Shown piece after piece: positions 1-64,000 of a stretch of 64,000 nucleotides of DNA. The notes under the pieces are model-generated. The model saw nothing but the letters and a program-made list of their open reading frames with translations, made no database searches and was not told where the DNA came from. Source of the DNA: Candidatus Electrothrix aestuarii (GTDB lineage: Bacteria; Desulfobacterota; Desulfobulbia; Desulfobulbales; Desulfobulbaceae); contig CP159373.1 of assembly GCA_032595685.2 (NCBI GenBank), forward strand, positions 4,193,821-4,257,820, written 5' to 3'. The stretch's first letter is position 1. The number at the start of each line of letters is the position of its first letter. A program made the translations under genes and the position numbers.

Positions 1-2
1 GT

Positions 3-1673
3 ATTGAAACACCAGCTCCTCAACTTTCCGCAGATATAATCAATACGGCCATGAATGAGTTTATTCAGATGCTCATGGATACCAATATTGATTCCTCAAA
101 GAATGCCGCTCAATTCCTTGAAAAACAGATTGTTACAGCTCAAATCAAACTTGAACAATCAGAAAAGGAACTCAATAATTTTTCTCGGCAAGCAGGCTTG
201 GTTTCAATGGACCCCAAGCTCAATCTCATTATGCGTCAGCTGGAAGAACTCAATGATGCCTTAGCTAAGGCTCGTGCTGAACGTATTAGTAAAGAGTCCC
301 TCTATCAACAGGCTATAAGCAAGAATAACCAAAATCTTCCTCAAATTCTTCAGGATGATCTTATCAAAAATCTCAAAGCTGAATACTCCCTTCTCGCAAC
401 TGAATATCAGGACCTTTCCACAACCTTTAAACCTGCATACCCAAAAATGCAGCAGCTACAGGCTAAAATTAATGATCTAAAGGAGAGAATACGTGAAGAA
501 AAGCTCTTTATCATTGAGTCGATAAAAAACGACTACGAAGCTGCTCTGAAAAAGCAAGAGTACTTAGAAGTTAAAGCCAATGAGCAGAAACAAAGAGCTA
601 TTGAACTGAATGATAGAGCAACACAATACAAAATTCTTTTGCGAGAGACTGAAACGAATAAAACTATCTATGAGAGTCTCTTGCAGAGAGCAAAAGAAAT
701 TGAAGCAACATTAGGAGCTGCGGTTACCAATATTAATATAGTAGATAGATCAAGAGTCCCCTTATACCCATCAAGCCCAAAAGTTGCGCGTAACCTGCTA
801 CTCGGCTTGTTGCTCGGCTTGTTCTGTGGGTTAGGGCTCGCTTTTCTCCTTGAATATCTTGATGATACTATTAAAAACCCAGAGGAAATGATTGATAGAT
901 TTCACATACCTGTTCTTGGACTTATTCCTTTTGATAAGGAATGTGTTAATAAGCGGAAAGATATGGCTTTGAAATCATATACAGATCCTCGTTCCCCCGT
1001 TGCTGAATCGATTCGCACCGCTATAACCTCTATTGATCTTTCAGCAGCTGAACATCCACCAAAAGCAATCCTTGTCACTAGTATTCTTCCAGGTGCAGGT
1101 AAAAGTTCGCTATCAACTAATACAGCCCTCTCTTATCTTTCAAGCGGTGATAACTGTTTAATTATTGATGTTGACTTGAGAAAGCCTAGCCTTCACCGTG
1201 TTTTTGATGCGGAAAGAAAAGGAGAAGGGCTCTCCAGTGTTCTTAGCGGCATCAGTACATTAAAAGAAGTCATTCAAAAAACTGATTATAAGGGCTTAGA
1301 TTATATTTCCAGTGGTCCGTTACCTCCTAACCCTGCCGAACTGATTGCCTCCAACAGAATGCGCGAGCTGCTCAAAACGGTCAGTGAGCATTATAGTCAT
1401 ATTATTCTTGACGGCCCCCCTTTCCAGGGATTTGCAGAGATTTTAGTCTTAGCGAATATGGTTGATGGCCTTATTTTGATTACTGTTGAAGGGGATACTC
1501 CACGCGATGGGGTAAAACATTTTCGCCGCTCCGTTTTGAACGTAAACGGAAAAATTCTTGGTACAATTGTCAATAAGACCGGAAAACAAAAGGGATATGG
1601 AGCCTACAGTAAATATAGTTATTATGCATACCAGTATGATTATAACTATGGTGCCTCCAGCAATGAAAGATAG
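3..1673 (+). CDS. Wzc-like polysaccharide chain-length determinant / tyrosine autokinase (5' end outside window)
   Basis: Membrane polysaccharide co-polymerase fused to a bacterial tyrosine kinase, which controls export and chain length of a surface polysaccharide. The frame is open to the window edge, so the N-terminus is missing. Numbering from the in-frame Met at 51: periplasmic coiled coil about 20-220, proline-rich segment and membrane helix about 238-268, then the cytoplasmic P-loop domain with Walker A PGAGKSS (347-353), Walker A' LIIDVDLRKP (about 370-379) and Walker B IILDGPP (451-457). The C-terminus is a tyrosine cluster (YSKYSYYAYQYDYNY), the usual autophosphorylation tail of BY-kinases. 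It lies 33 bp before a TPR membrane gene on the same strand. Family assignment is secure; the polysaccharide it serves is unknown. Confidence 0.92.
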   Translation: METPAPQLSADIINTAMNEFIQMLMDTNIDSSKNAAQFLEKQIVTAQIKLEQSEKELNNFSRQAGLVSMDPKLNLIMRQLEELNDALAKARAERISKESLYQQAISKNNQNLPQILQDDLIKNLKAEYSLLATEYQDLSTTFKPAYPKMQQLQAKINDLKERIREEKLFIIESIKNDYEAALKKQEYLEVKANEQKQRAIELNDRATQYKILLRETETNKTIYESLLQRAKEIEATLGAAVTNINIVDRSRVPLYPSSPKVARNLLLGLLLGLFCGLGLAFLLEYLDDTIKNPEEMIDRFHIPVLGLIPFDKECVNKRKDMALKSYTDPRSPVAESIRTAITSIDLSAAEHPPKAILVTSILPGAGKSSLSTNTALSYLSSGDNCLIIDVDLRKPSLHRVFDAERKGEGLSSVLSGISTLKEVIQKTDYKGLDYISSGPLPPNPAELIASNRMRELLKTVSEHYSHIILDGPPFQGFAEILVLANMVDGLILITVEGDTPRDGVKHFRRSVLNVNGKILGTIVNKTGKQKGYGAYSKYSYYAYQYDYNYGASSNER

Positions 1674-1706
1674 CAGTATTTCTCAAATTCCTAGCTGAAT
1701 TCTTTA

Positions 1707-2939
1707 TTGAGTTATAAGGTTGTCGTGCGCGAACACAGTATACTCTTATCCAGTATTCTTTTTTTTAGTCTCATGGGACTTGGGCTTTACCAGTTGCGTA
1801 TAGCTCTAGTGGTGCAGTCTGCATACAATAACTTTTCAAATCAAGAGGTTATTAAAAAATATCAAACGGAGCCTAAATTTTTAGTCGAGTATAGTAAGGA
1901 AGATATTCTGTTGGGTAATTATGGGCAGGCTAAGGAATGGCTCCACAAAGCATTACGAACCGACCCTGTCTATATACCAGCATGGCTTACCTTGGCAGAA
2001 CTGGAAAATAATTCTGGTCACAGGTCAAAGGCTAATGAGATCCTGGAATACCTTGATGACCTAATGAAGGACGTTATTCGCTGGCGCTGGGAAAAAGCAA
2101 TGCTGGCCTACCTTATTGGAAGAGATGATATTCTCACATCAGACCTTGCTTGGCTTTTACAGCAAGATAATCTTACGTGGAAAACAAAAAGAAAAGTGCT
2201 CGACTTTTCTTTTTCTCTTTGGCCTGCCCCAGGTGACCTTTTAAAAAAAATGGACAAGGTGAACGCAGAGAATTTATTCTACCATGCTTTACGACTTAAC
2301 AAGCGAGATACAGCTGATTTTCTCTGGCCGATGCTAGATCATACTCAGCTCGAAGCACAAAAAATTCTCCCGTATATTAACCTGTTGATAAATGAAGACA
2401 AAACAAAAGAAGCTGCTGAAATATGGAAGTCCTTTTATCAAAATGATGCCCTGCTCTATAACGGACAATTTGCCCTTCCTCTCGTAAAAAAAGGTTTTGG
2501 TTGGCGCATTGGCCACCCTGAAGGTGTCAAAACTGAAACGGCAACACCACTTGTTGGCCCTTCATCATTGCATATCCGCTTTGCTGGAGAAAAAAACATT
2601 AATTTTTATCACATTAGTCAAATTATTCCTCTTTCTCACATTAGCCAATACTACAATCTAACAGGTGAGTTACGCAGCAAAGGGATAAGTACTGATCAAC
2701 GTCCTTTTGTTGAGGTAGTCGGACGTGAATGTTCCCTAACAGCCAAAACAGAGATGGTTCTACCGGATCAGGAATGGGCTCAATTTACGTTAGATTTTTT
2801 ACTCCCTGAAGAATGTCAGCAGGGAATAGTAGTTCGTCTGCGTCGTCTCCCAAGCCGCAACATAGATAGTCTCATCCGTGGCGATCTCTGGATGACCAAT
2901 TTTGCTCTTCAGCCTGTTTCTCAGCCCCAGTCCCTGTGA
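1707..2939 (+). CDS. Membrane-anchored TPR-like protein of the exopolysaccharide locus
   Basis: About 410 residues. One hydrophobic helix near the N-terminus (about 10-32) is followed by a helical region with at least one TPR-like unit (about 72-110: AKEWLHKALRTDP, then AWLTLAELEN), and a C-terminal part that looks beta-rich. The start is TTG at 1707 with no strong Shine-Dalgarno sequence, so the exact start is uncertain. The stop overlaps the next start by one base (TGATG at 2937-2941), which indicates translational coupling with the J-domain gene. Its place behind a Wzc-like kinase suggests a role in polysaccharide assembly, but I do not recognise a named family. Confidence 0.7.
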   Translation: MSYKVVVREHSILLSSILFFSLMGLGLYQLRIALVVQSAYNNFSNQEVIKKYQTEPKFLVEYSKEDILLGNYGQAKEWLHKALRTDPVYIPAWLTLAELENNSGHRSKANEILEYLDDLMKDVIRWRWEKAMLAYLIGRDDILTSDLAWLLQQDNLTWKTKRKVLDFSFSLWPAPGDLLKKMDKVNAENLFYHALRLNKRDTADFLWPMLDHTQLEAQKILPYINLLINEDKTKEAAEIWKSFYQNDALLYNGQFALPLVKKGFGWRIGHPEGVKTETATPLVGPSSLHIRFAGEKNINFYHISQIIPLSHISQYYNLTGELRSKGISTDQRPFVEVVGRECSLTAKTEMVLPDQEWAQFTLDFLLPEECQQGIVVRLRRLPSRNIDSLIRGDLWMTNFALQPVSQPQSL

Positions 2940-4561
2940 TGCAGTCCGAACAGATCCTTATTCAAAAAATCGCTTCACGTCCATCAACTGAAGAGCTTAT
3001 CCTCTTTATTGCTGAAAACGATGCAATGACAAAGACTTGTTCTCTATTGCATAAAGCGCTAACGCGCGACGACAAAAAAAAACTTAGAGAAATAAGCGAA
3101 CTTTGCCAAAGATATAATATATCAGTTAGCTACCTCACTCGCGAACTCAATCATATTCAGAGTATCTTTGGGCCTCAACAAATCACAAGCGATGACCACA
3201 AGCGACTTGGCCTGCAACCAGGTGCGAGCATTGCGGAAATTAAGCAGGCATATCGAAGGCTCAGTATACAACACCATCCTGACACCTCAAGCAAGAGTGA
3301 CCCTGCACTATTTATCGAAATAACAAAATCCTACCGTCGACTTGTAGACCAGAAGCCTGGAAATGAACACGCAGCCACATCAGCATCCTCCGCCTGGAGA
3401 TACAAAAAAAAGGCATCTCCTCGCCAGCAACCTTCCAAAAAATACATCTATTTTATATCACTACTCAGTGGAGGAATTTTACTCGTTATATTAACACTCT
3501 CGTTTTATTATCAAAAACGAGTCATGCTCAATAACCTCGGTAAAGTATCATCTCCATCCACTCACAAACAAGTAGAGAAAGCAACAGAGGAAGTGAGTAA
3601 AACAGGGCCCAGCTCTCCTGCTCAACCCCAATTCCAATTTTCTCAGCCGAGTACACAGCCTGCTCATTATCAATTACCTGAGCCTCCAATACATATTGCA
3701 GAAAAAACACAAGAGCGTTCTCCTGTTTTACAGAAATCTACAAAAATTATCATCCCAAGCCCATCTTCCACAGTAAATCTGGAGCAATCCCCTATCGATG
3801 GAGCAGCAAACACAGAAACTGAAGCGAACTCTACCATACCCTCTCAGAATCTTGGTGATAGCGTCAATGAAGAAAACGATAACTCTTTGGTTCAACAATC
3901 TACAGTAGAAGGAGTAAATCCCCCCCCTGAGGTCGCTGCTGTTGCTGGACAGGAAGCTCCCTTTGCAGAGATCTTCAAGCACATAGAATCCAGTAAAAAA
4001 AATCCTGATGTTCCTCCAGGAGCTGCTAGCGAAGTAGCCAGTAATAATTCAAAAAACGAAGACAAAAAATCCCTTTTTGCGGGAAAAAAGCATCAGCAAC
4101 CCATTGTCATAAAAGCAAAGAACAAGAAAATCCAGAAAAAAACTAGAGCCAGAGCGGAGGTCAAACAGCAGCAGCCCCTTCAAGAAAAATCTCCTATGGA
4201 GCTTCTCAGAAAATTTATCAGCAATTATACGGCTACATATGCCAGGAAGGATATACAAAAATTCTCGCTGCTGTTTACAAAAGACGCCCAGGAAAATGGT
4301 ACTCCATTTTCAAAAATGCGTAATAAATACATCCAGCTTTTTCAAGCTGTGCAGTCTATAGATTATCATATTGATGTACTGGGCACGGACATACAAGATG
4401 GAGGAAGTGTAGCCACCGTAACAGGACGATTTCGAGTAAAGCTCATATACTCCCCTGATAAGATCAGGGATAATAGCGGGACACTCACCTTTTTTCTTGT
4501 GAAAAATAATGAGGATTTTAAAGTCAAAGGGCTTTCCTACAATCTTGATCCCAAGTGGTAG
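2939..4561 (+). CDS. Membrane protein with J domain and C-terminal NTF2-like domain
   Basis: About 540 residues. A J domain lies at about 88-138 with the HPD motif intact (IQHHPD, about 112-117), so it should stimulate a DnaK-type chaperone. Then come a membrane helix (about 169-192), a long low-complexity region rich in Pro, Ser, Gln and Glu (about 200-420), and a C-terminal domain (about 425-540) that resembles the SnoaL/NTF2-like fold (a guess from its pattern, not a motif). ATG at 2939 is preferred over the overlapping GTG at 2936 because it gives the TGATG junction with the upstream stop. It ends 2 bp from the convergent PurA-like gene. The J domain is secure; the cellular role is unknown. 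Confidence 0.8.
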   Translation: MQSEQILIQKIASRPSTEELILFIAENDAMTKTCSLLHKALTRDDKKKLREISELCQRYNISVSYLTRELNHIQSIFGPQQITSDDHKRLGLQPGASIAEIKQAYRRLSIQHHPDTSSKSDPALFIEITKSYRRLVDQKPGNEHAATSASSAWRYKKKASPRQQPSKKYIYFISLLSGGILLVILTLSFYYQKRVMLNNLGKVSSPSTHKQVEKATEEVSKTGPSSPAQPQFQFSQPSTQPAHYQLPEPPIHIAEKTQERSPVLQKSTKIIIPSPSSTVNLEQSPIDGAANTETEANSTIPSQNLGDSVNEENDNSLVQQSTVEGVNPPPEVAAVAGQEAPFAEIFKHIESSKKNPDVPPGAASEVASNNSKNEDKKSLFAGKKHQQPIVIKAKNKKIQKKTRARAEVKQQQPLQEKSPMELLRKFISNYTATYARKDIQKFSLLFTKDAQENGTPFSKMRNKYIQLFQAVQSIDYHIDVLGTDIQDGGSVATVTGRFRVKLIYSPDKIRDNSGTLTFFLVKNNEDFKVKGLSYNLDPKW

Positions 4562-4563
4562 CT

Positions 4564-5694
4564 CTAGAAATCCTTCCTGATAATCTCAGTGCAATCCTCT
4601 GAGCTACTGGTGTAGACGGTCTTTATTCTCAGATGTCTCGCTATCCTTTCAATAAACTCGCTCTCGTTCTTGAAATGAAAAATTTGTCCCTGCAGAGTGA
4701 ATTGGTGATCATCTCTGATGTGATCAAGGCAGGTAATTACGAATTTTTTATCAGAAGCAGAAAAAATTAATTTATCTCGTTGGATTGCGTATTCTAAGAG
4801 AGAAAGGTCAAGCAGGCTTCGTCTGAATTTCCCCTGAAAATGATTACGCACATTGGTTTCCAAGGGATTTTGCTGAATAGTATGTGGGAGCCCTTCGTTG
4901 CTCATGGGCCCATCCCCATGTCGTGTCTGATAGGCCCGGGTCACCAAATATATATCCAGCTTCTCAGCCATGCAGAGAGCAAGAATATTCTTCGTTCCCG
5001 TATGAGCACGGGTTACATAGGGGAAAAAACCATAATGCTGGTCAAGTAAGAGGCCTTGTGAGCCTTCGTAAATATAATCGCTGAACTCTCCTGATTCCCC
5101 AGGAGGAAGCCCACGACTTATCCGCACCCAAGGGGATCTGGTAATCACCGAACAACAATGTAAAAAGTCATCTACTTCTACATCATCTGCATCAGTGATA
5201 TACTCTCGATAAAAATCACGGATAAGTTGAAGACGGGTTTCCAGCACCCAGGGATAGAAGAGATCGGCAAAAGTAAGAGAGTAGAAATGCTCTTCTCTAT
5301 TGAAGGTAGCCCCAACCCCGACTCCGCAGCTCCCATGAGGATGGTTCTGCTGATTATAGCGGATATCGTAAGGGGTTGTGACCGGGCACTCTGCATCAAT
5401 AAAGAGTAAGGGCTCCACGCCTTTTTCTAGGAGTGCATCAAGCTCATTAATAATCCCTACCGGATCAATCGTGCAGAACTTTGCAAAATAACTGGGCGCT
5501 CCACGCAAGGTACCTGAGCCGAAATTAGAGAACACATGGCGGATCCCCTTATGAACCACCGTATGCCCGGCTTGTTGACCACCGGAAAAACGGATAACCA
5601 AGGGGTGTTCAGCATTCCGGCAAAGATAATCGGTGAACATCCCCTTGCCTTCGTCACCGAATCCCGCTCCGATGACAGCTTTATGGTGTATCAT
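4564..5694 (-). CDS. Short, divergent adenylosuccinate synthetase (PurA/PurZ superfamily)
   Basis: 376 residues against about 430 for ordinary PurA. PurA joins IMP and aspartate using GTP. The N-terminal P-loop reads GFGDEGKG, keeping the catalytic Asp (residue 14), and GGQQAGHT keeps the catalytic His (residue 44). The IMP/Arg loop is recognisable as VTRAYQTRHGDGP. The guanine-specifying motif is altered: where PurA has TKLD this protein has TCLD (in FVITCLDHI), losing the Lys. Phage PurZ replaces the catalytic Asp, so retention here argues for PurA-like phosphoryl chemistry, but nucleotide specificity may differ. It is the last gene of a run psd, coiled-coil, VWA, this gene, 44 bp after the VWA gene. 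Possibly a paralogue with a dedicated role rather than the housekeeping purA. Confidence 0.8.
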   Translation of the reverse strand: MIHHKAVIGAGFGDEGKGMFTDYLCRNAEHPLVIRFSGGQQAGHTVVHKGIRHVFSNFGSGTLRGAPSYFAKFCTIDPVGIINELDALLEKGVEPLLFIDAECPVTTPYDIRYNQQNHPHGSCGVGVGATFNREEHFYSLTFADLFYPWVLETRLQLIRDFYREYITDADDVEVDDFLHCCSVITRSPWVRISRGLPPGESGEFSDYIYEGSQGLLLDQHYGFFPYVTRAHTGTKNILALCMAEKLDIYLVTRAYQTRHGDGPMSNEGLPHTIQQNPLETNVRNHFQGKFRRSLLDLSLLEYAIQRDKLIFSASDKKFVITCLDHIRDDHQFTLQGQIFHFKNESEFIERIARHLRIKTVYTSSSEDCTEIIRKDF

Positions 5695-5738
5695 TTATTC
5701 TATGCAGAAGGCCCACAGAAGCTCATCGCAATGAAACG

Positions 5739-6602
5739 CTAAAGAATAATCTCAGTACTCGGCGTGAAGGTGCTCTTTCCATTATCCGGCGTTCCCTTTT
5801 TTTCACGGGTAACTCTAGCGATAATTTCAGGAATAACCGTAGAAACCTCTTCATGCTGATCCAAAATTATCAGGTGATCGCCGAGTATTTGTTTCCAGCC
5901 CTCCATAGTTTCCTGCATTCCGCCTGCATAGGTCTGTTTAATATGCAAATGATAAACATGGTAGGATTCCCTCGCCTTATCCAGCAAGGTGGCAGCATGA
6001 AATGCCTCATACTGACCATCGCCCATGATTTGCTTGAGATCCTTGGCTTCAATATCAGGCAGGGTTGGCTCATCGCCGATGGTAAAGAGAAAGCCCTTCT
6101 GTTTCCTTTTTTCAAAACAGTCAATGGAGGTATGGAAAGCGGCAAAATACCAGGCCAGGAGATAACTTTCTCCGGTATTCCCCCCTCCCCCGCCTTCAAG
6201 ATAGACATTGGTCAGCCATTTATCCAGGAGTTCATCACTAGACTCAAACTGGCCCACCTGCAAGGGGCTGCGGTCATACTCATGGTCCCCAATGGCAAGA
6301 AACATGAGCTGCGGATCCTTTGTGCCACTCTGGATAATCCGGCCCATGATTTTCGGCAAACCCTCTTTAACCAAATGATGGGAAATTGAGCCCATTGATC
6401 CGGTTACATCCAGGGCCAGAATAATTGATACAGATTCAGGATGCTCCTCTGAATCCCTGGACTCCCGGATTTTGACTCCATAAGGGTTCATAGCCCGGTT
6501 AATTTCCCGCTGGGAAAAGATCTCCCGAACAGAGCGAGAGGCATAGCCTCTTTCCTTTGATCGTGCTTTCCGATTATCAAGCGAATAACTGCCCCACCCC
6601 AT
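5739..6602 (-). CDS. von Willebrand factor A (VWA) domain protein
   Basis: 287 residues without a signal peptide or membrane helix, so probably cytosolic. The VWA domain starts near residue 57. The metal-ion-dependent adhesion site is visible as DVTGSM (Asp65, Thr67, Ser69), with a Gly-rich stretch GGGGGNTGE (Thr about 143) and IGDEP (Asp about 177) supplying the other ligands. VWA proteins of this kind bind partner proteins through Mg2+. It starts 2 bp after the coiled-coil gene stop and is followed 44 bp later by the short PurA-like gene. I cannot name a more specific family. Confidence 0.82.
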   Translation of the reverse strand: MGWGSYSLDNRKARSKERGYASRSVREIFSQREINRAMNPYGVKIRESRDSEEHPESVSIILALDVTGSMGSISHHLVKEGLPKIMGRIIQSGTKDPQLMFLAIGDHEYDRSPLQVGQFESSDELLDKWLTNVYLEGGGGGNTGESYLLAWYFAAFHTSIDCFEKRKQKGFLFTIGDEPTLPDIEAKDLKQIMGDGQYEAFHAATLLDKARESYHVYHLHIKQTYAGGMQETMEGWKQILGDHLIILDQHEEVSTVIPEIIARVTREKKGTPDNGKSTFTPSTEIIL

Positions 6603-6604
6603 GT

Positions 6605-6952
6605 CTATTTCCCTCCGAACAGATATTGGTAACGCTGTCGAGCAATCTCAAGCGTTATTTCAGCATTTCTAATCTTGATTCCAAGGTCAATATCCTTGGC
6701 AACGTACTCCTCGCAATTGAAGTCACTGGCCAGGATCAAACTCTGGGTTGTGGTCGGAGAGAGATCAAGCATATACTCCTGCTCTCGCTGCATCTTTTTG
6801 ATGCTGATCTCAAGATCTTCTATCTTTCTTTTATAAACCAGCTCCGTGTCTTCGGCTATAGCTGCTGCCCGATCATCCCGAATTTCACGATTATTTCGTT
6901 TCAGGGACTGAACAAAGGCCCCTGATAATTCGTCCTTTTCTCTCTCCGCCAT
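6605..6952 (-). CDS. Small coiled-coil protein, unknown function
   Basis: 115 residues, highly charged, with heptad-like helices at about 35-60 and 85-108 and no membrane segment. It sits 27 bp downstream of psd and 2 bp upstream of the VWA gene, so it is very likely co-translated with the VWA protein and may be its structural partner. No family recognised. Confidence 0.65.
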   Translation of the reverse strand: MAEREKDELSGAFVQSLKRNNREIRDDRAAAIAEDTELVYKRKIEDLEISIKKMQREQEYMLDLSPTTTQSLILASDFNCEEYVAKDIDLGIKIRNAEITLEIARQRYQYLFGGK

Positions 6953-6979
6953 ATCGAGCTCCTTGCGTTTTCTTTCCGA

Positions 6980-7621
6980 CTACATTCTTCCCAGTACGGT
7001 TTCTCCGGCCCGGACCTTACGTCCTTCACTGACAGTAACCTCAATTCCTTTGGGCAGATAGAGGTCCACCCGTGAGCCAAAACGAATCAGCCCGTAACGT
7101 TGTCCGCCTTCTAAACGATCGCCCGGTTCAGCCCAGCAAACAATACGGCGGGCGATAAGACCTGCAATCTGCACGGCAGCATATCTCTGTTGATTTTCCG
7201 TGCTCACAATCATGGCACAGTACTCATTATGCAAAGCAGCCTGATGCTTATCTGCTGAATAGAACATACCCGGCTTAAACAGCACCCGCTCAACAGTTCC
7301 GGCAAAGGGTACCCGATTGACATGCACGTTAAACACGTTCATAAAAATCGAGACCCTGACAACCTCCTCGCGGAGAAAACGCTCATCAAACATTTCCTTC
7401 ACAGCAATGACCTTGCCATCTGCCGGGCAAATAATGGCATTCTTATCAACCGGAAGAATACGAAAAGGATCACGAAAGAACCAAGTCACAAAAAATGTTG
7501 CCACCAGGCCGAGGCAAGTAGCGGATACAGACCCTAAAAGAGCACAAATCAGGGTAGCAAAGGCAGCAAACAGGATAAAGGGAAGCCCTTCCCGGGCAAT
7601 AGGAATTTCAGGTTTTTTCAT
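6980..7621 (-). CDS. psd: Phosphatidylserine decarboxylase proenzyme (short type)
   Basis: 213 residues. Converts phosphatidylserine to phosphatidylethanolamine at the inner membrane and self-cleaves to form a pyruvoyl cofactor. Two hydrophobic stretches near the N-terminus (about 16-48) anchor it. Conserved blocks include NAIICPADGKV (61-71) and FMNVFNVHVNRVP (93-105), and the self-cleavage site is RFGSRVD with Gly182-Ser183. The length fits the short soluble-domain subfamily. It is first in a four-gene minus-strand run. Start at ATG 7621 just before the KKPEIPIAREG segment. Confidence 0.93.
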   Translation of the reverse strand: MKKPEIPIAREGLPFILFAAFATLICALLGSVSATCLGLVATFFVTWFFRDPFRILPVDKNAIICPADGKVIAVKEMFDERFLREEVVRVSIFMNVFNVHVNRVPFAGTVERVLFKPGMFYSADKHQAALHNEYCAMIVSTENQQRYAAVQIAGLIARRIVCWAEPGDRLEGGQRYGLIRFGSRVDLYLPKGIEVTVSEGRKVRAGETVLGRM

Positions 7622-8039
7622 TCTGATCTTGATAGGATGGAGTCAGTCTATGATTGCAAAAAATAACAAACAGGGACAAAATTTCCTGAAGAAAAAATAA
7701 CGATAGGTCAGGTCTCTTGCCGCGTTATTCTACTGACAACACCTCCGTTTGTCAGTAAAAAAATCAAGCGGAAGGGGCGTGGGCTACGGTGCGGCTATGG
7801 CATACGCGGCAACGTATCAACAACATCATTCAGAAGGGCAATTCCGGAAAAATTCCGTTCTCTGAGACCGGAGTACAGCACCCGGTCATTCGTTACCAGA
7901 ACAAGGTCAAGCTCTATAGCGGCTGCAACATAAACCGTATCTTTTTCATCAATCTCTCTGCACAGCTGATATGCCTGTTCAAGGGAGGTTTCCGACAGAA
8001 GAAGATTAGGGACGACTGTTACATTGCTGAACAGCTGCA

Positions 8040-9375
8040 GAACAAAACGCCCTACGGGCGGATTAAAACGGAAGCAATTGCGGTATCCACTTAACCTGCC
8101 GACCCGAAGAGTTTCTCTTGTTGCATTCTTGTTTACTCTTGCTTTCCACAAAAGGTCCGTCTCTGCTCAGATCAAAGATATCTCCATAGTCAGGATGCCA
8201 AATCCGCCATAAAAACATTTTTTCTTTACAGTTTGGACATGTTAACGGATCTTTCCCGAAACTCTGTACTAGACGCTCTCTCCAGCTCAATGACCTTGAA
8301 TCACTTTTCATGAATTCAAAAGTCTTCTGGATAAAACGTTTACAGTCCATCAAAATCTCTATCGCGATTGTTTTTGTACGTCGAGAATATAACCCATAAT
8401 GGCGACCATCTTGAATCCCTTTAGCGGGATATGGTCAATTAATCGTTGTATGAACTCTTTGGCTGGAATCGCTTCGGTAACTTTAACTTCTGTTTTATGA
8501 TCAATATACCAAAATGTTACTTCCTCACCATCGTAATTCGTTATCTTGTGCTCTGCCAATGCTGGACGAGCCATATAGCGACCAATATATCGAGCTGCAT
8601 GTCTTGCTGATGTCATCTTGCTTTTACCATTTACATAAAAACCATTACGTTGGCTTTTAAACAGGTAATCTATGAATCTTACATTTTCTTTTGTTTGCGG
8701 CAAGCTAGCCTTTATTTCAGTCAGCAAATAATATTGCCATTTTTTTCTAAGCAGACCATATGGCAAAAATGGAATATCAACCCACTGATTGGAAGATGTT
8801 AATCCTCCTTCTGTCATTAACATATGGACATGCGGATTAAACTTAAGATCTCTTCCAAACGTATGGACAACTAATAGAATTCCCGGAACAGCATCAACTC
8901 CTTTACTTTGAAGTACTTCCACAGCCGCTTTTGAAGCACAATCCATCATAATCTTGATCAGCATACGATCACTAAAAATTATCTTTCGGAGTTCTTGTGG
9001 AATGGTAAACACTAAATGTCGATGAACTACGTCGAATATACTTTTCACTGTCTTTTCAACCCATTCATCGACGTATCGCTTACCGCAAGACGTACAGAAT
9101 CGACACTTACAGGTGAACCCTACTCTCTTTTTTCAAAACAATTCGGACAAATATACTCGACATAGCCATTGGTAGACTCTCCACAGTTGATCATTTTTTC
9201 TACATTTTCAACGATTGACTCCCAGTGAAGGCTTGAGTACCTGCTTGCCAATTCAACGCAGACTACATACCAAAAATCACGAAAGATTAATTTTATCAGC
9301 TTATTTTTCATTAAGCTAATACTCTATTCGCAATTACAACATGTTGAAAGGAAAATTTTATAATTTCCTATACAA
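8040..9375 (-). mobile_element. IS91-like (HUH) insertion sequence, copy 1, 1336 bp
   Basis: Bounds come from alignment with copy 2 (11131-12466): the copies are almost identical inside and unrelated outside. There are no terminal inverted repeats, as expected of rolling-circle HUH elements. The end downstream of the transposase (8040) has GAAC at the junction followed four bases later by a hairpin, CGCCC TAC GGGCG (8048-8060). The other end has a GGAAA...TTTCC inverted repeat (9350-9369). On the right the flank also begins GAAC (9376-9379). Inserted in a PIN toxin gene. Confidence 0.88.
8063..9311 (-). pseudogene. IS91-family transposase, copy 1 (frameshifted)
   Basis: Rolling-circle transposase with an N-terminal zinc-binding domain (9311-9120: CGESTNGYVEYICPNC) and a catalytic domain (9048 onward) that shows the HUH motif as NPHVHMLMTEGG and the tyrosine motif as YIGRYMARP. 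Two breaks are seen. A -1 shift at an A6G run (about 9126-9132) separates the zinc domain from the HUH domain and is shared with copy 2. A missing G near 8401-8405 (GGCGACC against GGCGGACC in copy 2) shifts the frame after KGFKMV. The C-terminal part (CPNCKEKMFLWRIW) is intact here. Confidence 0.85.
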
Positions 9376-9564
9376 GAACAAATTCCTGGAACTCTTCCTC
9401 TCGAAGCTTGGTTTTCTTCAGGATACGCTTTCTGTATTTTTCAAGCTCCAGAAAAGCAAAATCGGGAAGATACATCGTATGCTCCGAAAAGAGCAGTGTA
9501 TAAAGTTCCTTGCCGCTAATAAAGGCACTGAACAGCACATTTGCATCAAGGATATATCCCTTGC

Positions 9565-9795
9565 TCATAATCTCTTCTGTAAAAATTTGATCTTATATTC
9601 GTGCCAAGCGTCTTCACGCGCCTCTGAAAGCTCTCTCTTATGGTCTATTCCTGACCGTCGAATCTCCTGCGAAATCTTCTCGCCTAAATATTGAAGCCGC
9701 AGCAATGAGAGCTGACGTTCTATAAAGGTGCGGACAGTTCTGCTGCCGATCTGCTGCAGCAGGGTATCGTCAATTTCCAGCTGAATGGTGCTCAT
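9565..9795 (-). CDS. Antitoxin partner of the interrupted PIN toxin
   Basis: 76 residues: a short N-terminal beta-strand (TIQLEIDDTLLQQIG) that fits a ribbon-helix-helix or similar DNA-binding fold, then charged helices ending in KFLQKRL. The stop overlaps the PIN toxin start (ATGA), the usual order of a type II antitoxin-toxin pair. Because the toxin gene is broken by the IS91-like element this antitoxin is probably an orphan. The antitoxin call rests mainly on context. Confidence 0.7.
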   Translation of the reverse strand: MSTIQLEIDDTLLQQIGSRTVRTFIERQLSLLRLQYLGEKISQEIRRSGIDHKRELSEAREDAWHEYKIKFLQKRL

Positions 9796-10020
9796 ATATG
9801 TTCTCTCCGGTATTCAGTTTTCACTCTCCGTAATCCCGACGGAGCAGGGATGGATTACAAGAAAAATTATACCTTAAATATGAGGCGATGTCACCTTTTA
9901 CGGTTTTCGGGCGGGAGCGGATGAAGGAGTGAGAGGTGATTTCCTCTTGAGCGGCAAGGTGCGTGTTTCTACTGAGAGGGTTGGACGGAGAGTTCGGTCT
10001 CGGGAATAGTGACTGAAAAA

Positions 10021-10049
10021 GAAAAAGCCGCGAGCGTAAGCTGGCGGCT
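10021..10049 (-). terminator. Rho-independent terminator of the zinc-ribbon gene
   Basis: On the minus strand an AGCCGC / GCGGCT stem (10026-10049) is followed directly by a T-rich tract (complement of GAAAAAG at 10021-10027). It lies 40 bp after the stop of the 10091-10516 gene. Confidence 0.7.
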
Positions 10050-10090
10050 CTTCATTTCACATAACATCACTTATGCGGCTATGTTGCAAT

Positions 10091-10516
10091 TCACTTTGTG
10101 ATAGAACCACATTCAGGACATTTATATTTGGCCTGGTGTGTATGCTTTAAGGGAGCAGTCAAGTCTAAAACTAAAATCAATTTTTTTTGATTACTATAAC
10201 AGTAAGTACAAAAAGGGCCAGGGCATTCATCGTCTGCCGGATTCTTTAAAAAATAGTGGCCGTCTTTAAACGTAACGTCACCTTTAATATCTAATTTATG
10301 TTGCAAGCCATTAATTGCTTCCTTCAATTCGTGGTTCTCGTCGCGTGCTTCATAAAGCTTAATTTTTACTTCAGAGAGAGCTTCAATTAAATCAGCTAGT
10401 TTTAATTTTGCTTCTGCATCTTTAAGAAGAGAGCTTACATCCTTCAGTTCTTTTGTGATATCAATTGCTAATTTTATAGATGTTAACCCAGCATTAATTG
10501 CGCTAATATCTGGCAT
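10091..10516 (-). CDS. Coiled-coil protein with C-terminal zinc ribbon
   Basis: 141 residues. The N-terminal two thirds is a long amphipathic helix (about 10-75, for example DAEAKLKLADLIEAL). The C-terminus has two Cys pairs (CTYC and CPEC) that look like a zinc ribbon. Similar small proteins are common near phage and accessory regions, but I cannot assign a function. Followed by a clear terminator; upstream DNA is AT-rich and includes a tRNA-like repeat tail. Confidence 0.72.
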   Translation of the reverse strand: MPDISAINAGLTSIKLAIDITKELKDVSSLLKDAEAKLKLADLIEALSEVKIKLYEARDENHELKEAINGLQHKLDIKGDVTFKDGHYFLKNPADDECPGPFCTYCYSNQKKLILVLDLTAPLKHTHQAKYKCPECGSITK

Positions 10517-10629
10517 AACCCCTCCTTTTTATCTGAATTATTAAAATATTGTCTAAAAAAATTTCTAACCATTCTTATTTAAAAAGTAAATATAAAATCA
10601 ATTTCACTTCAACAAAATGTACTCTCAAC

Positions 10630-10706
10630 GGTATCACACCCCGTTTTCAAATCGAGGAATGATGCAGGTTAGAGGGCGGTGTTGAAGGTTCGAATCCCGG
10701 AGGCAA
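10630..10706. repeat. tRNA-like repeat tail 1
   Basis: Starts GGTATCACACCCCG and ends with a T-arm-like segment, GGTTCGAATCCCGG (10687-10700). Related tails occur at 13246, 19281 and 33806. It cannot be folded into a full cloverleaf, so it is called a repeat and not a tRNA gene. Confidence 0.55.
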
Positions 10707-11130
10707 AAAATCAGTTACTTTCAGGAAACGCCCTGCTGAAGTATTTACTTTCCCATCTACTTTTTTTATTGTCATCTTTAATACCAAGGCCATAAACACC
10801 TTGGTCATCCAGGCCAAGCAAATTATTAATCTTACCGTAGACCTCTACTACTTGGTTATCATCTAAATGAACATACAACTTGGAAGCAACAGAACGGCAT
10901 GGTGTAACACGATAATATATATACGTTATTCGTGAAGGATGAAGAATGGTTCGGACTCCATTTCTATCTGTAACCGAGGAAGTATCTGGATTTGATAAAT
11001 TTGGCGGCCCAAGAATTTGCTTCACCTGATCCCCAGTCATGTTAAGCGAAACCTTTCTTATCTCTTTTGTAGTGATGCCTTTATCAAGGGGGAAACTTGG
11101 AAATGAACTCAATGCCATTATTAATATAAA

Positions 11131-12466
11131 GAACAAAACGCCCTACGGGCGGATTAAAACGGAAGCAATTGCGGTATCCACTTAACCTGCCGACCCGAAG
11201 AGTTTCTCTTGTTGCATTCTTGTTTACTCTTGCTTTCCACAAAAGATCCGTCTCTGCTCAGATCAAAGATATCTCCATAGTCAGGATGCCAAATCCGCCA
11301 TAAAAACATTTTTCTTTACAGTTTGGACATGTTAACGGATCTTTCCCGAAACTCTGTACTAGACGCTCTCTCCAGCTCAATGACCTTGAATCACTTTTCA
11401 TGAATTCAAAAGTCTTCTGGATAAAACGTTTACAGTCCATCAAAATCTCTATCGCGATTGTTTTTGTACGTCGAGAATATAACCCATAATGGCGGACCAT
11501 CTTGAATCCCTTTAGCGGGATATGGTCAATTAATCGTTGTATGAACTCTTTGGCTGGAATCGCTTCGGTAACTTTAACTTCTGTTTTATGATCAATATAC
11601 CAAAATGTTACTTCCTCACCATCGTAATTCGTTATCTTGTGCTCTGCCAATGCTGGACGAGCCATATAGCGACCAATATATCGAGCTGCATGTCTTGCTG
11701 ATGTCATCTTGCTTTTACCATTTACATAAAAACCATTACGTTGGCTTTTAAACAGGTAATCTATGAATCTTACATTTTCTTTTGTTTGCGGCAAGCTAGC
11801 CTTTATTTCAGTCAGCAAATAATATTGCCATTTTTTTCTAAGCAGACCATATGGCAAAAATGGAATATCAACCCACTGATTGGAAGATGTTAATCCTCCT
11901 TCTGTCATTAACATATGGACATGCGGATTAAACTTAAGATCTCTTCCAAACGTATGGACAACTAATAGAATTCCCGGAACAGCATCAACTCCTTTACTTT
12001 GAAGTACTTCCACAGCCGCTTTTGAAGCACAATCCATCATAATCTTGATCAGCATACGATCACTAAAAATTATCTTTCGGAGTTCTTGTGGAATGGTAAA
12101 CACTAAATGTCGATGAACTACGTCGAATATACTTTTCACTGTCTTTTCAACCCATTCATCGACGTATCGCTTACCGCAAGACGTACAGAATCGACACTTA
12201 CAGGTGAACCCTACTCTCTTTTTTCAAAACAATTCGGACAAATATACTCGACATAGCCATTGGTAGACTCTCCACAGTTGATCATTTTTTCTACATTTTC
12301 AACGATTGACTCCCAGTGAAGGCTTGAGTACCTGCTTGCCAATTCAACGCAGACTACATACCAAAAATCACGAAAGATTAATTTTATCAGCTTATTTTTC
12401 ATTAAGCTAATACTCTATTCGCAATTACAACATGTTGAAAGGAAAATTTTATAATTTCCTATACAA
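11131..12466 (-). mobile_element. IS91-like (HUH) insertion sequence, copy 2, 1336 bp
   Basis: Same element and orientation as copy 1 (8040-9375), differing by only a few bases: one SNP near the 3' end (GATCCGT against GGTCCGT), one base fewer in a T run (11309-11313) and one base more at 11494-11495. GAAC marks the left junction (11131-11134) and the CGCCC TAC GGGCG hairpin follows. The right flank has no GAAC. It splits a BamE-like gene. Confidence 0.88.
11154..12402 (-). pseudogene. IS91-family transposase, copy 2 (frameshifted)
   Basis: Zinc-binding domain at 12402-12211, HUH catalytic domain from 12139 (HVHMLMTEGG; YIGRYMARP). The region after KGFKMV is intact here (VRHYGLYSRRTK), unlike copy 1. 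The frame is lost later at a T5 run (11309-11313) where copy 1 has T6, so the conserved C-terminus CPNCKEKMFLW becomes CPNCKEKCFYG and ends early. The A6G -1 shift after the zinc domain is shared with copy 1. Confidence 0.85.
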
Positions 12467-12591
12467 TAAAAAAATCAGCATAGCGGCAACAGATATAAAA
12501 AATTTCATTAGCCAGTTCATTTTAGTTTGCATAACAGAATGGAAAATTTCTCTCTCAGAGAGAAAAAGCTATAGGTGTCTGTTAATTTTTT

Positions 12592-12960
12592 TCAATTTTT
12601 TGAATTGTCTTTACTCCCGAAGGCCTTACCCACGAAAAAGCCAACTATTCCCCAAAATAATGTCGAAAATAAATATATAACCAGGGGACGATTTGGGTCG
12701 AAATATTGAAAGCTTGTAAATACTGAAATCAAATGTGGTGGAAAAAAGATAACAATCCAAATACATGCAAACACCCCCTCGAAAGCGGAGTCCTCTAGAT
12801 CTCCATAAGGAATAAAATAGTCAACTAGAAAAGTGATGCCATAGAAAAGAATAGGTAACAAACTACCTACTGAAAATCCTATAAAAGTCTTTCTGGTTAT
12901 CCTTGGAAGAAACATTAAAACACCCGTGCATTTCTTTGACACCCGCTTACTTACTTTCAT
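12592..12960 (-). CDS. Small membrane protein, unknown function
   Basis: 122 residues with three predicted membrane helices (about 26-48, 62-84 and 94-114) and a basic N-terminus (KVSKRVSKK). No family recognised. It is upstream of, and on the same strand as, the interrupted BamE-like gene, whose original start lies about 83 bp downstream of this stop, so the two may have been co-transcribed. Confidence 0.55.
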   Translation of the reverse strand: MKVSKRVSKKCTGVLMFLPRITRKTFIGFSVGSLLPILFYGITFLVDYFIPYGDLEDSAFEGVFACIWIVIFFPPHLISVFTSFQYFDPNRPLVIYLFSTLFWGIVGFFVGKAFGSKDNSKN

Positions 12961-13037
12961 TAGCGTACTGATCCAAAAACAAACAAAACATGCTATCTCG
13001 TGAAAGTAAACAGAAAGGAGCGGATCACGTAGGAATC

Positions 13038-13253
13038 ATTCACAGAGGACGACGGCGTTCATGACGGCCAAAAATGGAAAAATGGCCGAAAAACCGGTTT
13101 GGAGGGCCGTAAGGGGGCCGGTTTTGTGCAACTGGTGCGACTCAGACCGTTTAAAACCGTCTAAAATGGTCTATTATTGCCTGGAGTGGTCATTTTTTAC
13201 GGCCTCTCACGCCGTAAACAGAGGCTGGAAATGTACGCATTGTGCGGTATCAC
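13038..13253. repeat. Palindrome-rich repeat, copy A (216 bp)
   Basis: Matches copy B at 19084-19288 almost base for base, with an extra ACCGTCTAAA-type insert of about 10 bp and one extra A. It contains nested inverted repeats: ACGGCC...GGGCCGT, AGACC...GGTCT and TTTACGGC...GCCGTAAA. Any reading frame through it is an accident of the repeat. Both copies run into a tRNA-like tail. Confidence 0.8.
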
Positions 13254-13326
13254 GCCCCGAAATCAAACCGGCGCAGCCATGCGGTTTACAGGGCGGGGGT
13301 CGCGAGTTCGAATCCCAGAGGCAGGG
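13246..13326. repeat. tRNA-like repeat tail 2
   Basis: GGTATCACGCCCCG, then GCGCAGCCATGCGG, then GAGTTCGAATCCC. D-arm-like and T-arm-like pieces follow in tRNA order but acceptor and anticodon stems do not form. It shares GCAGCCATGCGG with the tail at 33806. Confidence 0.55.
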
Positions 13327-13493
13327 CAATAAAAAACCGGGTCACATGCAGAGCACGTACCCGGTGGAAACATCGAGTGGATATGATTTCAGTGCAAATT
13401 TAAAGAGGCCGTCCGGTATGTAATATTTGGCGAACCAGAGGGTCATCTGAGGTAAACGTTTCAGGAGCAAAAGGAAGCGGCTCAATTCGTTCA

Positions 13494-13982
13494 TCAACTG
13501 AAAAAGCTATTTGGGTCAACCTGACCATTCGATAGAGTACCTGAAACAATCGCAGTATGCCTGTTGATTGGGTGAGTTATATGGTACTCAGGTCCCTTTA
13601 TATTTAACTCTCCGCCATCATCAAAAGAAATATCTATTGATCTATAAAACTTCCATTCATAGTCACGAAACTGTAATATATCCCCAGGTTTAACCTTTTT
13701 TAAAGCAATTTGATTACCCCAGACATAATCTGCTTGATCGTGAAATTCTTCTTCACTTGAGTATAGTGTTAGTTCTCTTGAACTTTTCCCATCCTTTCTT
13801 ATGATCGCTTGCTCCGCAAGATCCCAGCATTGTCCAGAACCTACTTGGCTTCCAAGCTGGTTTCTTGCCCACTCAAGTATGTCGCCGTTTAGTGCGCTAC
13901 TTTCTGAATTCGTATCTAAAGCAAGTAATAATTCTTGAAGCAGGTTGATCAGTGACGGGTTGATCAGTGAATGGCTGAACAT
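13494..13982 (-). CDS. Putative CHAP/NlpC-P60-like cysteine peptidase or amidase
   Basis: 162 residues. The pattern fits papain-like amidases: a Cys in a Gly-rich loop at a helix start (GSGQCWDLAEQA), a YVWG segment, then VKPGDILQFRD, and a His-containing strand HTAIVSG. The Cys and His would be the catalytic dyad. There is no signal peptide, so export, if any, would need another route. It starts 18 bp after the stop of the large lamin-tail protein with a good ribosome site (AAGGGGAAA), so the two are one operon. Substrate unknown; an effector or cell-wall role is possible but unproven. Confidence 0.6.
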   Translation of the reverse strand: MFSHSLINPSLINLLQELLLALDTNSESSALNGDILEWARNQLGSQVGSGQCWDLAEQAIIRKDGKSSRELTLYSSEEEFHDQADYVWGNQIALKKVKPGDILQFRDYEWKFYRSIDISFDDGGELNIKGPEYHITHPINRHTAIVSGTLSNGQVDPNSFFS

Positions 13983-14000
13983 ATTGAATTTCCCCTTAGG

Positions 14001-17000
14001 CTATTTTTCTTTTACGCTATGCAAAACCATATGCTTGTCAATTAATGAAATTTCACTACCAATGTTGCGCAGACGAGCACTCTTTGCATCTAAAACAATA
14101 TCATCCTTTGTGGCTTTTGCTAAATCAGAAACCAAGCGAACCTTCTTACCTGGCATAAGAGTATGTTCCGGCAACGACAAGGACTTCTCCTTTTCGCCCT
14201 GAAGCTTCCACCCTGCAAGGTTAACGGGCTTGATATCTTTATTTTCAAGGACGATATGGGTGAGCAGGTCACCGTGCCAACCTATATCAATCGGCTCCAC
14301 TTTTGTGGGATGCGATTTTGGATCAACAATAAAACTTACGGAACGAGTTGTTATTTCTCCTCCTATATCAATAACACTGCATTCCAATATATTAATTCCT
14401 CGCTTAATCGGATCCTGAGTTGTTTGAAAACGTTTATGATAGGTAAACCCATTTGTTCCTGATCTCCAGTCACTCTGAACATATTTTACTCTTTTCTCAT
14501 TGATCGTGATGAATACCCGACGCAACTTGCCTTGTGCAAGGAATGTAGAGTTTATTCCCTCTATTGATATCTTAATAGGAATAAATGCCGCATGAATTAA
14601 ATTTTTTTCAGGTCTGCTTGTTGACATTCTTCTCGGACTTTCAATTCTTACTGAATAGTCTTTTCCTTTTAATTTTTCGAGAAAATTGACCTTGTCTGAA
14701 TGCGATTTTTCGTATCCTTTTTTTTCTTTTTCATATTTATCCCGTTGTGCCTTGGCATTCCTTTCATCTGTTTCATCTCGATAGGCTCTTTCAATTGCTG
14801 ATTTAATAGATTGTTCCTCAAGAAAAACAGTGTTGGCAACAGAAGCCATCTCATTAACCGGTATTAACCATTTAGGAAATTCAATTTTTAATGCTCTCTT
14901 GAATACACTCTCTATTTCGCGTGTGATTCCCTGTATAATTAATTTTGAGACGTTACCTATAAGGTCACTTGCATGAACAGTATCCTTAATACCGTCTGCT
15001 ATACAACCAACAAATTCCCCAACGGCTTGCAAAGCTAAGTCAAGTAAAGGACGTATGAAAGTTTTATAGGTTATTCCTGGAAGGTACTGCAGAATAAATG
15101 GGATGTCTTTTGTAGACTCCTTCCAGACATTATCAAGTATTTTTTCTCTGAGCTTTTCGTTCTTGAATTGTTTTTCAATTTTTTTGAGTTCATTAGCAAA
15201 TGCTTGGGCAGCCAGCCTGACTTGTTTTGAAAATTCATGGATATTTTTTGCGGTCTTTTCGATTTTTTTCAACATTTCCTGAGCAGTTTCTTCAAGTTCA
15301 CCTACCGCTTCCTTCACGATCTGATAACCTTTTTCAAGCGTTTCCGCAGATAAAGCCAAATAATATGAAGTAAGGGCAGGAGGAAGCTCTGTAATGAGCA
15401 CCGCTATTTGTTCCAGTGTTATTTCCGACATAAAAACGGTGAGATCTTTTACTGCGCTGGCATTAGGGACATGATTACACTCCAATATACCGACAAAATA
15501 ATCTTCTAATACTGATTTATTTCGATAATCCAATTCCAGACTGTCATTCACTAAGGCTGCTAACAACACATGCCGCAACCTCTCCCGGCGTTTTTGGGTC
15601 CATGTTTTTTTACCAAAAGCCTTTTGACCGATAGAAAGAAGATCCACTATGAGTTTCTGAGAGGCTTTATCAGCGGTTTCATCTGAAACCAATTGCAGAG
15701 AGAGTGCTTTGATAGATTCCGAGTTGAGCGTTACTAAAAGATGATCCCGATCTTTTTTAACATCATTTTTCATTTTGTTAAATTCATCTTCTAAGTTATT
15801 TAATACATGATCAGTAATCAGATAACCCAGCACAACAACATTACGTGCGAACACCTTATACACAAGATTGCTCACTCCTACACGAAAGCTGTCGACAAAG
15901 ATGTCATCAAATGTCCCTGCAATCATACCGTCAAGACGTTCAAAAACAAAGTTACTACAGCCAAGGAGAGACGGTTCAACCACCTCATCCATATAAAGCC
16001 GAGCCTGACTGTCTTGAGGTATAATATTCCTGAAACCAGGGAGTAGTTCTTCGTCTATGTACTCATCTATCGCGGACTTGAGCACACCTTTTAACTTTAT
16101 ATACAGATCTGAAGCAGCAAGATTTCCTCCATAACTACCGAGCAATACTGCTGACACAAAGTCTCCAGAGGTAACACCTGTATGTTTCTCCATGAGTTTC
16201 AGTAAAACACTGAGGTCGGGCAGGATATCCTCAAGGATGGGAGCCACACTGCCAGCAGCCAAATAGTCTATAGCGGTAGAGAGATGAAGATTAACAGGAC
16301 GTGTACCGAGTAAACTTTCTATTTCATCCAATACAATATCCGGGACATTGCCCAAATCTAAATCGTCCGCTGCTAACTCTCCAGATAAACTGAACCCTAT
16401 CCCGCTAATATTACCTGAGACAGGCTCTACTATTTCGTCAATTACATGAGTAATAGCAAGGCCGCACCAAATAACCGTAATGGGTTCTCTCCATAACCTG
16501 ACAGCGTCGGGGAGGAGAATAGACATAATGTCTGTAAATTGAGCTGAGAATCCAATAAAAGAATTAAGATTTAGTTCGCTGTTGTCCTTTAACCAATTGA
16601 TAAGATCTTTGATTTTCTTTTTTGCGTCTTCCCGTTGCTTATCATCAAGAAAATCTCTTGTGATGAAAACCACCATGTCATTAATTAACTCCTCTATAAG
16701 AGTCTGACCGGCACTGATTAACTTACGAAGAACATATCTTTTAAAATTCCTTGTTAAAGCCTCAACAACCGACCCCGCAATTTTTTCTGAATTATTGATA
16801 ATAGCGGCTGATGTAGCTTGTCCGGCAACCATGCAAAGTTGAAAAACAGATGGCAGGCAAAAATCAACTAATTCTACGATAGGATGGTATTCTGCGGGCA
16901 GTTTTTCTTTACAGGTTGTAATAATCTCGTATGTTATCAAATCTATTGTACGTGTATAAAACCTATCGGGATTATTTAAGTGAGCAATAGCGAAAAGATC

Positions 17001-17162
17001 CCACCCTGTACCGGCGGACAAACCGATTGAGCCACCGCATTCAATGATAAAACCGGATTTTTTTGGGTCTGCCAGGCTACCATATATTTCAAGATGCCCT
17101 CGTGCCATAGCAGAGAATGACGCTTTTCCCCAGGCTCCTGCCCTAATGTCTAATTCTTTCAC
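14001..17162 (-). CDS. Large protein with C-terminal lamin-tail domain, 5' end lost to IS66
   Basis: About 1050 residues remain. The open frame runs on to a TTG at 17207, but the last 15 codons belong to the IS66 end, so the real N-terminus is gone. The N-terminal part is partly hydrophobic (GGSIGLSAGTGWD near the start). The middle is mainly helical with coiled coils (KKIEKTAKNIHEFSKQVR and a Lys/Glu-rich stretch). Next is a beta-rich Ig-like segment (about 870-975), and the last 90 residues look like a lamin-tail domain: THIVLENKDIKPVNLAGWKL, LMPGKKVRLVSD, NIGSEISLID. Lamin-tail domains act as adhesion or attachment modules. It precedes a CHAP-like gene by 18 bp. Function unknown; possibly still expressed as an IS fusion. 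Confidence 0.65.
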   Translation of the reverse strand: MKELDIRAGAWGKASFSAMARGHLEIYGSLADPKKSGFIIECGGSIGLSAGTGWDLFAIAHLNNPDRFYTRTIDLITYEIITTCKEKLPAEYHPIVELVDFCLPSVFQLCMVAGQATSAAIINNSEKIAGSVVEALTRNFKRYVLRKLISAGQTLIEELINDMVVFITRDFLDDKQREDAKKKIKDLINWLKDNSELNLNSFIGFSAQFTDIMSILLPDAVRLWREPITVIWCGLAITHVIDEIVEPVSGNISGIGFSLSGELAADDLDLGNVPDIVLDEIESLLGTRPVNLHLSTAIDYLAAGSVAPILEDILPDLSVLLKLMEKHTGVTSGDFVSAVLLGSYGGNLAASDLYIKLKGVLKSAIDEYIDEELLPGFRNIIPQDSQARLYMDEVVEPSLLGCSNFVFERLDGMIAGTFDDIFVDSFRVGVSNLVYKVFARNVVVLGYLITDHVLNNLEDEFNKMKNDVKKDRDHLLVTLNSESIKALSLQLVSDETADKASQKLIVDLLSIGQKAFGKKTWTQKRRERLRHVLLAALVNDSLELDYRNKSVLEDYFVGILECNHVPNASAVKDLTVFMSEITLEQIAVLITELPPALTSYYLALSAETLEKGYQIVKEAVGELEETAQEMLKKIEKTAKNIHEFSKQVRLAAQAFANELKKIEKQFKNEKLREKILDNVWKESTKDIPFILQYLPGITYKTFIRPLLDLALQAVGEFVGCIADGIKDTVHASDLIGNVSKLIIQGITREIESVFKRALKIEFPKWLIPVNEMASVANTVFLEEQSIKSAIERAYRDETDERNAKAQRDKYEKEKKGYEKSHSDKVNFLEKLKGKDYSVRIESPRRMSTSRPEKNLIHAAFIPIKISIEGINSTFLAQGKLRRVFITINEKRVKYVQSDWRSGTNGFTYHKRFQTTQDPIKRGINILECSVIDIGGEITTRSVSFIVDPKSHPTKVEPIDIGWHGDLLTHIVLENKDIKPVNLAGWKLQGEKEKSLSLPEHTLMPGKKVRLVSDLAKATKDDIVLDAKSARLRNIGSEISLIDKHMVLHSVKEK

Positions 17163-18893
17163 GTAACCGTTCACTCCCCTCATTCCACACAAAAAAGAAC
17201 TGGACAAAAAAGAGGATCACGATAGTTTAACAGTCACAACGTTTTTTACGAGATCTATCTACGCTCTGAGTTCGCATGCACCTATCCAGAGAAGAGTTGC
17301 TAAAAATAGATAAGCAGTTTATTGACTCCTTGCCCGGTAAGAGTGCAAAGGAGCTGTGCCTGCTCGCACTTGATGACCTCAAAGAACTTCACGAACGGCT
17401 GGGTCAAAATTCCGAAAACAGCTCCATGCCTCCCAGCTCAAATTTCCCCTGGGCCCGGTTTGATGCCGACGCTCAAGCCGACGAGGAGGAACCGGATGAA
17501 GAGCAAGTCGAAGCCACGGACATAGAACTCGACGATTCTGACGAGGAGTCCGCCGAGCATGATGAGAATGCGGACAGGTCCGACCAGCAGGATTCCCCCG
17601 AAAATACCGATGATCGCCCCAAGGGCAATAAACCCGGCAAGCAACCCGGTGCCACCGGGCATGGTCGAACGCAAAAACTTCCCGTACACGACACCATCAT
17701 TCACAAAGCAGGCACCTGCTCGGCTTGTAACCTTGAGCTGGACGAAACATGCGACTTCACCGCTCGCACCGGTCATTATGTCGTTGATATTGAGGTGGGC
17801 GATGCCACCGGTCCGGGAATAGAGGTGATCAACACCAAGCATATCTACGGAGACACGACTTGCGGCGGCTGTGGTCATGTCAATCGGCTTATGCCCCATC
17901 GTCTCGAAAAAACGAAGACTGGGGGGTTGAAATAAGCCAATGGCACATGGTCGGCCCAAAATTGACCGCTCTGATCGTGTGCCTCTCCAAGCGCATGCGC
18001 CTTTCTCGCCGCCGCATCCGGGAATTTCTGCAGGATTGGCTGCGATTGGATTTGGGCATCGGTACGATCAATCAATGTATCCATGAAGCTGGCCGCGCCG
18101 CTTCTCCCCTTAGCGATGAGTTTCTTGAGGAGGTGCGTGAATCACTGATCCTGTTCGTGGATGAGACATCCTGGAAGGAGTGGGGCAAGAAACAGTGGTT
18201 ATGGGTCTTTACCTCGCTGAAAGTCACCTTTTACATCATTGGCCTTCGCAGCCAAAAAGTACTTGATTATGTGCTCGGCCAAACCTTTAAGGGATTGCTG
18301 ATGAGCGACGGCTACAATGCCTATCGTAAGTTCCTCAACAGGCTCCGCTGCTGGGCGCATTTACTGCGCAAGACAAAAGGTTTGAAACAGAGCCTGAGCG
18401 ATGATCCCCGCACATTCGGCACCGAGGCCCATGCGGTGCTCACCGAGTTGATGGATGTAATTTACAAGGCTCGCGAGGGGCCTCCCACGGACCTTTTGCC
18501 AATATACAGAGAATTCCTGGCCGAATTTAAGGAATGCTGCATGAAATATCGCGATTCAGATCATAAAAAAACACGCGAGCTGTCCAGAGAATTTCTCAAC
18601 GACTGGGACACGATTTTTCATGTGTTGTCGAATCCGACGTGGCCCCTGACCAATAATGAGGCGGAGCAAGCGTTACGTCATTGGGTTATTGCGCGCAAAT
18701 TAAGCCACGGTACCCGTAATGGTCAAGGTAGTCATGTGTTTGCCATACTTGCGAGCGTGATTGATACGTGTAGGAAGCGCAACGCCTGTCCGTGGAAATA
18801 TCTCGCCGAGGTTATCACGGCTCGGCGTCAGGGGCTGGATGTACCTCCTCTGCCTCTTGCTGCGTAAAAAATGAGAGGGGTCTGAACGGTTAC
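17163..18893 (+). mobile_element. IS66-family insertion sequence (1731 bp)
   Basis: Ends are marked by imperfect terminal inverted repeats: left GTAACCGTTCACTCCCCTC (17163-17181) and right, read inward on the minus strand, GTAACCGTTCAGACCCCTCT. The flanking eight bases (TCTTTCAC on the left, CTGCGAGA on the right) are not a duplication, although IS66 normally makes an 8-bp one. The left side is a truncated lamin-tail gene and the right side a truncated HEPN gene. Confidence 0.85.
17276..18867 (+). pseudogene. IS66 transposase TnpC (frameshifted)
   Basis: DDE transposase of the IS66 family. The N-terminal half (17276-17935) has the helical zipper region, an unusually acidic linker and the zinc-binding segment (CSACNLELDETCDF; CGGCGH). 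The catalytic half continues in another frame to 18867 with LFVDETSWKEW (Asp), LLMSDGYNAY (Asp) and LTNNEAEQALRHW (Glu), all intact. The break is at a G6 run (about 17920-17925): one more G restores TGG-VEISQWHMVGPKL. TnpC is normally a single frame, so this is a one-base deletion or a sequencing error. Confidence 0.85.
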
Positions 18894-19014
18894 CTGCGAG
18901 ATGCCCGAAGAAAAGCGCATAAGAGTAGTCTTTTTTGTCAAAAAGATGGCCAGCAACAGTCAGCGACTCCTCAGCTTCGGCAACCCAATATTTAACGAGT
19001 TCTTGTTTGTTCAT
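18894..19014 (-). pseudogene. HEPN-domain protein, N-terminal fragment cut by IS66
   Basis: About 40 codons encode MNKQELVKYWVAEAEESL followed by FDKKDYSYALFFGHLA, a typical start of small HEPN-domain proteins that pair with minimal nucleotidyltransferases. The coding sequence stops at the IS66 terminal repeat at 18893. The rest is not on the other side of the element, where the lamin-tail gene lies instead. The catalytic RX4-6H region is missing. Confidence 0.7.
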
Positions 19015-19083
19015 ATCGTCATTATGACATTATGAACTTTTCAGGGCAACATGAATTTTTATTTAAGCAGCGGCTTGAGAATG

Positions 19084-19288
19084 ATTCACAGAGGACGACG
19101 GCGTTCATGACGGCCAAAAATGGAAAATGGCCAAAAAGTGGGTTTGGAGGGCCGTTAGGGGGCCGGTTTTGTGCAACTGGTGCGACTCAGACCGTTTAAA
19201 ATGGTCTATTGTTGCCTGGAGTGGTCATTTTTTACGGCCTCTCACGCCGTAAACAGAGGCTGGAAATGTACGCATTGTGCGGTATCAC
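19084..19288. repeat. Palindrome-rich repeat, copy B (205 bp)
   Basis: Second copy of the 13038-13253 repeat in the same orientation. TTTACGGC...GCCGTAAA and the GGCC / CCGG inverted repeats are conserved, which suggests a structured RNA or a non-autonomous mobile unit and not a gene. Confidence 0.8.
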
Positions 19289-19355
19289 TGCCCATTTTTA
19301 AACCGCGCAGTTGGTGGGGGATACAGGCTAGCGATCACAGGTTTGAATCCTGAAC
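19281..19355. repeat. tRNA-like repeat tail 3
   Basis: GGTATCACTGCCC, then a D-loop-like GCGCAGTTGGTGG, then CACAGGTTTGAATCCTG in which CAGG/CCTG forms a proper four-pair T-arm around TTTGAAT. It is the best-preserved T-arm of the four tails. No anticodon arm can be placed with confidence. Confidence 0.55.
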
Positions 19356-19453
19356 TCATCAATTTTCCACGTCGGAAAACAAATAGCAGGGCATTGGCGC
19401 AGAATATCGTCACCATGCCGGAAAAAAATTCGGATTTCCCCGGCCCACTACGG

Positions 19454-19906
19454 TCAAGCCGAGTGATCTTCCGTCCCCGCACCCGTCTCCTCCACCTTCC
19501 TCGCAGGCCGCTTCCGCTCGCTTGTTCTCGTGCCGCCGACCATATCGTATTCCGCAGAATCGGCCCCGAAAATACCCTTGACTGCCGAGCGCACCTGCAC
19601 CATATGATCGTTGAGATCCCCGGCCCGCTCCCCTTTGACATCGACCAGCCGCGTTCGTTCGACATTGACCGAATCCAGATCATCGACCACAGCCTCTAGA
19701 GCGACCACCTTCGTCTCCATATCCGCAGCCTTCAGCCCCTCAGGAAGACGATCATCGATTTTTTCCAGGGCCTTCTTTATCTCGTTTGCTTCCTGCAATA
19801 ATTTCGGTACGCTCTTACTCAAAATATGTCCCTCCTTTTCTTTTTGTCGTTGGTTCCTGATGACAAGACGACTGGTTTCCTTTTGGGTGAGGCTCTTTTC
19901 CTGCAA
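19454..19906 (-). CDS. Conserved helical protein downstream of the ISKra4 transposase, unknown function
   Basis: 150 residues, mostly helical and charged (LLQEANEIKKALEKID; VVALEAVVDDLDSVNVERTR), ending in a basic tail after YDMVGGTRTSERKRP. The start is TTG at 19906, 11 bp after the transposase stop, so it may be translated with it. I recall the GADS-EY-VGGTR-SERK pattern from small conserved hypotheticals in other bacteria, but no function is known to me. It could be an IS passenger or a host gene caught next to the IS. Confidence 0.6.
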   Translation of the reverse strand: MQEKSLTQKETSRLVIRNQRQKEKEGHILSKSVPKLLQEANEIKKALEKIDDRLPEGLKAADMETKVVALEAVVDDLDSVNVERTRLVDVKGERAGDLNDHMVQVRSAVKGIFGADSAEYDMVGGTRTSERKRPARKVEETGAGTEDHSA

Positions 19907-19917
19907 TATTCCAGCGA

Positions 19918-21432
19918 TTATATCATTGCCGGAACTGCATCACCGTTCGGCATCCAGATATAGTTCCTGCACCGCTCCTTCCAAAAATGAAAGTTCAGGT
20001 ATTTCTTCAGATCTCCGCTGGTTTTCAGCGCCCTTAGCTTCAGCACAGCATCCGCTGATTTCAGTCGCCAACGAGCACCGGTGAGATCCATACGATCCTT
20101 AACCAAGTGACGACAAGCTCCCTCTATTACACCGGTGGCGATAGGCAGTCCTTTCAAAAGAGCTTCTTCATATCTCAGTCGTTTCTGATTTTTCTTGATA
20201 TAATTCGCAGCAGTATCCACAGGGATACGTTTATTTTCATCTAATCCTCTACGTGTAGCCGCACGACGCAATCCGCTCGCCACGCTTTGCGCGTTTCCTT
20301 TCAAAATCTCAAGCGTACGGCCCTGAACCCACTTTTCTCGTTTTTCAGCGTTCTCTTTCTCTGGATAAAGAGCATGAACCGCCTTCCGCAGGTACTCGAC
20401 AACATGAATAAAATCCTGAATAACGGTTACTTTCACATCATGCTTCTCCGCCTGCGCCTCGACCTGCCTGATCAGATCGGTCTGCCCGTCGATAAGAACA
20501 ACCCATTCCATTTCTTGTTCAGGGTCTCGTCGAAGCGCCTCCCGGAATCCCCGGTCAAGGGCGTTTCCCATATCTTCCGTAATCTCCGCCCAGACCCGCT
20601 TGTTTTTAATTTCTGGACGCTCCGGTGCGACTTCCCCGTCAATACTGAGAAGCTGTTCAGGAGTGCGCTGATAAGGGGATGTGTCATACACTGAGACAAC
20701 GGTCGCCATCCGCTTACGCCCCTTTTTCTCTCCGGGCTGAAGTCGGGCTTTTTTCTTATCCTGATCCTTTTCCGCTTGTTTTTTGGCGGCGGGACGCAGA
20801 TCCTGATTATGCATTGATACGCCCTTACCGTCCGCCGTAATGACTAAAATACTGCCCTTTACGGACGACAAGTCAAGGGGTTGCTCGTAAAATTCCTTGA
20901 AATCACGAACAATATCTGCGGATACTTCCTGAAGTTGACGTTTAGGCAGTATTCCGCCTCCCTGACGTTCCAGAAACTCCAATGTTTCGTCAAAAGAAGC
21001 GACTGCCGTCAAATGCGCTATTTCACTTCGTAGGCCGTGTGAATACTTGTCGGGCGGCAAATTCAACTCGGCATCCAGAGGAAAAACGCTGCCGACAAAC
21101 TGCCCGTAATAACCGATTCGTGACAGCTCGACCTCTCCGAAACGTGATTCAATTTTTCGAGTACAATCTGTTCTGCGACGATTGCGACGAATACCGTCTT
21201 CTCCGAAAACAAATTCTTTTTTCTCTTCTTCTGCGGAACGCTGAGACAGATATCCCTGCGCCAGCTGCCGTATAATTTCCTGTCCTTTCTGTTGAATAAC
21301 TGCTTCCACGTCTCCGAAAGAGGATGTGGAGAATTCTATACCGGATATATGGGACGCCAGTTTATCAAGTGCTTCAAAAGACGGAAGATAATGCTCAATA
21401 TTGCTTTCCGTAAGGTGACAGGGGCTGTACAT
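19918..21432 (-). CDS. ISKra4-family (UPF0236-like) transposase
   Basis: About 504 residues from ATG 21432, chosen because GGAGG lies just upstream; a longer frame reaches 21468. Conserved ISKra4 blocks are SILVITADGKGV (first Asp), EMEWVVLIDGQTDL (second Asp) and GVIEGACRHLVKDRMD followed by LTGARWRL (Glu). The frame is uninterrupted, making it one of the few intact transposases here. I could not identify terminal inverted repeats, so the element's limits are not given. Confidence 0.88.
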   Translation of the reverse strand: MYSPCHLTESNIEHYLPSFEALDKLASHISGIEFSTSSFGDVEAVIQQKGQEIIRQLAQGYLSQRSAEEEKKEFVFGEDGIRRNRRRTDCTRKIESRFGEVELSRIGYYGQFVGSVFPLDAELNLPPDKYSHGLRSEIAHLTAVASFDETLEFLERQGGGILPKRQLQEVSADIVRDFKEFYEQPLDLSSVKGSILVITADGKGVSMHNQDLRPAAKKQAEKDQDKKKARLQPGEKKGRKRMATVVSVYDTSPYQRTPEQLLSIDGEVAPERPEIKNKRVWAEITEDMGNALDRGFREALRRDPEQEMEWVVLIDGQTDLIRQVEAQAEKHDVKVTVIQDFIHVVEYLRKAVHALYPEKENAEKREKWVQGRTLEILKGNAQSVASGLRRAATRRGLDENKRIPVDTAANYIKKNQKRLRYEEALLKGLPIATGVIEGACRHLVKDRMDLTGARWRLKSADAVLKLRALKTSGDLKKYLNFHFWKERCRNYIWMPNGDAVPAMI

Positions 21433-21579
21433 ATGGAACCTCCAAAACGCCGTGAAAAAAATACCCATAATTTCTTACCGTATCATGAGAAGCAATTCAA
21501 GCAAATTGTAAACAATCTGTTATTCGCAATCGAAATTTTATCAATATGTTAACCTTGTATCAAAGGAGCCGCACCCTTT

Positions 21580-21802
21580 CCTTTTAAAACCATCTGCTCA
21601 CCTTTTAATCCCCATGCTCCATCTTTAAAAGATCAGGCATCACCTTTTAATTCCCATAACCCTCCTTAAAAAGGTGAGAGCATACCTTTTTAAGGTGCCA
21701 CATGAACTCTAAAAGCCGAGACGTTACTTTTTAAAGATAACCTCTCACCTTTAAAAAACCACAGCCCGGTTTTAAAAGGGAGCAGCTGACTTTTAAAAGG
21801 TG
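21580..21802. repeat. Array of CTTTTAAAAGGTG-type palindromic motifs
   Basis: At least ten variants of a motif centred on CCTTTTAAAAGG occur in about 220 bp with no gene. Clear ones are CCTTTTAAAA (21580), CACCTTTTAA (21599 and 21641), TCTTTAAAAGA (21622), CCTTAAAAAGGTG (21664), ACCTTTTTAAGGTG (21684), CACCTTTAAAAAA (21746), GGTTTTAAAAGGG (21768) and CTTTTAAAAGGTG (21790). Spacing is irregular at about 20-40 bp and both orientations occur. It could be an operator cluster or a decayed iteron array. Confidence 0.6.
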
Positions 21803-22180
21803 AACGACCGCTTTGTCACTTCATTCAATTGATAAATTTATTCCTCAACTGGTCTTCTCCGGCATCTGCATAAAAAATATACGTAATGCGCTCGTGCGGA
21901 TAAATCAAGAGAAAAGTCGCTTTATCAATACGATGAGAACGATTCATATTTCAGAAACATCCGAATAGCCTTGCGGCGCAAGAAAAAACGAACGTTCTTC
22001 GCTCAAAAAATAACCTTACGGTTTATTGCAAAGGCCCGCGAAAGAGGCTTTTCCATGCGGGAGAACAGGAAGTGTTTTCAGAGAATTCAAAGAAAGAAAC
22101 GGCGGGGCAGAAATGGAGGCATGGAATATTTTTCTTCCTGCCTCGGTTGCGATTGTACAACACTCTGTTTCTTTGCAGAA
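21803..22180. other. Gene-free stretch between the motif array and the ilvN terminator
   Basis: No convincing coding sequence. Short frames here lack a ribosome site and have runs of Lys/Arg codons typical of non-coding AT/purine-rich DNA. I see no further repeats. Confidence 0.4.
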
Positions 22181-22218
22181 AGAAAAAAAAGAGGTATGAC
22201 ACATCAGCATCATACCTC
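22181..22218 (-). terminator. Rho-independent terminator of ilvBN
   Basis: Perfect 9-bp stem GAGGTATGA / TCATACCTC (22191-22199 with 22210-22218). On the minus strand it is followed by TTTTTTTTCT (complement of 22181-22190). It lies 42 bp beyond the ilvN stop. Confidence 0.85.
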
Positions 22219-22259
22219 ATAAAGAATACTTCCCTGATAATCAGGGTATCAGCGCGAAA

Positions 22260-22742
22260 TTATTTCTTCGGCGCCCGCGCCATAGCAATGGTTCCGGTCC
22301 GAACGACCTCTTTGATACCAATGGGACGGAGGAGATCAATAACCGCCTTAATCTTGGACTCCGACCCGGTAATCTCTACAGCATAGGAGGTTGGGCTGAC
22401 ATCTACAACCTTACCACGGAAGATATCAATCACTCGAAGGACCTCAGCGCGGGTATGCGCCTCAGCCTTCACCCGGATGAGCACCATTTCGCGCTCAACA
22501 TATTCGCCTTCGCTGATGTCGGACACCTTGATAACGTCAATCAATTTATGGAGTTGCTTGGTTATCTGCTCAACAATGGCATCGTTTCCCCGGGTTACCA
22601 GGGTCAGACAGGAGACCTTCGGATCAAAGGTTTCTGCCACACAAAGGCTCTCAATATTAAAACCCCGGCCACTGAAAAGGCCTGTAACTCGGGAAAGTGC
22701 GCCGGGTTTATTCTGGAGTAAAACGGAAAGAGTATGTTTCAT
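22260..22742 (-). CDS. ilvN: Acetolactate synthase small (regulatory) subunit
   Basis: 160 residues from ATG 22742. An N-terminal ACT domain (KHTLSVLLQNKPGALSRVTG, then FSGRGFNIESL) binds valine for feedback control, and a C-terminal ALS-small domain follows (VRTGTIAMAR). Length is typical of IlvH/IlvN. The frame extends upstream without a plausible start and overlaps ilvB, so the Met next to the ACT domain is preferred. It follows ilvB by 64 bp and is followed by a strong terminator. Confidence 0.94.
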   Translation of the reverse strand: MKHTLSVLLQNKPGALSRVTGLFSGRGFNIESLCVAETFDPKVSCLTLVTRGNDAIVEQITKQLHKLIDVIKVSDISEGEYVEREMVLIRVKAEAHTRAEVLRVIDIFRGKVVDVSPTSYAVEITGSESKIKAVIDLLRPIGIKEVVRTGTIAMARAPKK

Positions 22743-22806
22743 TGGTTTAGTCCTGTTCAAAAAATTCCGGAATCTGTAGACCCCTGAAAAAAGCAGTGGG
22801 TTGACA

Positions 22807-24510
22807 TCAGACGAGCAGCATTTCCGTCGTGGCACCGCCAGCCGGGACCATAGGGAAAACACACTCTTCACGTTTAATGGCAAAGTCCATGATGACGACT
22901 TTGTCCTTAATGGCCAGGGCCTCTTTGATGACCGGCTCAACCTCACTCTTGGTCTTAGCACGCAGGCCAACTGCTCCATAGGCCTTTGCCAACTCAACAA
23001 AGTCCGGGGTAACCTCCATCGGTGTTCCGGCATAACGCTTATCATAGAACAATTCCTGCCACTGACGGACCATGCCCAGATAGTTATTATTCAGGATGGC
23101 AACCTTAACAGGGGTATTGTACTGTTTGGCTGTGGCCAGTTCCTGGATGTTCATCTGAATGGAACCGTCACCGGCAATGTCAATAACCGTGGCATCGGGA
23201 AAGGCCATCTGAGCGCCAATAGCTGCTGGCAGCCCAAAACCCATTGTGCCGAGACCACCGGAGCTGAGCAGGTGGCGGGGCTTATTAAACTTATAGAACT
23301 GGGCCGACCACATCTGATTCTGCCCTACCTCGGTTGAGATGATCGCATCTCCGTTGGTCAGTCGATTAATGGTCTCAATGACGTACTGCGGTTTAATAAC
23401 CTCGCCTTCATCAATATAGGCAAGAGGATGCTTCTCGTTCCACTCATTGATCTGATTCCGCCACGGCTGGTATTTCTCCGCTAGGGCAGGCAGATCGCAT
23501 TCCTGCTGATTCTTAAACCAGGCATTCATTGCGGTGAGCGCATGCTTACAATCCGCAACAATGGGAATGTCAACCACGACGTTCTTTGAAATAGAGGTCG
23601 GGTCAATATCAATATGAATAACCTTGGCATCCGGGGCAAATTTATCCAGACGACCGGTAATACGATCATCAAAACGAGCACCCACAGCGATCAGCAGATC
23701 ACTTTTTGCCACCATCATATTCGAAGCGTAGGAACCATGCATACCCAGCATTCCAAAAGACAGAGGGTTGGTTCCAGGGAAGGCACCTAAGCCCATCAGG
23801 GTCATGGTTACCGGAATCTGAGTCGACTCGGCCAACTCAGTTAGTTCATCACTTGAGTTGGAAAGAATAACACCACCACCCACGTAGAGAACCGGACGCT
23901 CTGCCTCTGTAATAGCCTGGCAGGCCTTGGCAATCTGGCCGGGATGCGCCTCAACATGCGGTTGATAGGTCCGCATACGGATCTCTTCCTTTTCAGGAAA
24001 ATCAACCAGTGAACCAATGATATCTTTGGGCAAATCAACAAGAACCGGTCCAGGACGACCTGAGGACGCCAGATAAAAGGCCTCACGGATAGTAGGAACT
24101 AGATCTTCCGGATTGCTGACCAGATAATTATGCTTGGTACAGGGACGGGTAATTCCGACGATGTCCACCTCCTGAAAGGCGTCATTGCCGATCAATGCTC
24201 TGGGCACCTGACCGGTAAACACAACAACAGGTATGGAGTCCATATAGGCAGTGGCGATACCGGTCACGCCGTTGGTGGCTCCGGGGCCGGAGGTCAACAG
24301 GGCGACACCGGTCTTTCCGCTGGCTCTGGCATAACCGTCTGCTGCATGAACAGCTCCCTGCTCATGGCGAACCAGCAGATTCTTAATTGAAGAATTTGCC
24401 AGTTCATCATACAGGTCTATGATTACACCGCCAGGAAAACCGAAAATGGTATCAACCCCTTCTTCCTGCAGACATTTTACGAAGGCTTGTGCACCTGTAA
24501 TTTTGCTCAT
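22807..24510 (-). CDS. ilvB: Acetolactate synthase large (catalytic) subunit
   Basis: 567 residues, thiamine-diphosphate enzyme for the first common step of valine, leucine and isoleucine synthesis. Visible motifs: FGFPGGVI and LLVRHEQGAVHAADGYAR (catalytic Glu of the ThDP domain), GVALLTSGPGATN, VGARFDDRITG, and the ThDP/Mg2+ motif GDGSIQMNIQELATA...LNNNYLGMVRQWQ. Length and order match IlvB/IlvI. It is first in the ilvB-ilvN operon; ribosome site AAGGAAAGG lies upstream of ATG 24510. Confidence 0.96.
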   Translation of the reverse strand: MSKITGAQAFVKCLQEEGVDTIFGFPGGVIIDLYDELANSSIKNLLVRHEQGAVHAADGYARASGKTGVALLTSGPGATNGVTGIATAYMDSIPVVVFTGQVPRALIGNDAFQEVDIVGITRPCTKHNYLVSNPEDLVPTIREAFYLASSGRPGPVLVDLPKDIIGSLVDFPEKEEIRMRTYQPHVEAHPGQIAKACQAITEAERPVLYVGGGVILSNSSDELTELAESTQIPVTMTLMGLGAFPGTNPLSFGMLGMHGSYASNMMVAKSDLLIAVGARFDDRITGRLDKFAPDAKVIHIDIDPTSISKNVVVDIPIVADCKHALTAMNAWFKNQQECDLPALAEKYQPWRNQINEWNEKHPLAYIDEGEVIKPQYVIETINRLTNGDAIISTEVGQNQMWSAQFYKFNKPRHLLSSGGLGTMGFGLPAAIGAQMAFPDATVIDIAGDGSIQMNIQELATAKQYNTPVKVAILNNNYLGMVRQWQELFYDKRYAGTPMEVTPDFVELAKAYGAVGLRAKTKSEVEPVIKEALAIKDKVVIMDFAIKREECVFPMVPAGGATTEMLLV

Positions 24511-24855
24511 CGGATAATCCTTTCCTTGTTTTTGAAACGCCGGGTATTCCCCCGAGCGTAGAGTCGAGGACTCATTCTTTTTCAGTAAATATATGAGAAT
24601 TGGTTCGGAATATATAATTCATGATAATCCCTGTCAAGATCAAACAGGGGAAGAGGATGACACTGGTTGTTTTTCCCAGCCTCATGAAAAAAGGGAGAAA
24701 ACTGAACTATTCTTATACTTTCACCTATATATTCATTGTGTTAAAGAGATATTCTCCCCCAAAATGTGCTTACAGAACACAAACACTTAATTTACATTTT
24801 AGTACTAGCTATGCAAAATATGAAATATGTAAAGCAAAATGGTTACGGATCAATC
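24511..24855. other. ilvB upstream region
   Basis: About 345 bases without a convincing gene. It must carry the ilvB promoter (minus strand). A GAGTC-GAG-GACTC inverted repeat lies at 24562-24574 in the leader. I see no branched-chain-codon leader peptide or attenuator. Confidence 0.4.
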
Positions 24856-25263
24856 TCAATGCAAAACCGCCGGGGAAACCGCCCTAAGCCCCAAATGAGT
24901 AACCATAGGTTCAAAATCCCTATCATCATGCAGCAAAGAGAGCGTGTTTACTATACAGAATGTCCCGATAATCATATCAAGAGTCTTCCGAACAGTAACG
25001 CCTTTTTTCCGTAACGCTCTGTAGTTCTCGGCAGCCGCGACAGCAACAGGATAGCCTCCCAGTTCTTTGCAGGGAAGTATGCTCAGTACTTCTTTTGCCT
25101 TTGCATAGTCACTGTCTTTCCGAAATCCCTGCAGCACCTCGGTCAGAATCAAGTCACCTGTATATACCGGAACCTGCTGCAAGAGCTGATCCAGCATTTC
25201 CGTCTGCCATGTTGTCTGACCGTTGAAATAGTTTATCCACACTGAGGAATCGACCAGAATCAT
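24856..25263 (-). CDS. vapC: VapC-type PIN-domain ribonuclease toxin
   Basis: 135 residues from ATG 25263, which overlaps the antitoxin stop (ATGA). PIN acidic residues are visible in ILVDSSVWINYF (Asp), ILTEVLQGF (Glu), VRKTLDMIIGTF (Asp) and LLHDDRDFEPM (Asp). VapC toxins cut specific RNAs, often initiator tRNA or rRNA, when VapB is degraded. A longer frame to 25299 is rejected because the overlap start begins exactly at the conserved MILVDSS. Confidence 0.9.
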   Translation of the reverse strand: MILVDSSVWINYFNGQTTWQTEMLDQLLQQVPVYTGDLILTEVLQGFRKDSDYAKAKEVLSILPCKELGGYPVAVAAAENYRALRKKGVTVRKTLDMIIGTFCIVNTLSLLHDDRDFEPMVTHLGLRAVSPAVLH

Positions 25264-25457
25264 CGGTCCAACCTCATTTTCTCCAGATCGCCCTCCCAAT
25301 GCAGTCTGCCCTTCAGCTGTCGAACAGCTTCCTGTCTTTTGACCTGCACCAGCAATCGTAACGCCTGGTCTATAACACCTTTTTTGGTTTTGATAGCGCT
25401 TAACCGCATTGCTTCCTCCATAAGGCTATCATCAACAACAATATTGGTTCTCATCAC
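25260..25457 (-). CDS. vapB: VapB-type antitoxin
   Basis: 65 residues with a ribbon-helix-helix start (RTNIVVDDSLMEEAMRLS, then KTKKGVIDQALRLLV) and a charged C-terminal tail that would thread into the toxin. Two adjacent Met codons (25457, 25454) are possible starts. It pairs with the PIN toxin through a 4-bp overlap and probably represses its own operon. Confidence 0.88.
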   Translation of the reverse strand: MMRTNIVVDDSLMEEAMRLSAIKTKKGVIDQALRLLVQVKRQEAVRQLKGRLHWEGDLEKMRLDR

Positions 25458-25675
25458 GGCCTCCTTTAATCGATGTGTATCATTTCTTTATTCTATACAC
25501 ATCAAAGGTCGCTGTCAATAATGCTGTTTGAATCGAAATAATCAGTATTTCTTACCGAAAAGGTCTGCTTGCGGGATACCGACATTCGGGGTACAATTCA
25601 GGTTACATTTTAATGTTAAGATACTAAAAATCATAAATTTTCTTTTTCCGTTTTTTTACTCCCGAACCAGTTCTT

Positions 25676-26665
25676 GTGAAAAATACAATAAAAAATAATC
25701 TTACTCCGGTCAGCCTTACATCCTGCTCCAGCTATGACCCGCAGGAACTCCGGCAAGCCCTTGATCTCCTTCTCACGCACATTGAGCTTCCAGTCACACC
25801 TCATGGCGCTGAAGTCCTGCTCAAACCAAATCTTATCAGCACCAAAAGTGGCCCTCTTTCCTGCACAGAAGGTGCGTTGATCCTGGTTATTGCCCGTTGG
25901 TTCCTTGATCAGGGAGCCCGAGTCAGCATTGGCGATTCACCTGCCTTTGGCACGGCTACTGCGGTTCTCAGGAATCTCAAGCTCCTTGATGAACTGGCTC
26001 ACTTGGGAGTGACTATCCGTTCCTTTAAGCAGGGCGTATCTGTTGATCTCCCGGAAGTTGGTCCGGCAATTCTGGCCCGTGCTGCCCTGGAGAGCGATCT
26101 ATTGGTTAATATCCCCAGGGTCAAGGCCCATGTTCAGGCCCGCCTGACCCTGGCAGTAAAAAATTACTTCGGTTGTGTGGTGGGATTGCGCAAGGCCTGG
26201 TGGCACATGGAGCATGGTGGCGAGCAAAGCCATAAGCCCGGTGGTTTCTTTGACCGCCTGATTCGGATCCAGGCTGCTTTCCCTGCCTCCATTAATATTA
26301 TTGACGGCATTCTTGCCATGCACCAAAGCGGTCCTGTGGATGGTGCCCCCTACCCTCTGTCCCTGCTTGCAGCCTCCACCAATGCGGTAGCAGTTGACCG
26401 GGCCCTTCATACCATCCTACAGGTGGATCCCCAGACCAGCCCGGTCATGGCAGCCTGTCAGCAGGCTGGTCTGCAAGGTGCCTCTCTGGCCCAGCTCATT
26501 TTTCCCTTAACCACACCGGAGGAGCTTCAGGTCGATGACTTTCAGGCCCCTGCGAGCTTAAATCCGGTTCGTTTCAACCCCTTCCGCTTTCTTAAAAGCA
26601 GTGTACGCAGGCTTTTTATGAGCAAGGACAAGTTATTAGATAAAAGCGGTCGCAAGTACATATAA
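25676..26665 (+). CDS. DUF362-domain protein
   Basis: 329 residues. Matches the DUF362 family: VLLKPNLIS, GARVSIGDSPAFG, LVNIPRVKAHVQARLTLAVK, NYFGCVVG and INIIDGILAMHQSGP. Some DUF362 proteins carry a ferredoxin domain, but this one lacks the cysteine clusters. The biochemical role of the family is not settled. The start is GTG at 25676; the upstream DNA is AT-rich. It stands alone, 180 bp before fabL. Confidence 0.85.
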   Translation: MKNTIKNNLTPVSLTSCSSYDPQELRQALDLLLTHIELPVTPHGAEVLLKPNLISTKSGPLSCTEGALILVIARWFLDQGARVSIGDSPAFGTATAVLRNLKLLDELAHLGVTIRSFKQGVSVDLPEVGPAILARAALESDLLVNIPRVKAHVQARLTLAVKNYFGCVVGLRKAWWHMEHGGEQSHKPGGFFDRLIRIQAAFPASINIIDGILAMHQSGPVDGAPYPLSLLAASTNAVAVDRALHTILQVDPQTSPVMAACQQAGLQGASLAQLIFPLTTPEELQVDDFQAPASLNPVRFNPFRFLKSSVRRLFMSKDKLLDKSGRKYI

Positions 26666-26845
26666 GCATTGCTCTTGCAAAGAGAACCACAGCAAGGTAC
26701 ATTCACTCGTACATAATTTATGATAACAATCAGCACAGTCTGTTTTGATCTGAATTGGCTTTCAGGTTACTTCGTATAAACACACACGAAAGAGCAACAG
26801 ACAGCGGTGCTGAGCCATTTCTTTTTTGCACAGGAGGAGAAGTAA

Positions 26846-27598
26846 ATGTTTCACTTGCAGGGAAAAACCGCTCTCATCACTGGAGGATCCCGGGGTATTG
26901 GGCGGGCGATCGCTGTACGCCTGGCAGAGCACGGAGTCAATATCGTTGTTAACTATGTTCGGCACCGTCGTGATGCGGAAGAAACCGTTGCTGCTATTGA
27001 AAAATACGGGGTCGGCTGTCTGGCGATCAAAGCCAATGTCGCCAAGGAAGAGGACGTGCAACGCATGTTCGAGGAAATCCAAAGCACCTATAAGAGCATG
27101 GACATCCTGGTTTCCAATGCAGCCTCCGGTGTCCTCAAACCAGCTATGGAGCTGACCCAGCGACATTGGGACTGGGCAATGGACATCAATGCCCGGGCCC
27201 TCCTGACCTTGACCCAGCATGCCGTACCGATGATGCAAAACGGCGGCAGGATTCTTGGTGTATCCAGCCTGGGCGCAGTGCGGGCAGTGCCTAATTATAC
27301 CGTGGTCGGTGCCTCCAAGGCGGCCCTGGAATCCCTGGTTCGCCATCTTGCCGTGGAACTGGGCCCCAAGGATATTACCGTGAATACCATCAGTGCCGGT
27401 GTTGTTGATACCGATGCCCTGAAAAAATTCCCGAATCGGGACGATATCATTGGTACCTCCCTTGAGCGAACCCCGCTTGGTCGTCTGACCACCCCGGAAG
27501 ATGTGGCTGATCTGGCCCTTTTCTTATGCAGCGATGGAGCTTCCATGATCCACGGTCAGGCCGTGGTCGTTGATGGTGGCTATGCTATCCAGGGATAA
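26846..27598 (+). CDS. fabL: FabL-type enoyl-ACP reductase (NADPH), SDR family
   Basis: 250 residues, the same length as Bacillus FabL, with clear similarity in VNYVRHRRDAEETVAAIEKY, NAASGVLKPAMEL, HWDWAMDINA and DTDALKKFPNRDD. Last step of fatty-acid elongation. The NADP(H) loop is TGGSRGIGRA and the active-site Tyr-X6-Lys is YTVVGASK. Ribosome site AGGAGGAG lies 8-9 bases before the ATG. A perfect 8-bp stem follows the stop at 27620. Distinguishing FabL from other SDR reductases rests on these specific motifs. Confidence 0.85.
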   Translation: MFHLQGKTALITGGSRGIGRAIAVRLAEHGVNIVVNYVRHRRDAEETVAAIEKYGVGCLAIKANVAKEEDVQRMFEEIQSTYKSMDILVSNAASGVLKPAMELTQRHWDWAMDINARALLTLTQHAVPMMQNGGRILGVSSLGAVRAVPNYTVVGASKAALESLVRHLAVELGPKDITVNTISAGVVDTDALKKFPNRDDIIGTSLERTPLGRLTTPEDVADLALFLCSDGASMIHGQAVVVDGGYAIQG

Positions 27599-27619
27599 TA
27601 AGTGCATAAGTGCATAACT

Positions 27620-27642
27620 CCCCTCCTCCGAAACAGGAGGGG
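27620..27642 (+). terminator. Hairpin after fabL
   Basis: CCCCTCCT / AGGAGGGG 8-bp stem with a 7-base loop. There is no T tract, so it may act as an RNA stabiliser or weak terminator. A 12-bp tandem duplication (CAGAGCAAGGAC twice) follows at about 27654-27677. Confidence 0.45.
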
Positions 27643-27748
27643 CACCTCTATTCCAGAGCAAGGACCAGAGCAAGGACCATAACACAGCGGCATAATATAT
27701 AAAATAAACTAAACAGAGGGAAACATACCATCACATTCTGTACACTCT

Positions 27749-28330
27749 ATGCTTCTCAGAGAACTCATCACCCGCAATAGATCCTACCGTCGCTTTTATC
27801 AGGACATCCCTGTGGATCTGGAAACATTACGGCAGCTGGTTGATCTTGCCCGGCTCTCTGCCTCCGCAGCAAATAAACAGCCACTGAAATATTTTCTAGT
27901 AAGCGATCCGGCAAAAAACGCAGAAGTCTTCTCCTGCCTGGGCTGGGCAGGCTATCTCAGCAACTGGCACGGGCCTGAACAAGGCGAGCGCCCCAGCGCC
28001 TATATTATTCTTCTGGAAGACACCAACATCGGTCAGGCCTCTGACTGCGATCACGGCATTGCAGCCCAGAGCATCCTCCTTGGCGCCACTGCGTTAGGGC
28101 TGGGTGGCTGCATGATCGGCTCTGTTCATAAGGAAAAGCTGGGCGGATTCCTCGACATTCCTGCCCATTGCACCATCCGCTTGGTTATAGCCCTGGGCAA
28201 GCCCAAAGAAGATGTTGTTATCGAATCGGTGCAGGAGGACGGCAACATCCGCTATTGGCGCACAGAAGACGATAGGCACCATGTCCCGAAAAGATCTTTG
28301 GATGAAATTATCATCGGTCAGGTGGACTAA
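27749..28330 (+). CDS. Nitroreductase-family flavoprotein
   Basis: 193 residues. FMN-binding nitroreductase fold: TRNRSYRRFYQD at the start, LVDLARLSASAANKQPLKYF (FMN contact), GIAAQSILLGATALGLGGCM and VIALGKPKED. Such enzymes reduce quinones, nitro compounds or specific metabolites with NAD(P)H; the substrate is not readable here. The stop overlaps the next start by one base (TAATG), so it is the first gene of a string with a DUF2721 protein and a CDP-alcohol transferase. Confidence 0.88.
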   Translation: MLLRELITRNRSYRRFYQDIPVDLETLRQLVDLARLSASAANKQPLKYFLVSDPAKNAEVFSCLGWAGYLSNWHGPEQGERPSAYIILLEDTNIGQASDCDHGIAAQSILLGATALGLGGCMIGSVHKEKLGGFLDIPAHCTIRLVIALGKPKEDVVIESVQEDGNIRYWRTEDDRHHVPKRSLDEIIIGQVD

Positions 28331-28800
28331 TGGACCTGACATTGACATCGCCTGCCCTGCTGTTTCCGGCAATTTCCCTTTTGCTGGTGGCCTATACCAC
28401 CCGCTTCAGAACCATCAGTGAACGCATCCGCATACTCCACGCCCAGTTTACCGAGACCCCTACAGAGAGCATCGTTGGTCAGATCGACACCCTGCGCAAG
28501 CGAGTCTATCTGATCCGCAACATGCAGGCCTGCGGAGTGGCCAGTTTTTTCCTCTGCGTGCTCTGCCTGTTCACCCTGTTTGCAGGCAGTCTCTTTCTCA
28601 GTAAACTCATCTTTGTCATTAGCCTTATTTTACTGATGATTTCCCTTGTGTTCTCCTTTTGGGAAGTCCTTTTATCCGTGCATGCCCTTGAGCTGCAACT
28701 CAGTGACATAGAGAAACATCTGCCCAAGAAAAAAAATTACTCTTTTTCCAAGAGCAAAGAGCTTACTGCGAGGCTACGCAAAAAAACAAATGAAGAATAG
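28330..28800 (+). CDS. DUF2721-family membrane protein
   Basis: 156 residues with an N-terminal hydrophobic segment (about 7-24) and two adjacent membrane helices (about 72-95 and 98-120). The pattern PALLFPAISLLLVAYTTRF, then RIRILHAQF, then LRKRVYLIRNMQACGVASF matches DUF2721. Function unknown in the family. Coupled to the nitroreductase by a 1-bp overlap and 12 bp before the CDP-alcohol transferase. Confidence 0.82.
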   Translation: MDLTLTSPALLFPAISLLLVAYTTRFRTISERIRILHAQFTETPTESIVGQIDTLRKRVYLIRNMQACGVASFFLCVLCLFTLFAGSLFLSKLIFVISLILLMISLVFSFWEVLLSVHALELQLSDIEKHLPKKKNYSFSKSKELTARLRKKTNEE

Positions 28801-28812
28801 GAGGACAGTATC

Positions 28813-29487
28813 ATGGAACAATTCGGAGGTGACAAGAAAGTCGGTCGTTCCCTTTTGACCGGCCCGGAAACCTGGCTGAAAAACTGGGCGATCCCCAAGA
28901 TCTCGCCTGAAATCCAAACCTACCATCTTACCCTTACCACCCTGCTCTGGAGCTTCATCAACATCCTTGTTGCCTTTGAAGCAAAAGAGCATATCGGCCT
29001 GCTCTGGCTGGTCTCCTTAATGATCCTGTTCCAGTACCTGACCGACCTGTTCGACGGCGAACTTGGTCGCCAGCGGGATACCGGCCTGATCAAATGGGGC
29101 TTTTACATGGACCATTTCCTGGACTACATCTTTCTCTGCTCCCTAGTCTTTGTCGGCTATATGATCTCCCCAGAGGGACTGGAGATCTGGTATTTTGCCC
29201 TGTTGGTTATCCTGGGCGGTTTCATGGTCAACTCCTTCCTGGCCTTTGGCGCCACCAATGAATTTCAGATCTATCATTACGGCGTCGGCCCCACCGAGAT
29301 GCGAGTTGTCTTTATCCTGATCAATATCTATATCATTTATTGTGGCACCAGCTCCTTTAATATCCTTCTGCCCATCACCGTGATTCTCTGTTTGATAGGC
29401 CTGATAGTGAACACATTAGAGGTACACAGAAAGTTATGGCGGCATGATATGCAGGTGAAAGCGATGCGTAAGGAGCAGGTAAAATGA
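28813..29487 (+). CDS. CDP-alcohol phosphatidyltransferase family protein
   Basis: 224 residues with about five membrane helices. The family signature DG-x2-[AG]R-x8-G-x3-D-x3-D is present as DGELGRQRDTGLIKWG followed by FYMDHFLD, with an extra upstream Asp (DLFDGE). The usual Ala before Arg is Gly. These enzymes transfer a phosphoalcohol from CDP to an acceptor in phospholipid synthesis; which alcohol is used cannot be read. The next gene starts inside its last codons (ATGA, 29484-29487). Confidence 0.85.
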   Translation: MEQFGGDKKVGRSLLTGPETWLKNWAIPKISPEIQTYHLTLTTLLWSFINILVAFEAKEHIGLLWLVSLMILFQYLTDLFDGELGRQRDTGLIKWGFYMDHFLDYIFLCSLVFVGYMISPEGLEIWYFALLVILGGFMVNSFLAFGATNEFQIYHYGVGPTEMRVVFILINIYIIYCGTSSFNILLPITVILCLIGLIVNTLEVHRKLWRHDMQVKAMRKEQVK

Positions 29488-30200
29488 GCGCCACGTCTCG
29501 TCATCGCAGCAAAGTCAAAGCGCTGCTGTTGCTCGGTGCGTCCCTTCCTGCCCTCTTCTTCCTTCAAGTAAATACATGGGCAGGTACATCCCAGTCGGAT
29601 TCAGAAAAAACACAATCTGCCATTAGCCTAAGCGCCGAGGAACGACAGGCTGTGGAGAAAAGAGAGGTCATTGTCCGGGAGCAGCCTACTCAGGGTAAAC
29701 CGGGCAAGGCCTTTGAGGCCGTGGCTATCATCAAGGCAAAGCCAGAGCTTATCCGGGATATGGTGCAGGACTATGCGAGCTATCCTGAGTTTATGCCCAA
29801 TGTCAGTCGGATTGAGATTCTTGAGCAAGAGGAGCACACAGCGCTGATCAATCAATACCTTGCCCTGCCCCTGGGCAAGAGCAAAAAATACCGGATCAAA
29901 CTGGAATCCTCAGAGCCGGATGCGCATACCATCCTGATTCAATGGCAGCTCCAGCCCTGGCCGGAGCTGAAACCGGAAGAGACCATCCAAGACACCAGTG
30001 GCTTCTGGCGCATTGAGGAGCTGGATGCAGGGCGTTCCCTGGTGCTCTACCATGTCTCCACCGATCCGGGAAAGATCCCCTTTGGTCTAGGCTGGATTGT
30101 TGATTATCTCAGCAAGGACTCAGTGCCTGAGATCCTGACCAAGACCAGGGAACGGGCCGAGAAAAAGGCCAGTGCGCTGCTGAAGGGGCAGGAAAAGTAA
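29484..30200 (+). CDS. Exported SRPBCC (START/RatA-like) domain protein
   Basis: 238 residues. The N-terminus has a basic start and hydrophobic core (KALLLLGASLPALFFL, then VNTWA), a likely signal peptide. The domain (about 75-230) fits the coenzyme-Q-binding/RatA branch of SRPBCC: ELIRDMVQDYASYPEFMPNV, then VSRIEIL and a C-terminal amphipathic helix. SRPBCC pockets bind lipids or other hydrophobic ligands. Coupling by overlap to a phosphatidyltransferase suggests envelope lipid handling, which is inference. Confidence 0.78.
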   Translation: MSATSRHRSKVKALLLLGASLPALFFLQVNTWAGTSQSDSEKTQSAISLSAEERQAVEKREVIVREQPTQGKPGKAFEAVAIIKAKPELIRDMVQDYASYPEFMPNVSRIEILEQEEHTALINQYLALPLGKSKKYRIKLESSEPDAHTILIQWQLQPWPELKPEETIQDTSGFWRIEELDAGRSLVLYHVSTDPGKIPFGLGWIVDYLSKDSVPEILTKTRERAEKKASALLKGQEK

Positions 30201-30209
30201 GAGGTAACG

Positions 30210-30632
30210 ATGAACGATGAAAGGCTGAGCAGAAATATTACCACTGTCATCTTACAGCATTACCCGACAGTGCAGGCGATCTACCTGTTCGGTTCGATGG
30301 CAAATGGAGAGGAATGGCCGGACAGCGATGCGGATCTCGGCCTCTTGCTCCCTATCGCGGAGGCGAAGAAAAAGGTCTCCCTGCTGCTCTCGCCCTGTGC
30401 CTTTGAACTTGCTGAACTGCTCGGACGGGATGTGGACCTTCTCAACCTGCGCCAAGCCTCCACCGTGATACAGCATCAGGTAGTGAGCTATGGCAAACTG
30501 CTCTATGTGGGAGATGAATATGCCCAAGGGGAGTTTGAAATGTACACTCTTTCCTTGTATCAAAAACTTAATGAGGAGCGGGCAGCCATTTTAGAGGATT
30601 TTTATCGAACCAAGAGGGCCTATCGGGTATGA
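30210..30632 (+). CDS. mntA: MntA-type minimal nucleotidyltransferase antitoxin
   Basis: 140 residues. Active-site pattern GS-X10-DXD is intact (GSMANGEEWPDSDAD). In the MntA-HepT type VII toxin-antitoxin system, MntA adds AMP to a Tyr of the HEPN toxin and silences it. The stop overlaps the HepT start by 4 bp (ATGA, 30629-30632). Only 9 bp separate it from the SRPBCC gene, so it may also be transcribed from upstream. Confidence 0.9.
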   Translation: MNDERLSRNITTVILQHYPTVQAIYLFGSMANGEEWPDSDADLGLLLPIAEAKKKVSLLLSPCAFELAELLGRDVDLLNLRQASTVIQHQVVSYGKLLYVGDEYAQGEFEMYTLSLYQKLNEERAAILEDFYRTKRAYRV

Positions 30633-31051
30633 ATGATGTCATTATCAATAAGGTGCAGTCCATTCAGCGCTGTGTGTTTCGGGCGCGGGAAGAATACGGT
30701 TTTAATCCAAAGGGATTTGCTGAGGATTACAGCCGTCAGGATGCAGCCATCCTTAATGTGATCCGGGGCTGTGAGCAGGCGATTGATCTTGCCAATCATC
30801 TGGTTCGGCAACTCAAGTTGGGAATCCCGACAAGCAGTCGGGACAGTTTTCAGAGGCTCAGCGAGCAGGGTGTAATCGGCAGAGACTTAGCAGAATCCCT
30901 TGGCAGGATGGCCCATTTCCGTAATTTTGCTGTGCATCAGTACGAAAAGATCGATATAGATATTGTCGCTGAGGTGATCACCAAAAAGCTGGATGACTTG
31001 GTGCAGTTCGGGGATGAGGTGATAGATTATTGCCGATTGTCGGAGGAATGA
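30629..31051 (+). CDS. hepT: HepT-type HEPN ribonuclease toxin
   Basis: 140 residues, all helical (DUF86/HepT). The catalytic RX4HXY motif is RNFAVHQY; its Tyr is the residue expected to be AMPylated by MntA. Both the RNase motif and the partner antitoxin are intact, so this is probably a functional pair. Followed by short repeats and then a terminator at 31451. Confidence 0.9.
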   Translation: MNDVIINKVQSIQRCVFRAREEYGFNPKGFAEDYSRQDAAILNVIRGCEQAIDLANHLVRQLKLGIPTSSRDSFQRLSEQGVIGRDLAESLGRMAHFRNFAVHQYEKIDIDIVAEVITKKLDDLVQFGDEVIDYCRLSEE

Positions 31052-31100
31052 CCTATGCGGGCAATTCATCGCCTGAAAGGCTGATATTTAAGAGGACAAA

Positions 31101-31277
31101 ATGAAAGAGAAAAGACTAAATACTCAGGAAAGCACTTGGGATAGCTTTTTCCTGTCTGACGAAAAAGTTACTGACGATTTTATGTCAGAAGAGCGAATCG
31201 CACCGGATCTTTTCGATGCAACGATTGATGATATGGAGCTGATATTCTGTAAGGATCATAGCATAGACAACTTATAA
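31101..31277 (+). CDS. Possible small acidic protein (58 residues)
   Basis: Frame MKEKRLNTQESTWDSFF to the stop at 31275-31277, preceded by AGAGGAC as a ribosome site 5-6 bases from ATG. Very acidic (DFMSEERIAPDLFDATIDD). It is flanked on both sides by ATCGCCTGAAAGGC (31068-31081 and 31284-31297), so it may have arrived as a small cassette. It could be an antitoxin-like protein; no family recognised. Confidence 0.4.
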   Translation: MKEKRLNTQESTWDSFFLSDEKVTDDFMSEERIAPDLFDATIDDMELIFCKDHSIDNL

Positions 31278-31385
31278 CAAGCTATCGCCTGAAAGGCGTA
31301 TATTCATCAGCTCGGGGTAACACCCCGAGGACGAAGCTGGCTCGGTCCTTGGTGCCCAGGGTGTTTACCTTGGGATCTATCTACT

Positions 31386-31426
31386 ACAGGTCTTTATCCT
31401 TCCATATTGGCACGTTAAAGACCTGT
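31386..31426. repeat. Perfect 11-bp inverted repeat
   Basis: ACAGGTCTTTA (31386-31396) and TAAAGACCTGT (31416-31426) with a 19-base spacer. A CTCGGGG/CCCCGAG hairpin lies just before (31311-31329). It could be a regulator site or RNA structure upstream of the DUF262 gene. Confidence 0.55.
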
Positions 31427-31450
31427 ACAAGTAAAGATACAGGCGAAAAT

Positions 31451-31470
31451 AAAAGCCAGTGTGGCTTTTT
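31451..31470 (+). terminator. Rho-independent terminator
   Basis: AAAAGCCA-GTGT-GGCTTTTT: 8-bp stem ending in a T5 tract. It separates the MntA-HepT side from the DUF262 gene 55 bp later. The A tract on the other side lets it act in both directions. Confidence 0.7.
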
Positions 31471-31525
31471 GAGGACAATATTGCGCCCTATGCAAAAAAC
31501 GACATGCAATTAATTAACATTAGAT

Positions 31526-33643
31526 ATGAATGACTTAGAATCGTTAAAGAGTATTTTCAAAGATCGAATTTTCAAGGTTCCTGATTACCAAAGAGGATTC
31601 GCTTGGACAACAAGACAGCTTAAAGACTTTTGGGAGGATGTTGTAAACTTACCAATTGATAGATTTCATTACACAGGACTTCTTTCTTTAAAGCAAGTTA
31701 GTAGGAATTCTTGGAAAAACTGGAATGATGAAAAGTGGTTAATTGAAGACAGAGGCTTCAAACCTTTTCATGTTGTTGACGGTCAACAAAGATTAACAAC
31801 CTTTGTGATTTTTATCCAAGCACTTACTGAATTATTAGCTGGATTACCTGAACATATTGATAAAAAAGAAAATGAAATTTACTTAGGTTCTTTCAGCCTA
31901 AAGGATATAAAAGAAGAATATCTTGTCGTTCAAAAACCGCCACAATTTATAATCAAAACACATAAATTCAGTTACGAAGTCGATAATCCAAGCTTTAACT
32001 ATCTTCGCTATAAAATATTCAATGAACCTGACAGCCCCACGATTCAAGAAACGTTTTATACTTTAAACCTAGAAAAGGCTAAAACATTCTTCATTGATAG
32101 CCTTAAAAACTGTTTTGCAAAATATGGCATTGAAGAAATTGAAATCCTTTTTAAAAAATTGACTCAAAATCTAATGTTTAATGTTTATGAGATTAGTGAT
32201 GATTTTGATACTTTCGTTGCATTTGAGACAATGAATAATCGAGGGAAAAAATTATCTAATCTTGAATTACTAAAAAACAGATTGATTTACCTTACAACAC
32301 TTTATGAAGAAGATGAATTAAAAGATGATGAGCGTAATTCGCTAAGAGAAAAAATTAATGAAGCATGGAAAGAGGTGTATTTTCAACTTGGTAGAAACAA
32401 GAAAAATCCTTTAAATGACGATGATTTTCTTATTGCTCATTGGATTATGTATTTCCAATACACAAGAGAAAAAGGTGATGATTATATAAGATTTCTCCTT
32501 GAGAAATACTTTACATCTCAGAATATTTACGAAAAAACCGAGATTAATATTAGTTCATTTCAACAATTTGAGGAATTTAAAGAGGAAAACCTACAAGACC
32601 AAGAGAAAGATGAGACAAACGAGATAGAGAACGGAATTTTTTTACGTTCAAAACTAAAACCGAAGCAGATTAAAGATTACGTTAATAGTTTAAAATCAGC
32701 AGCAGTTCATTGGTACAACACATTTAATCCTGTAAACAACCCTGATTTGACGACTAAAGAGAGTCTTTGGATTGACAGATTAAATCGGATTGGTATTATT
32801 TATTTCAGACCATTAATAACTGCTTCTTTCCTTTCGCCAGGGACTACTTCAAGGGATAGAGTTCGCTTATTTAAAGAAATAGAGAGGTTCATATTCATTA
32901 CATTTCGAATGAGTCGAGCTTTTTCAACATATAGAAATAGTGAATTTTACAGAGCTGCAAGAAAACTCAGACAAAATGAACTAAGTGTATCAGATATAAT
33001 CACAAGCTTGAAAGAAAGAATGGGTTACTGTTTCTACACATCTGACGAAAATGAAACTTTCTTTGATCATGAATACTTCCAAAAATTTATTGAAAAAAAA
33101 TTTAAAAATGATCGGGGAGGCGGGTTCTATAATTGGAATGGTCTAAGATATCTACTATATGAGTATGAAATGGATAAGGTTCGCCAAAGAGGTAGTCAAA
33201 AGATTGATTGGAAGTTATTTGTAAAAGGAGAAAAAGATAAAGTTTCAATTGAACATATCTATCCTCAAACACCTGATAATAAATACTGGAAAAAAGAATT
33301 CAAAGGATATAAAAAAAAGCAATTAAAATATTTAAATGGTTCATTAGGCAATCTATTACCACTATCACAGAGCATAAATTCGAGCTTGCAAAATGATAGT
33401 TTTATAGAAAAAAAATCGCCAAAATATGACGAAGACGGTAAGAAAATTAGACAAGGCTATAGTGATGGTTCTCACTCTGAAATTGAGGTTTCAGAGAATG
33501 ATGATTGGAACCCAGAAAAAATTTTAGAACGTGGTTTTAAACTACTCGAGTTTATAGAGGAAAGATGGAATTTGAAATTTGAGAACGATTGGACAAAAGC
33601 TGAACTATTGTTTCTAAATTTTATGTTACCTGATGATGAATAA
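31526..33643 (+). CDS. DUF262/DUF1524 protein, GmrSD-like nuclease
   Basis: 705 residues. The N-terminal DUF262 (ParB-like NTPase/nuclease) domain shows VPDYQRGFAW and HVVDGQQRLTTFVIFIQAL plus FETMNNRGKKLSNLELLKN. The C-terminal DUF1524 HNH domain shows SIEHIYPQTPDNKYW and LNGSLGNLLPLSQSIN. This fused arrangement is that of GmrSD type IV restriction enzymes, which cut modified DNA. It stands alone without a methylase. The gene is clearly more AT-rich than its neighbours, which suggests transfer. The start ATG lacks a strong ribosome site. Confidence 0.85.
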   Translation: MNDLESLKSIFKDRIFKVPDYQRGFAWTTRQLKDFWEDVVNLPIDRFHYTGLLSLKQVSRNSWKNWNDEKWLIEDRGFKPFHVVDGQQRLTTFVIFIQALTELLAGLPEHIDKKENEIYLGSFSLKDIKEEYLVVQKPPQFIIKTHKFSYEVDNPSFNYLRYKIFNEPDSPTIQETFYTLNLEKAKTFFIDSLKNCFAKYGIEEIEILFKKLTQNLMFNVYEISDDFDTFVAFETMNNRGKKLSNLELLKNRLIYLTTLYEEDELKDDERNSLREKINEAWKEVYFQLGRNKKNPLNDDDFLIAHWIMYFQYTREKGDDYIRFLLEKYFTSQNIYEKTEINISSFQQFEEFKEENLQDQEKDETNEIENGIFLRSKLKPKQIKDYVNSLKSAAVHWYNTFNPVNNPDLTTKESLWIDRLNRIGIIYFRPLITASFLSPGTTSRDRVRLFKEIERFIFITFRMSRAFSTYRNSEFYRAARKLRQNELSVSDIITSLKERMGYCFYTSDENETFFDHEYFQKFIEKKFKNDRGGGFYNWNGLRYLLYEYEMDKVRQRGSQKIDWKLFVKGEKDKVSIEHIYPQTPDNKYWKKEFKGYKKKQLKYLNGSLGNLLPLSQSINSSLQNDSFIEKKSPKYDEDGKKIRQGYSDGSHSEIEVSENDDWNPEKILERGFKLLEFIEERWNLKFENDWTKAELLFLNFMLPDDE

Positions 33644-33805
33644 TGCACAAGGGAACAACACGCGGTATAGTTTAATAAGGGGTTTAGTGATTTTCGGAGT
33701 GTAGTAACACTCTCCAAATTTAACTGTAACTTGACATGTAAAAAGCCCGCGACCCCTTACTAACCATACCGCCACCGTTACATACATTCCCATATCACTC
33801 GCCAG

Positions 33806-33860
33806 CATCACACCCCGTTTAAAACCGTGCAGCCATGCGGGTTAAATTCCGCACCCGACA
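33806..33860. repeat. tRNA-like repeat tail 4
   Basis: CATCACACCCCGTTTAAAAC, then GTGCAGCCATGCGG, then a T-arm-like GCGGGTTAAATTCCGC. It shares ATCACACCCCG and GCAGCCATGCGG with the other tails. It ends just before the ribosome site of the DUF1566 gene. Confidence 0.5.
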
Positions 33861-33872
33861 AAGAGGAAGGCC

Positions 33873-34808
33873 ATGTTAAGCCAATTAAAGCTGAATAAAA
33901 CAACCGTGGTAACCATTGACTGGGATATGACTCCAGATCTTGCCTTCTGCACCTTTTCCGCCAAAGGTCTGCGGGAAGAGCTGATCAATACCACAGAGCG
34001 AAGCTGCTATTTCTTTATTGATAACTGGGGCGATGAACCGAAGCTCTGCCTGATGGAGCGCGGGGTCAGGTATGTGCATATCCTGGCAGAGATCACAGCG
34101 CCCAAGGAGATCGTGCATGCTTGTCTTATCCGGCAGGGAACCAAGCCCTCCACCAGGGGAAATTCCCCGATTGATGACACCCTCAAGGAGTGGCTGCTGG
34201 CCGAGGTCGTGGAACGAGAAGACAGCCCGTATCTCCTGCTGACGATTGCGCCGCAGCCGGAAGCGGAAGATATGGGCGAACCGCTCCCATCTGCGGAAAG
34301 CAGCAGCTTCACCGGTGAAAAAATCATCCTGCCGTCGGAACCGCGCGCCGTGACGGAAGAACAGGTCGAGTCGCTTATTAGAGACGGGAATTTTTACGAT
34401 GTTCGGCTCAATCCCCAGGGCAACTTTGCCAATGCCTTGACCGACAGTGGAGACGAGCTTACAGTCCTTGACCAAGGCACCGGCCTGCTTTGGCAGCGGG
34501 CCGGGATTGATCTCTGCTCAATCCGTACCATGAAGACGAGAATTGAGGAACTGAACAGCGCAGGTTTTGCCGGTTTCCACGATTGGCGCATGCCCTCCCC
34601 GGAAGAGGCTATGTCCCTGATGGAACCGACAGCCAATGCAAAGGGAATGCATCTGCATCCCTGTTTCTCCAAGGAACAGCCCTTTATCTTTACCAATGCC
34701 CGCCGCACCCCGACTGGCTATTGGTTTGTCGATTATGCCCAGGGCAGGATCTATTGGTCTTCCGGCACCGTACCCGGAGGATTTTGTAGACTATGCAGGG
34801 CACAGTAA
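33873..34808 (+). CDS. DUF1566 (Lcl C-terminal) domain protein
   Basis: 311 residues. The C-terminal third fits DUF1566: LDQGTGLLWQRAG, GFAGFHDWRMPSPEEAMSL and TGYWFVDYAQGRIYW. The N-terminal 200 residues are unlike anything I recognise and lack a signal peptide. GAGGAAGG precedes the ATG. DUF1566 domains are common in Desulfobacterota surface or sensory proteins; the role here is unknown. Confidence 0.75.
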   Translation: MLSQLKLNKTTVVTIDWDMTPDLAFCTFSAKGLREELINTTERSCYFFIDNWGDEPKLCLMERGVRYVHILAEITAPKEIVHACLIRQGTKPSTRGNSPIDDTLKEWLLAEVVEREDSPYLLLTIAPQPEAEDMGEPLPSAESSSFTGEKIILPSEPRAVTEEQVESLIRDGNFYDVRLNPQGNFANALTDSGDELTVLDQGTGLLWQRAGIDLCSIRTMKTRIEELNSAGFAGFHDWRMPSPEEAMSLMEPTANAKGMHLHPCFSKEQPFIFTNARRTPTGYWFVDYAQGRIYWSSGTVPGGFCRLCRAQ

Positions 34809-34870
34809 GTAAGGGCACGGCGTGCCGTTCCCTTACCGGAACCGCAAAATCAACCCAGGAGGAGAACCCT

Positions 34871-35080
34871 ATGACTGATCAAGCATCCTATACCCTCAAG
34901 GTAGACGGCATGAGCTGTAAGCATTGCGAAGCCGCTGTCACTGAGGCGGCCCAGTCCGTTGCTGGCGTAACAGCAGTCAACGTTGACCTGGAAGCTGGCA
35001 GCGTCACCGTGCAAGGTGGTGAACCGGAGGCAGTCATCCAGGCCATTACTGAAGCAGGCTACACCGCCAGCATGGCCTAA
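34871..35080 (+). CDS. HMA-domain heavy-metal binding protein (CopZ-like)
   Basis: 69 residues, a single HMA fold with the metal site GMSCKHC (CxxC) and the typical start YTLKVDGM. Acts as a small cytosolic metallochaperone, probably for copper. The frame is open further upstream, but AGGAGG lies 8 bases before ATG 34871, which also fits the family length. No P-type ATPase is nearby. Confidence 0.88.
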   Translation: MTDQASYTLKVDGMSCKHCEAAVTEAAQSVAGVTAVNVDLEAGSVTVQGGEPEAVIQAITEAGYTASMA

Positions 35081-35164
35081 CGAACGATCCCATCTGATCA
35101 TCTGTCCGGGCCTGTCTTTGTGCAGGCCCGAAGCAATTATGAACCAGACATCAGGAGATCCGAC

Positions 35165-36022
35165 ATGTTGCAACTCCGTACTTTCCTACTCCTCCAAATC
35201 CTCGCCTTCCTCCCAGCAACCGCTTCTGCTGAACTGCTGCTTGATCTGCCGCCCATTCTGGCAGGAGCATTAAAGAACTCAGGTACCTGCACGCCGGTGA
35301 GCAACCCGTTCTCCTTTTCCGGCCTGCAATGGACAGTACGCTCAGGCAGCGGTGGTCCCGGCCCTAATAATTGGGCAGCAGAAAATGTCTGCATAGATGA
35401 AAACGGTTGGTTGCATTTGAATATTACAGAGGATAATGGCACATGGTCATCTGCGGAGATACAGACCGTGGACAGCCTGGGCTTTGGCACCTATCAATTC
35501 TGGATCATCGGCCAAACCGATACCCTTGATCCCAATGTCACCCTGGGTCTGTTCAACTACGGCACAGAGGATTGCATCCAGGAAATCGACATAGAACTGG
35601 GTGCCTTGGGCAGCAACAGCCCCATTATACCGCTCCATTACTCTGTCTACCCGAACACGGAGCAGGCCACCTGCCCTGCTTCCTGCTCTGCAAGCAGCGG
35701 TAACTGTGAAGCCTGCGAAACAGGTAAATACTATTGCACCACCGGAGGTAACTATACCCTCTCCGGCAGCTACTCAACCCATCGCTTTACCTGGCAGAGT
35801 ACAGGCATCCGCTTTCAGAGCCTGCACGGGCACCAGGATGATGACAGCAATTCCTTTGCCGACTGGACCTATGCCGCTAGTAGCTCCCCAATAGATGTCA
35901 TCCCGCAGAGCCCCTTGCCGGTACATATCAACTACTGGCTCTTTCAGGGTGCTACCCCGACTGACGGCAAAACCCCGCAGGAGATCATTATCAGGCAGTT
36001 CAGTTACACACCGGAGCCATAA
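35165..36022 (+). CDS. Secreted glycoside hydrolase family 16-like protein
   Basis: 285 residues. Signal peptide LRTFLLLQILAFLPATASA with likely cleavage after Ala-Ser-Ala. The GH16 catalytic motif E-x-D-x-E is present as QEIDIELG, with Trp- and Asn-rich strands typical of the jelly-roll. A Cys-rich insert (CPASCSASSGNCEACETG) may form disulfides. GH16 enzymes hydrolyse beta-1,3/1,4 glucans or related polymers; substrate unknown. AGGAGA lies just before the ATG at 35165, favouring it over an upstream in-frame start. Confidence 0.82.
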   Translation: MLQLRTFLLLQILAFLPATASAELLLDLPPILAGALKNSGTCTPVSNPFSFSGLQWTVRSGSGGPGPNNWAAENVCIDENGWLHLNITEDNGTWSSAEIQTVDSLGFGTYQFWIIGQTDTLDPNVTLGLFNYGTEDCIQEIDIELGALGSNSPIIPLHYSVYPNTEQATCPASCSASSGNCEACETGKYYCTTGGNYTLSGSYSTHRFTWQSTGIRFQSLHGHQDDDSNSFADWTYAASSSPIDVIPQSPLPVHINYWLFQGATPTDGKTPQEIIIRQFSYTPEP

Positions 36023-36263
36023 TTCGCCAGCTGCGGATCACGAAATATTGCCAACCATCGCTGATGAAAACCATCTTCATCCTGGGAAATATTATCTAAC
36101 AAACATGACAATCCTCTCTCTGTTCCTTCAATATTGATATTAAAATGACGTTTCTGAATACCGGCAGAATTTATGTTACCACCAGTTATTTTTTGCAAAA
36201 ACAAAAGAGCATGGTAGTATGAAACAGAGCTTTCTAAGCCATTCATTAAAAGGGGAGAAACCT

Positions 36264-38096
36264 ATGTCCGAACACATTGCCGCTCTTTCAAATATTGCTG
36301 CAAAGTATGATAATGACCCGAACCGACTGCTCGATATACTCATTGATGTGCAGGCTCAGGAGCGTTGCGTCACTGATGATGCGGCCCGGCAACTGGCCCG
36401 GGAAGTGGGCCTGTCCTGGGCTGATATCCACCAGACTGTTTCCTTTTACCATTTGCTTTCCGAGACACCGCGCGGGGAATACACCATCTACCTCAATAAC
36501 GGCCCAGTTGCCATCATGCAAGGCTATGAAGAGGTTGCAGCCGCTTTCAGCGAGGCCGCAGGCTGTCCCATTGATTCAGTGACAGAGGATGGCCGTATAG
36601 GCATCTTTGCCACAGCAGATATGGGCATGGGGGATCAGGAGGTTGCCGCTCTGATCAATAAGGTCGTGTTTACCTGCCTGACCCCGGAAAAGGCCCGTGC
36701 CTTGGTTAAGGCCATGCAGGAAGGCCAGTCTGTTCAGGATATGGTCACGAAATACGGAGAATACGGGGACGGGAACAACAGCCTCCCGTCAATCGGCTCG
36801 ATGGTTCGCAATAATATCCAAAAGGCCGGTCCGGTCTGTTTTGGCCCCTACGAGTTTGGGGTTGCCTTGCGAAAATGCGTCACTCTCTCACCGGAAGAGG
36901 TGTTGGCAAAGATCAAGGCCTCCAAGTTACGGGGACGCGGCGGGGCGGGTTTTCCTACCGGCATGAAATGGGAACTCTGCGCCAAGGCTCCAGGGCCAGA
37001 ACGCTGCGTGGTGGCCAATGCCGATGAAGGCGAGCCCGGCACATTTAAAGATCGAGTGTTGCTCACCGAACGGGCAGAACTCTTCTTTGAAGGCATGGCC
37101 GTCTGTGCCTATGCAGTGGGGGCCTCAACCGGTGCCCTGTATCTACGCGGAGAATACACCTACCTGAGAGAGTATCTGGAACAGGTGCTGGACCAGATGC
37201 GGGCCGACAACCTGTTGGGCAAAGATATTGCCGGTAAGGCAGGTTTTGATTTTGATATCCGGGTGCAGCTGGGCGCAGGCTCTTATGTCTGCGGCGAAGA
37301 ATCTGCCCTGCTGGAATCTGCTGAAGGCAAACGGGGCGAACCAAGAAATCGCCCTCCCTTCCCGGCCCAAAGCGGTTACCGGGCAATGCCCACAGTCATA
37401 GATAATGTGGAAACCCTTGCCTCTGCGGCCCAAATCATAGACAAGGGAGCTGCCTGGTTCAGTAGAATGGGCACTGAAGAGTCCACAGGCACCAAGGTGC
37501 TGTCTATCTCCGGTGACTGCGCCCGACCCGGCATCTACGAGGTTGAATTCGGCATCACTCTAGGTGAGCTACTGGACATGGCTGGAGCGCAAAATCCGCA
37601 GGCGGTCCAGGTGGGTGGTCCTTCGGGACGCTGTCTCAACGCTGCGGAAAAAGATACCCCTATCAGCTTTGAGGGCTGCCCCTCTGCCGGAGCTTTCCTG
37701 ATCATCGGGGTTGAGCGTGACCTGCTGGAGATCATTGATAATTTCATGGCCTTTTTCACGGATGAGTCCTGCGGTTCCTGTTCTTCCTGCCGGGCAGGCA
37801 CCTGGATGCTGCGTAATACCCTGCGCCGCATCAGGCAGGGGCAGGGCACGCGGGAAGATCTCACATCCATGCGCCAACTGAGTGCAGTTATGCAAAAGAC
37901 CACCAAATGCGGTTTGGGCCATACTGCGCCCCATCCCATCCTCAACACGCTGGATAATTTCCCCCATCTCTACGAGGCCCTGATCCCTGAGCAAAGCGAT
38001 ATCCGGGTCTTTGACCTGGATGCGTCAATCAAGGCAGCCAATGCTACGGTTGGCAGAACATCAGTGCCTGATGAAAAAGAGGAGGAACAGGTATGA
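36264..38096 (+). CDS. hoxF: NAD-reducing [NiFe] hydrogenase diaphorase subunit HoxF
   Basis: 610 residues from ATG 36264 (GGGGAG upstream). The N-terminal NuoE-like domain (about 1-150) is fused to a NuoF-like domain. NAD/FMN motifs: GRGGAGFPTG (about 224), NADEGEPGTFKDR, and GAGSYVCGEESAL (about 336). The [4Fe-4S] site is ESCGSCSSCRAG plus the Cys in TKCGLG (about 547). Oddly, the NuoE-like domain lacks all four [2Fe-2S] cysteines (LNNGPVAIMQG and IFATADMGMGDQ at the expected places). Passes electrons between NAD(H) and the hydrogenase module. Overlaps hoxU by 4 bp. Confidence 0.93.
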   Translation: MSEHIAALSNIAAKYDNDPNRLLDILIDVQAQERCVTDDAARQLAREVGLSWADIHQTVSFYHLLSETPRGEYTIYLNNGPVAIMQGYEEVAAAFSEAAGCPIDSVTEDGRIGIFATADMGMGDQEVAALINKVVFTCLTPEKARALVKAMQEGQSVQDMVTKYGEYGDGNNSLPSIGSMVRNNIQKAGPVCFGPYEFGVALRKCVTLSPEEVLAKIKASKLRGRGGAGFPTGMKWELCAKAPGPERCVVANADEGEPGTFKDRVLLTERAELFFEGMAVCAYAVGASTGALYLRGEYTYLREYLEQVLDQMRADNLLGKDIAGKAGFDFDIRVQLGAGSYVCGEESALLESAEGKRGEPRNRPPFPAQSGYRAMPTVIDNVETLASAAQIIDKGAAWFSRMGTEESTGTKVLSISGDCARPGIYEVEFGITLGELLDMAGAQNPQAVQVGGPSGRCLNAAEKDTPISFEGCPSAGAFLIIGVERDLLEIIDNFMAFFTDESCGSCSSCRAGTWMLRNTLRRIRQGQGTREDLTSMRQLSAVMQKTTKCGLGHTAPHPILNTLDNFPHLYEALIPEQSDIRVFDLDASIKAANATVGRTSVPDEKEEEQV

Positions 38097-38857
38097 GTGA
38101 AACGATTGAAACATCGAGTGAGACAATCACCCTGACCATTGACGGACAGGAAATACAGGCAGAGGCAGGCCAGACCATCCTCCAGGCTGCCCAGAAAAAC
38201 GGGATCTACATCCCCACCCTCTGCGCCCTGCATGCCACCAAGGAAAACGGGCTGGAATCGGATATTGCTCCAGGTACCTGCCGTATCTGTACGGTCAAGG
38301 TCAACGGCCGCACCATGGCTGCCTGCACCACCCCGGTTGCCCAGGGCTTTGTTGTGGAAAATGATACTGAGGAACTCAACGATCTGCGCAAGACCATAGT
38401 TGAGCTGCTCTTTGTTGAGGGCAATCATTTCTGCCCCTCCTGCGAGAAAAGCGGCTCCTGCGATCTCCAGGCCCTGGCCTATCGTTATCAGATGCTCTCG
38501 CCCCGATTTCGCTATGCCTTTAGCTCCCGCGAGGTCAATGCCGAGTCTCCCAAGCTCCTTTTTGACCGCAACCGCTGTATCCTCTGCCGCCGCTGCGTCC
38601 TGGCTATCACGACCGAGGACGGAAAACAGCTCTTTGGCTTTACCAAGCGAGGGGATAAAAGCGGGATTATCATGGATGAAGAGCTGGTTAAAAACATCTC
38701 GGAAGAGCAGGCCCAACAGGCCATGCACATCTGTCCGGTAGGAGCGATCATCCGCAAAGAAAAGGGCTTTGACACCCCTTTTGGTCAGCGCAAATACGAT
38801 CACAATCCCATCGGTTCGGAGACGGTCTGCACAACCTGCAACGGAGAAAAATCATGA
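38093..38857 (+). CDS. hoxU: NAD-reducing hydrogenase iron-sulfur subunit HoxU
   Basis: 254 residues, NuoG-N-terminus-like electron wire between HoxF and HoxY. Ligands seen: plant-type [2Fe-2S] Cys44, 63, 66 and 78 (PTLCALHA; GTCRICTV; AACTTP); His112-Cys114-Cys117-Cys123 (HFCPSCEKSGSC) for a [4Fe-4S]; and Cys162, 165, 168 with Cys214 (CILCRRCV; HICPVGA). The C-terminus carries an extra CTTC pair. ATGA overlaps both upstream and downstream bind it into the operon. Confidence 0.93.
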   Translation: MSETIETSSETITLTIDGQEIQAEAGQTILQAAQKNGIYIPTLCALHATKENGLESDIAPGTCRICTVKVNGRTMAACTTPVAQGFVVENDTEELNDLRKTIVELLFVEGNHFCPSCEKSGSCDLQALAYRYQMLSPRFRYAFSSREVNAESPKLLFDRNRCILCRRCVLAITTEDGKQLFGFTKRGDKSGIIMDEELVKNISEEQAQQAMHICPVGAIIRKEKGFDTPFGQRKYDHNPIGSETVCTTCNGEKS

Positions 38858-39405
38858 AGAAACCGATTATTGCCACTGCTTCCCTGGCAGGATGCTTCGG
38901 CTGTCACATGTCTTTTCTTGACATAGATGAACGTATCCTTGATCTTGTCGAGCTGGTTCACTGGGGCAAAAGCCCGATCAACGACATCAAGACCTTTGAG
39001 CAGGACTGCGATATCGCCCTGATTGAAGGCGGCTGCTGTAATGATGAGCATATTCATACCCTGCGTGATTTCCGCAAACATTGCCGTATCCTGGTGGCAG
39101 TGGGCGAATGCGCCATCATGGGCGGGTTGCCAGCCATGCGCAATAATATTCCCATTCAGGAATGCCTGGAAGAAGCCTATCTGAACACGCCATCCACGGC
39201 CCAGGCAAACCCGGAGCGGATTCTGCCCAACGATGCAGAACTGCCCGCGCTGCTGGACAAGGTTTATCCCTGTCACGAGATCGTGAAGATGGATTATTTC
39301 CTGCCCGGCTGCCCACCCAGGGCTGACCTGATCTATGGGGCATTAACTGCCCTGGTCACGGGTCAGGAAGCGAAACTCCCCTATGAAGTCATTAAATTTG
39401 ATTAA
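38854..39405 (+). CDS. hoxY: NAD-reducing hydrogenase small subunit HoxY
   Basis: 183 residues, short [NiFe] small subunit without a Tat signal, so cytosolic. The proximal [4Fe-4S] cluster ligands are in AGCFGCHMSFLD (Cys14, Cys17), AVGECAIMGG and LPGCPPRADLI. It forms the hydrogenase module with HoxH. It starts within the hoxU stop (ATGA). Confidence 0.93.
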   Translation: MKKPIIATASLAGCFGCHMSFLDIDERILDLVELVHWGKSPINDIKTFEQDCDIALIEGGCCNDEHIHTLRDFRKHCRILVAVGECAIMGGLPAMRNNIPIQECLEEAYLNTPSTAQANPERILPNDAELPALLDKVYPCHEIVKMDYFLPGCPPRADLIYGALTALVTGQEAKLPYEVIKFD

Positions 39406-39436
39406 GCAACCCAGGAATCGGAGCTGATAAACCATT

Positions 39437-40903
39437 ATGGCACAAAAAATCACTATTGAACCGGTCACCCGGGTTGAAGGGCACGGCAAGGTCACCATCC
39501 ACCTGGATGATAACCATCAGGTCACGGAAAGCCGTCTCCATATTGTCGAGTTTCGCGGCTTTGAACGCTTTGTCTGCGGTCGCCCCTTTTGGGAGGCACC
39601 TGTTCTGGTCCAGCGACTCTGCGGCATCTGCCCGGTCAGTCATCATCTGGCTGCGGCCAAGGCTATGGATATGCTTGTCGGGGCTGGAGACGGCAACGGC
39701 CTGACCCCGGTGGCGGAAAAAATGCGCCGCCTCATGCATTACGGCCAGATCTTTCAATCCCATGTTCTCCACTTCTTTCACCTGGCCTCGCCTGACCTCC
39801 TTTTCGGCATAGATGCCGACCCGGCGCAGCGCAACGTGATCGGTGTGATTATGGAACATACCGAGCTGGCCAAACAGGCCGTGCTCATGCGTAAATACGG
39901 GCAGGAGATCATCGCGGCCACAGCAGGCAAAAAGATTCACGGCACCGGTGCTGTTCCCGGCGGCATCAATAAGAATCTCAGTCTGGAAGACCGGGATGCC
40001 TTTTTGAACGGCATTAACGGCAATCCTGATCTCTCGGCAGACAAGATGATTGAGTGGTCGGAAGCGGCCATTGCCCTGCTGCTGGATTATCACGGCAGCC
40101 ATACCGACTTTCTGGACGGCTTTGCCGCCTTTCCCTCCAACCACCTGTCCCTGGTTCGCCCGGACGGGGCACTTGATCTCTATCACGGGGTTCTGCGTGC
40201 TGTTGATCCTGAAGGAAAACGGATTGTCAACGATGTGGACAGCCGGGATTATCTGGATGTGGTGGAAGAAGAGGTCCGTTCCTGGAGCTATATGAAGTTC
40301 CCCTATATCAAGGAACTGGGACCGAAGAAAGGCTGGTATCGGGTCGGGCCGCTGGCCCGTCTCAATGTCTGCGATTTCATTCCGTCACCCAAGGCCCAGG
40401 CCGCCTTTGAGCAGTTCCGCGCCTACACCAAGGGCAAGCCCAATCATATGAGCATGCATTACCATTGGGCCCGCCTGCTTGAGACCCTGCATGCGGCGGA
40501 GATGATGAAGGAGCTGCTGCTTGACCCGGATCTTCAGGGAACCGACTTGGTTACCAAAGGAGAGCGTTGCGGCGAGGGCATCGGCCTGCTGGAGGCCCCC
40601 AGAGGTACCCTGTTCCATCATTACCGAGTCAATGAGCAGGATCTGATCACCATGTGCAATCTCATTGTTTCGACCACCAATAATAACGAGCCCATGAATC
40701 AGGCCGTCAATGCGGCGGCTGTTGCTCAGATGACCGGCAAGGCCGAGATCACCGAGCCGATGATGAACGCGGTTGAGGTGGCCATCCGCGCCTATGATCC
40801 CTGCCTGAGCTGCGCCACCCATGCTATGGGCCAGATGCCCCTGGAGGTCACCCTCTACGATGCTGCCGGAGCTGTCCTTGATCAGCAAAGGAAGGGTATG
40901 TGA
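39437..40903 (+). CDS. hoxH: NAD-reducing hydrogenase large subunit HoxH
   Basis: 488 residues, carries the Ni-Fe(CN)2CO site. N-terminal nickel motif RLCGICPVSHH (about 61-71) and C-terminal DPCLSCATH (about 454-462) give the four Cys ligands. A tail of about 25 residues (after ATH) must be cut off during maturation, and the HoxW protease gene follows directly with a 4-bp overlap. It lacks a Sec codon. 31 bp after hoxY. Confidence 0.95.
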   Translation: MAQKITIEPVTRVEGHGKVTIHLDDNHQVTESRLHIVEFRGFERFVCGRPFWEAPVLVQRLCGICPVSHHLAAAKAMDMLVGAGDGNGLTPVAEKMRRLMHYGQIFQSHVLHFFHLASPDLLFGIDADPAQRNVIGVIMEHTELAKQAVLMRKYGQEIIAATAGKKIHGTGAVPGGINKNLSLEDRDAFLNGINGNPDLSADKMIEWSEAAIALLLDYHGSHTDFLDGFAAFPSNHLSLVRPDGALDLYHGVLRAVDPEGKRIVNDVDSRDYLDVVEEEVRSWSYMKFPYIKELGPKKGWYRVGPLARLNVCDFIPSPKAQAAFEQFRAYTKGKPNHMSMHYHWARLLETLHAAEMMKELLLDPDLQGTDLVTKGERCGEGIGLLEAPRGTLFHHYRVNEQDLITMCNLIVSTTNNNEPMNQAVNAAAVAQMTGKAEITEPMMNAVEVAIRAYDPCLSCATHAMGQMPLEVTLYDAAGAVLDQQRKGM

Positions 40904-41391
40904 ACTCGCCCCCTGCGTCTACTAAGGTGCTGGTCTACGGCTTCGGTAATCCGGGCCGGGAAGATGACGGGGCCGGTGTTGCCCTGGCAGAACGCATCCG
41001 GGCAGCAGCCCTGCCCGGCGTGACCACGGACAGCAATTATCAGCTCAATGTGGAAGATGCCCTGCTCCTCAGCGAGCATGATATCGTCATCTTTGCCGAT
41101 GCCACCCATAACCCGGTTGATGGCTTCAGCTTTTACCGCCTCCAACCCGACGCCTCTGTCTCCTTTACCACCCATGCCATGTCACCGGGATCGGTGCTGA
41201 CCCTCTGTACACAGCTCTATGGAAAAACTCCGCCCGCCTATATGCTGGAGATAGGCGGGGTGTCTTTTGCGTTGCGGGAGGGAATGACGGATGCGGGGGC
41301 AGAGAATGTGGAGGCGGCGGTTCGTTTTTTGCTGGAGTTGCTGCGGGAGGGGAGATTTGAGCGGTTTGAGGAAGCTATTGCATCTCATTAA
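40900..41391 (+). CDS. hoxW: Hydrogenase maturation endopeptidase HoxW
   Basis: 163 residues, HyaD/HycI-type protease: VYGFGNPGREDDGAGVALAE (Asp/Glu that reads nickel), VIFADAT, and THAMSPGSVL. Removes the C-terminal peptide of HoxH once nickel is inserted. GTG start overlaps the hoxH stop. A degraded copy of its 3' half occurs 670 bp downstream (41815). Confidence 0.88.
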   Translation: MNSPPASTKVLVYGFGNPGREDDGAGVALAERIRAAALPGVTTDSNYQLNVEDALLLSEHDIVIFADATHNPVDGFSFYRLQPDASVSFTTHAMSPGSVLTLCTQLYGKTPPAYMLEIGGVSFALREGMTDAGAENVEAAVRFLLELLREGRFERFEEAIASH

Positions 41392-41505
41392 GGCCGATGA
41401 GCCTTTCTCTGGTGATATTCCCTATTGACAGAGACAGTTCCGGTTCTTATGCTGACCGAATAATGGAATGCACTGATGAATGATGGAAATACAATCTGAT
41501 CAATC

Positions 41506-41811
41506 ATGAAAGAACTCGAAAGAATACAGCGACAAAAAAAGAACATCTTTGCCATTGCCCGACAGCACGGGATTGTCCGGCTACGAATATTCGGTTCTGT
41601 CATCCGAGGTGAAGAAACTCCGCAGAGTGATATTGACCTGCTTGTCGAGCTGGAGCCGGGGCGCAGTATGCTGGATCTCGGCGGTGCGCTGATCAGGCTG
41701 CAGGAACTGCTGGGTCGAAAGGTGGATATCGTGACGGAACGCGGCCTGCATTGGTATCTGAAAGAGAAGATTATGCAGGAAGCTACAGTTATGAAGGAAG
41801 AGTTGGGCTGA
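41506..41811 (+). CDS. Orphan minimal nucleotidyltransferase (MNT) antitoxin-like protein
   Basis: 101 residues, GS-X10-DXD intact (GSVIRGEETPQSDIDLLVE). Typical MntA-like antitoxin size, but no HEPN/HepT gene follows; instead a hoxW fragment begins 3 bp after the stop. It is either an orphan or a remnant of a pair whose toxin was lost by rearrangement. It lies between hoxW and the hoxW fragment. Confidence 0.8.
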   Translation: MKELERIQRQKKNIFAIARQHGIVRLRIFGSVIRGEETPQSDIDLLVELEPGRSMLDLGGALIRLQELLGRKVDIVTERGLHWYLKEKIMQEATVMKEELG

Positions 41812-41814
41812 AGA

Positions 41815-41967
41815 CCGACGCCTCTGTCTCCTTTACCACCCATGCCATGTCACCGGGCTCGGTGCTGGCTCTCTGCTCCCGGCTCTATGGAAAAACTCCG
41901 ACTGCTTATTTGTTTGAAATCGCTGGAGCGTCTTTTGAGTTACGGGAGAGGATGACGGATCCGCACT
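41815..41967 (+). pseudogene. Duplicated 3' fragment of hoxW
   Basis: About 150 bp resembling hoxW from 41147 onward. The first 43 bases are identical (41147-41189 and 41815-41857), then substitutions accumulate (for example LEIGGVSFALREGMTD against FEIAGASFELRERMTD). No start codon and no N-terminal half. Together with hoxW it brackets the MNT gene. Confidence 0.85.
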
Positions 41968-42082
41968 GAACTGTCCGCAGCCCGCAAGCTTGCGGTCAAC
42001 CCGCAGAACCGCCCTTTCCCTATACTTTCCTTGACCTTTCCTCAACTTTTTGTTCTTGAATCATACAGCGACGGCATCTTTC

Positions 42083-43834
42083 ATGGCTCATATAAAAGAG
42101 AGCTTCAGCGGTATAGGCCCTTGGTTAATCCGAACTACTGGCTCTGTGGGTGCGGCTTGTTTTATGCGAAAAAAATACTCTGATAATAGCGGGTTCACCG
42201 AAGAACAGTATAAAGAAATCCTGAAGGAGCAACATCAAGCAATCAAAGAGGAAATGCAAGCAGCTAACGGTAATGAGGAGAAGCTGAAGTTGCTTGAAGA
42301 GAAAGACAGCGTTGTTCAGAATAAACTTGATGATCTGCAGAAAAGTTATGAGGAAAGAAAAAAGCTACTCAAGCAGGCAAGTGAGGACTTAGAGCGCATC
42401 AAGGGGAATTTGTCTGAGAGCCAGCTTGCAGAAGCTGAAGAGAAGTTGGAAAAGGGGGAAACCAAAGCAGCAGAGCAAGCCTTTGATGTGGTTGTTGATC
42501 AGGGTACCGGGGCTGCTTCCCTTGCTGCTTTTCGGAGCGGGACACTTTTGGAAGATCGGCTTGATTATGAAACAGCCTTTTGTCACTACAGAAAAGCTGT
42601 AGTTTTGGAAGAGGATAACCCGGAGTTCCTTCTTGCAGCTGGTAAAATGGCCCGAACTCTGGCCGACTTCAGGCAGGCTCAGGATTGGCTTGAACAGTTG
42701 TTAAGGATTAGGGAAGCGGAAAAAAAAGAAGATTCTCATCTCGCTTCCGCCTTGTATCATCTGGCATGGGTCTATAAGTCTCAGGGCTGTTACGATAAAG
42801 CCGAACCGCTTTTACAACGAACTCGTGTGATACTTGAAAAAAAACTCGGCAAAGACCATAATGAGGTTGTGACCACACTGAACACTCTGGCTGAGTTACA
42901 CAGGGAGCAGGGTCATTACGATGATGCCGAACGACTCTATCAACGAATTCTTACGATACTGAAGAGAACCCTCGGTAATGACCATCATGAGGTTGAGACC
43001 GCACTGATCAATCTGGATGATTTCTACAGACAGCAGGGTCGTTACGATGGAGAAGCCGAACAGGTTTATCAACGAACTCTTGCAATATTTGAGAGAAGCC
43101 TCGGCAAAGATCATTATGAGGTGGCGAAGAGATTGGGCAATCTGGCACGGGTCTATAAATCCCGGGGCTGTTACGATAAAGCCGAATCGCTTTATAAACG
43201 AACTCTTGCGATACTTGAGAAAACCTTCGGTAAAGACCATCATGAGGTTGCGACCGTACTGAACAATCTGGCAAAGATGTACCGACACTTGGGCCGCTAC
43301 GATGATGCAGAACTACTTTATAAGCGTTCTCTCGAGATTAAGGAGAAAATTCTCGGCAAAGATCATCCTTGGGTCGTGAGCACACTGAATAATCTGGGGT
43401 GGATATATTATTTGCAGGGCCGGTACAAAGAAGTCGAACCGTTGAACAAACGTTGTTCAGAAATTCTTCACGCTGCATTTCCTGACGGACATCCTTATAT
43501 TGAACAGTTTAACGATAATATTAAACTGTTACAAGGTAGAATGCGAAAGAATATTCACATTGGACCGAATGCCGGACGAATAGGCACGATCACCAAGGAG
43601 TACGTTCACTTTACTGATGAAGTAGGCAAGCAGAGACGAATTCGAATGCTCCCTCCTTTATATCGGTCCTCAAAAATAGTAGGTATCCGCGAGCTCGACG
43701 GAGTTCCGTGGACAGTAAATTTGTCCGGTTATGAGAAGGGAGTTACCTTTATCTTCGAAAGCTATCATGCCGCATACGAATTGTTGCTTTTCCCGTTACT
43801 TGAGATCGGCCTTGATACATTCGATGCGACATAG
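42083..43834 (+). CDS. Kinesin-light-chain-like TPR protein
   Basis: 583 residues from ATG 42083; an in-frame TTG at 42050 would add 11. After a coiled coil (about 30-120) come at least six 42-residue TPR units of the TPR_12/kinesin-light-chain type, each with the pattern GKDH-EV--TLNNLA...GRYDDAE-LYKR. A C-terminal domain of about 95 residues begins near IHIGPNAGRIGTI and is beta-rich; I do not recognise it. Probably a protein-protein interaction scaffold. The upstream DNA holds only the hoxW fragment. Confidence 0.8.
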   Translation: MAHIKESFSGIGPWLIRTTGSVGAACFMRKKYSDNSGFTEEQYKEILKEQHQAIKEEMQAANGNEEKLKLLEEKDSVVQNKLDDLQKSYEERKKLLKQASEDLERIKGNLSESQLAEAEEKLEKGETKAAEQAFDVVVDQGTGAASLAAFRSGTLLEDRLDYETAFCHYRKAVVLEEDNPEFLLAAGKMARTLADFRQAQDWLEQLLRIREAEKKEDSHLASALYHLAWVYKSQGCYDKAEPLLQRTRVILEKKLGKDHNEVVTTLNTLAELHREQGHYDDAERLYQRILTILKRTLGNDHHEVETALINLDDFYRQQGRYDGEAEQVYQRTLAIFERSLGKDHYEVAKRLGNLARVYKSRGCYDKAESLYKRTLAILEKTFGKDHHEVATVLNNLAKMYRHLGRYDDAELLYKRSLEIKEKILGKDHPWVVSTLNNLGWIYYLQGRYKEVEPLNKRCSEILHAAFPDGHPYIEQFNDNIKLLQGRMRKNIHIGPNAGRIGTITKEYVHFTDEVGKQRRIRMLPPLYRSSKIVGIRELDGVPWTVNLSGYEKGVTFIFESYHAAYELLLFPLLEIGLDTFDAT

Positions 43835-43991
43835 TCCGGGCCATTACGAGTGAGGGGATACGCATTATGTAAAAAAGGGGACAAATTTATTGTGCGGCCG
43901 GGCAAGGTCGTGTGATCAGGCGGGTGTGAATCCCGCCCCGGAAGGTTGGCCAGCCACCGGGTAGCAAGTCTTTGGAGGCTCTATGGTAACA

Positions 43992-45730
43992 CCTAAATTG
44001 AGCGATTCTTGATATAAAATAATCCTTTTCCATGTTTCAACCATATGTTATTATTCATGTAAGTAAAGAACTACAGCTTAATTGATTTGCAACCCTCCGG
44101 GTGAAGTACCATGAAGAAGAAAAAAAACACGACCTATCGAAAAAGTGACCTGAAAATTAATTATATTGACATAACTGACGACTGTTTGACCAGTCGGTCA
44201 GGTCTGTCTCTTTTTATAGCGTACCTGCATGGTATTTCATTATTCCCTATTATTGAGAGTTTGTTCGGCGATCTGAGAAAAAGCAAAAAAGGTGCATCGG
44301 CGGTTGAGATATTCAAGCAGATATTCTGTTTCATGATGGACGGAACCAGTCGACATCTGGTGTACTTTGACGATCTTAAGGCAGATAAGGGCTATGCCGC
44401 CTGTATAGAGACATCAGAGGATGACATGGCCTCCTCGCATACAATCAAGCGTTTTTTCGGCAATTTTTCTTTTGTTAAAGTGTTTGTTTTTCGACGTCTG
44501 CTGCAGAAACTGTTCATTTGGCGATTGAATATAACCAAGCCAGCCGTTGTTGAACTCGGCATTGATACAATGGTTATGGAAAACGATGACGCAGAGTGTC
44601 GACATGGAGTAAAACCGACCTATAAAAAAAAGAAAGGATTCCAGCCGTTACAGATGAACTGGGGAAGATTTTTTGTAGATGCGGTTTTTCGCGGTGGTGA
44701 TAAGCACTCGAATCACGGTGACACTGTCCAAAAAATGATATTGCATATTGTGAATCGCATCAGAAAGGAATATCGACATGATGTCCCGATTGTTATCCGA
44801 ATGGACAGTGGTTTTTTCGACCAGAAGATTTTTGAATTTTGTGAGCAACTTGGTGTTGGTTATATCTGTGGTGGGAAGATGTATAAAGATATAAAAGAAT
44901 TTGCAAGTGAGACAACCCGTTGGAGGCGTTTTGCCGCACCCGGTAAGAAAGATATTTGGGAGTATGCGGAATTCGGCACTAAAAGGGGTAATTGGAAGCA
45001 ATTTCGACGTGCTATATACTGTCGCCTGTGCAACCACGGGTCTCAGCTTCGGCTTCCAGGAACTGGTCCAGACACCGTGATCATTACAAATCTTGGGCGT
45101 GGCGGAACTATTGACGAACTTCTTGAAAAGGCGGGAGTTATGTCAGAATATGTAAGTGCCAACGCTATTGTTGCAGGGTATCATGTACGCGGTAGCGACG
45201 AGTTGGTTAACCGAGGTTTCAAGGATTTTGGCCATGAACAACTGCCGTTCACTCGATTCACTCCAAACGCTGCGTGGTATTACATGCTACTGGTCGGCTT
45301 TTTTCTTTTTGAATCATTCAAAGAGGATGCAGCTTCTCCCGTAGTTTCAATAACAGCCTATGCATCAACAGTGCGCCGTCAACTGATAGATGTAGCGGGT
45401 AAAATTGTCAGGCACAGCGGTCAGGTTGTATTAAAAGTGGCCCGGTGTGCTTTTGAAGGGCTTCAATTAGCCGAAATGTTAAAAAGGTGTATTGAGCCCC
45501 CTGTGTTACAACACTAGGTGAGCATCTCCGGCAATTCTCAATTTGAATTCAGACAGGATAAGTGCGCCCAATTTTCATGAAAACTGCGGAAATTGGCCCC
45601 AAAACGTAACGGATCTGAAGAAAAGCTATATTCAGAGGTGTTTTTGTTTTCCCCTGAGAACCAATTTTTAAAAAATTGAGCTTTTCTTACCGGAATTGCT
45701 TTACCCAGACCATGAATCGCTCAATTTAGG
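43992..45730 (+). mobile_element. IS1380-like insertion sequence inside the intron
   Basis: 1739 bp with perfect 17-bp terminal inverted repeats CCTAAATTGAGCGATTC (43992-44008) and GAATCGCTCAATTTAGG (45714-45730), flanked by a 5-bp target duplication TAACA (43987-43991 and 45731-45735). Everything between the ends belongs to the element. Confidence 0.92.
44111..45517 (+). CDS. IS1380-like DDE transposase
   Basis: 468 residues, intact. DDE residues are likely in LGIDTMVMENDD (Asp), VIRMDSGFFDQKIFEF (Asp) and the C-terminal catalytic block near FLFESFKED. The KKKKGFQPLQMNWG, then GGDKHSNHG and RMDSGFF order resembles IS1380 transposases. Family assignment is good but not certain against other IS4-superfamily groups. 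The frame is unbroken, the target duplication perfect and the repeats identical, so the insertion is recent. Confidence 0.8.
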   Translation: MKKKKNTTYRKSDLKINYIDITDDCLTSRSGLSLFIAYLHGISLFPIIESLFGDLRKSKKGASAVEIFKQIFCFMMDGTSRHLVYFDDLKADKGYAACIETSEDDMASSHTIKRFFGNFSFVKVFVFRRLLQKLFIWRLNITKPAVVELGIDTMVMENDDAECRHGVKPTYKKKKGFQPLQMNWGRFFVDAVFRGGDKHSNHGDTVQKMILHIVNRIRKEYRHDVPIVIRMDSGFFDQKIFEFCEQLGVGYICGGKMYKDIKEFASETTRWRRFAAPGKKDIWEYAEFGTKRGNWKQFRRAIYCRLCNHGSQLRLPGTGPDTVIITNLGRGGTIDELLEKAGVMSEYVSANAIVAGYHVRGSDELVNRGFKDFGHEQLPFTRFTPNAAWYYMLLVGFFLFESFKEDAASPVVSITAYASTVRRQLIDVAGKIVRHSGQVVLKVARCAFEGLQLAEMLKRCIEPPVLQH

Positions 45731-46082
45731 TAACATAAAGTTTTAAGCGTAAGACAGCGAGCAGACAGGCCGTAAGCCATAGGTTGAAGGGATTGAGCCC
45801 CGTAATTGTCGCGTAGGGAAGGACGACACTGTAATAAAAGTGGAAGTCAACACAAGCACCGCCGTTATTTGGCAAGGCGATGTTCGCTTCCTCGGGGTCA
45901 GAGACCACGGCATGTCTGACATTGTGATCACACGGCAACCTGGGAGGCCCTGCGTTTCTCTCGAAGCAAGGGAGTATGCCGGACAACTGAAGAGGGAGGA
46001 AGGCAAATGAGACGCAGGGAGTCGGACAGCCTCATAGTACCTGTGAAGGCGGGTAATTCTGCCGGAGGAAAGGAGGCTGCAC

Positions 46083-47440
46083 ATGGTAGCGCGGTGTGAA
46101 GAAACATCGGCCGTTCTCGGAAGCGGAGAACCGGTGACAACGAAATTGCACCGCATAGCGGAAAAGGCCCGTAATGAGCCGGGATTTAAGTTCACCAGTC
46201 TGTATCACCTGATGAATGAGGAGCTTTTACGGGGATGCTTTCAGCGACTGTGGAAGGATGCAGCTGCCGGCATCGACAAAATGACCAAGGATATGTACGC
46301 GGAAAATCTGGACGCCAATCTGAAAGATTTGACAGATCGGCTGCACCGGATGGCGTACATACCGCAACCTGTCCGGCGTAAGTATATACCGAAGCCGGGC
46401 AGCACCGAACAGCGTCCCCTGGGGATACCGTGCTTTGAAGATAAGCTTGTTCAGGCCGGACTCGTCCGGATAATGGAAGCAGTATACGAGCAGGATTTTA
46501 TCGAAAACTCGTATGGATTCCGGCCATCACGAAGCTGCCATGACGCGCTCGGAGTATTGAGCGGTGCAATGGAGGACAATCCGACAAATCATATCGTTGA
46601 GGCGGATATTAAAGGCTTCTTTGATAATGTGAACCGGGAATGGCTTATGAAATTTCTGGCGCATAGGATCGGGGATAAGAGAATTCTGCGCATGGTGCAA
46701 CGTTTTCTCAGGGCAGGGGTGTCGGAGGATGGCAGTGTAACGTTCAGTGACAGGGAACCCCGCAGGGCGGGGTCATCTCGCCATTGCTGGCGAACATCTA
46801 TTTGCATTATACCCTTGATCTTTGGTTTGAGAAGATTTGCCGTAAGAACTGCCGGGGCTTTACCCGATTGATCCGTTATGCCGATGATTTTGTCGTATGT
46901 TTTCAATATAAGGCGGAAGCGGGACGGTTTCATGCGGAACTGGGCAAACGGTTGGGCAAGTTCCGACTTGAAGTCGAACCGACGAAAACCGGAGCGATGG
47001 AGTTCGGCAGATTCGCCGTTCAGAATGCCGAGAGAAGGGGGAGGAGAGCAGAGACGTTTGATTTTCTGGGCTTTACTCACTACTGCGGCACGAGAAGGGA
47101 CGGTACAGGATTTCGGATGAAGCGGGTAACCGCCCGCAAGAAGTTTGCCGCCAAGGTGAAAATCTTTAAGGAATGGCTGAAGAAAGCCAGGATTTTAACG
47201 ACCGGGAAACTTTGGGCAATCGCCAAGGCCAAATTGAGAGGTCATTATAACTACTACGGTGTAACCGATAACCTGCGCGGAATCGCAAGATTTTTCGAGG
47301 CGGTAAAGAGGCTGCTGTTTAAGTGGCTGAACCGTAGAGGAAAGAGGAACTGTATCAATTGGGAAAAGTTCAATACAATGCTGAAGCGATTTCCTCTTCC
47401 GAAACCACGGATCAGGGTCAGTATGTTCGGGACACCGTGA
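46083..47440 (+). pseudogene. ltrA: Group II intron reverse transcriptase/maturase (frameshifted)
   Basis: The RT domain starts at 46083 (RPLGIPCFEDKLVQ; NSYGFRPSRSCHDAL; VEADIKGFFDNV with the first catalytic Asp). The frame breaks at a GGG run near 46757-46759: one more G restores RGTPQGGVISPLLANIYLH. The second frame continues with RYADDFVVCF (catalytic YADD), ETFDFLGFTH and the maturase X region (AKAKLRGHYNYYGV). All catalytic residues survive; only one base is missing. The intron could still be moved or spliced in trans by another maturase. Confidence 0.88.
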
Positions 47441-47454
47441 ATTGACTATGTGAG

Positions 47455-47488
47455 GAGCCGTGTGCGTAAATAGCGCAAGCACGGTTCT
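47455..47488 (+). ncRNA. Group II intron domain V
   Basis: GAGCCGTGTGCG...CGCAAGCACGGTTCT folds into the 34-nt domain V hairpin: GAGCCGTG pairs with CACGGTTC, with an internal bulge and a GTAAATAG apical region. This is the catalytic core of the ribozyme. It lies 15 bp past the RT stop, the normal position. Confidence 0.85.
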
Positions 47489-47720
47489 GAGAGGGGCCGG
47501 GGCCAACAGGACAGCACATTCAAGTGATCTCACGATGCGTAGGAGCTGCGTGCGGCGGGGCGTAGTCTGAGACCTTTTACTGGGCTGCTTGGAGAAACCG
47601 GTCTACTCGACTAACAGTTACCTAGGTCCGATTGAGTACAACGAAATCAGACAATTCACGATATGAGCTGTCCGTTTTCGTTGCACGCAAACAGACCTAC
47701 TTGAACTACAAGGAACAAAT

Positions 47721-48863
47721 ATGAGTGAATACCAGTATTATGAATTCCAGGCCATAGACAAACCTTTATCTCAAAAAGATCAACAAGTGCTTCGGGATAT
47801 ATCCTCCAGAGCACAGATCACCTCCACAAGTTTTGTCAATGAATACAACTATGGCAACTTCAAAGGTAACCCCTTAAAACTGGTGGAGAAATATTTTGAT
47901 GCATTTTTATATGTCACTAACTGGGGAACACATCAGCTTCTTCTGAGAATTCCACGAAAATTAATAGATTTGGATCTGGCAAGTAAATATTGCATCGGAG
48001 ATAGTTGGACTATCTATGAAAAGGGAGATTACCTGATCTTTGATTTTACATCTGAAACCGAAGATTATGATTGGGAAGAAGGTGAAGGTTATCTCTCTCC
48101 ATTGATTTCATTACGTTCCGATCTTATCCAAGGGGACTATCGATGCTTGTATCTTGCCTGGCTCTTTTGTGCGCAGATGGATGAGCTGGAAGACGATGAA
48201 GAAGAACCGCCTGTTCCTGCAAATCTTGGAAATTTAAATGCTTCCCTTGAAAGTTTCGCAGATTTCATGCGGATTGATAAGGATCTTATCCAGGTAGCCG
48301 CTGAAAAGAGTATTGCAGAACAAAAATCAATTCAAAATGATCAAAAGCTAAAAATCTGGATAGATGGGCTGCCCAAGAACGAAAAAGATACAATTATTTT
48401 TCGGCTCATCAATGACGGCGATCCTCATATAGGAAACGAGCTGTTGCAGCGGTTTAGAAAGACCCAATCAATAAAAGATACCAAAAGTAAAGAGAAGAAA
48501 CCACGCACTGTAATGAAACTGCTCCAAAAAGCGGAGGCATACACAAAAGAAAAGGACCGGAAAGTCGCTGAACAGAAAGCAAAGGAAAAAGCACGCAAAG
48601 AAAAGAAAGCGGCCATCGCAAGAGAAAACTATTTGAACGGACTGGCCGGAAGAGAAAATGAAATATGGGAGAAAGTTAACGCCCTTATTCTGACCAGAAA
48701 CCCCAAGAACTACGATGAAGCGGTTAACCTCCTGATCGATTTGAAGGATCTTGCAAAAAAGAATAATGTAACCAGCTTGTTCAAGTCAAAACTGATGGCC
48801 ATCCAGGAAGAGCATAGCCGAAAGTCAAGTTTTATACGTCGTATTGATTCAGCTAACCTATAA
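47721..48863 (+). CDS. Conserved hypothetical protein of unknown function
   Basis: 380 residues, acidic in the first half (EDYDWEEGEGYLSPL; LEDDEEEPP), then a long Lys/Glu-rich coiled coil (about 255-300) and a helical C-terminus. I recall the start pattern YYEFQAIDKPLS and FDAFLYVTNWGTHQLLLR from conserved hypotheticals in many phyla, sometimes near SWIM zinc-finger proteins, but cannot name a function. AAGGAAC precedes the ATG. It follows the group II intron and precedes a small hypothetical on the same strand. Confidence 0.7.
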   Translation: MSEYQYYEFQAIDKPLSQKDQQVLRDISSRAQITSTSFVNEYNYGNFKGNPLKLVEKYFDAFLYVTNWGTHQLLLRIPRKLIDLDLASKYCIGDSWTIYEKGDYLIFDFTSETEDYDWEEGEGYLSPLISLRSDLIQGDYRCLYLAWLFCAQMDELEDDEEEPPVPANLGNLNASLESFADFMRIDKDLIQVAAEKSIAEQKSIQNDQKLKIWIDGLPKNEKDTIIFRLINDGDPHIGNELLQRFRKTQSIKDTKSKEKKPRTVMKLLQKAEAYTKEKDRKVAEQKAKEKARKEKKAAIARENYLNGLAGRENEIWEKVNALILTRNPKNYDEAVNLLIDLKDLAKKNNVTSLFKSKLMAIQEEHSRKSSFIRRIDSANL

Positions 48864-48928
48864 ATTTTTCTTTCATCTTTCGGCAAATCGGGGACGCACG
48901 TTAAACCATAAAACAAAAAGGTATAAAT

Positions 48929-49279
48929 ATGGATCTTGACAGCAAGGTAATTGGCTATTTCGCTTACAAATCAAAAACAGAAGTCATTTGCGATGGTGAT
49001 GCTTGCGTAATCTCTGGTTCAGAACAAGAGATGAAAAACTACATAAATTTTGTGTCACCAGGATCTTCAAAAAAACACACAATAAAGAAAACCAGATTTG
49101 GTGAGATAATCAATGGGGTAAAATTGGGTGCCGCATATGCTTTTGATGAACAGTCATATAATCGTTTTTACCCTCTTGCTAATGAAGTAGGTTTTAACCT
49201 AAAAGAAGAGAATTTTTCAGGTGAAAGCGAAACCGGGTTCCACTTTGTAACAATAAGGACTTCAAACAGACCTACTTAA
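48929..49279 (+). CDS. Hypothetical protein
   Basis: 116 residues, no signal peptide or membrane helix, mixed alpha/beta, Lys- and Phe-rich. No family recognised. It is 65 bp after the 380-residue gene. Its last codons (CAAACAGACCTACTT) also occur at 47690-47704 just before that gene, so part of a related gene may have been duplicated. Confidence 0.55.
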   Translation: MDLDSKVIGYFAYKSKTEVICDGDACVISGSEQEMKNYINFVSPGSSKKHTIKKTRFGEIINGVKLGAAYAFDEQSYNRFYPLANEVGFNLKEENFSGESETGFHFVTIRTSNRPT

Positions 49280-49308
49280 TTCCCACACCTTTCACCCCAA
49301 AACCTACC

Positions 49309-49585
49309 ATGAAAGACTACCATACAAAAATGTCCCGGCCCGAGTTCAACGAATATATCCAACAGGTTGTCCAACAGGGCGCCCTGGAAAACTCATGCAA
49401 CGCGCTACGACCAAGACGAACTGTCCCTTCTTGCCGCAAAAATGACAGCAGACCTTGAACAATGGAGGGATAAGGAAAAGATGTATCCCGAAGATTGGGA
49501 ACAGGTCATTGCTGCGACCAACAGCAGTTTCTCCGCCCTATTCCAACCGCATTCTCGGCTTTTTTCTGTTTTGGTCGGCCATTAA
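49309..49585 (+). pseudogene. Small frameshifted hypothetical gene
   Basis: One frame reads MKDYHTKMSRPEFNEYIQQV from ATG 49309 and then terminates; another frame takes over near 49385 with THATRYDQDELSLLAAKM, then DWEQVIAATN, to 49585. The two halves read as one helical protein of about 90 residues after a one- or two-base shift. No family recognised. Confidence 0.45.
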
Positions 49586-49773
49586 CTCCCGTCATTCTCT
49601 GTGAAGGAATTTTATAAGGCATTTTTTTATTTTCGTTTTGTTCGAAAAAAATATGCCGATAGTTTTCTTTCTCTCCTGCAACGAAAAAAGCCTATCCCAA
49701 ACAACCCCAATCAGCAGCTATCCACTTGTTATAATATAAAAATATTGATTTTAAAATTTTATCATATACTATA

Positions 49774-51149
49774 GTACTCAATGGTTCGGTAATTTTTTTT
49801 CAGCAGCGAGGCAAATGATACTTAGAGCCTCTTAGGGCTAAAAAAGCTTGAATAAAAACAACCTTATCTTTATCTTGTCTCTCTGTTGTCCAGAGACTTT
49901 CTTGAAATTATTACTGGACATACAGAGTGTTGAAACAAAAAATAAGAAGTATTTTAAGCGAAATAGAGGGAATCAAAGCTGTCAGAAAAAATGCCCTGAT
50001 CCATATTTTTATTCTCTTCATCGCTCTGCCGGGCCGTATCAATTTTCTTGCGATGGCCCGACATGGTCGCTTCTCCGAGAAAACATACCGGAGTCATTTT
50101 GAGAAAGAATTTGATTTTTTCAATTTTAACAAGCAACTTGTGGAGAGGTTCTGTTCTCCTCACAGAATTCTTGCCGGAGACTGCTCCTTCATCCCGAAGG
50201 CAGGAATAAAAACTCCACATGTTGCCAAGTTCTGGAGTGGATGCGCTTCCAAGTCGTTGCCTGGACTTGAAATAAGCTCTCTTGCGGTTATCGACCTTAA
50301 AGCGAATACAGCCTTTCATCTTGAATGTGAGCAAACTCCGGGAACTCTCCCAGATAATGAAAGCCGAATTGATTTTTATGTTAATCAAGTGATCAACCGT
50401 GCCCCAGAACTTGATAAAATCGCTGACTATTTTGTTTACGACGGTGCTGCGGCAAAGAAAAAGTTTGTCGATGGCATAACTGAAAATACCGGGTTGCATC
50501 TTGTCAGTAAATTTCCCAAAAATGCGAATATGCGCTATTTGTATACAGGGCCAAGAATGCCGGGACCGGGGCGACCGAGGCAATATGACGGAAAAATCCG
50601 ATGGAAAAAACTCGAGACGTACCGTTTCGACACCTGTTATGAAGATGATGAAATCATTATATATACTGCTGTCGTCAATAGCGTGCTGCTGAAGTGCAAT
50701 GTTCGTATCGCCTATATCTACAAGAAATGCTCCGACAGTTATGCTATTCTTTTCTCTACCGATTTGAATCTGGACGGATTCTTGATTTACAAGTATTACA
50801 AGGCTCGATTTCAGATAGAGTTTCTCTTTCGGGATGCGAAACAATATACCGGCCTCACGCATTGTCAGGCAAGAAGTGAAAACAAACTGTATTTTCACTT
50901 CAACTCTTCACTAACCGCCGTTTCAATCGCTAAAGCCAATTTTTATGACAGTGTTGAAAACCAGGGAACTCCTTTCTCAATGAGAGATATAACTGACTAT
51001 TATTCCGCAAAATTATTTCTTGACCGAATTTTATCCAAACTGGATATTGAGCTGGTTTCAGATAAATTCGACTTCGATTATGAAGATCTGTTGAATACAG
51101 CGGCAGCACTTGCATAATCTGAAGCAAAATTTACCGAACCATTGAGTAC
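49774..51149 (+). mobile_element. IS4-like insertion sequence (1376 bp)
   Basis: Perfect 19-bp terminal inverted repeats GTACTCAATGGTTCGGTAA (49774-49792 and complement at 51131-51149), flanked by TATA on each side (49770-49773, 51150-51153), either a 4-bp target duplication or part of a palindromic target. The target itself lies inside an inverted repeat (CTATCCACTTGTTATA at left, TACAACAAGTGAATAG at right). Confidence 0.9.
49927..51117 (+). CDS. IS4-like DDE transposase
   Basis: 396 residues. Likely catalytic positions: ILAGDCSFIPKAG (Asp), ADYFVYDGAAAKKKF (Asp) and YYKARFQIEFLFRDAKQYTG (Glu in a Y-x2-R-x3-E-x6-K-like block typical of IS4 transposases). The start is TTG or an internal codon; the frame is unbroken. 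Basic loop GPGRPRQYDGK may contact DNA. Confidence 0.83.
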   Translation: MLKQKIRSILSEIEGIKAVRKNALIHIFILFIALPGRINFLAMARHGRFSEKTYRSHFEKEFDFFNFNKQLVERFCSPHRILAGDCSFIPKAGIKTPHVAKFWSGCASKSLPGLEISSLAVIDLKANTAFHLECEQTPGTLPDNESRIDFYVNQVINRAPELDKIADYFVYDGAAAKKKFVDGITENTGLHLVSKFPKNANMRYLYTGPRMPGPGRPRQYDGKIRWKKLETYRFDTCYEDDEIIIYTAVVNSVLLKCNVRIAYIYKKCSDSYAILFSTDLNLDGFLIYKYYKARFQIEFLFRDAKQYTGLTHCQARSENKLYFHFNSSLTAVSIAKANFYDSVENQGTPFSMRDITDYYSAKLFLDRILSKLDIELVSDKFDFDYEDLLNTAAALA

Positions 51150-51283
51150 TATACAACAAGTGAATAGAGTTTATTTATCTTTGGGTGCAAGAAGCAGAGC
51201 AATGGGAGGAGGAAATGGAAAAAGTAACAACAGAAGGGCAATACAATGCAATCCTTATCAGTTTAGTATAGGAACAAAAAAAT

Positions 51284-52550
51284 AATAACTTCCCGATTTC
51301 AAAAAACTGGCACGGCCTTATAATTCCATTTCGGCAGGAACTGGTCAAAAACGATAGGCATATTCTCCATAAACAACTCCGACGCCTTTTTGCCCGTTTC
51401 GTAGATTTTATCCACTATATTCACGTAGGTTTCTAAACCTTTTTTTGTTTTTGCCCTACTCTCAATCAAAGATTTCACTGTCTGTACACTATCCAGGACA
51501 ACACCGGATAACGCTCTGGTTATATGAGGGAAAACCCTGTGTTCTATGGGGTTATATTTTGAGCAATAGGCCGGATAATGGGCAATACGAATACTAAGAC
51601 CAAGCGTATTGGCTAATTTTTGCACAGCTTCCTTGAAAACATAATGTCTGCAACCATTTGAACCACCACCATCACAAAGAATTAACAATTTTCTAGCATC
51701 AGGGTACTCAATCTTTCCATAAGTCTCCCACCACAAAACCATACTGTCATAGAAAAACTCGGCGGTATCGCGAGACAACCCTATGTTAACACATGCTTTA
51801 TTTTTATTGATATCAAAAATGCCATGAGGTACGGATAAACCGGTTTGCAAGGAAGCAAAGCTATGATCATATACTTCAGGGGAACTTGTTGAATAGACTT
51901 CACCTTCTCGATACAAACTGCCAAACGGTTCCTTTTTCTTGCTGTCAACACTGACAACTGGTTCTCCTGCTTGGGTGTAGATATTACGTAGTCTCTCTAT
52001 ATTTATGAATTGTTCATCTCTGTTTTCAACATCTTTGATTGTCTTGCATTGGCTCATTTTACGCTTTTTAAAGCCATGAAACTTGAGTAAATCAGCAACA
52101 GTGGGAGAGCTAATAAAGATTTTTTTCTTCGCTAATTTTTCGACAATTTCGTGGTGGGTTAGATACGTCCAGCGAATGTCATCATTCATCGGGCATCCAG
52201 CGGTATGTTCTTTAATTATCGACAGAAAAACCTTGTGAATATTGGGATATTTCTCATCAATATACGAACGACCGCCTCCAGGCTTCCTGATATATTCATG
52301 ATTTAATGTTTTTTTAAAATCTCCTTGATTCCTTTAGAAATTGTTTTGGGATCAAGGGATAACAACTTTGAAATGTAGCTAATACCGCCGTGCCCCAACT
52401 TTAGAGCTTCGATTGCCGCATAGCGACGAAAATCTCGTTCATTAAGTGTTGCTGCAAATAGCTGCATGCCTTCCTCTACTTCTGATGTGTAATGTGCTGT
52501 TTTCATAATACAGGATATTTTACAGCAGTGGAGCAAATCGGGAAGTTATT
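51284..52550 (-). mobile_element. ISAzo13-like insertion sequence (1267 bp)
   Basis: 16-bp terminal inverted repeats AATAACTTCCCGATTT (51284-51299) and AAATCGGGAAGTTATT (52535-52550). The transposase stop codon overlaps the left repeat. Clear target duplications are hard to define because both sides are A/T runs. It sits only 134 bp from the IS4-like element. Confidence 0.88.
51299..52506 (-). CDS. ISAzo13-family transposase made from two frames (-1 shift)
   Basis: The first frame (52506-52303) gives the helix-turn-helix part (YAAIEALKLGHGGISYISKL, then LSLDPKTISKGIKEIL). The catalytic frame then runs to 51299 with EPVVSVDSKKKEPFG (Asp), KLLILCDGGGSNGCRHYVF (Asp) and HYPAYCSKYNPIEHRVF (Glu). 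They join by a -1 shift at TTA-AAA-AAA-CAT (A7 run), giving KKTLNHEYIRKPGGGRSYID, the usual ISAzo13 linker. A_AAA_AAA is a classic slippery heptamer, so this could be programmed frameshifting and not damage. Confidence 0.82.
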
Positions 52551-52591
52551 TTTTTTACATTCCATATGAATGTCCGTTCCATATAAACAAC

Positions 52592-52741
52592 ATGCATTGT
52601 CCGTTAAAAGAGGCGAGGCTGAAAGATCTTCATGGGAAAATAAAATGGCTTAGCGATTTGCCAGCCCCGACCAAAAAAACAATTTATCGATACCATATAA
52701 ATTGTTTTTCTGAGCATCAAGCACAAGCCTACGCCGCATAA
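52592..52741 (+). CDS. Possible small protein (49 residues)
   Basis: Frame MHCPLKEARLKDLHGKIKWL, then LPAPTKKTIYRYHINCFSEH, to a TAA at 52739. It has no clear ribosome site and no recognised family, but composition is protein-like. Low confidence. Confidence 0.3.
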   Translation: MHCPLKEARLKDLHGKIKWLSDLPAPTKKTIYRYHINCFSEHQAQAYAA

Positions 52742-52875
52742 TTTCTATGAGGTTATTCTTTTCTCGCCAACCCACCGGGGACGTGTGTTGCGCGTGCCCC
52801 GGTCATTTTTTGGCGCCAAAAAATAACGCTGTAATTTTATTAAAAAAGAGCAATTACATCCCATTAGACGTCACC

Positions 52876-53061
52876 ATGAATAGGACAGAAAAAGATTTTT
52901 GGAAATTTAATATAGATAGTCGCGAACGAAGAGAACTTCTTCTTGTGGCACTTTTACTCACTGTATCTATGTTTCTTTTAAATTCTTCATTTAATAGAAT
53001 AGCAGGCAAGGCAATTGCAAAAGCCACAGAAATCACCCTGCAAAAAGAACTAAAGGGATAA
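52876..53061 (+). CDS. Small single-span membrane protein
   Basis: 61 residues from ATG 52876; the frame is open to 52747 but the upstream part is not protein-like. Charged N-terminus (NRTEKDFWKFNIDSRERREL), one membrane helix (LLLVALLLTVSMFLL), then a helical tail. No family recognised. Confidence 0.45.
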   Translation: MNRTEKDFWKFNIDSRERRELLLVALLLTVSMFLLNSSFNRIAGKAIAKATEITLQKELKG

Positions 53062-53315
53062 AAAAACTGCGATTCATCTACACAATTCAAGCTCACTGTC
53101 TCAGTATCCCTACCAGTCAGGCTATCAGGCCCACTGCGCAGGACCATAGCATAATCCCCTCTTTCCCCTACAAAAATTCCGTCGTCATGCGTTAATAATT
53201 CCTCTCCTTGACCTTTCCTCCCTTTTCTGCTTTTCTTTATATAAATTTATCCTGTTTTGTATACGTCGTCGCTACCATTTCACACAATTTATTTTTCACA
53301 AGGTACCCTCTTACT

Positions 53316-53654
53316 ATGTCTGGAATAATCAAGTTGTTTTCAGCTTTGCTATTCGTTTGTCTCATTGTCTCTACAACCTATTCCTCATCTGTCGCTTCAA
53401 CGACCAATGAAAATACTCATAAGCCTACTCCCCAAAGGGTAACTTTTGCAGATTTCAAAGATATTCACAAAGGAATGTCTTACAATGAATTGATCCAGGT
53501 AGTTGGTCAGCCAACAAGATATTCGGGAGTTGGGACTGCACATGTTGCTTATGACTTTTCCGATGGGCGTACGGTGTGGATAGCTTTCCAGGAAAAGAAA
53601 ACCGTGTCGGCATTTATTGCTGTTAAGGGAAAAAAGACTGAAATCTTATTTTGA
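53316..53654 (+). CDS. Exported BamE/SmpA-like small protein
   Basis: 112 residues from ATG 53316 with a signal peptide (IIKLFSALLFVCLIVSTTYS). The mature part has the BamE-type helix-turn IHKGMSYNELIQVVGQPTRY, followed by strands (VAYDFSDGRTVWIAF). It resembles in fold the split BamE-like gene at 10711-12508. Periplasmic or envelope role, otherwise unknown. Confidence 0.6.
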   Translation: MSGIIKLFSALLFVCLIVSTTYSSSVASTTNENTHKPTPQRVTFADFKDIHKGMSYNELIQVVGQPTRYSGVGTAHVAYDFSDGRTVWIAFQEKKTVSAFIAVKGKKTEILF

Positions 53655-54107
53655 AAAATCAATAAGTTATTTCTTTATTCAAATCGTTCCCCCACCCTAC
53701 CCCTCCACAGGAGTTGGTTCCAGTCTTTTGGGTTTTTTCATGATTTTTCTTCTTGTCCTGCTGCATAGTTCCAGAATACTGTTGGATACCCCCTTCCCCT
53801 TTTGAACCAATAGGAAAAAATGAGCTATCCTTGATTCATACAACCTTATCTACAGAACCCAAATATATGGGGGAGATGACACCCATAATTCGACCTTTTC
53901 AGGCAGCCTTGCCTTGGTTGCCCAATTGAATGCCTCAGGAACCATGAACGACTGCGCAGCCGGGGCTAGTCCATGCGGACTGTCCTCTCGCCAACACTTA
54001 GCAGGGTGACCATCAAAAAATGGGCTCAAAAAGAACAGACAGAAGAAATATAAAATGAAAGAGAAGAGAGTGAAGCCCGGCATCAACCACCGGGCCCAAA
54101 AGAATTC
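53655..54107. other. Gene-poor stretch with a hairpin next to the selenoprotein gene
   Basis: No convincing gene; a minus-strand frame at 53850-54086 lacks a ribosome site and family signal. A GCCCGG/CCGGGC stem (54075-54095) lies 12 bases beyond the selW-like stop and may end its transcript, although no T tract follows. Confidence 0.4.
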
Positions 54108-54323
54108 TTAGAGAATCAGTCCAACAATCTCCCCTTCATCGGGAAAACGACCTGTTTCATGCTTGGAGTAGATTTGCTTGCCATCAACACAGACAGTAAA
54201 CACGCCACCAGAGCCCGGAATAAGCTCAACCTCTGCGCCGAATTCCTTCTTTAACTCGTCCTCCAAACTGGAGGCTCTTGGCTTGTAGTTTCACGCCGTG
54301 CAGTATTCAATAGTGACTTTCAT
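54108..54323 (-). CDS. SelW/Rdx-family selenoprotein (UGA = selenocysteine)
   Basis: 71 residues if the in-frame TGA at 54293-54291 is read as selenocysteine: MKVTIEYCTA-U-NYKPRASS, then EVELIPGSGG, FTVCVDGKQIYSKHETGRFP and a TAA stop. The CxxU redox motif (Cys8, Sec11) at the end of the first strand and the GSGGVF turn are those of the thioredoxin-like SelW/Rdx family. A good ribosome site (AAGGAG) precedes the ATG. A 6-bp hairpin starts 16 bases after the TGA. Standard gene finding sees only two fragments here. Likely a thiol redox protein in the cytosol. It precedes, on the other side of a 176-bp gap, the stop of mutY on the same strand. Confidence 0.9.
54260..54293 (-). promoter_or_regulatory. 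Bacterial SECIS element
   Basis: Minus strand: TGA, 16 bases, then CCTCCA-GTT-TGGAGG (54274-54260), a perfect 6-bp stem with a GTT loop. Bacterial SECIS hairpins lie in the coding region just downstream of the UGA with a GU-containing loop that binds SelB, which matches. Confidence 0.75.
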
Positions 54324-54499
54324 ACGTTTCTCCTTGGAAGTAAAAAAACAGGCAGAGCGTGCCCGTCAAAAGAAAAAATAGCCCCTCTCTCATAATGCAT
54401 TGTGGTATGAAAATGGGCTACCTCTCTTATTTTTTACTCAAGGCCGGGAAGATGCGCAAGCGATTTACTCAATCGATGTCAGGGAGAAAAGGAAAGGAT

Positions 54500-55576
54500 T
54501 CAGCGAAGTTTTTCAATCAGCTGACGATGTCCTGAGGGAAAGGCAAAGTGGCTCAGCTCCTTGAGCGTAACCCATTTGTACTGACTCGCCGCATGCAACA
54601 CCGGCTCGGTTACTTGCTGATCTGCCAAAGTGCAGAAGAAGGCATCCAGGGTAACACGATATTTTGTGTAATGGTGGACCGCTGTAGCAAAGGGGCGTAC
54701 CTCGCTTACCTGAAACTCTGTTTCCTCAAGGATCTCACGCACAGCAGCCTGCTCTGAATTCTCTCCCTCCTTGAGTCGTCCACCAGGGAATTCCCACAAA
54801 CCGCCCCAGACATCCTTTTCCATACGCTGCTGAATAAAAAAGCGATCCCCCTGCCGGATAATGCCGCAAGCCATGAAGATATCAATGCGCTGTTCCTTTT
54901 TCCCCGGCACAGGGCGAAGGTCAACGATATCTTTCAGGTAAGCCTGACAGTGCTGCTGAAGCGGGCAAGTGGTACAGGATGGTTTCTTGGGTGTGCAGTT
55001 CAGGGCACCGAATTCCATCAGGGCCTGATTGAAATTTCTGGCATCATCCTGATGAAGCAGTTCGCTACAGCGTTGCAGCAATATTTTGCGGGTTGCAGCC
55101 TGTTTAACCGGCTGATCAATATCGTCAAGCCGACAGAGAACCCGCTCCACATTGGCATCAATGAGAGGAACAGCCTGATTAAAGGCGATGGAGAGAATGG
55201 CAGCAGCCGTATACGGCCCAATGCCGGGCAGGGCCAGCAGCTCAGCCTCTGTCTTTGGGAGTTCTCCCCCGTATTCCTGGACCAAGATTTCAGCGGTTTT
55301 ACGAATATTACGCACCCGGCTATAATAACCCAGCCCTTCCCAGACCTTGATCACCTCCTGCTCTGAAGCCGCTGCCAGGCTTGGGATATCAGGAAACAGA
55401 CTTATCCAATTTTGAAAATAGCTGACAACCCGTTCCATCTGGGTTTGTTGGCCCATGATTTCGGAGATCCAGACATGGTATGGACGGTATTCCTTGCGCC
55501 AAGGCAGGGGGCGTTGATTTGCCCTAAACCATGCAAGAATCCCTTGAGTGATGTCGGTGGCAGGTGCGTTGGTCAT
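54500..55576 (-). CDS. mutY: A/G-specific adenine DNA glycosylase MutY
   Basis: 358 residues from ATG 55576, which overlaps the upstream stop (ATGA); the longer frame to 55633 is rejected. Removes adenine opposite 8-oxoguanine. Catalytic Glu is in VWISEIMGQQTQMERV; the helix-hairpin-helix LPGIGPYTAAAIL leads to the catalytic Asp in VPLIDANVERVL; the [4Fe-4S] loop is CTPKKPSCTTCPLQQHC. The C-terminal Nudix-like domain that reads 8-oxoG is present (LWEFPGGRLKEGE, then REILEET), with an apparently intact Nudix box. Confidence 0.95.
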   Translation of the reverse strand: MTNAPATDITQGILAWFRANQRPLPWRKEYRPYHVWISEIMGQQTQMERVVSYFQNWISLFPDIPSLAAASEQEVIKVWEGLGYYSRVRNIRKTAEILVQEYGGELPKTEAELLALPGIGPYTAAAILSIAFNQAVPLIDANVERVLCRLDDIDQPVKQAATRKILLQRCSELLHQDDARNFNQALMEFGALNCTPKKPSCTTCPLQQHCQAYLKDIVDLRPVPGKKEQRIDIFMACGIIRQGDRFFIQQRMEKDVWGGLWEFPGGRLKEGENSEQAAVREILEETEFQVSEVRPFATAVHHYTKYRVTLDAFFCTLADQQVTEPVLHAASQYKWVTLKELSHFAFPSGHRQLIEKLR

Positions 55577-56004
55577 ATTGTTTTTTCTGAAGAAAATATC
55601 AGCTCCTTTTTTCCACCCTTGCGACGAATCCAATTCAAGGAACGCTGAATTTTGAGATTGGCTATGATTCTCTCATTTAAACGATGCTTTCCTGGAAAAT
55701 CCATCAGAGAAAAACCGATTACCATCGTGAGTATCCCCTGGCCGGGAAGAACAAGCATGATGATCCCGGCGAGCAAAAGGAACAAGCCCATGCTGTTACG
55801 GAAGAGAAAGGTGATAACCGCAAGTACCGGATGGCGTTGATACCGCGCATCCACCTCCTGACGGTGGCGAATAAAATAATCCGACCGCATGCGCAGGACC
55901 AACCAGGGGAGGATTATCAGGCTGCCGAAAAAAGTCAGCACAGAGATAAGGCCCAGGATTTGCAGCATCTCTGTCAGGGGAAGAGAGGTCAGCTCGGCGA
56001 TCAT
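55573..56004 (-). CDS. PGPGW-type small membrane protein
   Basis: 143 residues with about three hydrophobic segments (about 15-38, 62-80 and 80-100). The core LLLAGIIMLVLPGQGILTMV, then GFSLMDFPGKHRL, resembles the PGPGW family of membrane proteins of unknown function. It is coupled by 4-bp overlaps to prmA upstream (56001-56004) and mutY downstream (55573-55576). Confidence 0.7.
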   Translation of the reverse strand: MIAELTSLPLTEMLQILGLISVLTFFGSLIILPWLVLRMRSDYFIRHRQEVDARYQRHPVLAVITFLFRNSMGLFLLLAGIIMLVLPGQGILTMVIGFSLMDFPGKHRLNERIIANLKIQRSLNWIRRKGGKKELIFSSEKTI

Positions 56005-56879
56005 TCCGTACGTAAAAGCATTGCCTGCTCATCTTGGTTGGAGCAGTTTTTCTCCGCATATTGGAGTAACCATAAGCGCCACTGCTCTGCATTCCCCCGG
56101 TGTAACATCCGCACTCTGTCTGCTGGCAGGGCAGCAAGGAGGTCAGGTTCCATTCCAGGAATAAAGCCGGAAATCATGTAGAGCCCCGGATGCCAGAAGC
56201 CCTGATCGCTAAAGAGATGAATCAGAAGCCCCTTGTAGAGATTGGTAATCACCAAATCATAGTTCATATCCGGTAATCCCTGCATCAAATCAAATTGCCC
56301 GACTGTGACAATGTCTGTGCAATTATTGCGTTCCACATTGGCTTGAGCAACGTCTACGGCCAAGGGATTATTATCCAGGGCTGTAACTCGCTTCACCCCA
56401 AGCTTGGCCGCAGCAATGGCAAGGAGTCCTGTTCCCGTGCCCAAATCCAGGACTGAATCGATTTTCATCCCGGACTCCAGCAGAAGCTCCAGGGTTTCCA
56501 AGCAAAGGCGGGTGGTGGCATGAAAACCTGAGCCGAAAATAACGCTGGGATCCAGGAGGATATCGGTGTGCTCTTTGTCCTGCGCATCGGCCTGCTCCCA
56601 GACCGGGCGAACCAGCAGTGTTTTGGTGGAAAAAGAGGTAATTTTTACCCCTGCCTCCCAATCTTGATAATTAAGATCTGCCTGATAAACGATGGAGGCC
56701 CCTGTCTCCTCACAAAGTGTCTGGATGAACGTCTCCCTGGGCTGATGAAAAAAAAGGATAGCGGTATCACCCTCAATCCAGATACCGATCAGATCGGGGT
56801 CCGTGACCGGAGGGAGCGTCTTTTTATCCAGATAATAAACATAAAGGTGTTTATATTCTGTGTATGGTGGTCTGAGCAT
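56001..56879 (-). CDS. prmA: Ribosomal protein L11 methyltransferase-like protein
   Basis: 292 residues. SAM-dependent class I methyltransferase with the PrmA order: DPSVIFGSGFHATTRLCLE, then motif I VLDLGTGTGLLAIAAAKLG, VTALDNNPLAVDVAQANVERN, and the motif IV region YDLVITNLYKGLL. PrmA normally has ANILA at the last site and DPGLAFGTGTHPTT at the first, so this is a divergent member, but length and layout fit. PrmA trimethylates L11. First gene of the prmA / membrane protein / mutY operon. Confidence 0.85.
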   Translation of the reverse strand: MLRPPYTEYKHLYVYYLDKKTLPPVTDPDLIGIWIEGDTAILFFHQPRETFIQTLCEETGASIVYQADLNYQDWEAGVKITSFSTKTLLVRPVWEQADAQDKEHTDILLDPSVIFGSGFHATTRLCLETLELLLESGMKIDSVLDLGTGTGLLAIAAAKLGVKRVTALDNNPLAVDVAQANVERNNCTDIVTVGQFDLMQGLPDMNYDLVITNLYKGLLIHLFSDQGFWHPGLYMISGFIPGMEPDLLAALPADRVRMLHRGNAEQWRLWLLQYAEKNCSNQDEQAMLLRTE

Positions 56880-57126
56880 TCTCTTTCTTCTTCCTCTTTC
56901 GCTCTTCTTCTTTGTTGGAGAAGGATTTTTTGTCAGATTCTCTACAAAATAATGTCGCAGACATTACTACAGCATCCTGGAAAAATCACAGACTTTCTGA
57001 AATTATCCCGTGCATAATATTGTCAACATGTTAAATTGATATAGAAAAGAATGAACAACTTATCCTAACAGCAAGAGGAAGTTTCCCTACAAATAAAACC
57101 AGTTCCCGAGACCATCCTATTTTTTC

Positions 57127-57894
57127 ATGCCCGAATTCCTCCACAGCTTTAATTTTCCCCGTTCGATCCGCTGGCAGGATCTTGTCGATATTCTCATTGT
57201 CTCCTTTATTATCTACAGGACAATACTTCTGATTCGAGGCACCCGGGCCGTCCAGATGCTGGCTGGAATTTTGGTGGTCAGTTTTGTTTATTTTGTCTCC
57301 ATTCAGATGGATCTGCTCACCCTGCAGCTTCTGCTTCGCTACCTTCTCAGCTCCATTCTCCTGATCCTTGTGGTTATCTTTCAGGATGATATTCGCAGGG
57401 TGCTCGCGGAAATGGGCCGAACCCCTTTTCTAAAAACACAGAAAATGGCAGCTCATGAACTGACAGAAATTATTTCTGCTGCCGTATATATGGCTCGTCG
57501 ACGCATAGGAGCCTTGATGATCATTGAGCGAAAAACCGGACTGGCTGAGTATGTCGAAACAGGCTTTGTTCTTGACGCTAAATTACTGCAAGAACTCCTG
57601 GTGGCCCTTTTCTTCCCCATGTCGCCCATGCATGATGGCGCCGTGGTCATCAAAAAAGGTCGAATTCATTCCGCAGCCTGTCTGTTACCCTTATCCAAAA
57701 ATCCTGATATTGATAAACGCTATGGGACACGGCACAGGGCAGCTTTGGGGCTTTCTGAAGAAACCGATGCTGTGATCATCGTTGTTTCTGAGGAGACCCA
57801 GGAGATATCCATTGTGCAGAGAGGCAATATTACACCTATGCGGGATGAAATTAAGTTAGAGGCACTTTTGAAAAAGATACTGCTTGAGGGTTAA
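57127..57894 (+). CDS. cdaA: Diadenylate cyclase CdaA
   Basis: 255 residues. Makes c-di-AMP from two ATP. Three N-terminal membrane helices (about 18-90) precede the DAC domain with both signature motifs, MHDGAVVI (DGA) and GTRHRAALG (RHR). Length and order match CdaA. It is followed after 41 bp by cdaR and then glmM, the standard regulatory module in which CdaR and GlmM modulate cyclase activity. Confidence 0.95.
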   Translation: MPEFLHSFNFPRSIRWQDLVDILIVSFIIYRTILLIRGTRAVQMLAGILVVSFVYFVSIQMDLLTLQLLLRYLLSSILLILVVIFQDDIRRVLAEMGRTPFLKTQKMAAHELTEIISAAVYMARRRIGALMIIERKTGLAEYVETGFVLDAKLLQELLVALFFPMSPMHDGAVVIKKGRIHSAACLLPLSKNPDIDKRYGTRHRAALGLSEETDAVIIVVSEETQEISIVQRGNITPMRDEIKLEALLKKILLEG

Positions 57895-57935
57895 TAACCA
57901 GCGGAAAAAGATATAATAACAGGATCCTCCCCTAG

Positions 57936-58910
57936 ATGGCTAAACTCGTACGCAATTGGACAAAAAATATAAATTATAAAGACCTTCTCCTGAAGCTGCT
58001 TTCTCTGGCTCTCGGCATACTGGTCTGGTTCCTTGCTGTGGGAACTGACCAGATGGATGTAAATTTGAATGTGCCTATAGAGGTCCTTAACCTCCCGAAG
58101 AATCTCATTATTTACAATCAGTATCAAAAGGAAGTTTCTGTTGTTCTCCGTGGTCCACGAGGGATTATCCAGGAGGTACGTAATCGTCCTCCTTCCCTAT
58201 CCCTTGACCTCTCCGGGGTAAAGCCTGACACCATTGTCCTCAACACTGAGAATCTCAACTTTCCCCTGCCCAGCGGTATCTCAATCTTAAGGATGCAACC
58301 GGCCAGTATAACTCTGTCCGTTGACGAGCTGGTTGAGCAGCAAATCCCTATTACTGCCGTGACAGAAGGCAGTGTGGATGAGGGCTTTCTCTTAAAAGAG
58401 GTTAGTCTCAATCCTGATAAAATCCTTGTTTCCGGGCCAGCAAGCCTTATCAGCCAGACCCAAAGCCTGAAAACCTATGTAATTAATCTCAGTGGACTGA
58501 ATCACTCCGCTACCCTGCCAGTCCATCTTGACCTTTCTCCCGAATTTATGGAACTAATCGGCGAGACAACCGTTGTTGCCAAATTGGTCGTAGGAGATAA
58601 ATTTATAAAAAAGAAAATCCGTCATATCCCAATAAATATCCGTGAAAGTGAGCAGGAGGTTCGGGTCAGTCCCAATGCGATCACGGTGATTGCTGATATC
58701 CCTGAAAAACTGATCAGTGAAACACCGGTGCTTTCCATGCTCTTCCGCGCCTCAGTCAATGCCGGACCTGGAGAATTCCCCCGTACCGTACCGATTACGG
58801 TCACAGGGGTCACAGTACCGAACCATGATCCTATTCAGATAATTTCTCATACCCCTACTGAGGTGAAAGTTTCCCTTGTAGAAAAAAAAGAATCAGCAGA
58901 AAATAAATAA
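57936..58910 (+). CDS. cdaR: CdaR, YbbR-domain regulator of CdaA
   Basis: 324 residues. One N-terminal membrane helix (LLSLALGILVWFLAVGTD) with the rest outside the cytoplasm, made of about three YbbR repeats (LSLDLSGVKPDT; YVINLSGLN and related segments). CdaR binds CdaA and tunes its activity. Between cdaA and glmM as expected. Confidence 0.92.
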   Translation: MAKLVRNWTKNINYKDLLLKLLSLALGILVWFLAVGTDQMDVNLNVPIEVLNLPKNLIIYNQYQKEVSVVLRGPRGIIQEVRNRPPSLSLDLSGVKPDTIVLNTENLNFPLPSGISILRMQPASITLSVDELVEQQIPITAVTEGSVDEGFLLKEVSLNPDKILVSGPASLISQTQSLKTYVINLSGLNHSATLPVHLDLSPEFMELIGETTVVAKLVVGDKFIKKKIRHIPINIRESEQEVRVSPNAITVIADIPEKLISETPVLSMLFRASVNAGPGEFPRTVPITVTGVTVPNHDPIQIISHTPTEVKVSLVEKKESAENK

Positions 58911-58970
58911 TCCACTCCCAGAGGGGATGATTTTTTCTGACGAAATAAAAGTTATACACGAGACATCATT

Positions 58971-60323
58971 ATGCGACAACTCTTTGGCACTGACGGCGTG
59001 CGCGGGGTAGCCAATACCTACCCCATGACTACAGAAATAGCTATGCAGCTGGGCAGGGCGATTGCCTTTATCGTAAAAAACAATACCAAGCGGCATCATA
59101 TCGTTGTTGGCAAAGACACAAGAGTTTCCGGCTATATGATTGAGAACGCTCTGGCTGCGGGGATTTGCTCTATGGGGGTTGATGTGCAGCTACTGGGCCC
59201 CCTGCCCACCCCAGGCATCGCCTTTATCACTACCTCCATGCGGGCGGATGCAGGCGTGGTGATTTCTGCCTCCCATAATCCTTTTCAGGATAACGGAATT
59301 AAAATTTTCTCCCGGGATGGCTTCAAGCTGCCTGATGAAACAGAGCTGGATATTGAAGACCTGATTTTCTCCCAAAAGATGGCAGCTCTTCGACCTGTAG
59401 CCGATGAAGTGGGCAAGGCTGCCCGCATTGACGATGCACGGGGCCGTTATATAGTTTTTCTCAAACATACCTTTCCTGACCAATACACCCTGGATGATTT
59501 CCATATTGTTCTGGATTGTGCGCACGGTGCTACCTACAAGGTGGCTCCCTATGTCTTTGCTGAGCTCGGCGCCAAGGTGACCTGCATCGGTGTTGAACCT
59601 GACGGAAAAAATATCAACCATAATTGCGGGGCACTTCATCCTGAGGTCATGGCGGAAAAAGTCAAACAGCTTGGCGCGGATATCGGCTTGGCCTTGGATG
59701 GTGACGGAGACCGCCTCATCGTCTGTGATGAAAAAGGAGCCATTGTTGATGGCGACCATATCATGGCCATATGCGCTTCGGATCTGATCAGCCGCAGGAA
59801 ATTAAAAAAGAAGACCTTGGTCGCCACTGTGATGAGCAATATGGGACTGGAAAAGGTCATGACTGAGCTGGGTGGGCAATTGATCCGGGCCAATGTAGGG
59901 GATCGCTACGTGGTGGAAACCATGCGAGCCAAGGGATATAATTTTGGCGGAGAGCAATCCGGCCATCTGGTTTTTCTTGATCATAATACGACGGGCGATG
60001 GCATCCTTGCTGCCCTCCAATTACTGGCTATTATGATTAAGAAGCGGAAGCCCTTATCTGAGCTGGCAGATATTATGACCTCTTACCCCCAGGTCCTGGA
60101 GAATGTACGCATGTCCAGCAAGATTGCACCGGAACAGATCCAGGGATTTCCCGAGGCCTTACAGGCCGCTGAGGAGCAGCTCGGTCAGCGGGGACGCATT
60201 TTGGTACGACCTTCTGGCACTGAACCAGTTATCCGAGTTATGGTAGAAGGAGAAGATGAAAAAGAAATATCCAATATTGCATTGGAGCTCTGTGACCTTG
60301 TTCGGCGTGCTGACCGAGTATGA
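58971..60323 (+). CDS. glmM: Phosphoglucosamine mutase
   Basis: 450 residues. Interconverts glucosamine-6-P and glucosamine-1-P for UDP-GlcNAc synthesis. Motifs: FGTDGVRG at the start, the phosphoserine loop [14 protein letters not shown] (Ser about 102), the Mg2+ loop LDGDGDRL (about 241-247), sugar loop GGEQSGH and phosphate site [16 protein letters not shown]. Its pairing with cdaA/cdaR links cell-wall precursor supply to c-di-AMP. Confidence 0.96.
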
Positions 60324-60439
60324 GGGCGTAAAAAAGAGTGCTGGAACGGAAGGTGCGTCGGTTGCAGCAAGCTGTTCATTCACAAAGGAAAGTAGGAAAA
60401 TCAATCCTTAGACAATCCGTATAACAGGAGGACACCATC

Positions 60440-61285
60440 ATGCAACAACGTTCAGCTTTTTCTCGCCTAACCTTTCTCATCCTTATGCTGAGCGCCTTTC
60501 TGCTGGCCGGGTGCGGGGCATCAACCAAGCAACGCAGCAGCAGTGTGGTGCAGTTTCTCTATCCTAACGAAAGCGGTCATATTGAAACACCCGCTATCCC
60601 CAGGCTGGCCCTCCCCCTCCGGGTCGGTATCGCCTTTGTACCGGACGGGAGAAGCAGAAGGTCTCCTTTGACTGAAAAGGAAAAAATGGCACTGATGCAA
60701 AAGGTCAGCTCCCATTTCAAGCAGTATGATTTTGTCAAATCCATCGATTTGATTCCTTCAGCTTATCTCCAGAAAAACGGCAGCTTTTCCAATCTTGACC
60801 AGATCCGCACTATGTACGGAATTGATGTCATCGCACTGATCTCCTATGATCAAACCCAGTTCACCGATGAAGGTCTGGCTTCTATCACCTACTGGACTCT
60901 GATCGGTGCCTATGTAATCCCTGGGGAAAAGAACGACACCCATACGATGGTTGATACATCGGTTTATGATATTGCGAGCCGAAAAATGCTGTTCAGAGCG
61001 CCTGGTATAAGTCATATCAAGAGCCATGCAACGCCGGTCAACCTTTCCGAGCAGCTCCGGAAAGACAGCATAACCGGATTTAAGCAGGCCAGTGAGGAAT
61101 TGGTGGGAAATCTGAAAATCCAGCTGGAATTATTCAAAGACAAGGTCAAAGAATCACCTGGTGATTATCAAATAGTCCATCGGCCCGGCTATACCGGTGG
61201 TGGGAATCTTGATCTTGCCTATCTTCTTTTGCTCGCTCTTGCCGTGGGATCCGGGTTGTGGCGAAGAAAGAGCAAGCAATCCTGA
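60440..61285 (+). CDS. Rhombotarget lipoprotein with GlyGly-CTERM signal
   Basis: 281 residues. Lipobox LLAGCGAS after an N-terminal signal helix. The last 30 residues are a GlyGly-CTERM sorting signal: GGGNLDLAYLLLLALAVGSG followed by a basic end (LWRRKSKQS). The middle (VGIAFVPDGR; IDVIALISYDQTQF; DTSVYDIASRKMLFRA) matches the rhombosortase-dependent lipoprotein family. The neighbouring gene, overlapping by 28 bp, is a rhombosortase, expected to cleave at the Gly-Gly. Confidence 0.88.
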   Translation: MQQRSAFSRLTFLILMLSAFLLAGCGASTKQRSSSVVQFLYPNESGHIETPAIPRLALPLRVGIAFVPDGRSRRSPLTEKEKMALMQKVSSHFKQYDFVKSIDLIPSAYLQKNGSFSNLDQIRTMYGIDVIALISYDQTQFTDEGLASITYWTLIGAYVIPGEKNDTHTMVDTSVYDIASRKMLFRAPGISHIKSHATPVNLSEQLRKDSITGFKQASEELVGNLKIQLELFKDKVKESPGDYQIVHRPGYTGGGNLDLAYLLLLALAVGSGLWRRKSKQS

Positions 61286-61923
61286 ATAATATCCTGAACG
61301 ACAATAAGGAGTCAGCGCCGGGCGTTTTCCTACCGGTGCTGACCCTTGTTTTTCTTGTTCTTTCTTTTTTGGGATCCGTTAGCCCTCAGCTCCGTGCTCT
61401 CTGGATTCTCGACCGCAATGCCCTTGGTCAAGGTGAGTTCTGGCGCATCTTCAGCTGCCACCTTGTTCATTTCAGTCCCACCCACCTGTTCTATAATCTC
61501 TTGGTCTTTGCCTGTGCAGGATGGCTGGTAGAGAAACAAAATCGACTCCTCTTTCTCTTGTTTTATATGCTGACAGCTGGGGCCGTTAGTGCAACCTTAT
61601 TATGGCGCTATCCCAACATGGGGTATTATGGTGGGCTTTCGGGAGTAACTTGCGGGTTTCTTCTGTATAGCGCTTTTTTACTGAGAGAACATTCTGGTCC
61701 TTGGCAGAGGGCTGGCTGGCTTCTGCTCATCGCTCTTCCGCTCAAGGTGGGCCTAGAATTCTGGCACCAGGGAAGTATCCTCCCGTATCCTGATAAACAG
61801 GATTTTATCACCATGCCGTTGAGCCATCTCGCAGGCATGGCGGCAGCCATAGCCTGCTTTGCTGTTTCGTGGTTCCGTTCTTTGCCGGTCAAGGTATGTC
61901 GTTCATTGGGAAGGGTTCGATAG
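61258..61923 (+). CDS. rrtA: Rhombosortase (rhomboid-family intramembrane serine protease)
   Basis: 221 residues with about six membrane helices. Rhomboid catalytic Ser in YYGGLSGVTCGF (GLSG) and His in MPLSHLAGMAAA; the FSCHLVHFSPTHLFYNLLVF segment gives the conserved HxxxN. GTG start at 61258 lies inside the lipoprotein gene (28-bp overlap). Cuts GlyGly-CTERM proteins for surface sorting. Family length is usually near 190-200, so the true start may be slightly downstream. Confidence 0.88.
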   Translation: MAKKEQAILNNILNDNKESAPGVFLPVLTLVFLVLSFLGSVSPQLRALWILDRNALGQGEFWRIFSCHLVHFSPTHLFYNLLVFACAGWLVEKQNRLLFLLFYMLTAGAVSATLLWRYPNMGYYGGLSGVTCGFLLYSAFLLREHSGPWQRAGWLLLIALPLKVGLEFWHQGSILPYPDKQDFITMPLSHLAGMAAAIACFAVSWFRSLPVKVCRSLGRVR

Positions 61924-62272
61924 CCACCGAAGGGGAGATATCAGATGCGATCTGTTTGAGTGCCTTGTTAGTCGATGATAGCATCCGGCACTGCCGAGGT
62001 GATTACTCATTGAGGAGGAGCTTTGTGAATGAGAGAATACCCTTCCCGTGGATGTCCATAACTTCACTCTGGTAGATAAAAAGTAGGTAACTCGGCGATC
62101 TCTCTCAGAGAGATCCGTAACTTTCCGACACCGTCCACGACGGATGTGGCTTTATGCAACTTTCCCTTGCCTTTCAAAGTTTTTTCCCTTTATAATACAA
62201 ACTGTTATTTATTCCATACCGAGCGTATCGCCCTAGCCGAGATACCCTGAAACCACAAAACAGGATTCTTTC
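61924..62272. other. Intergenic region with inverted repeats
   Basis: No gene. Contains GATCTCTC / GAGAGATC (62099-62117) and a CCGTC-CAC-GACGG stem shortly after. These could form hairpins that end the rhombosortase transcript, but no T tract is seen. The CHAD gene promoter must lie here. Confidence 0.45.
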
Positions 62273-63811
62273 ATGAAACCTCTTGCACAGCTTTCCAGGC
62301 AAGTCCCTGACTCCTCTGCTCTTCAGGAGCTGGTACATGCTCTTGGGAAAAAATATACTGTCCAGGATACTCCTTCCCAAGCCTACACCCTGAATTTTTA
62401 CGATAGCTATGACTGGCGCTTGTACAGCGCTGGATACCTTTGCTTTGAGAGAGGTGGAAGACTTCACCTGAGCGATTTGACAGACCAGGAACTGGTCCCG
62501 TCCTTAGCAATCTCCGGGAAAAATCCTGGATTCTGCCAACATCTCCCCGAATCTGCCCTGCAAAAAAAAATCGCCCCAGTGATGGAGATGCGAACGCTGC
62601 TGTCACAAAGCAGCTTTACCCAAACAACGCGCAAGCTTCGGGTACTCAATAAAGACAAAAAGACCGTTGCCATCCTTGTTCAGGTAGAGCTCAGTGTAGG
62701 AGAAGAACAAACGGCCTGCTCCGTGCAGTTACACGAGGTTCGTGGCTATGAGAAATGGTTCCAACGGCTGGAACAGGACCTGGAAAAATTCGGTCAGCCC
62801 CAGGCCTGCACCAGGGAGCAGGACCTCAAAACCGCCCTGGCAGCCAAAGGACGTGTACCCCAGGATTACAGCTCAAAATTTAACGTGATTTTGCAGCCGG
62901 ATATGGATGCCCTGACAGCGGCTCAAACCATTTACCGTGATCTTCTGGAAACCATGCTGAAAAATGAGCAGGGGATTCTTGATGATCTGGACAGTGAGTT
63001 CCTCCACGATTTCCGGGTGGCCATCCGCCGAACCCGTTCCGGGTTGTCCATGATCAAAAATGTCCTGGAACCAGAGATCAGGACTCGTTTTCAAAAGGAT
63101 TTTCGTTATCTGGGCCAGATCACCGGGCCAGTCCGTGACTTGGATGTCTACCTGCTCATGGAAGAGGATTATAAGGCCAGGTTGCCGGAGCACCTGCAAA
63201 AGGGTCTGCGCTACTTTTTTGATGATCTGGCTAAACAGCGAAAAAAGGAGCAAAAGGACTTGGTCCAGGCTCTGCAAGGTCCGCAATACAAAGGCATCAT
63301 CAAGGACTGGAAGAAATATCTTCAGAAAACAAAGAAAAGCGGAGCAAAAAAGGCAACAAGGCCCATTGGCAAGATGGCCAACAGTATTATTTTCAAACGT
63401 TTTACTAAGGTCCTGCGTGATGGTCAGGCCGTTGACGCAGATTCACCGGATGAAAATCTGCACCGTCTCCGCATTCAGGGCAAAAAACTCCGCTACAGCC
63501 TGGAGTTCTTCAGTTCTCTCTATCCTGCCAAGGAAATGAAAACCCTGATCAAGCAGCTCAAAAATCTCCAAAATAATCTCGGCTTGTTCAACGATCTCTC
63601 TGTTCAGCAGGACATGCTTAATGATTACCTCGGAGGCCTTCAGCCCGGTTCCAGCAAGGCCAAGAAGATGGGGGCAGCCATTGGCGGCCTGCTCACCAAC
63701 CTCTATCACGAGCAACAACAGGTCCGGAGCGAATTCGAGGAAACCTTTCGTCGCTTTTCCTCAAAAGAGAATATTTCCTTATATGAAACCTTATTTGAAT
63801 CGGAGCAGTAA
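62273..63811 (+). CDS. CYTH-like / CHAD domain protein
   Basis: 512 residues. The N-terminal third is a CYTH-like beta domain (YDSYDWRLYSAGYLCFER; TTRKLRVLNKDKK). The C-terminal part is a CHAD helical domain with the conserved His blocks LHDFRVAIRRTRSGLSMI and LHRLRIQGKKLRYSLEFF, separated by a basic Lys-rich insert (KKSGAKKATRP). CHAD domains bind polyphosphate, so association with polyphosphate granules is likely. 64 bp before the ParA gene. Confidence 0.85.
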   Translation: MKPLAQLSRQVPDSSALQELVHALGKKYTVQDTPSQAYTLNFYDSYDWRLYSAGYLCFERGGRLHLSDLTDQELVPSLAISGKNPGFCQHLPESALQKKIAPVMEMRTLLSQSSFTQTTRKLRVLNKDKKTVAILVQVELSVGEEQTACSVQLHEVRGYEKWFQRLEQDLEKFGQPQACTREQDLKTALAAKGRVPQDYSSKFNVILQPDMDALTAAQTIYRDLLETMLKNEQGILDDLDSEFLHDFRVAIRRTRSGLSMIKNVLEPEIRTRFQKDFRYLGQITGPVRDLDVYLLMEEDYKARLPEHLQKGLRYFFDDLAKQRKKEQKDLVQALQGPQYKGIIKDWKKYLQKTKKSGAKKATRPIGKMANSIIFKRFTKVLRDGQAVDADSPDENLHRLRIQGKKLRYSLEFFSSLYPAKEMKTLIKQLKNLQNNLGLFNDLSVQQDMLNDYLGGLQPGSSKAKKMGAAIGGLLTNLYHEQQQVRSEFEETFRRFSSKENISLYETLFESEQ

Positions 63812-63875
63812 GGGCGAACCCCGTTGTCACCCTTGGAGAACATCTATCCCTTTCCCCATTATTTGAGGAACTCTC

Positions 63876-64000
63876 ATGGCAATCATTGCTGTTTATAATA
63901 TTAAAGGTGGTGTCGGCAAGACAGCCACCTCGGTTAACCTCTCTTACATGTCTGCCCATACCGGCAAGAACACCCTGCTCTGTGACCTTGACCCCCAAGG
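63876..64000 (+). CDS. ParA-family ATPase (3' end outside window)
   Basis: First 41 codons only: [19 protein letters not shown] with the deviant Walker A motif KGGVGKTA and then [10 protein letters not shown] (Walker A'-like). TGAGGAA precedes the ATG. ParA/MinD-like ATPases position chromosomes, plasmids or protein complexes. Which subfamily cannot be told from this stub. Confidence 0.85.

What the first reader, a model, noticed from the sequence alone, without database searches (positions are those of the whole stretch)
54108..54323. Hidden SelW/Rdx selenoprotein with an in-frame UGA and SECIS hairpin
Minus strand reads 10 codons ending in Y-C-T-A, then TGA, then 60 codons of clear SelW/Rdx sequence and a normal TAA. 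A perfect 6-bp hairpin with a GTT loop begins 16 bases after the TGA, where a bacterial SECIS is expected. Ordinary gene calling would miss or split it. It implies the organism has selA, selB, selC and selD.
Basis: partly seen in the sequence, partly recalled or inferred. Interest (0 to 1): 0.75.

Follow-up and report, generated by a model that had tools for sequence, protein, structure and literature searches.

The report
SelW selenoprotein gene in cable bacterium
A very small gene that gene finders can easily miss uses a stop codon to insert selenocysteine into a redox protein of the known SelW family; the finding is real but of a well-described kind, here in what appears to be a cable bacterium.

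Summary
Window 54323-54108 (minus strand) encodes a 71-residue SelW/Rdx protein with an in-frame TGA (54293-54291) completing a CxxU motif, and a perfect 6-bp hairpin with a GTT loop (54274-54260) starting 16 bases after it. Rdx matches at E 7.2e-24 and NF041051 above its cut-off. The genome, inferred to be Candidatus Electrothrix, has selA, selB, selD (itself with an in-frame TGA) and a tRNA-Sec with anticodon UCA. Of 57 genomes searched (own included) 46 match, each with one TGA inside. The hairpin alone is unremarkable (z -1.11), but across 94 distinct homologues it covaries: the pair on two third codon positions is kept in 91 of 94, mean 64.0 by permutation within amino-acid classes (0 of 5000 reach it). 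Eight Cys-encoding homologues keep 1-4 of the 6 pairs, 43 TGA loci 5-6. This is an ordinary bacterial SelW selenoprotein, a family in print since 2005 (PMC1088965) and shown translated through UGA in Campylobacter (PMC11955535). New member, known kind. Three searches of the held library found no paper on selenoproteins of cable bacteria.

The parts
54108..54323 (-). selW-like gene (Rdx family), 71 residues with selenocysteine at residue 11, TAA stop
54291..54293 (-). in-frame TGA read as selenocysteine (C8-x-x-U11)
   Evidence: TGA aligned to residue 11 in 109 of 109 placed loci; Cys in 8 distant homologues
54260..54274 (-). SECIS-type hairpin, 6 bp stem, loop GTT whose first base is the conserved loop G
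   Evidence: covariation; not kept in Cys homologues
54330..54335 (-). AAGGAG, probable ribosome-binding site
   Evidence: sequence
54500..55633 (-). mutY (HhH-GPD, NUDIX), upstream neighbour on the same strand, also beside selW in the other 7 loci of the genus (neighbour, not part of the selenoprotein)

Best explanation
The locus is an intact selW-type selenoprotein gene. Translation starts at the ATG at 54323; at UGA (54293-54291) SelB with Sec-tRNA(Sec) is recruited by the hairpin 54274-54260 just downstream and inserts selenocysteine in place of termination; translation runs on to TAA. The product is a 71-residue thioredoxin-like Rdx protein whose CxxU pair most likely does thiol/selenol redox chemistry. 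Shown by computation: reading frame, family, conserved TGA, covarying hairpin, Sec machinery in the genome. Inferred from established knowledge: SelB recruitment and Sec insertion. Inferred and less certain: the redox role; substrates are unknown.
For: Family: Rdx E 7.2e-24, NF041051 106.4 bits against cut-off 88 and TIGR02174, solved Rdx/SelW chains matched by sequence. TGA conserved: 46 of 46 matches in 57 genomes have one TGA inside, and it aligns to residue 11 in all 109 loci that could be placed, of 110; every Rdx match listed for 192 genomes of the class has a TGA inside (list truncated); 39 of 42 matches in 297 genomes of the phylum have a TGA, the other 3 read TGT, Cys. Purifying selection after the TGA. 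Hairpin in 94 distinct sequences: each pair kept in 87-93 of 94, loop G in 94 of 94; third-position pair 21-33 kept in 91 of 94 by C-G, T-A, G-C, T-G or A-T, permutation within amino-acid classes mean 64.0, maximum 74, 0 of 5000; sliding the 3' arm by -3 to +6 bases drops pairing of five pairs from 96% to 36-62%. Machinery. TGA otherwise ends genes here: 5 of 7 other inspected ORFs, mutY and prmA among them, so TGA is not simply reassigned.
Against: The hairpin in this one sequence is not significantly stable. Pair 24-30 gives weaker support (10 of 5000 permutations reach it), because it hardly varies. The permutation does not correct for common descent. 5 of 94 sequences combine Thr and Ala codons that break pair 22-32 (A opposite C). 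11 of 57 genomes have no match, 10 of them among the 44 that are at least 90% complete, although all 57 have some selB-like hit and 48 one over the cut-off, so the gene is dispensable. The homologue sets were found with this protein and favour similar sequences. No expression data.
Confidence: 0.97

Rival explanations
1. The TGA is a true stop: a pseudogene of a Cys-containing Rdx protein, or a 10-codon peptide followed by a dead remnant.
For: The frame does hold a normal stop codon, and the hairpin alone is no better than many shuffles.
Against: A TGA in 46 of 46 matches in 57 genomes with dN/dS 0.02-0.05 downstream, covarying hairpin, Sec machinery present.
Confidence: 0.01
2. TGA is decoded as an ordinary amino acid (Trp or Cys reassignment, or near-cognate readthrough) without selenium.
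For: Distant homologues have Cys at the position.
Against: TGA ends 5 of 7 other inspected ORFs in the window; tRNA-Sec with anticodon UCA, selA, selB and selD are present; the SECIS-type stem goes with TGA and not with TGT/TGC.
Confidence: 0.02
3. Conditional use: Sec insertion is inefficient, so that under selenium limitation mostly the 10-residue product is made and the gene acts as a selenium-regulated switch. (A refinement of the best explanation, not exclusive of it.)
For: Competition between Sec insertion and termination at bacterial UGA-Sec codons is recalled knowledge; the TGA lies very early (codon 11).
Against: Nothing in the sequence shows regulation; the early position simply reflects the family, whose CxxU is near the N-terminus in all 12 members aligned.
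Confidence: 0.1

Closest known systems
Bacterial SelW-like selenoprotein (Pfam PF10262 Rdx; PMC1088965 of 2005; PMC1794560 of 2006)
   Same: Rdx domain, CxxU, UGA with a downstream bacterial SECIS with a loop G. PMC1088965 (passages read) names SelW-like as the most abundant family of its Sargasso Sea set (48 genes). PMC1794560 (passages read) lists SelW-like in its table of loss events, in the rows of the deltaproteobacteria Desulfotalea psychrophila and Geobacter sulfurreducens.
   Different: The host, inferred to be a cable bacterium (Candidatus Electrothrix), and mutY as the upstream neighbour.
Campylobacter jejuni SelW (CJnc60), NCBIfam NF041051
   Same: Above the NF041051 curated cut-off. 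C. jejuni SelW is reported translated past UGA by Ribo-seq, termination-site profiling and proteomics (PMC11955535, passages read). PMC4607533 (passages read) says that some SelW genes were completely missed in genome annotation.
   Different: C. jejuni product given as 80 or 81 residues, here 71; another group of bacteria.
Cys-type Rdx proteins (e.g. Sinorhizobium, Azospirillum, Nocardia copies; solved structures 2fa8, 3dex)
   Same: Same family, CxxC at the same place.
   Different: TGC or TGT in place of TGA, and only 1-4 of the 6 stem pairs (8 loci).

Membership tests
SelW-like / Rdx selenoprotein | Rdx domain over the curated cut-off | tested here: met
   PF10262 84.2 bits, cut-off 22.6; TIGR02174 68.6/34.2 and NF041051 106.4/88
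SelW-like / Rdx selenoprotein | CxxU near the N-terminus with in-frame UGA | tested here: met
   Residues 8-11, C-T-A-U; columns 8 and 11 invariant, Sec written as C, in 12 aligned sequences
SelW-like / Rdx selenoprotein | Bacterial SECIS: stem-loop shortly after UGA with G in a small apical loop | tested here: met
   Stem 16 bases after TGA, loop GTT; loop G in 94 of 94, covarying stem. The program bSECISearch was not available; the definition is that quoted in PMC1088965.
SelW-like / Rdx selenoprotein | Host has selA, selB, selC, selD | tested here: met
   hits over the cut-offs. The tRNA-Sec model also passes its cut-off in 5 of 14 control genomes, so the ARAGORN call and the 75.3 bits carry the weight
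SelW-like / Rdx selenoprotein | Selenium incorporated in the product | not testable with these tools
   needs mass spectrometry or selenium-75 labelling
SelW-like / Rdx selenoprotein | Redox activity through CxxU | not testable with these tools
   inferred from the family

The most novel reading that the evidence does not exclude
In cable bacteria SelW has been drawn into defence against oxidative damage in the cells that meet oxygen at the cathodic end of the filament: the gene sits directly downstream of mutY, on the same strand, in all 8 loci of the genus (L001-L008) and beside no recognisable mutY in the 97 other loci compared (84 of them with at least 1300 bases upstream), which hints at joint control of oxidised-base repair and a selenium-based thiol reductase.
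Probability: 0.08. Interest if true: 0.45.

Novelty: new member of a known kind. Interest (0 to 1): 0.25.

Why it matters
It indicates that a genome inferred to be a cable bacterium encodes at least two selenoproteins (SelW and SelD) and the Sec apparatus, and it illustrates how small selenoproteins escape annotation: of the seven public plasmid copies opened, the two with TGA are a Cytobacillus copy with no gene listed at the place (that gene table is known to be incomplete) and a Thermomicrobium copy whose gene is listed only from after the TGA. The SECIS stem also constrains the protein: residues 18 and 21 tend to change together as the RNA stem changes (Ser-Glu 54, Ala-Ala 16, Ser-Gly 10, Thr-Val 2 of 94; Thr-Ala, which breaks the pair, 5).

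Tried and rejected
Stop-codon pseudogene, reassigned code and plain readthrough were considered and rejected (see rivals). Hairpin stability of the single sequence as evidence: tested and found weak. Search for a known RNA in 53600-54500: only one chance-level lncRNA match at E 0.28. Promoter and terminator scans found no more than expected by chance (1 against 0.9, 1 against 1.2). A scan of the window for other frames open through one TGA gave 128 candidates, of which 80 were printed; by eye I saw no second convincing selenoprotein among those printed, and I did not run them against the family libraries. No whole-genome count of selenoproteins was made and no structure was predicted. In the dN/dS rows, L009 is unusable (its match is 6 bases longer, so the ungapped comparison goes out of register), L005 and L008 had saturated dS and L001 had no differences. 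L100 was dropped because its match begins after the TGA. 15 of 109 loci were dropped as repeats of the same 48 bases. Of the 43 TGA loci, 34 are not in the first set and these hold 31 distinct sequences; one of the 43 is the window itself again (L132). The 2026 review PMC13188914 was searched for SelW and host names with no occurrence. Paper listings were seen as listings only, save for the papers quoted by passages.

Full report
What is there. On the minus strand the window reads AAGGAG (54335-54330), an ATG at 54323, ten codons MKVTIEYCTA, TGA at 54293-54291, sixty further sense codons and a TAA ending at 54108. With TGA read as Sec the product is 71 residues and matches nearly the whole Rdx profile (PF10262, E 7.2e-24, positions 1-72 of 74); NF041051 and TIGR02174 are above their cut-offs. 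Solved relatives found by sequence include Selenoprotein W 2npb (E 0.00027) and several bacterial Rdx proteins. The hairpin CCTCCA-GTT-TGGAGG lies at 54274-54260, 16 bases after the TGA.

Whose genome. The window lies in a 5.1 Mb one-contig genome. I therefore infer Candidatus Electrothrix, a cable bacterium.

Conservation of the TGA. Of 57 genomes (own included) 46 have a match, each with exactly one stop inside, a TGA. Of the 110 loci could be placed and all 109 have TGA aligned to residue 11; L100 matches only after it. Several of these loci are the same genomes fetched twice. In the class, 149 of 192 genomes have an Rdx match and every match listed has a TGA inside (the list is truncated, and one row, G188, has two TGA). 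In the phylum 42 of 297 genomes match NF041051 at E 0.001, only 5 over its curated cut-off; 39 of the 42 have a TGA (one of them also a TAG) and three no stop; the three read TGT. After the TGA, dN is 0.05-0.07 against dS of 1.5-3.1 in the four genus comparisons, of eight made, that gave a usable ratio.

The SECIS. Alone, the hairpin is unremarkable: -8.6 kcal/mol, z -1.11, 29 of 200 shuffles as good, and 23.5% of synonymous recodings as good. Across 94 distinct sequences it is clear: the six pairs are kept in 89, 91, 88, 93, 91 and 87 of 94, the first loop base is G in 94 of 94, and 73 of 94 keep all six pairs, 17 five and 4 four. Numbering the T of TGA as 1, pair 21-33 joins two third codon positions. 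Among the 54 sequences with Ala and Glu codons there it is 29 T-A, 24 C-G and 1 T-G; over all sequences 91 of 94 pair, against a mean of 64.0 and a maximum of 74 in 5000 permutations within amino-acid classes. Such synonymous covariation is not expected from selection on the protein; related sequences share some of these changes and the permutation does not correct for descent. Pair 24-30 is mostly C-G (85 of 94) and adds less: 10 of 5000 permutations reach the observed count. Synonymous recoding lowers the mean stability from -10.2 to -6.8 kcal/mol, and 95% of sequences beat their own recoded mean. Sliding the 3' arm cuts pairing from 96% to 36-62%. In a second set, 43 TGA loci keep 5 or 6 pairs and 8 Cys loci keep 1, 2, 2, 2, 2, 3, 3 and 4; 34 of the 43 are not in the first set.

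Machinery. The genome holds selA (E 8.8e-189), selB (E 1.3e-109, 367.2 bits over a cut-off of 242.25), selD (E 1.9e-102) whose own frame contains a TGA in CGUAAKI followed by a predicted stem-loop (no shuffle control), and a tRNA-Sec of 75.3 bits that ARAGORN reads with anticodon UCA. Controls: the selB and selD models ring in all 14 control genomes but pass the cut-off in 2, selA passes in 1, and the tRNA-Sec model passes its cut-off in 5, so the tRNA rests on its high score and on ARAGORN. A second selD-like frame without a TGA also passes the selD cut-off; see the items noticed in passing. TGA is a normal stop in neighbouring ORFs: mutY, the PGPGW gene, prmA, the glmM-like ORF and the transposase, 5 of 7 inspected (mutY, PGPGW, prmA and the transposase were named, the disA-, ybbR- and glmM-like labels are by eye).

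Context. Upstream on the same strand is mutY (54500-55633), 176 bases away. MutY is found next to selW in L001-L008, all eight genomes of the genus, and in L031-L034, which repeat four of them, and in none of the other 97 of 109 loci by tblastn at E 1e-10; 84 of these 97 hold at least 1300 bases upstream, 13 hold less. A G+C-rich palindrome follows the TAA at about 54095-54075 by eye, but the terminator scan did not report it and found no excess of sites.

How it works. UGA recoding by SelB, tRNA-Sec and the hairpin is supported by the sequence and by family precedent: C. jejuni SelW has been seen translated through UGA (PMC11955535, passages read). The redox role of CxxU is an inference from the family; PMC1088965 (passages read) calls the function unclear and says that CxxU suggests a redox function.

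What is new. SelW-like has been a listed bacterial selenoprotein family since 2005 (PMC1088965), is known from deltaproteobacteria (PMC1794560, passages read) and is tabulated as pfam10262 with CxxU in a 2022 review (PMC9312934, passages read). Searches for cable bacteria with selenocysteine (one paper, on a Phyllobacterium, seen as a listing), Electrothrix with selenoprotein (none) and Candidatus Electrothrix with Desulfobulbaceae and selenium (none) found no report in the held library, which lacks most subscription papers. So this is a new member of a known kind.

Noticed in passing
L117 1273-2256 (own genome, G000:C1 about 4096880-4097821): A second selD-like frame without TGA, over the selD cut-off with its neighbours, that begins after the region where the first selD has its CGU motif and seems to hold an internal repeat: a possible truncated SelD paralogue.
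   Followed up: partly
L165 (G028:C195) and L166 (G043:C104): Two relatives have a selB-like gene directly beside a weaker tRNA-Sec (57.2 bits, anticodon UCA); in G043 this is in addition to a full-length selB hit and a 74.5-bit tRNA-Sec on other contigs, so some relatives may hold a second Sec-decoding cassette.
   Followed up: partly
L158 (G305:C32:38647-38850): A SelW homologue of the same phylum with the Sec TGA and also an in-frame TAG; could be an error, decay or pyrrolysine.
   Followed up: no
window about 54010: The close relative G007 (L001) carries about 1.1 kb more here than the window, with a 4-base overlap at the joint, like a recent insertion or loss just downstream of selW.
   Followed up: no
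window 8359-9150 and 11258-12241 (minus): Two near-identical frames, transposase-like by eye, both open upstream only through the same early TGA.
   Followed up: no
window 45693-45907 and 47453-47611 (plus): Two group II intron matches with a frame between them that looks like a reverse transcriptase by eye.
   Followed up: no
window 62083-62160 (minus): c-di-GMP-I riboswitch over its gathering score.
   Followed up: no
L170 and L172 (public plasmid records of Cytobacillus spongiae and Thermomicrobium roseum): TGA-containing SelW genes: in the first no gene is listed at the place, beside selD; in the second the gene is listed only from after the TGA.
   Followed up: partly
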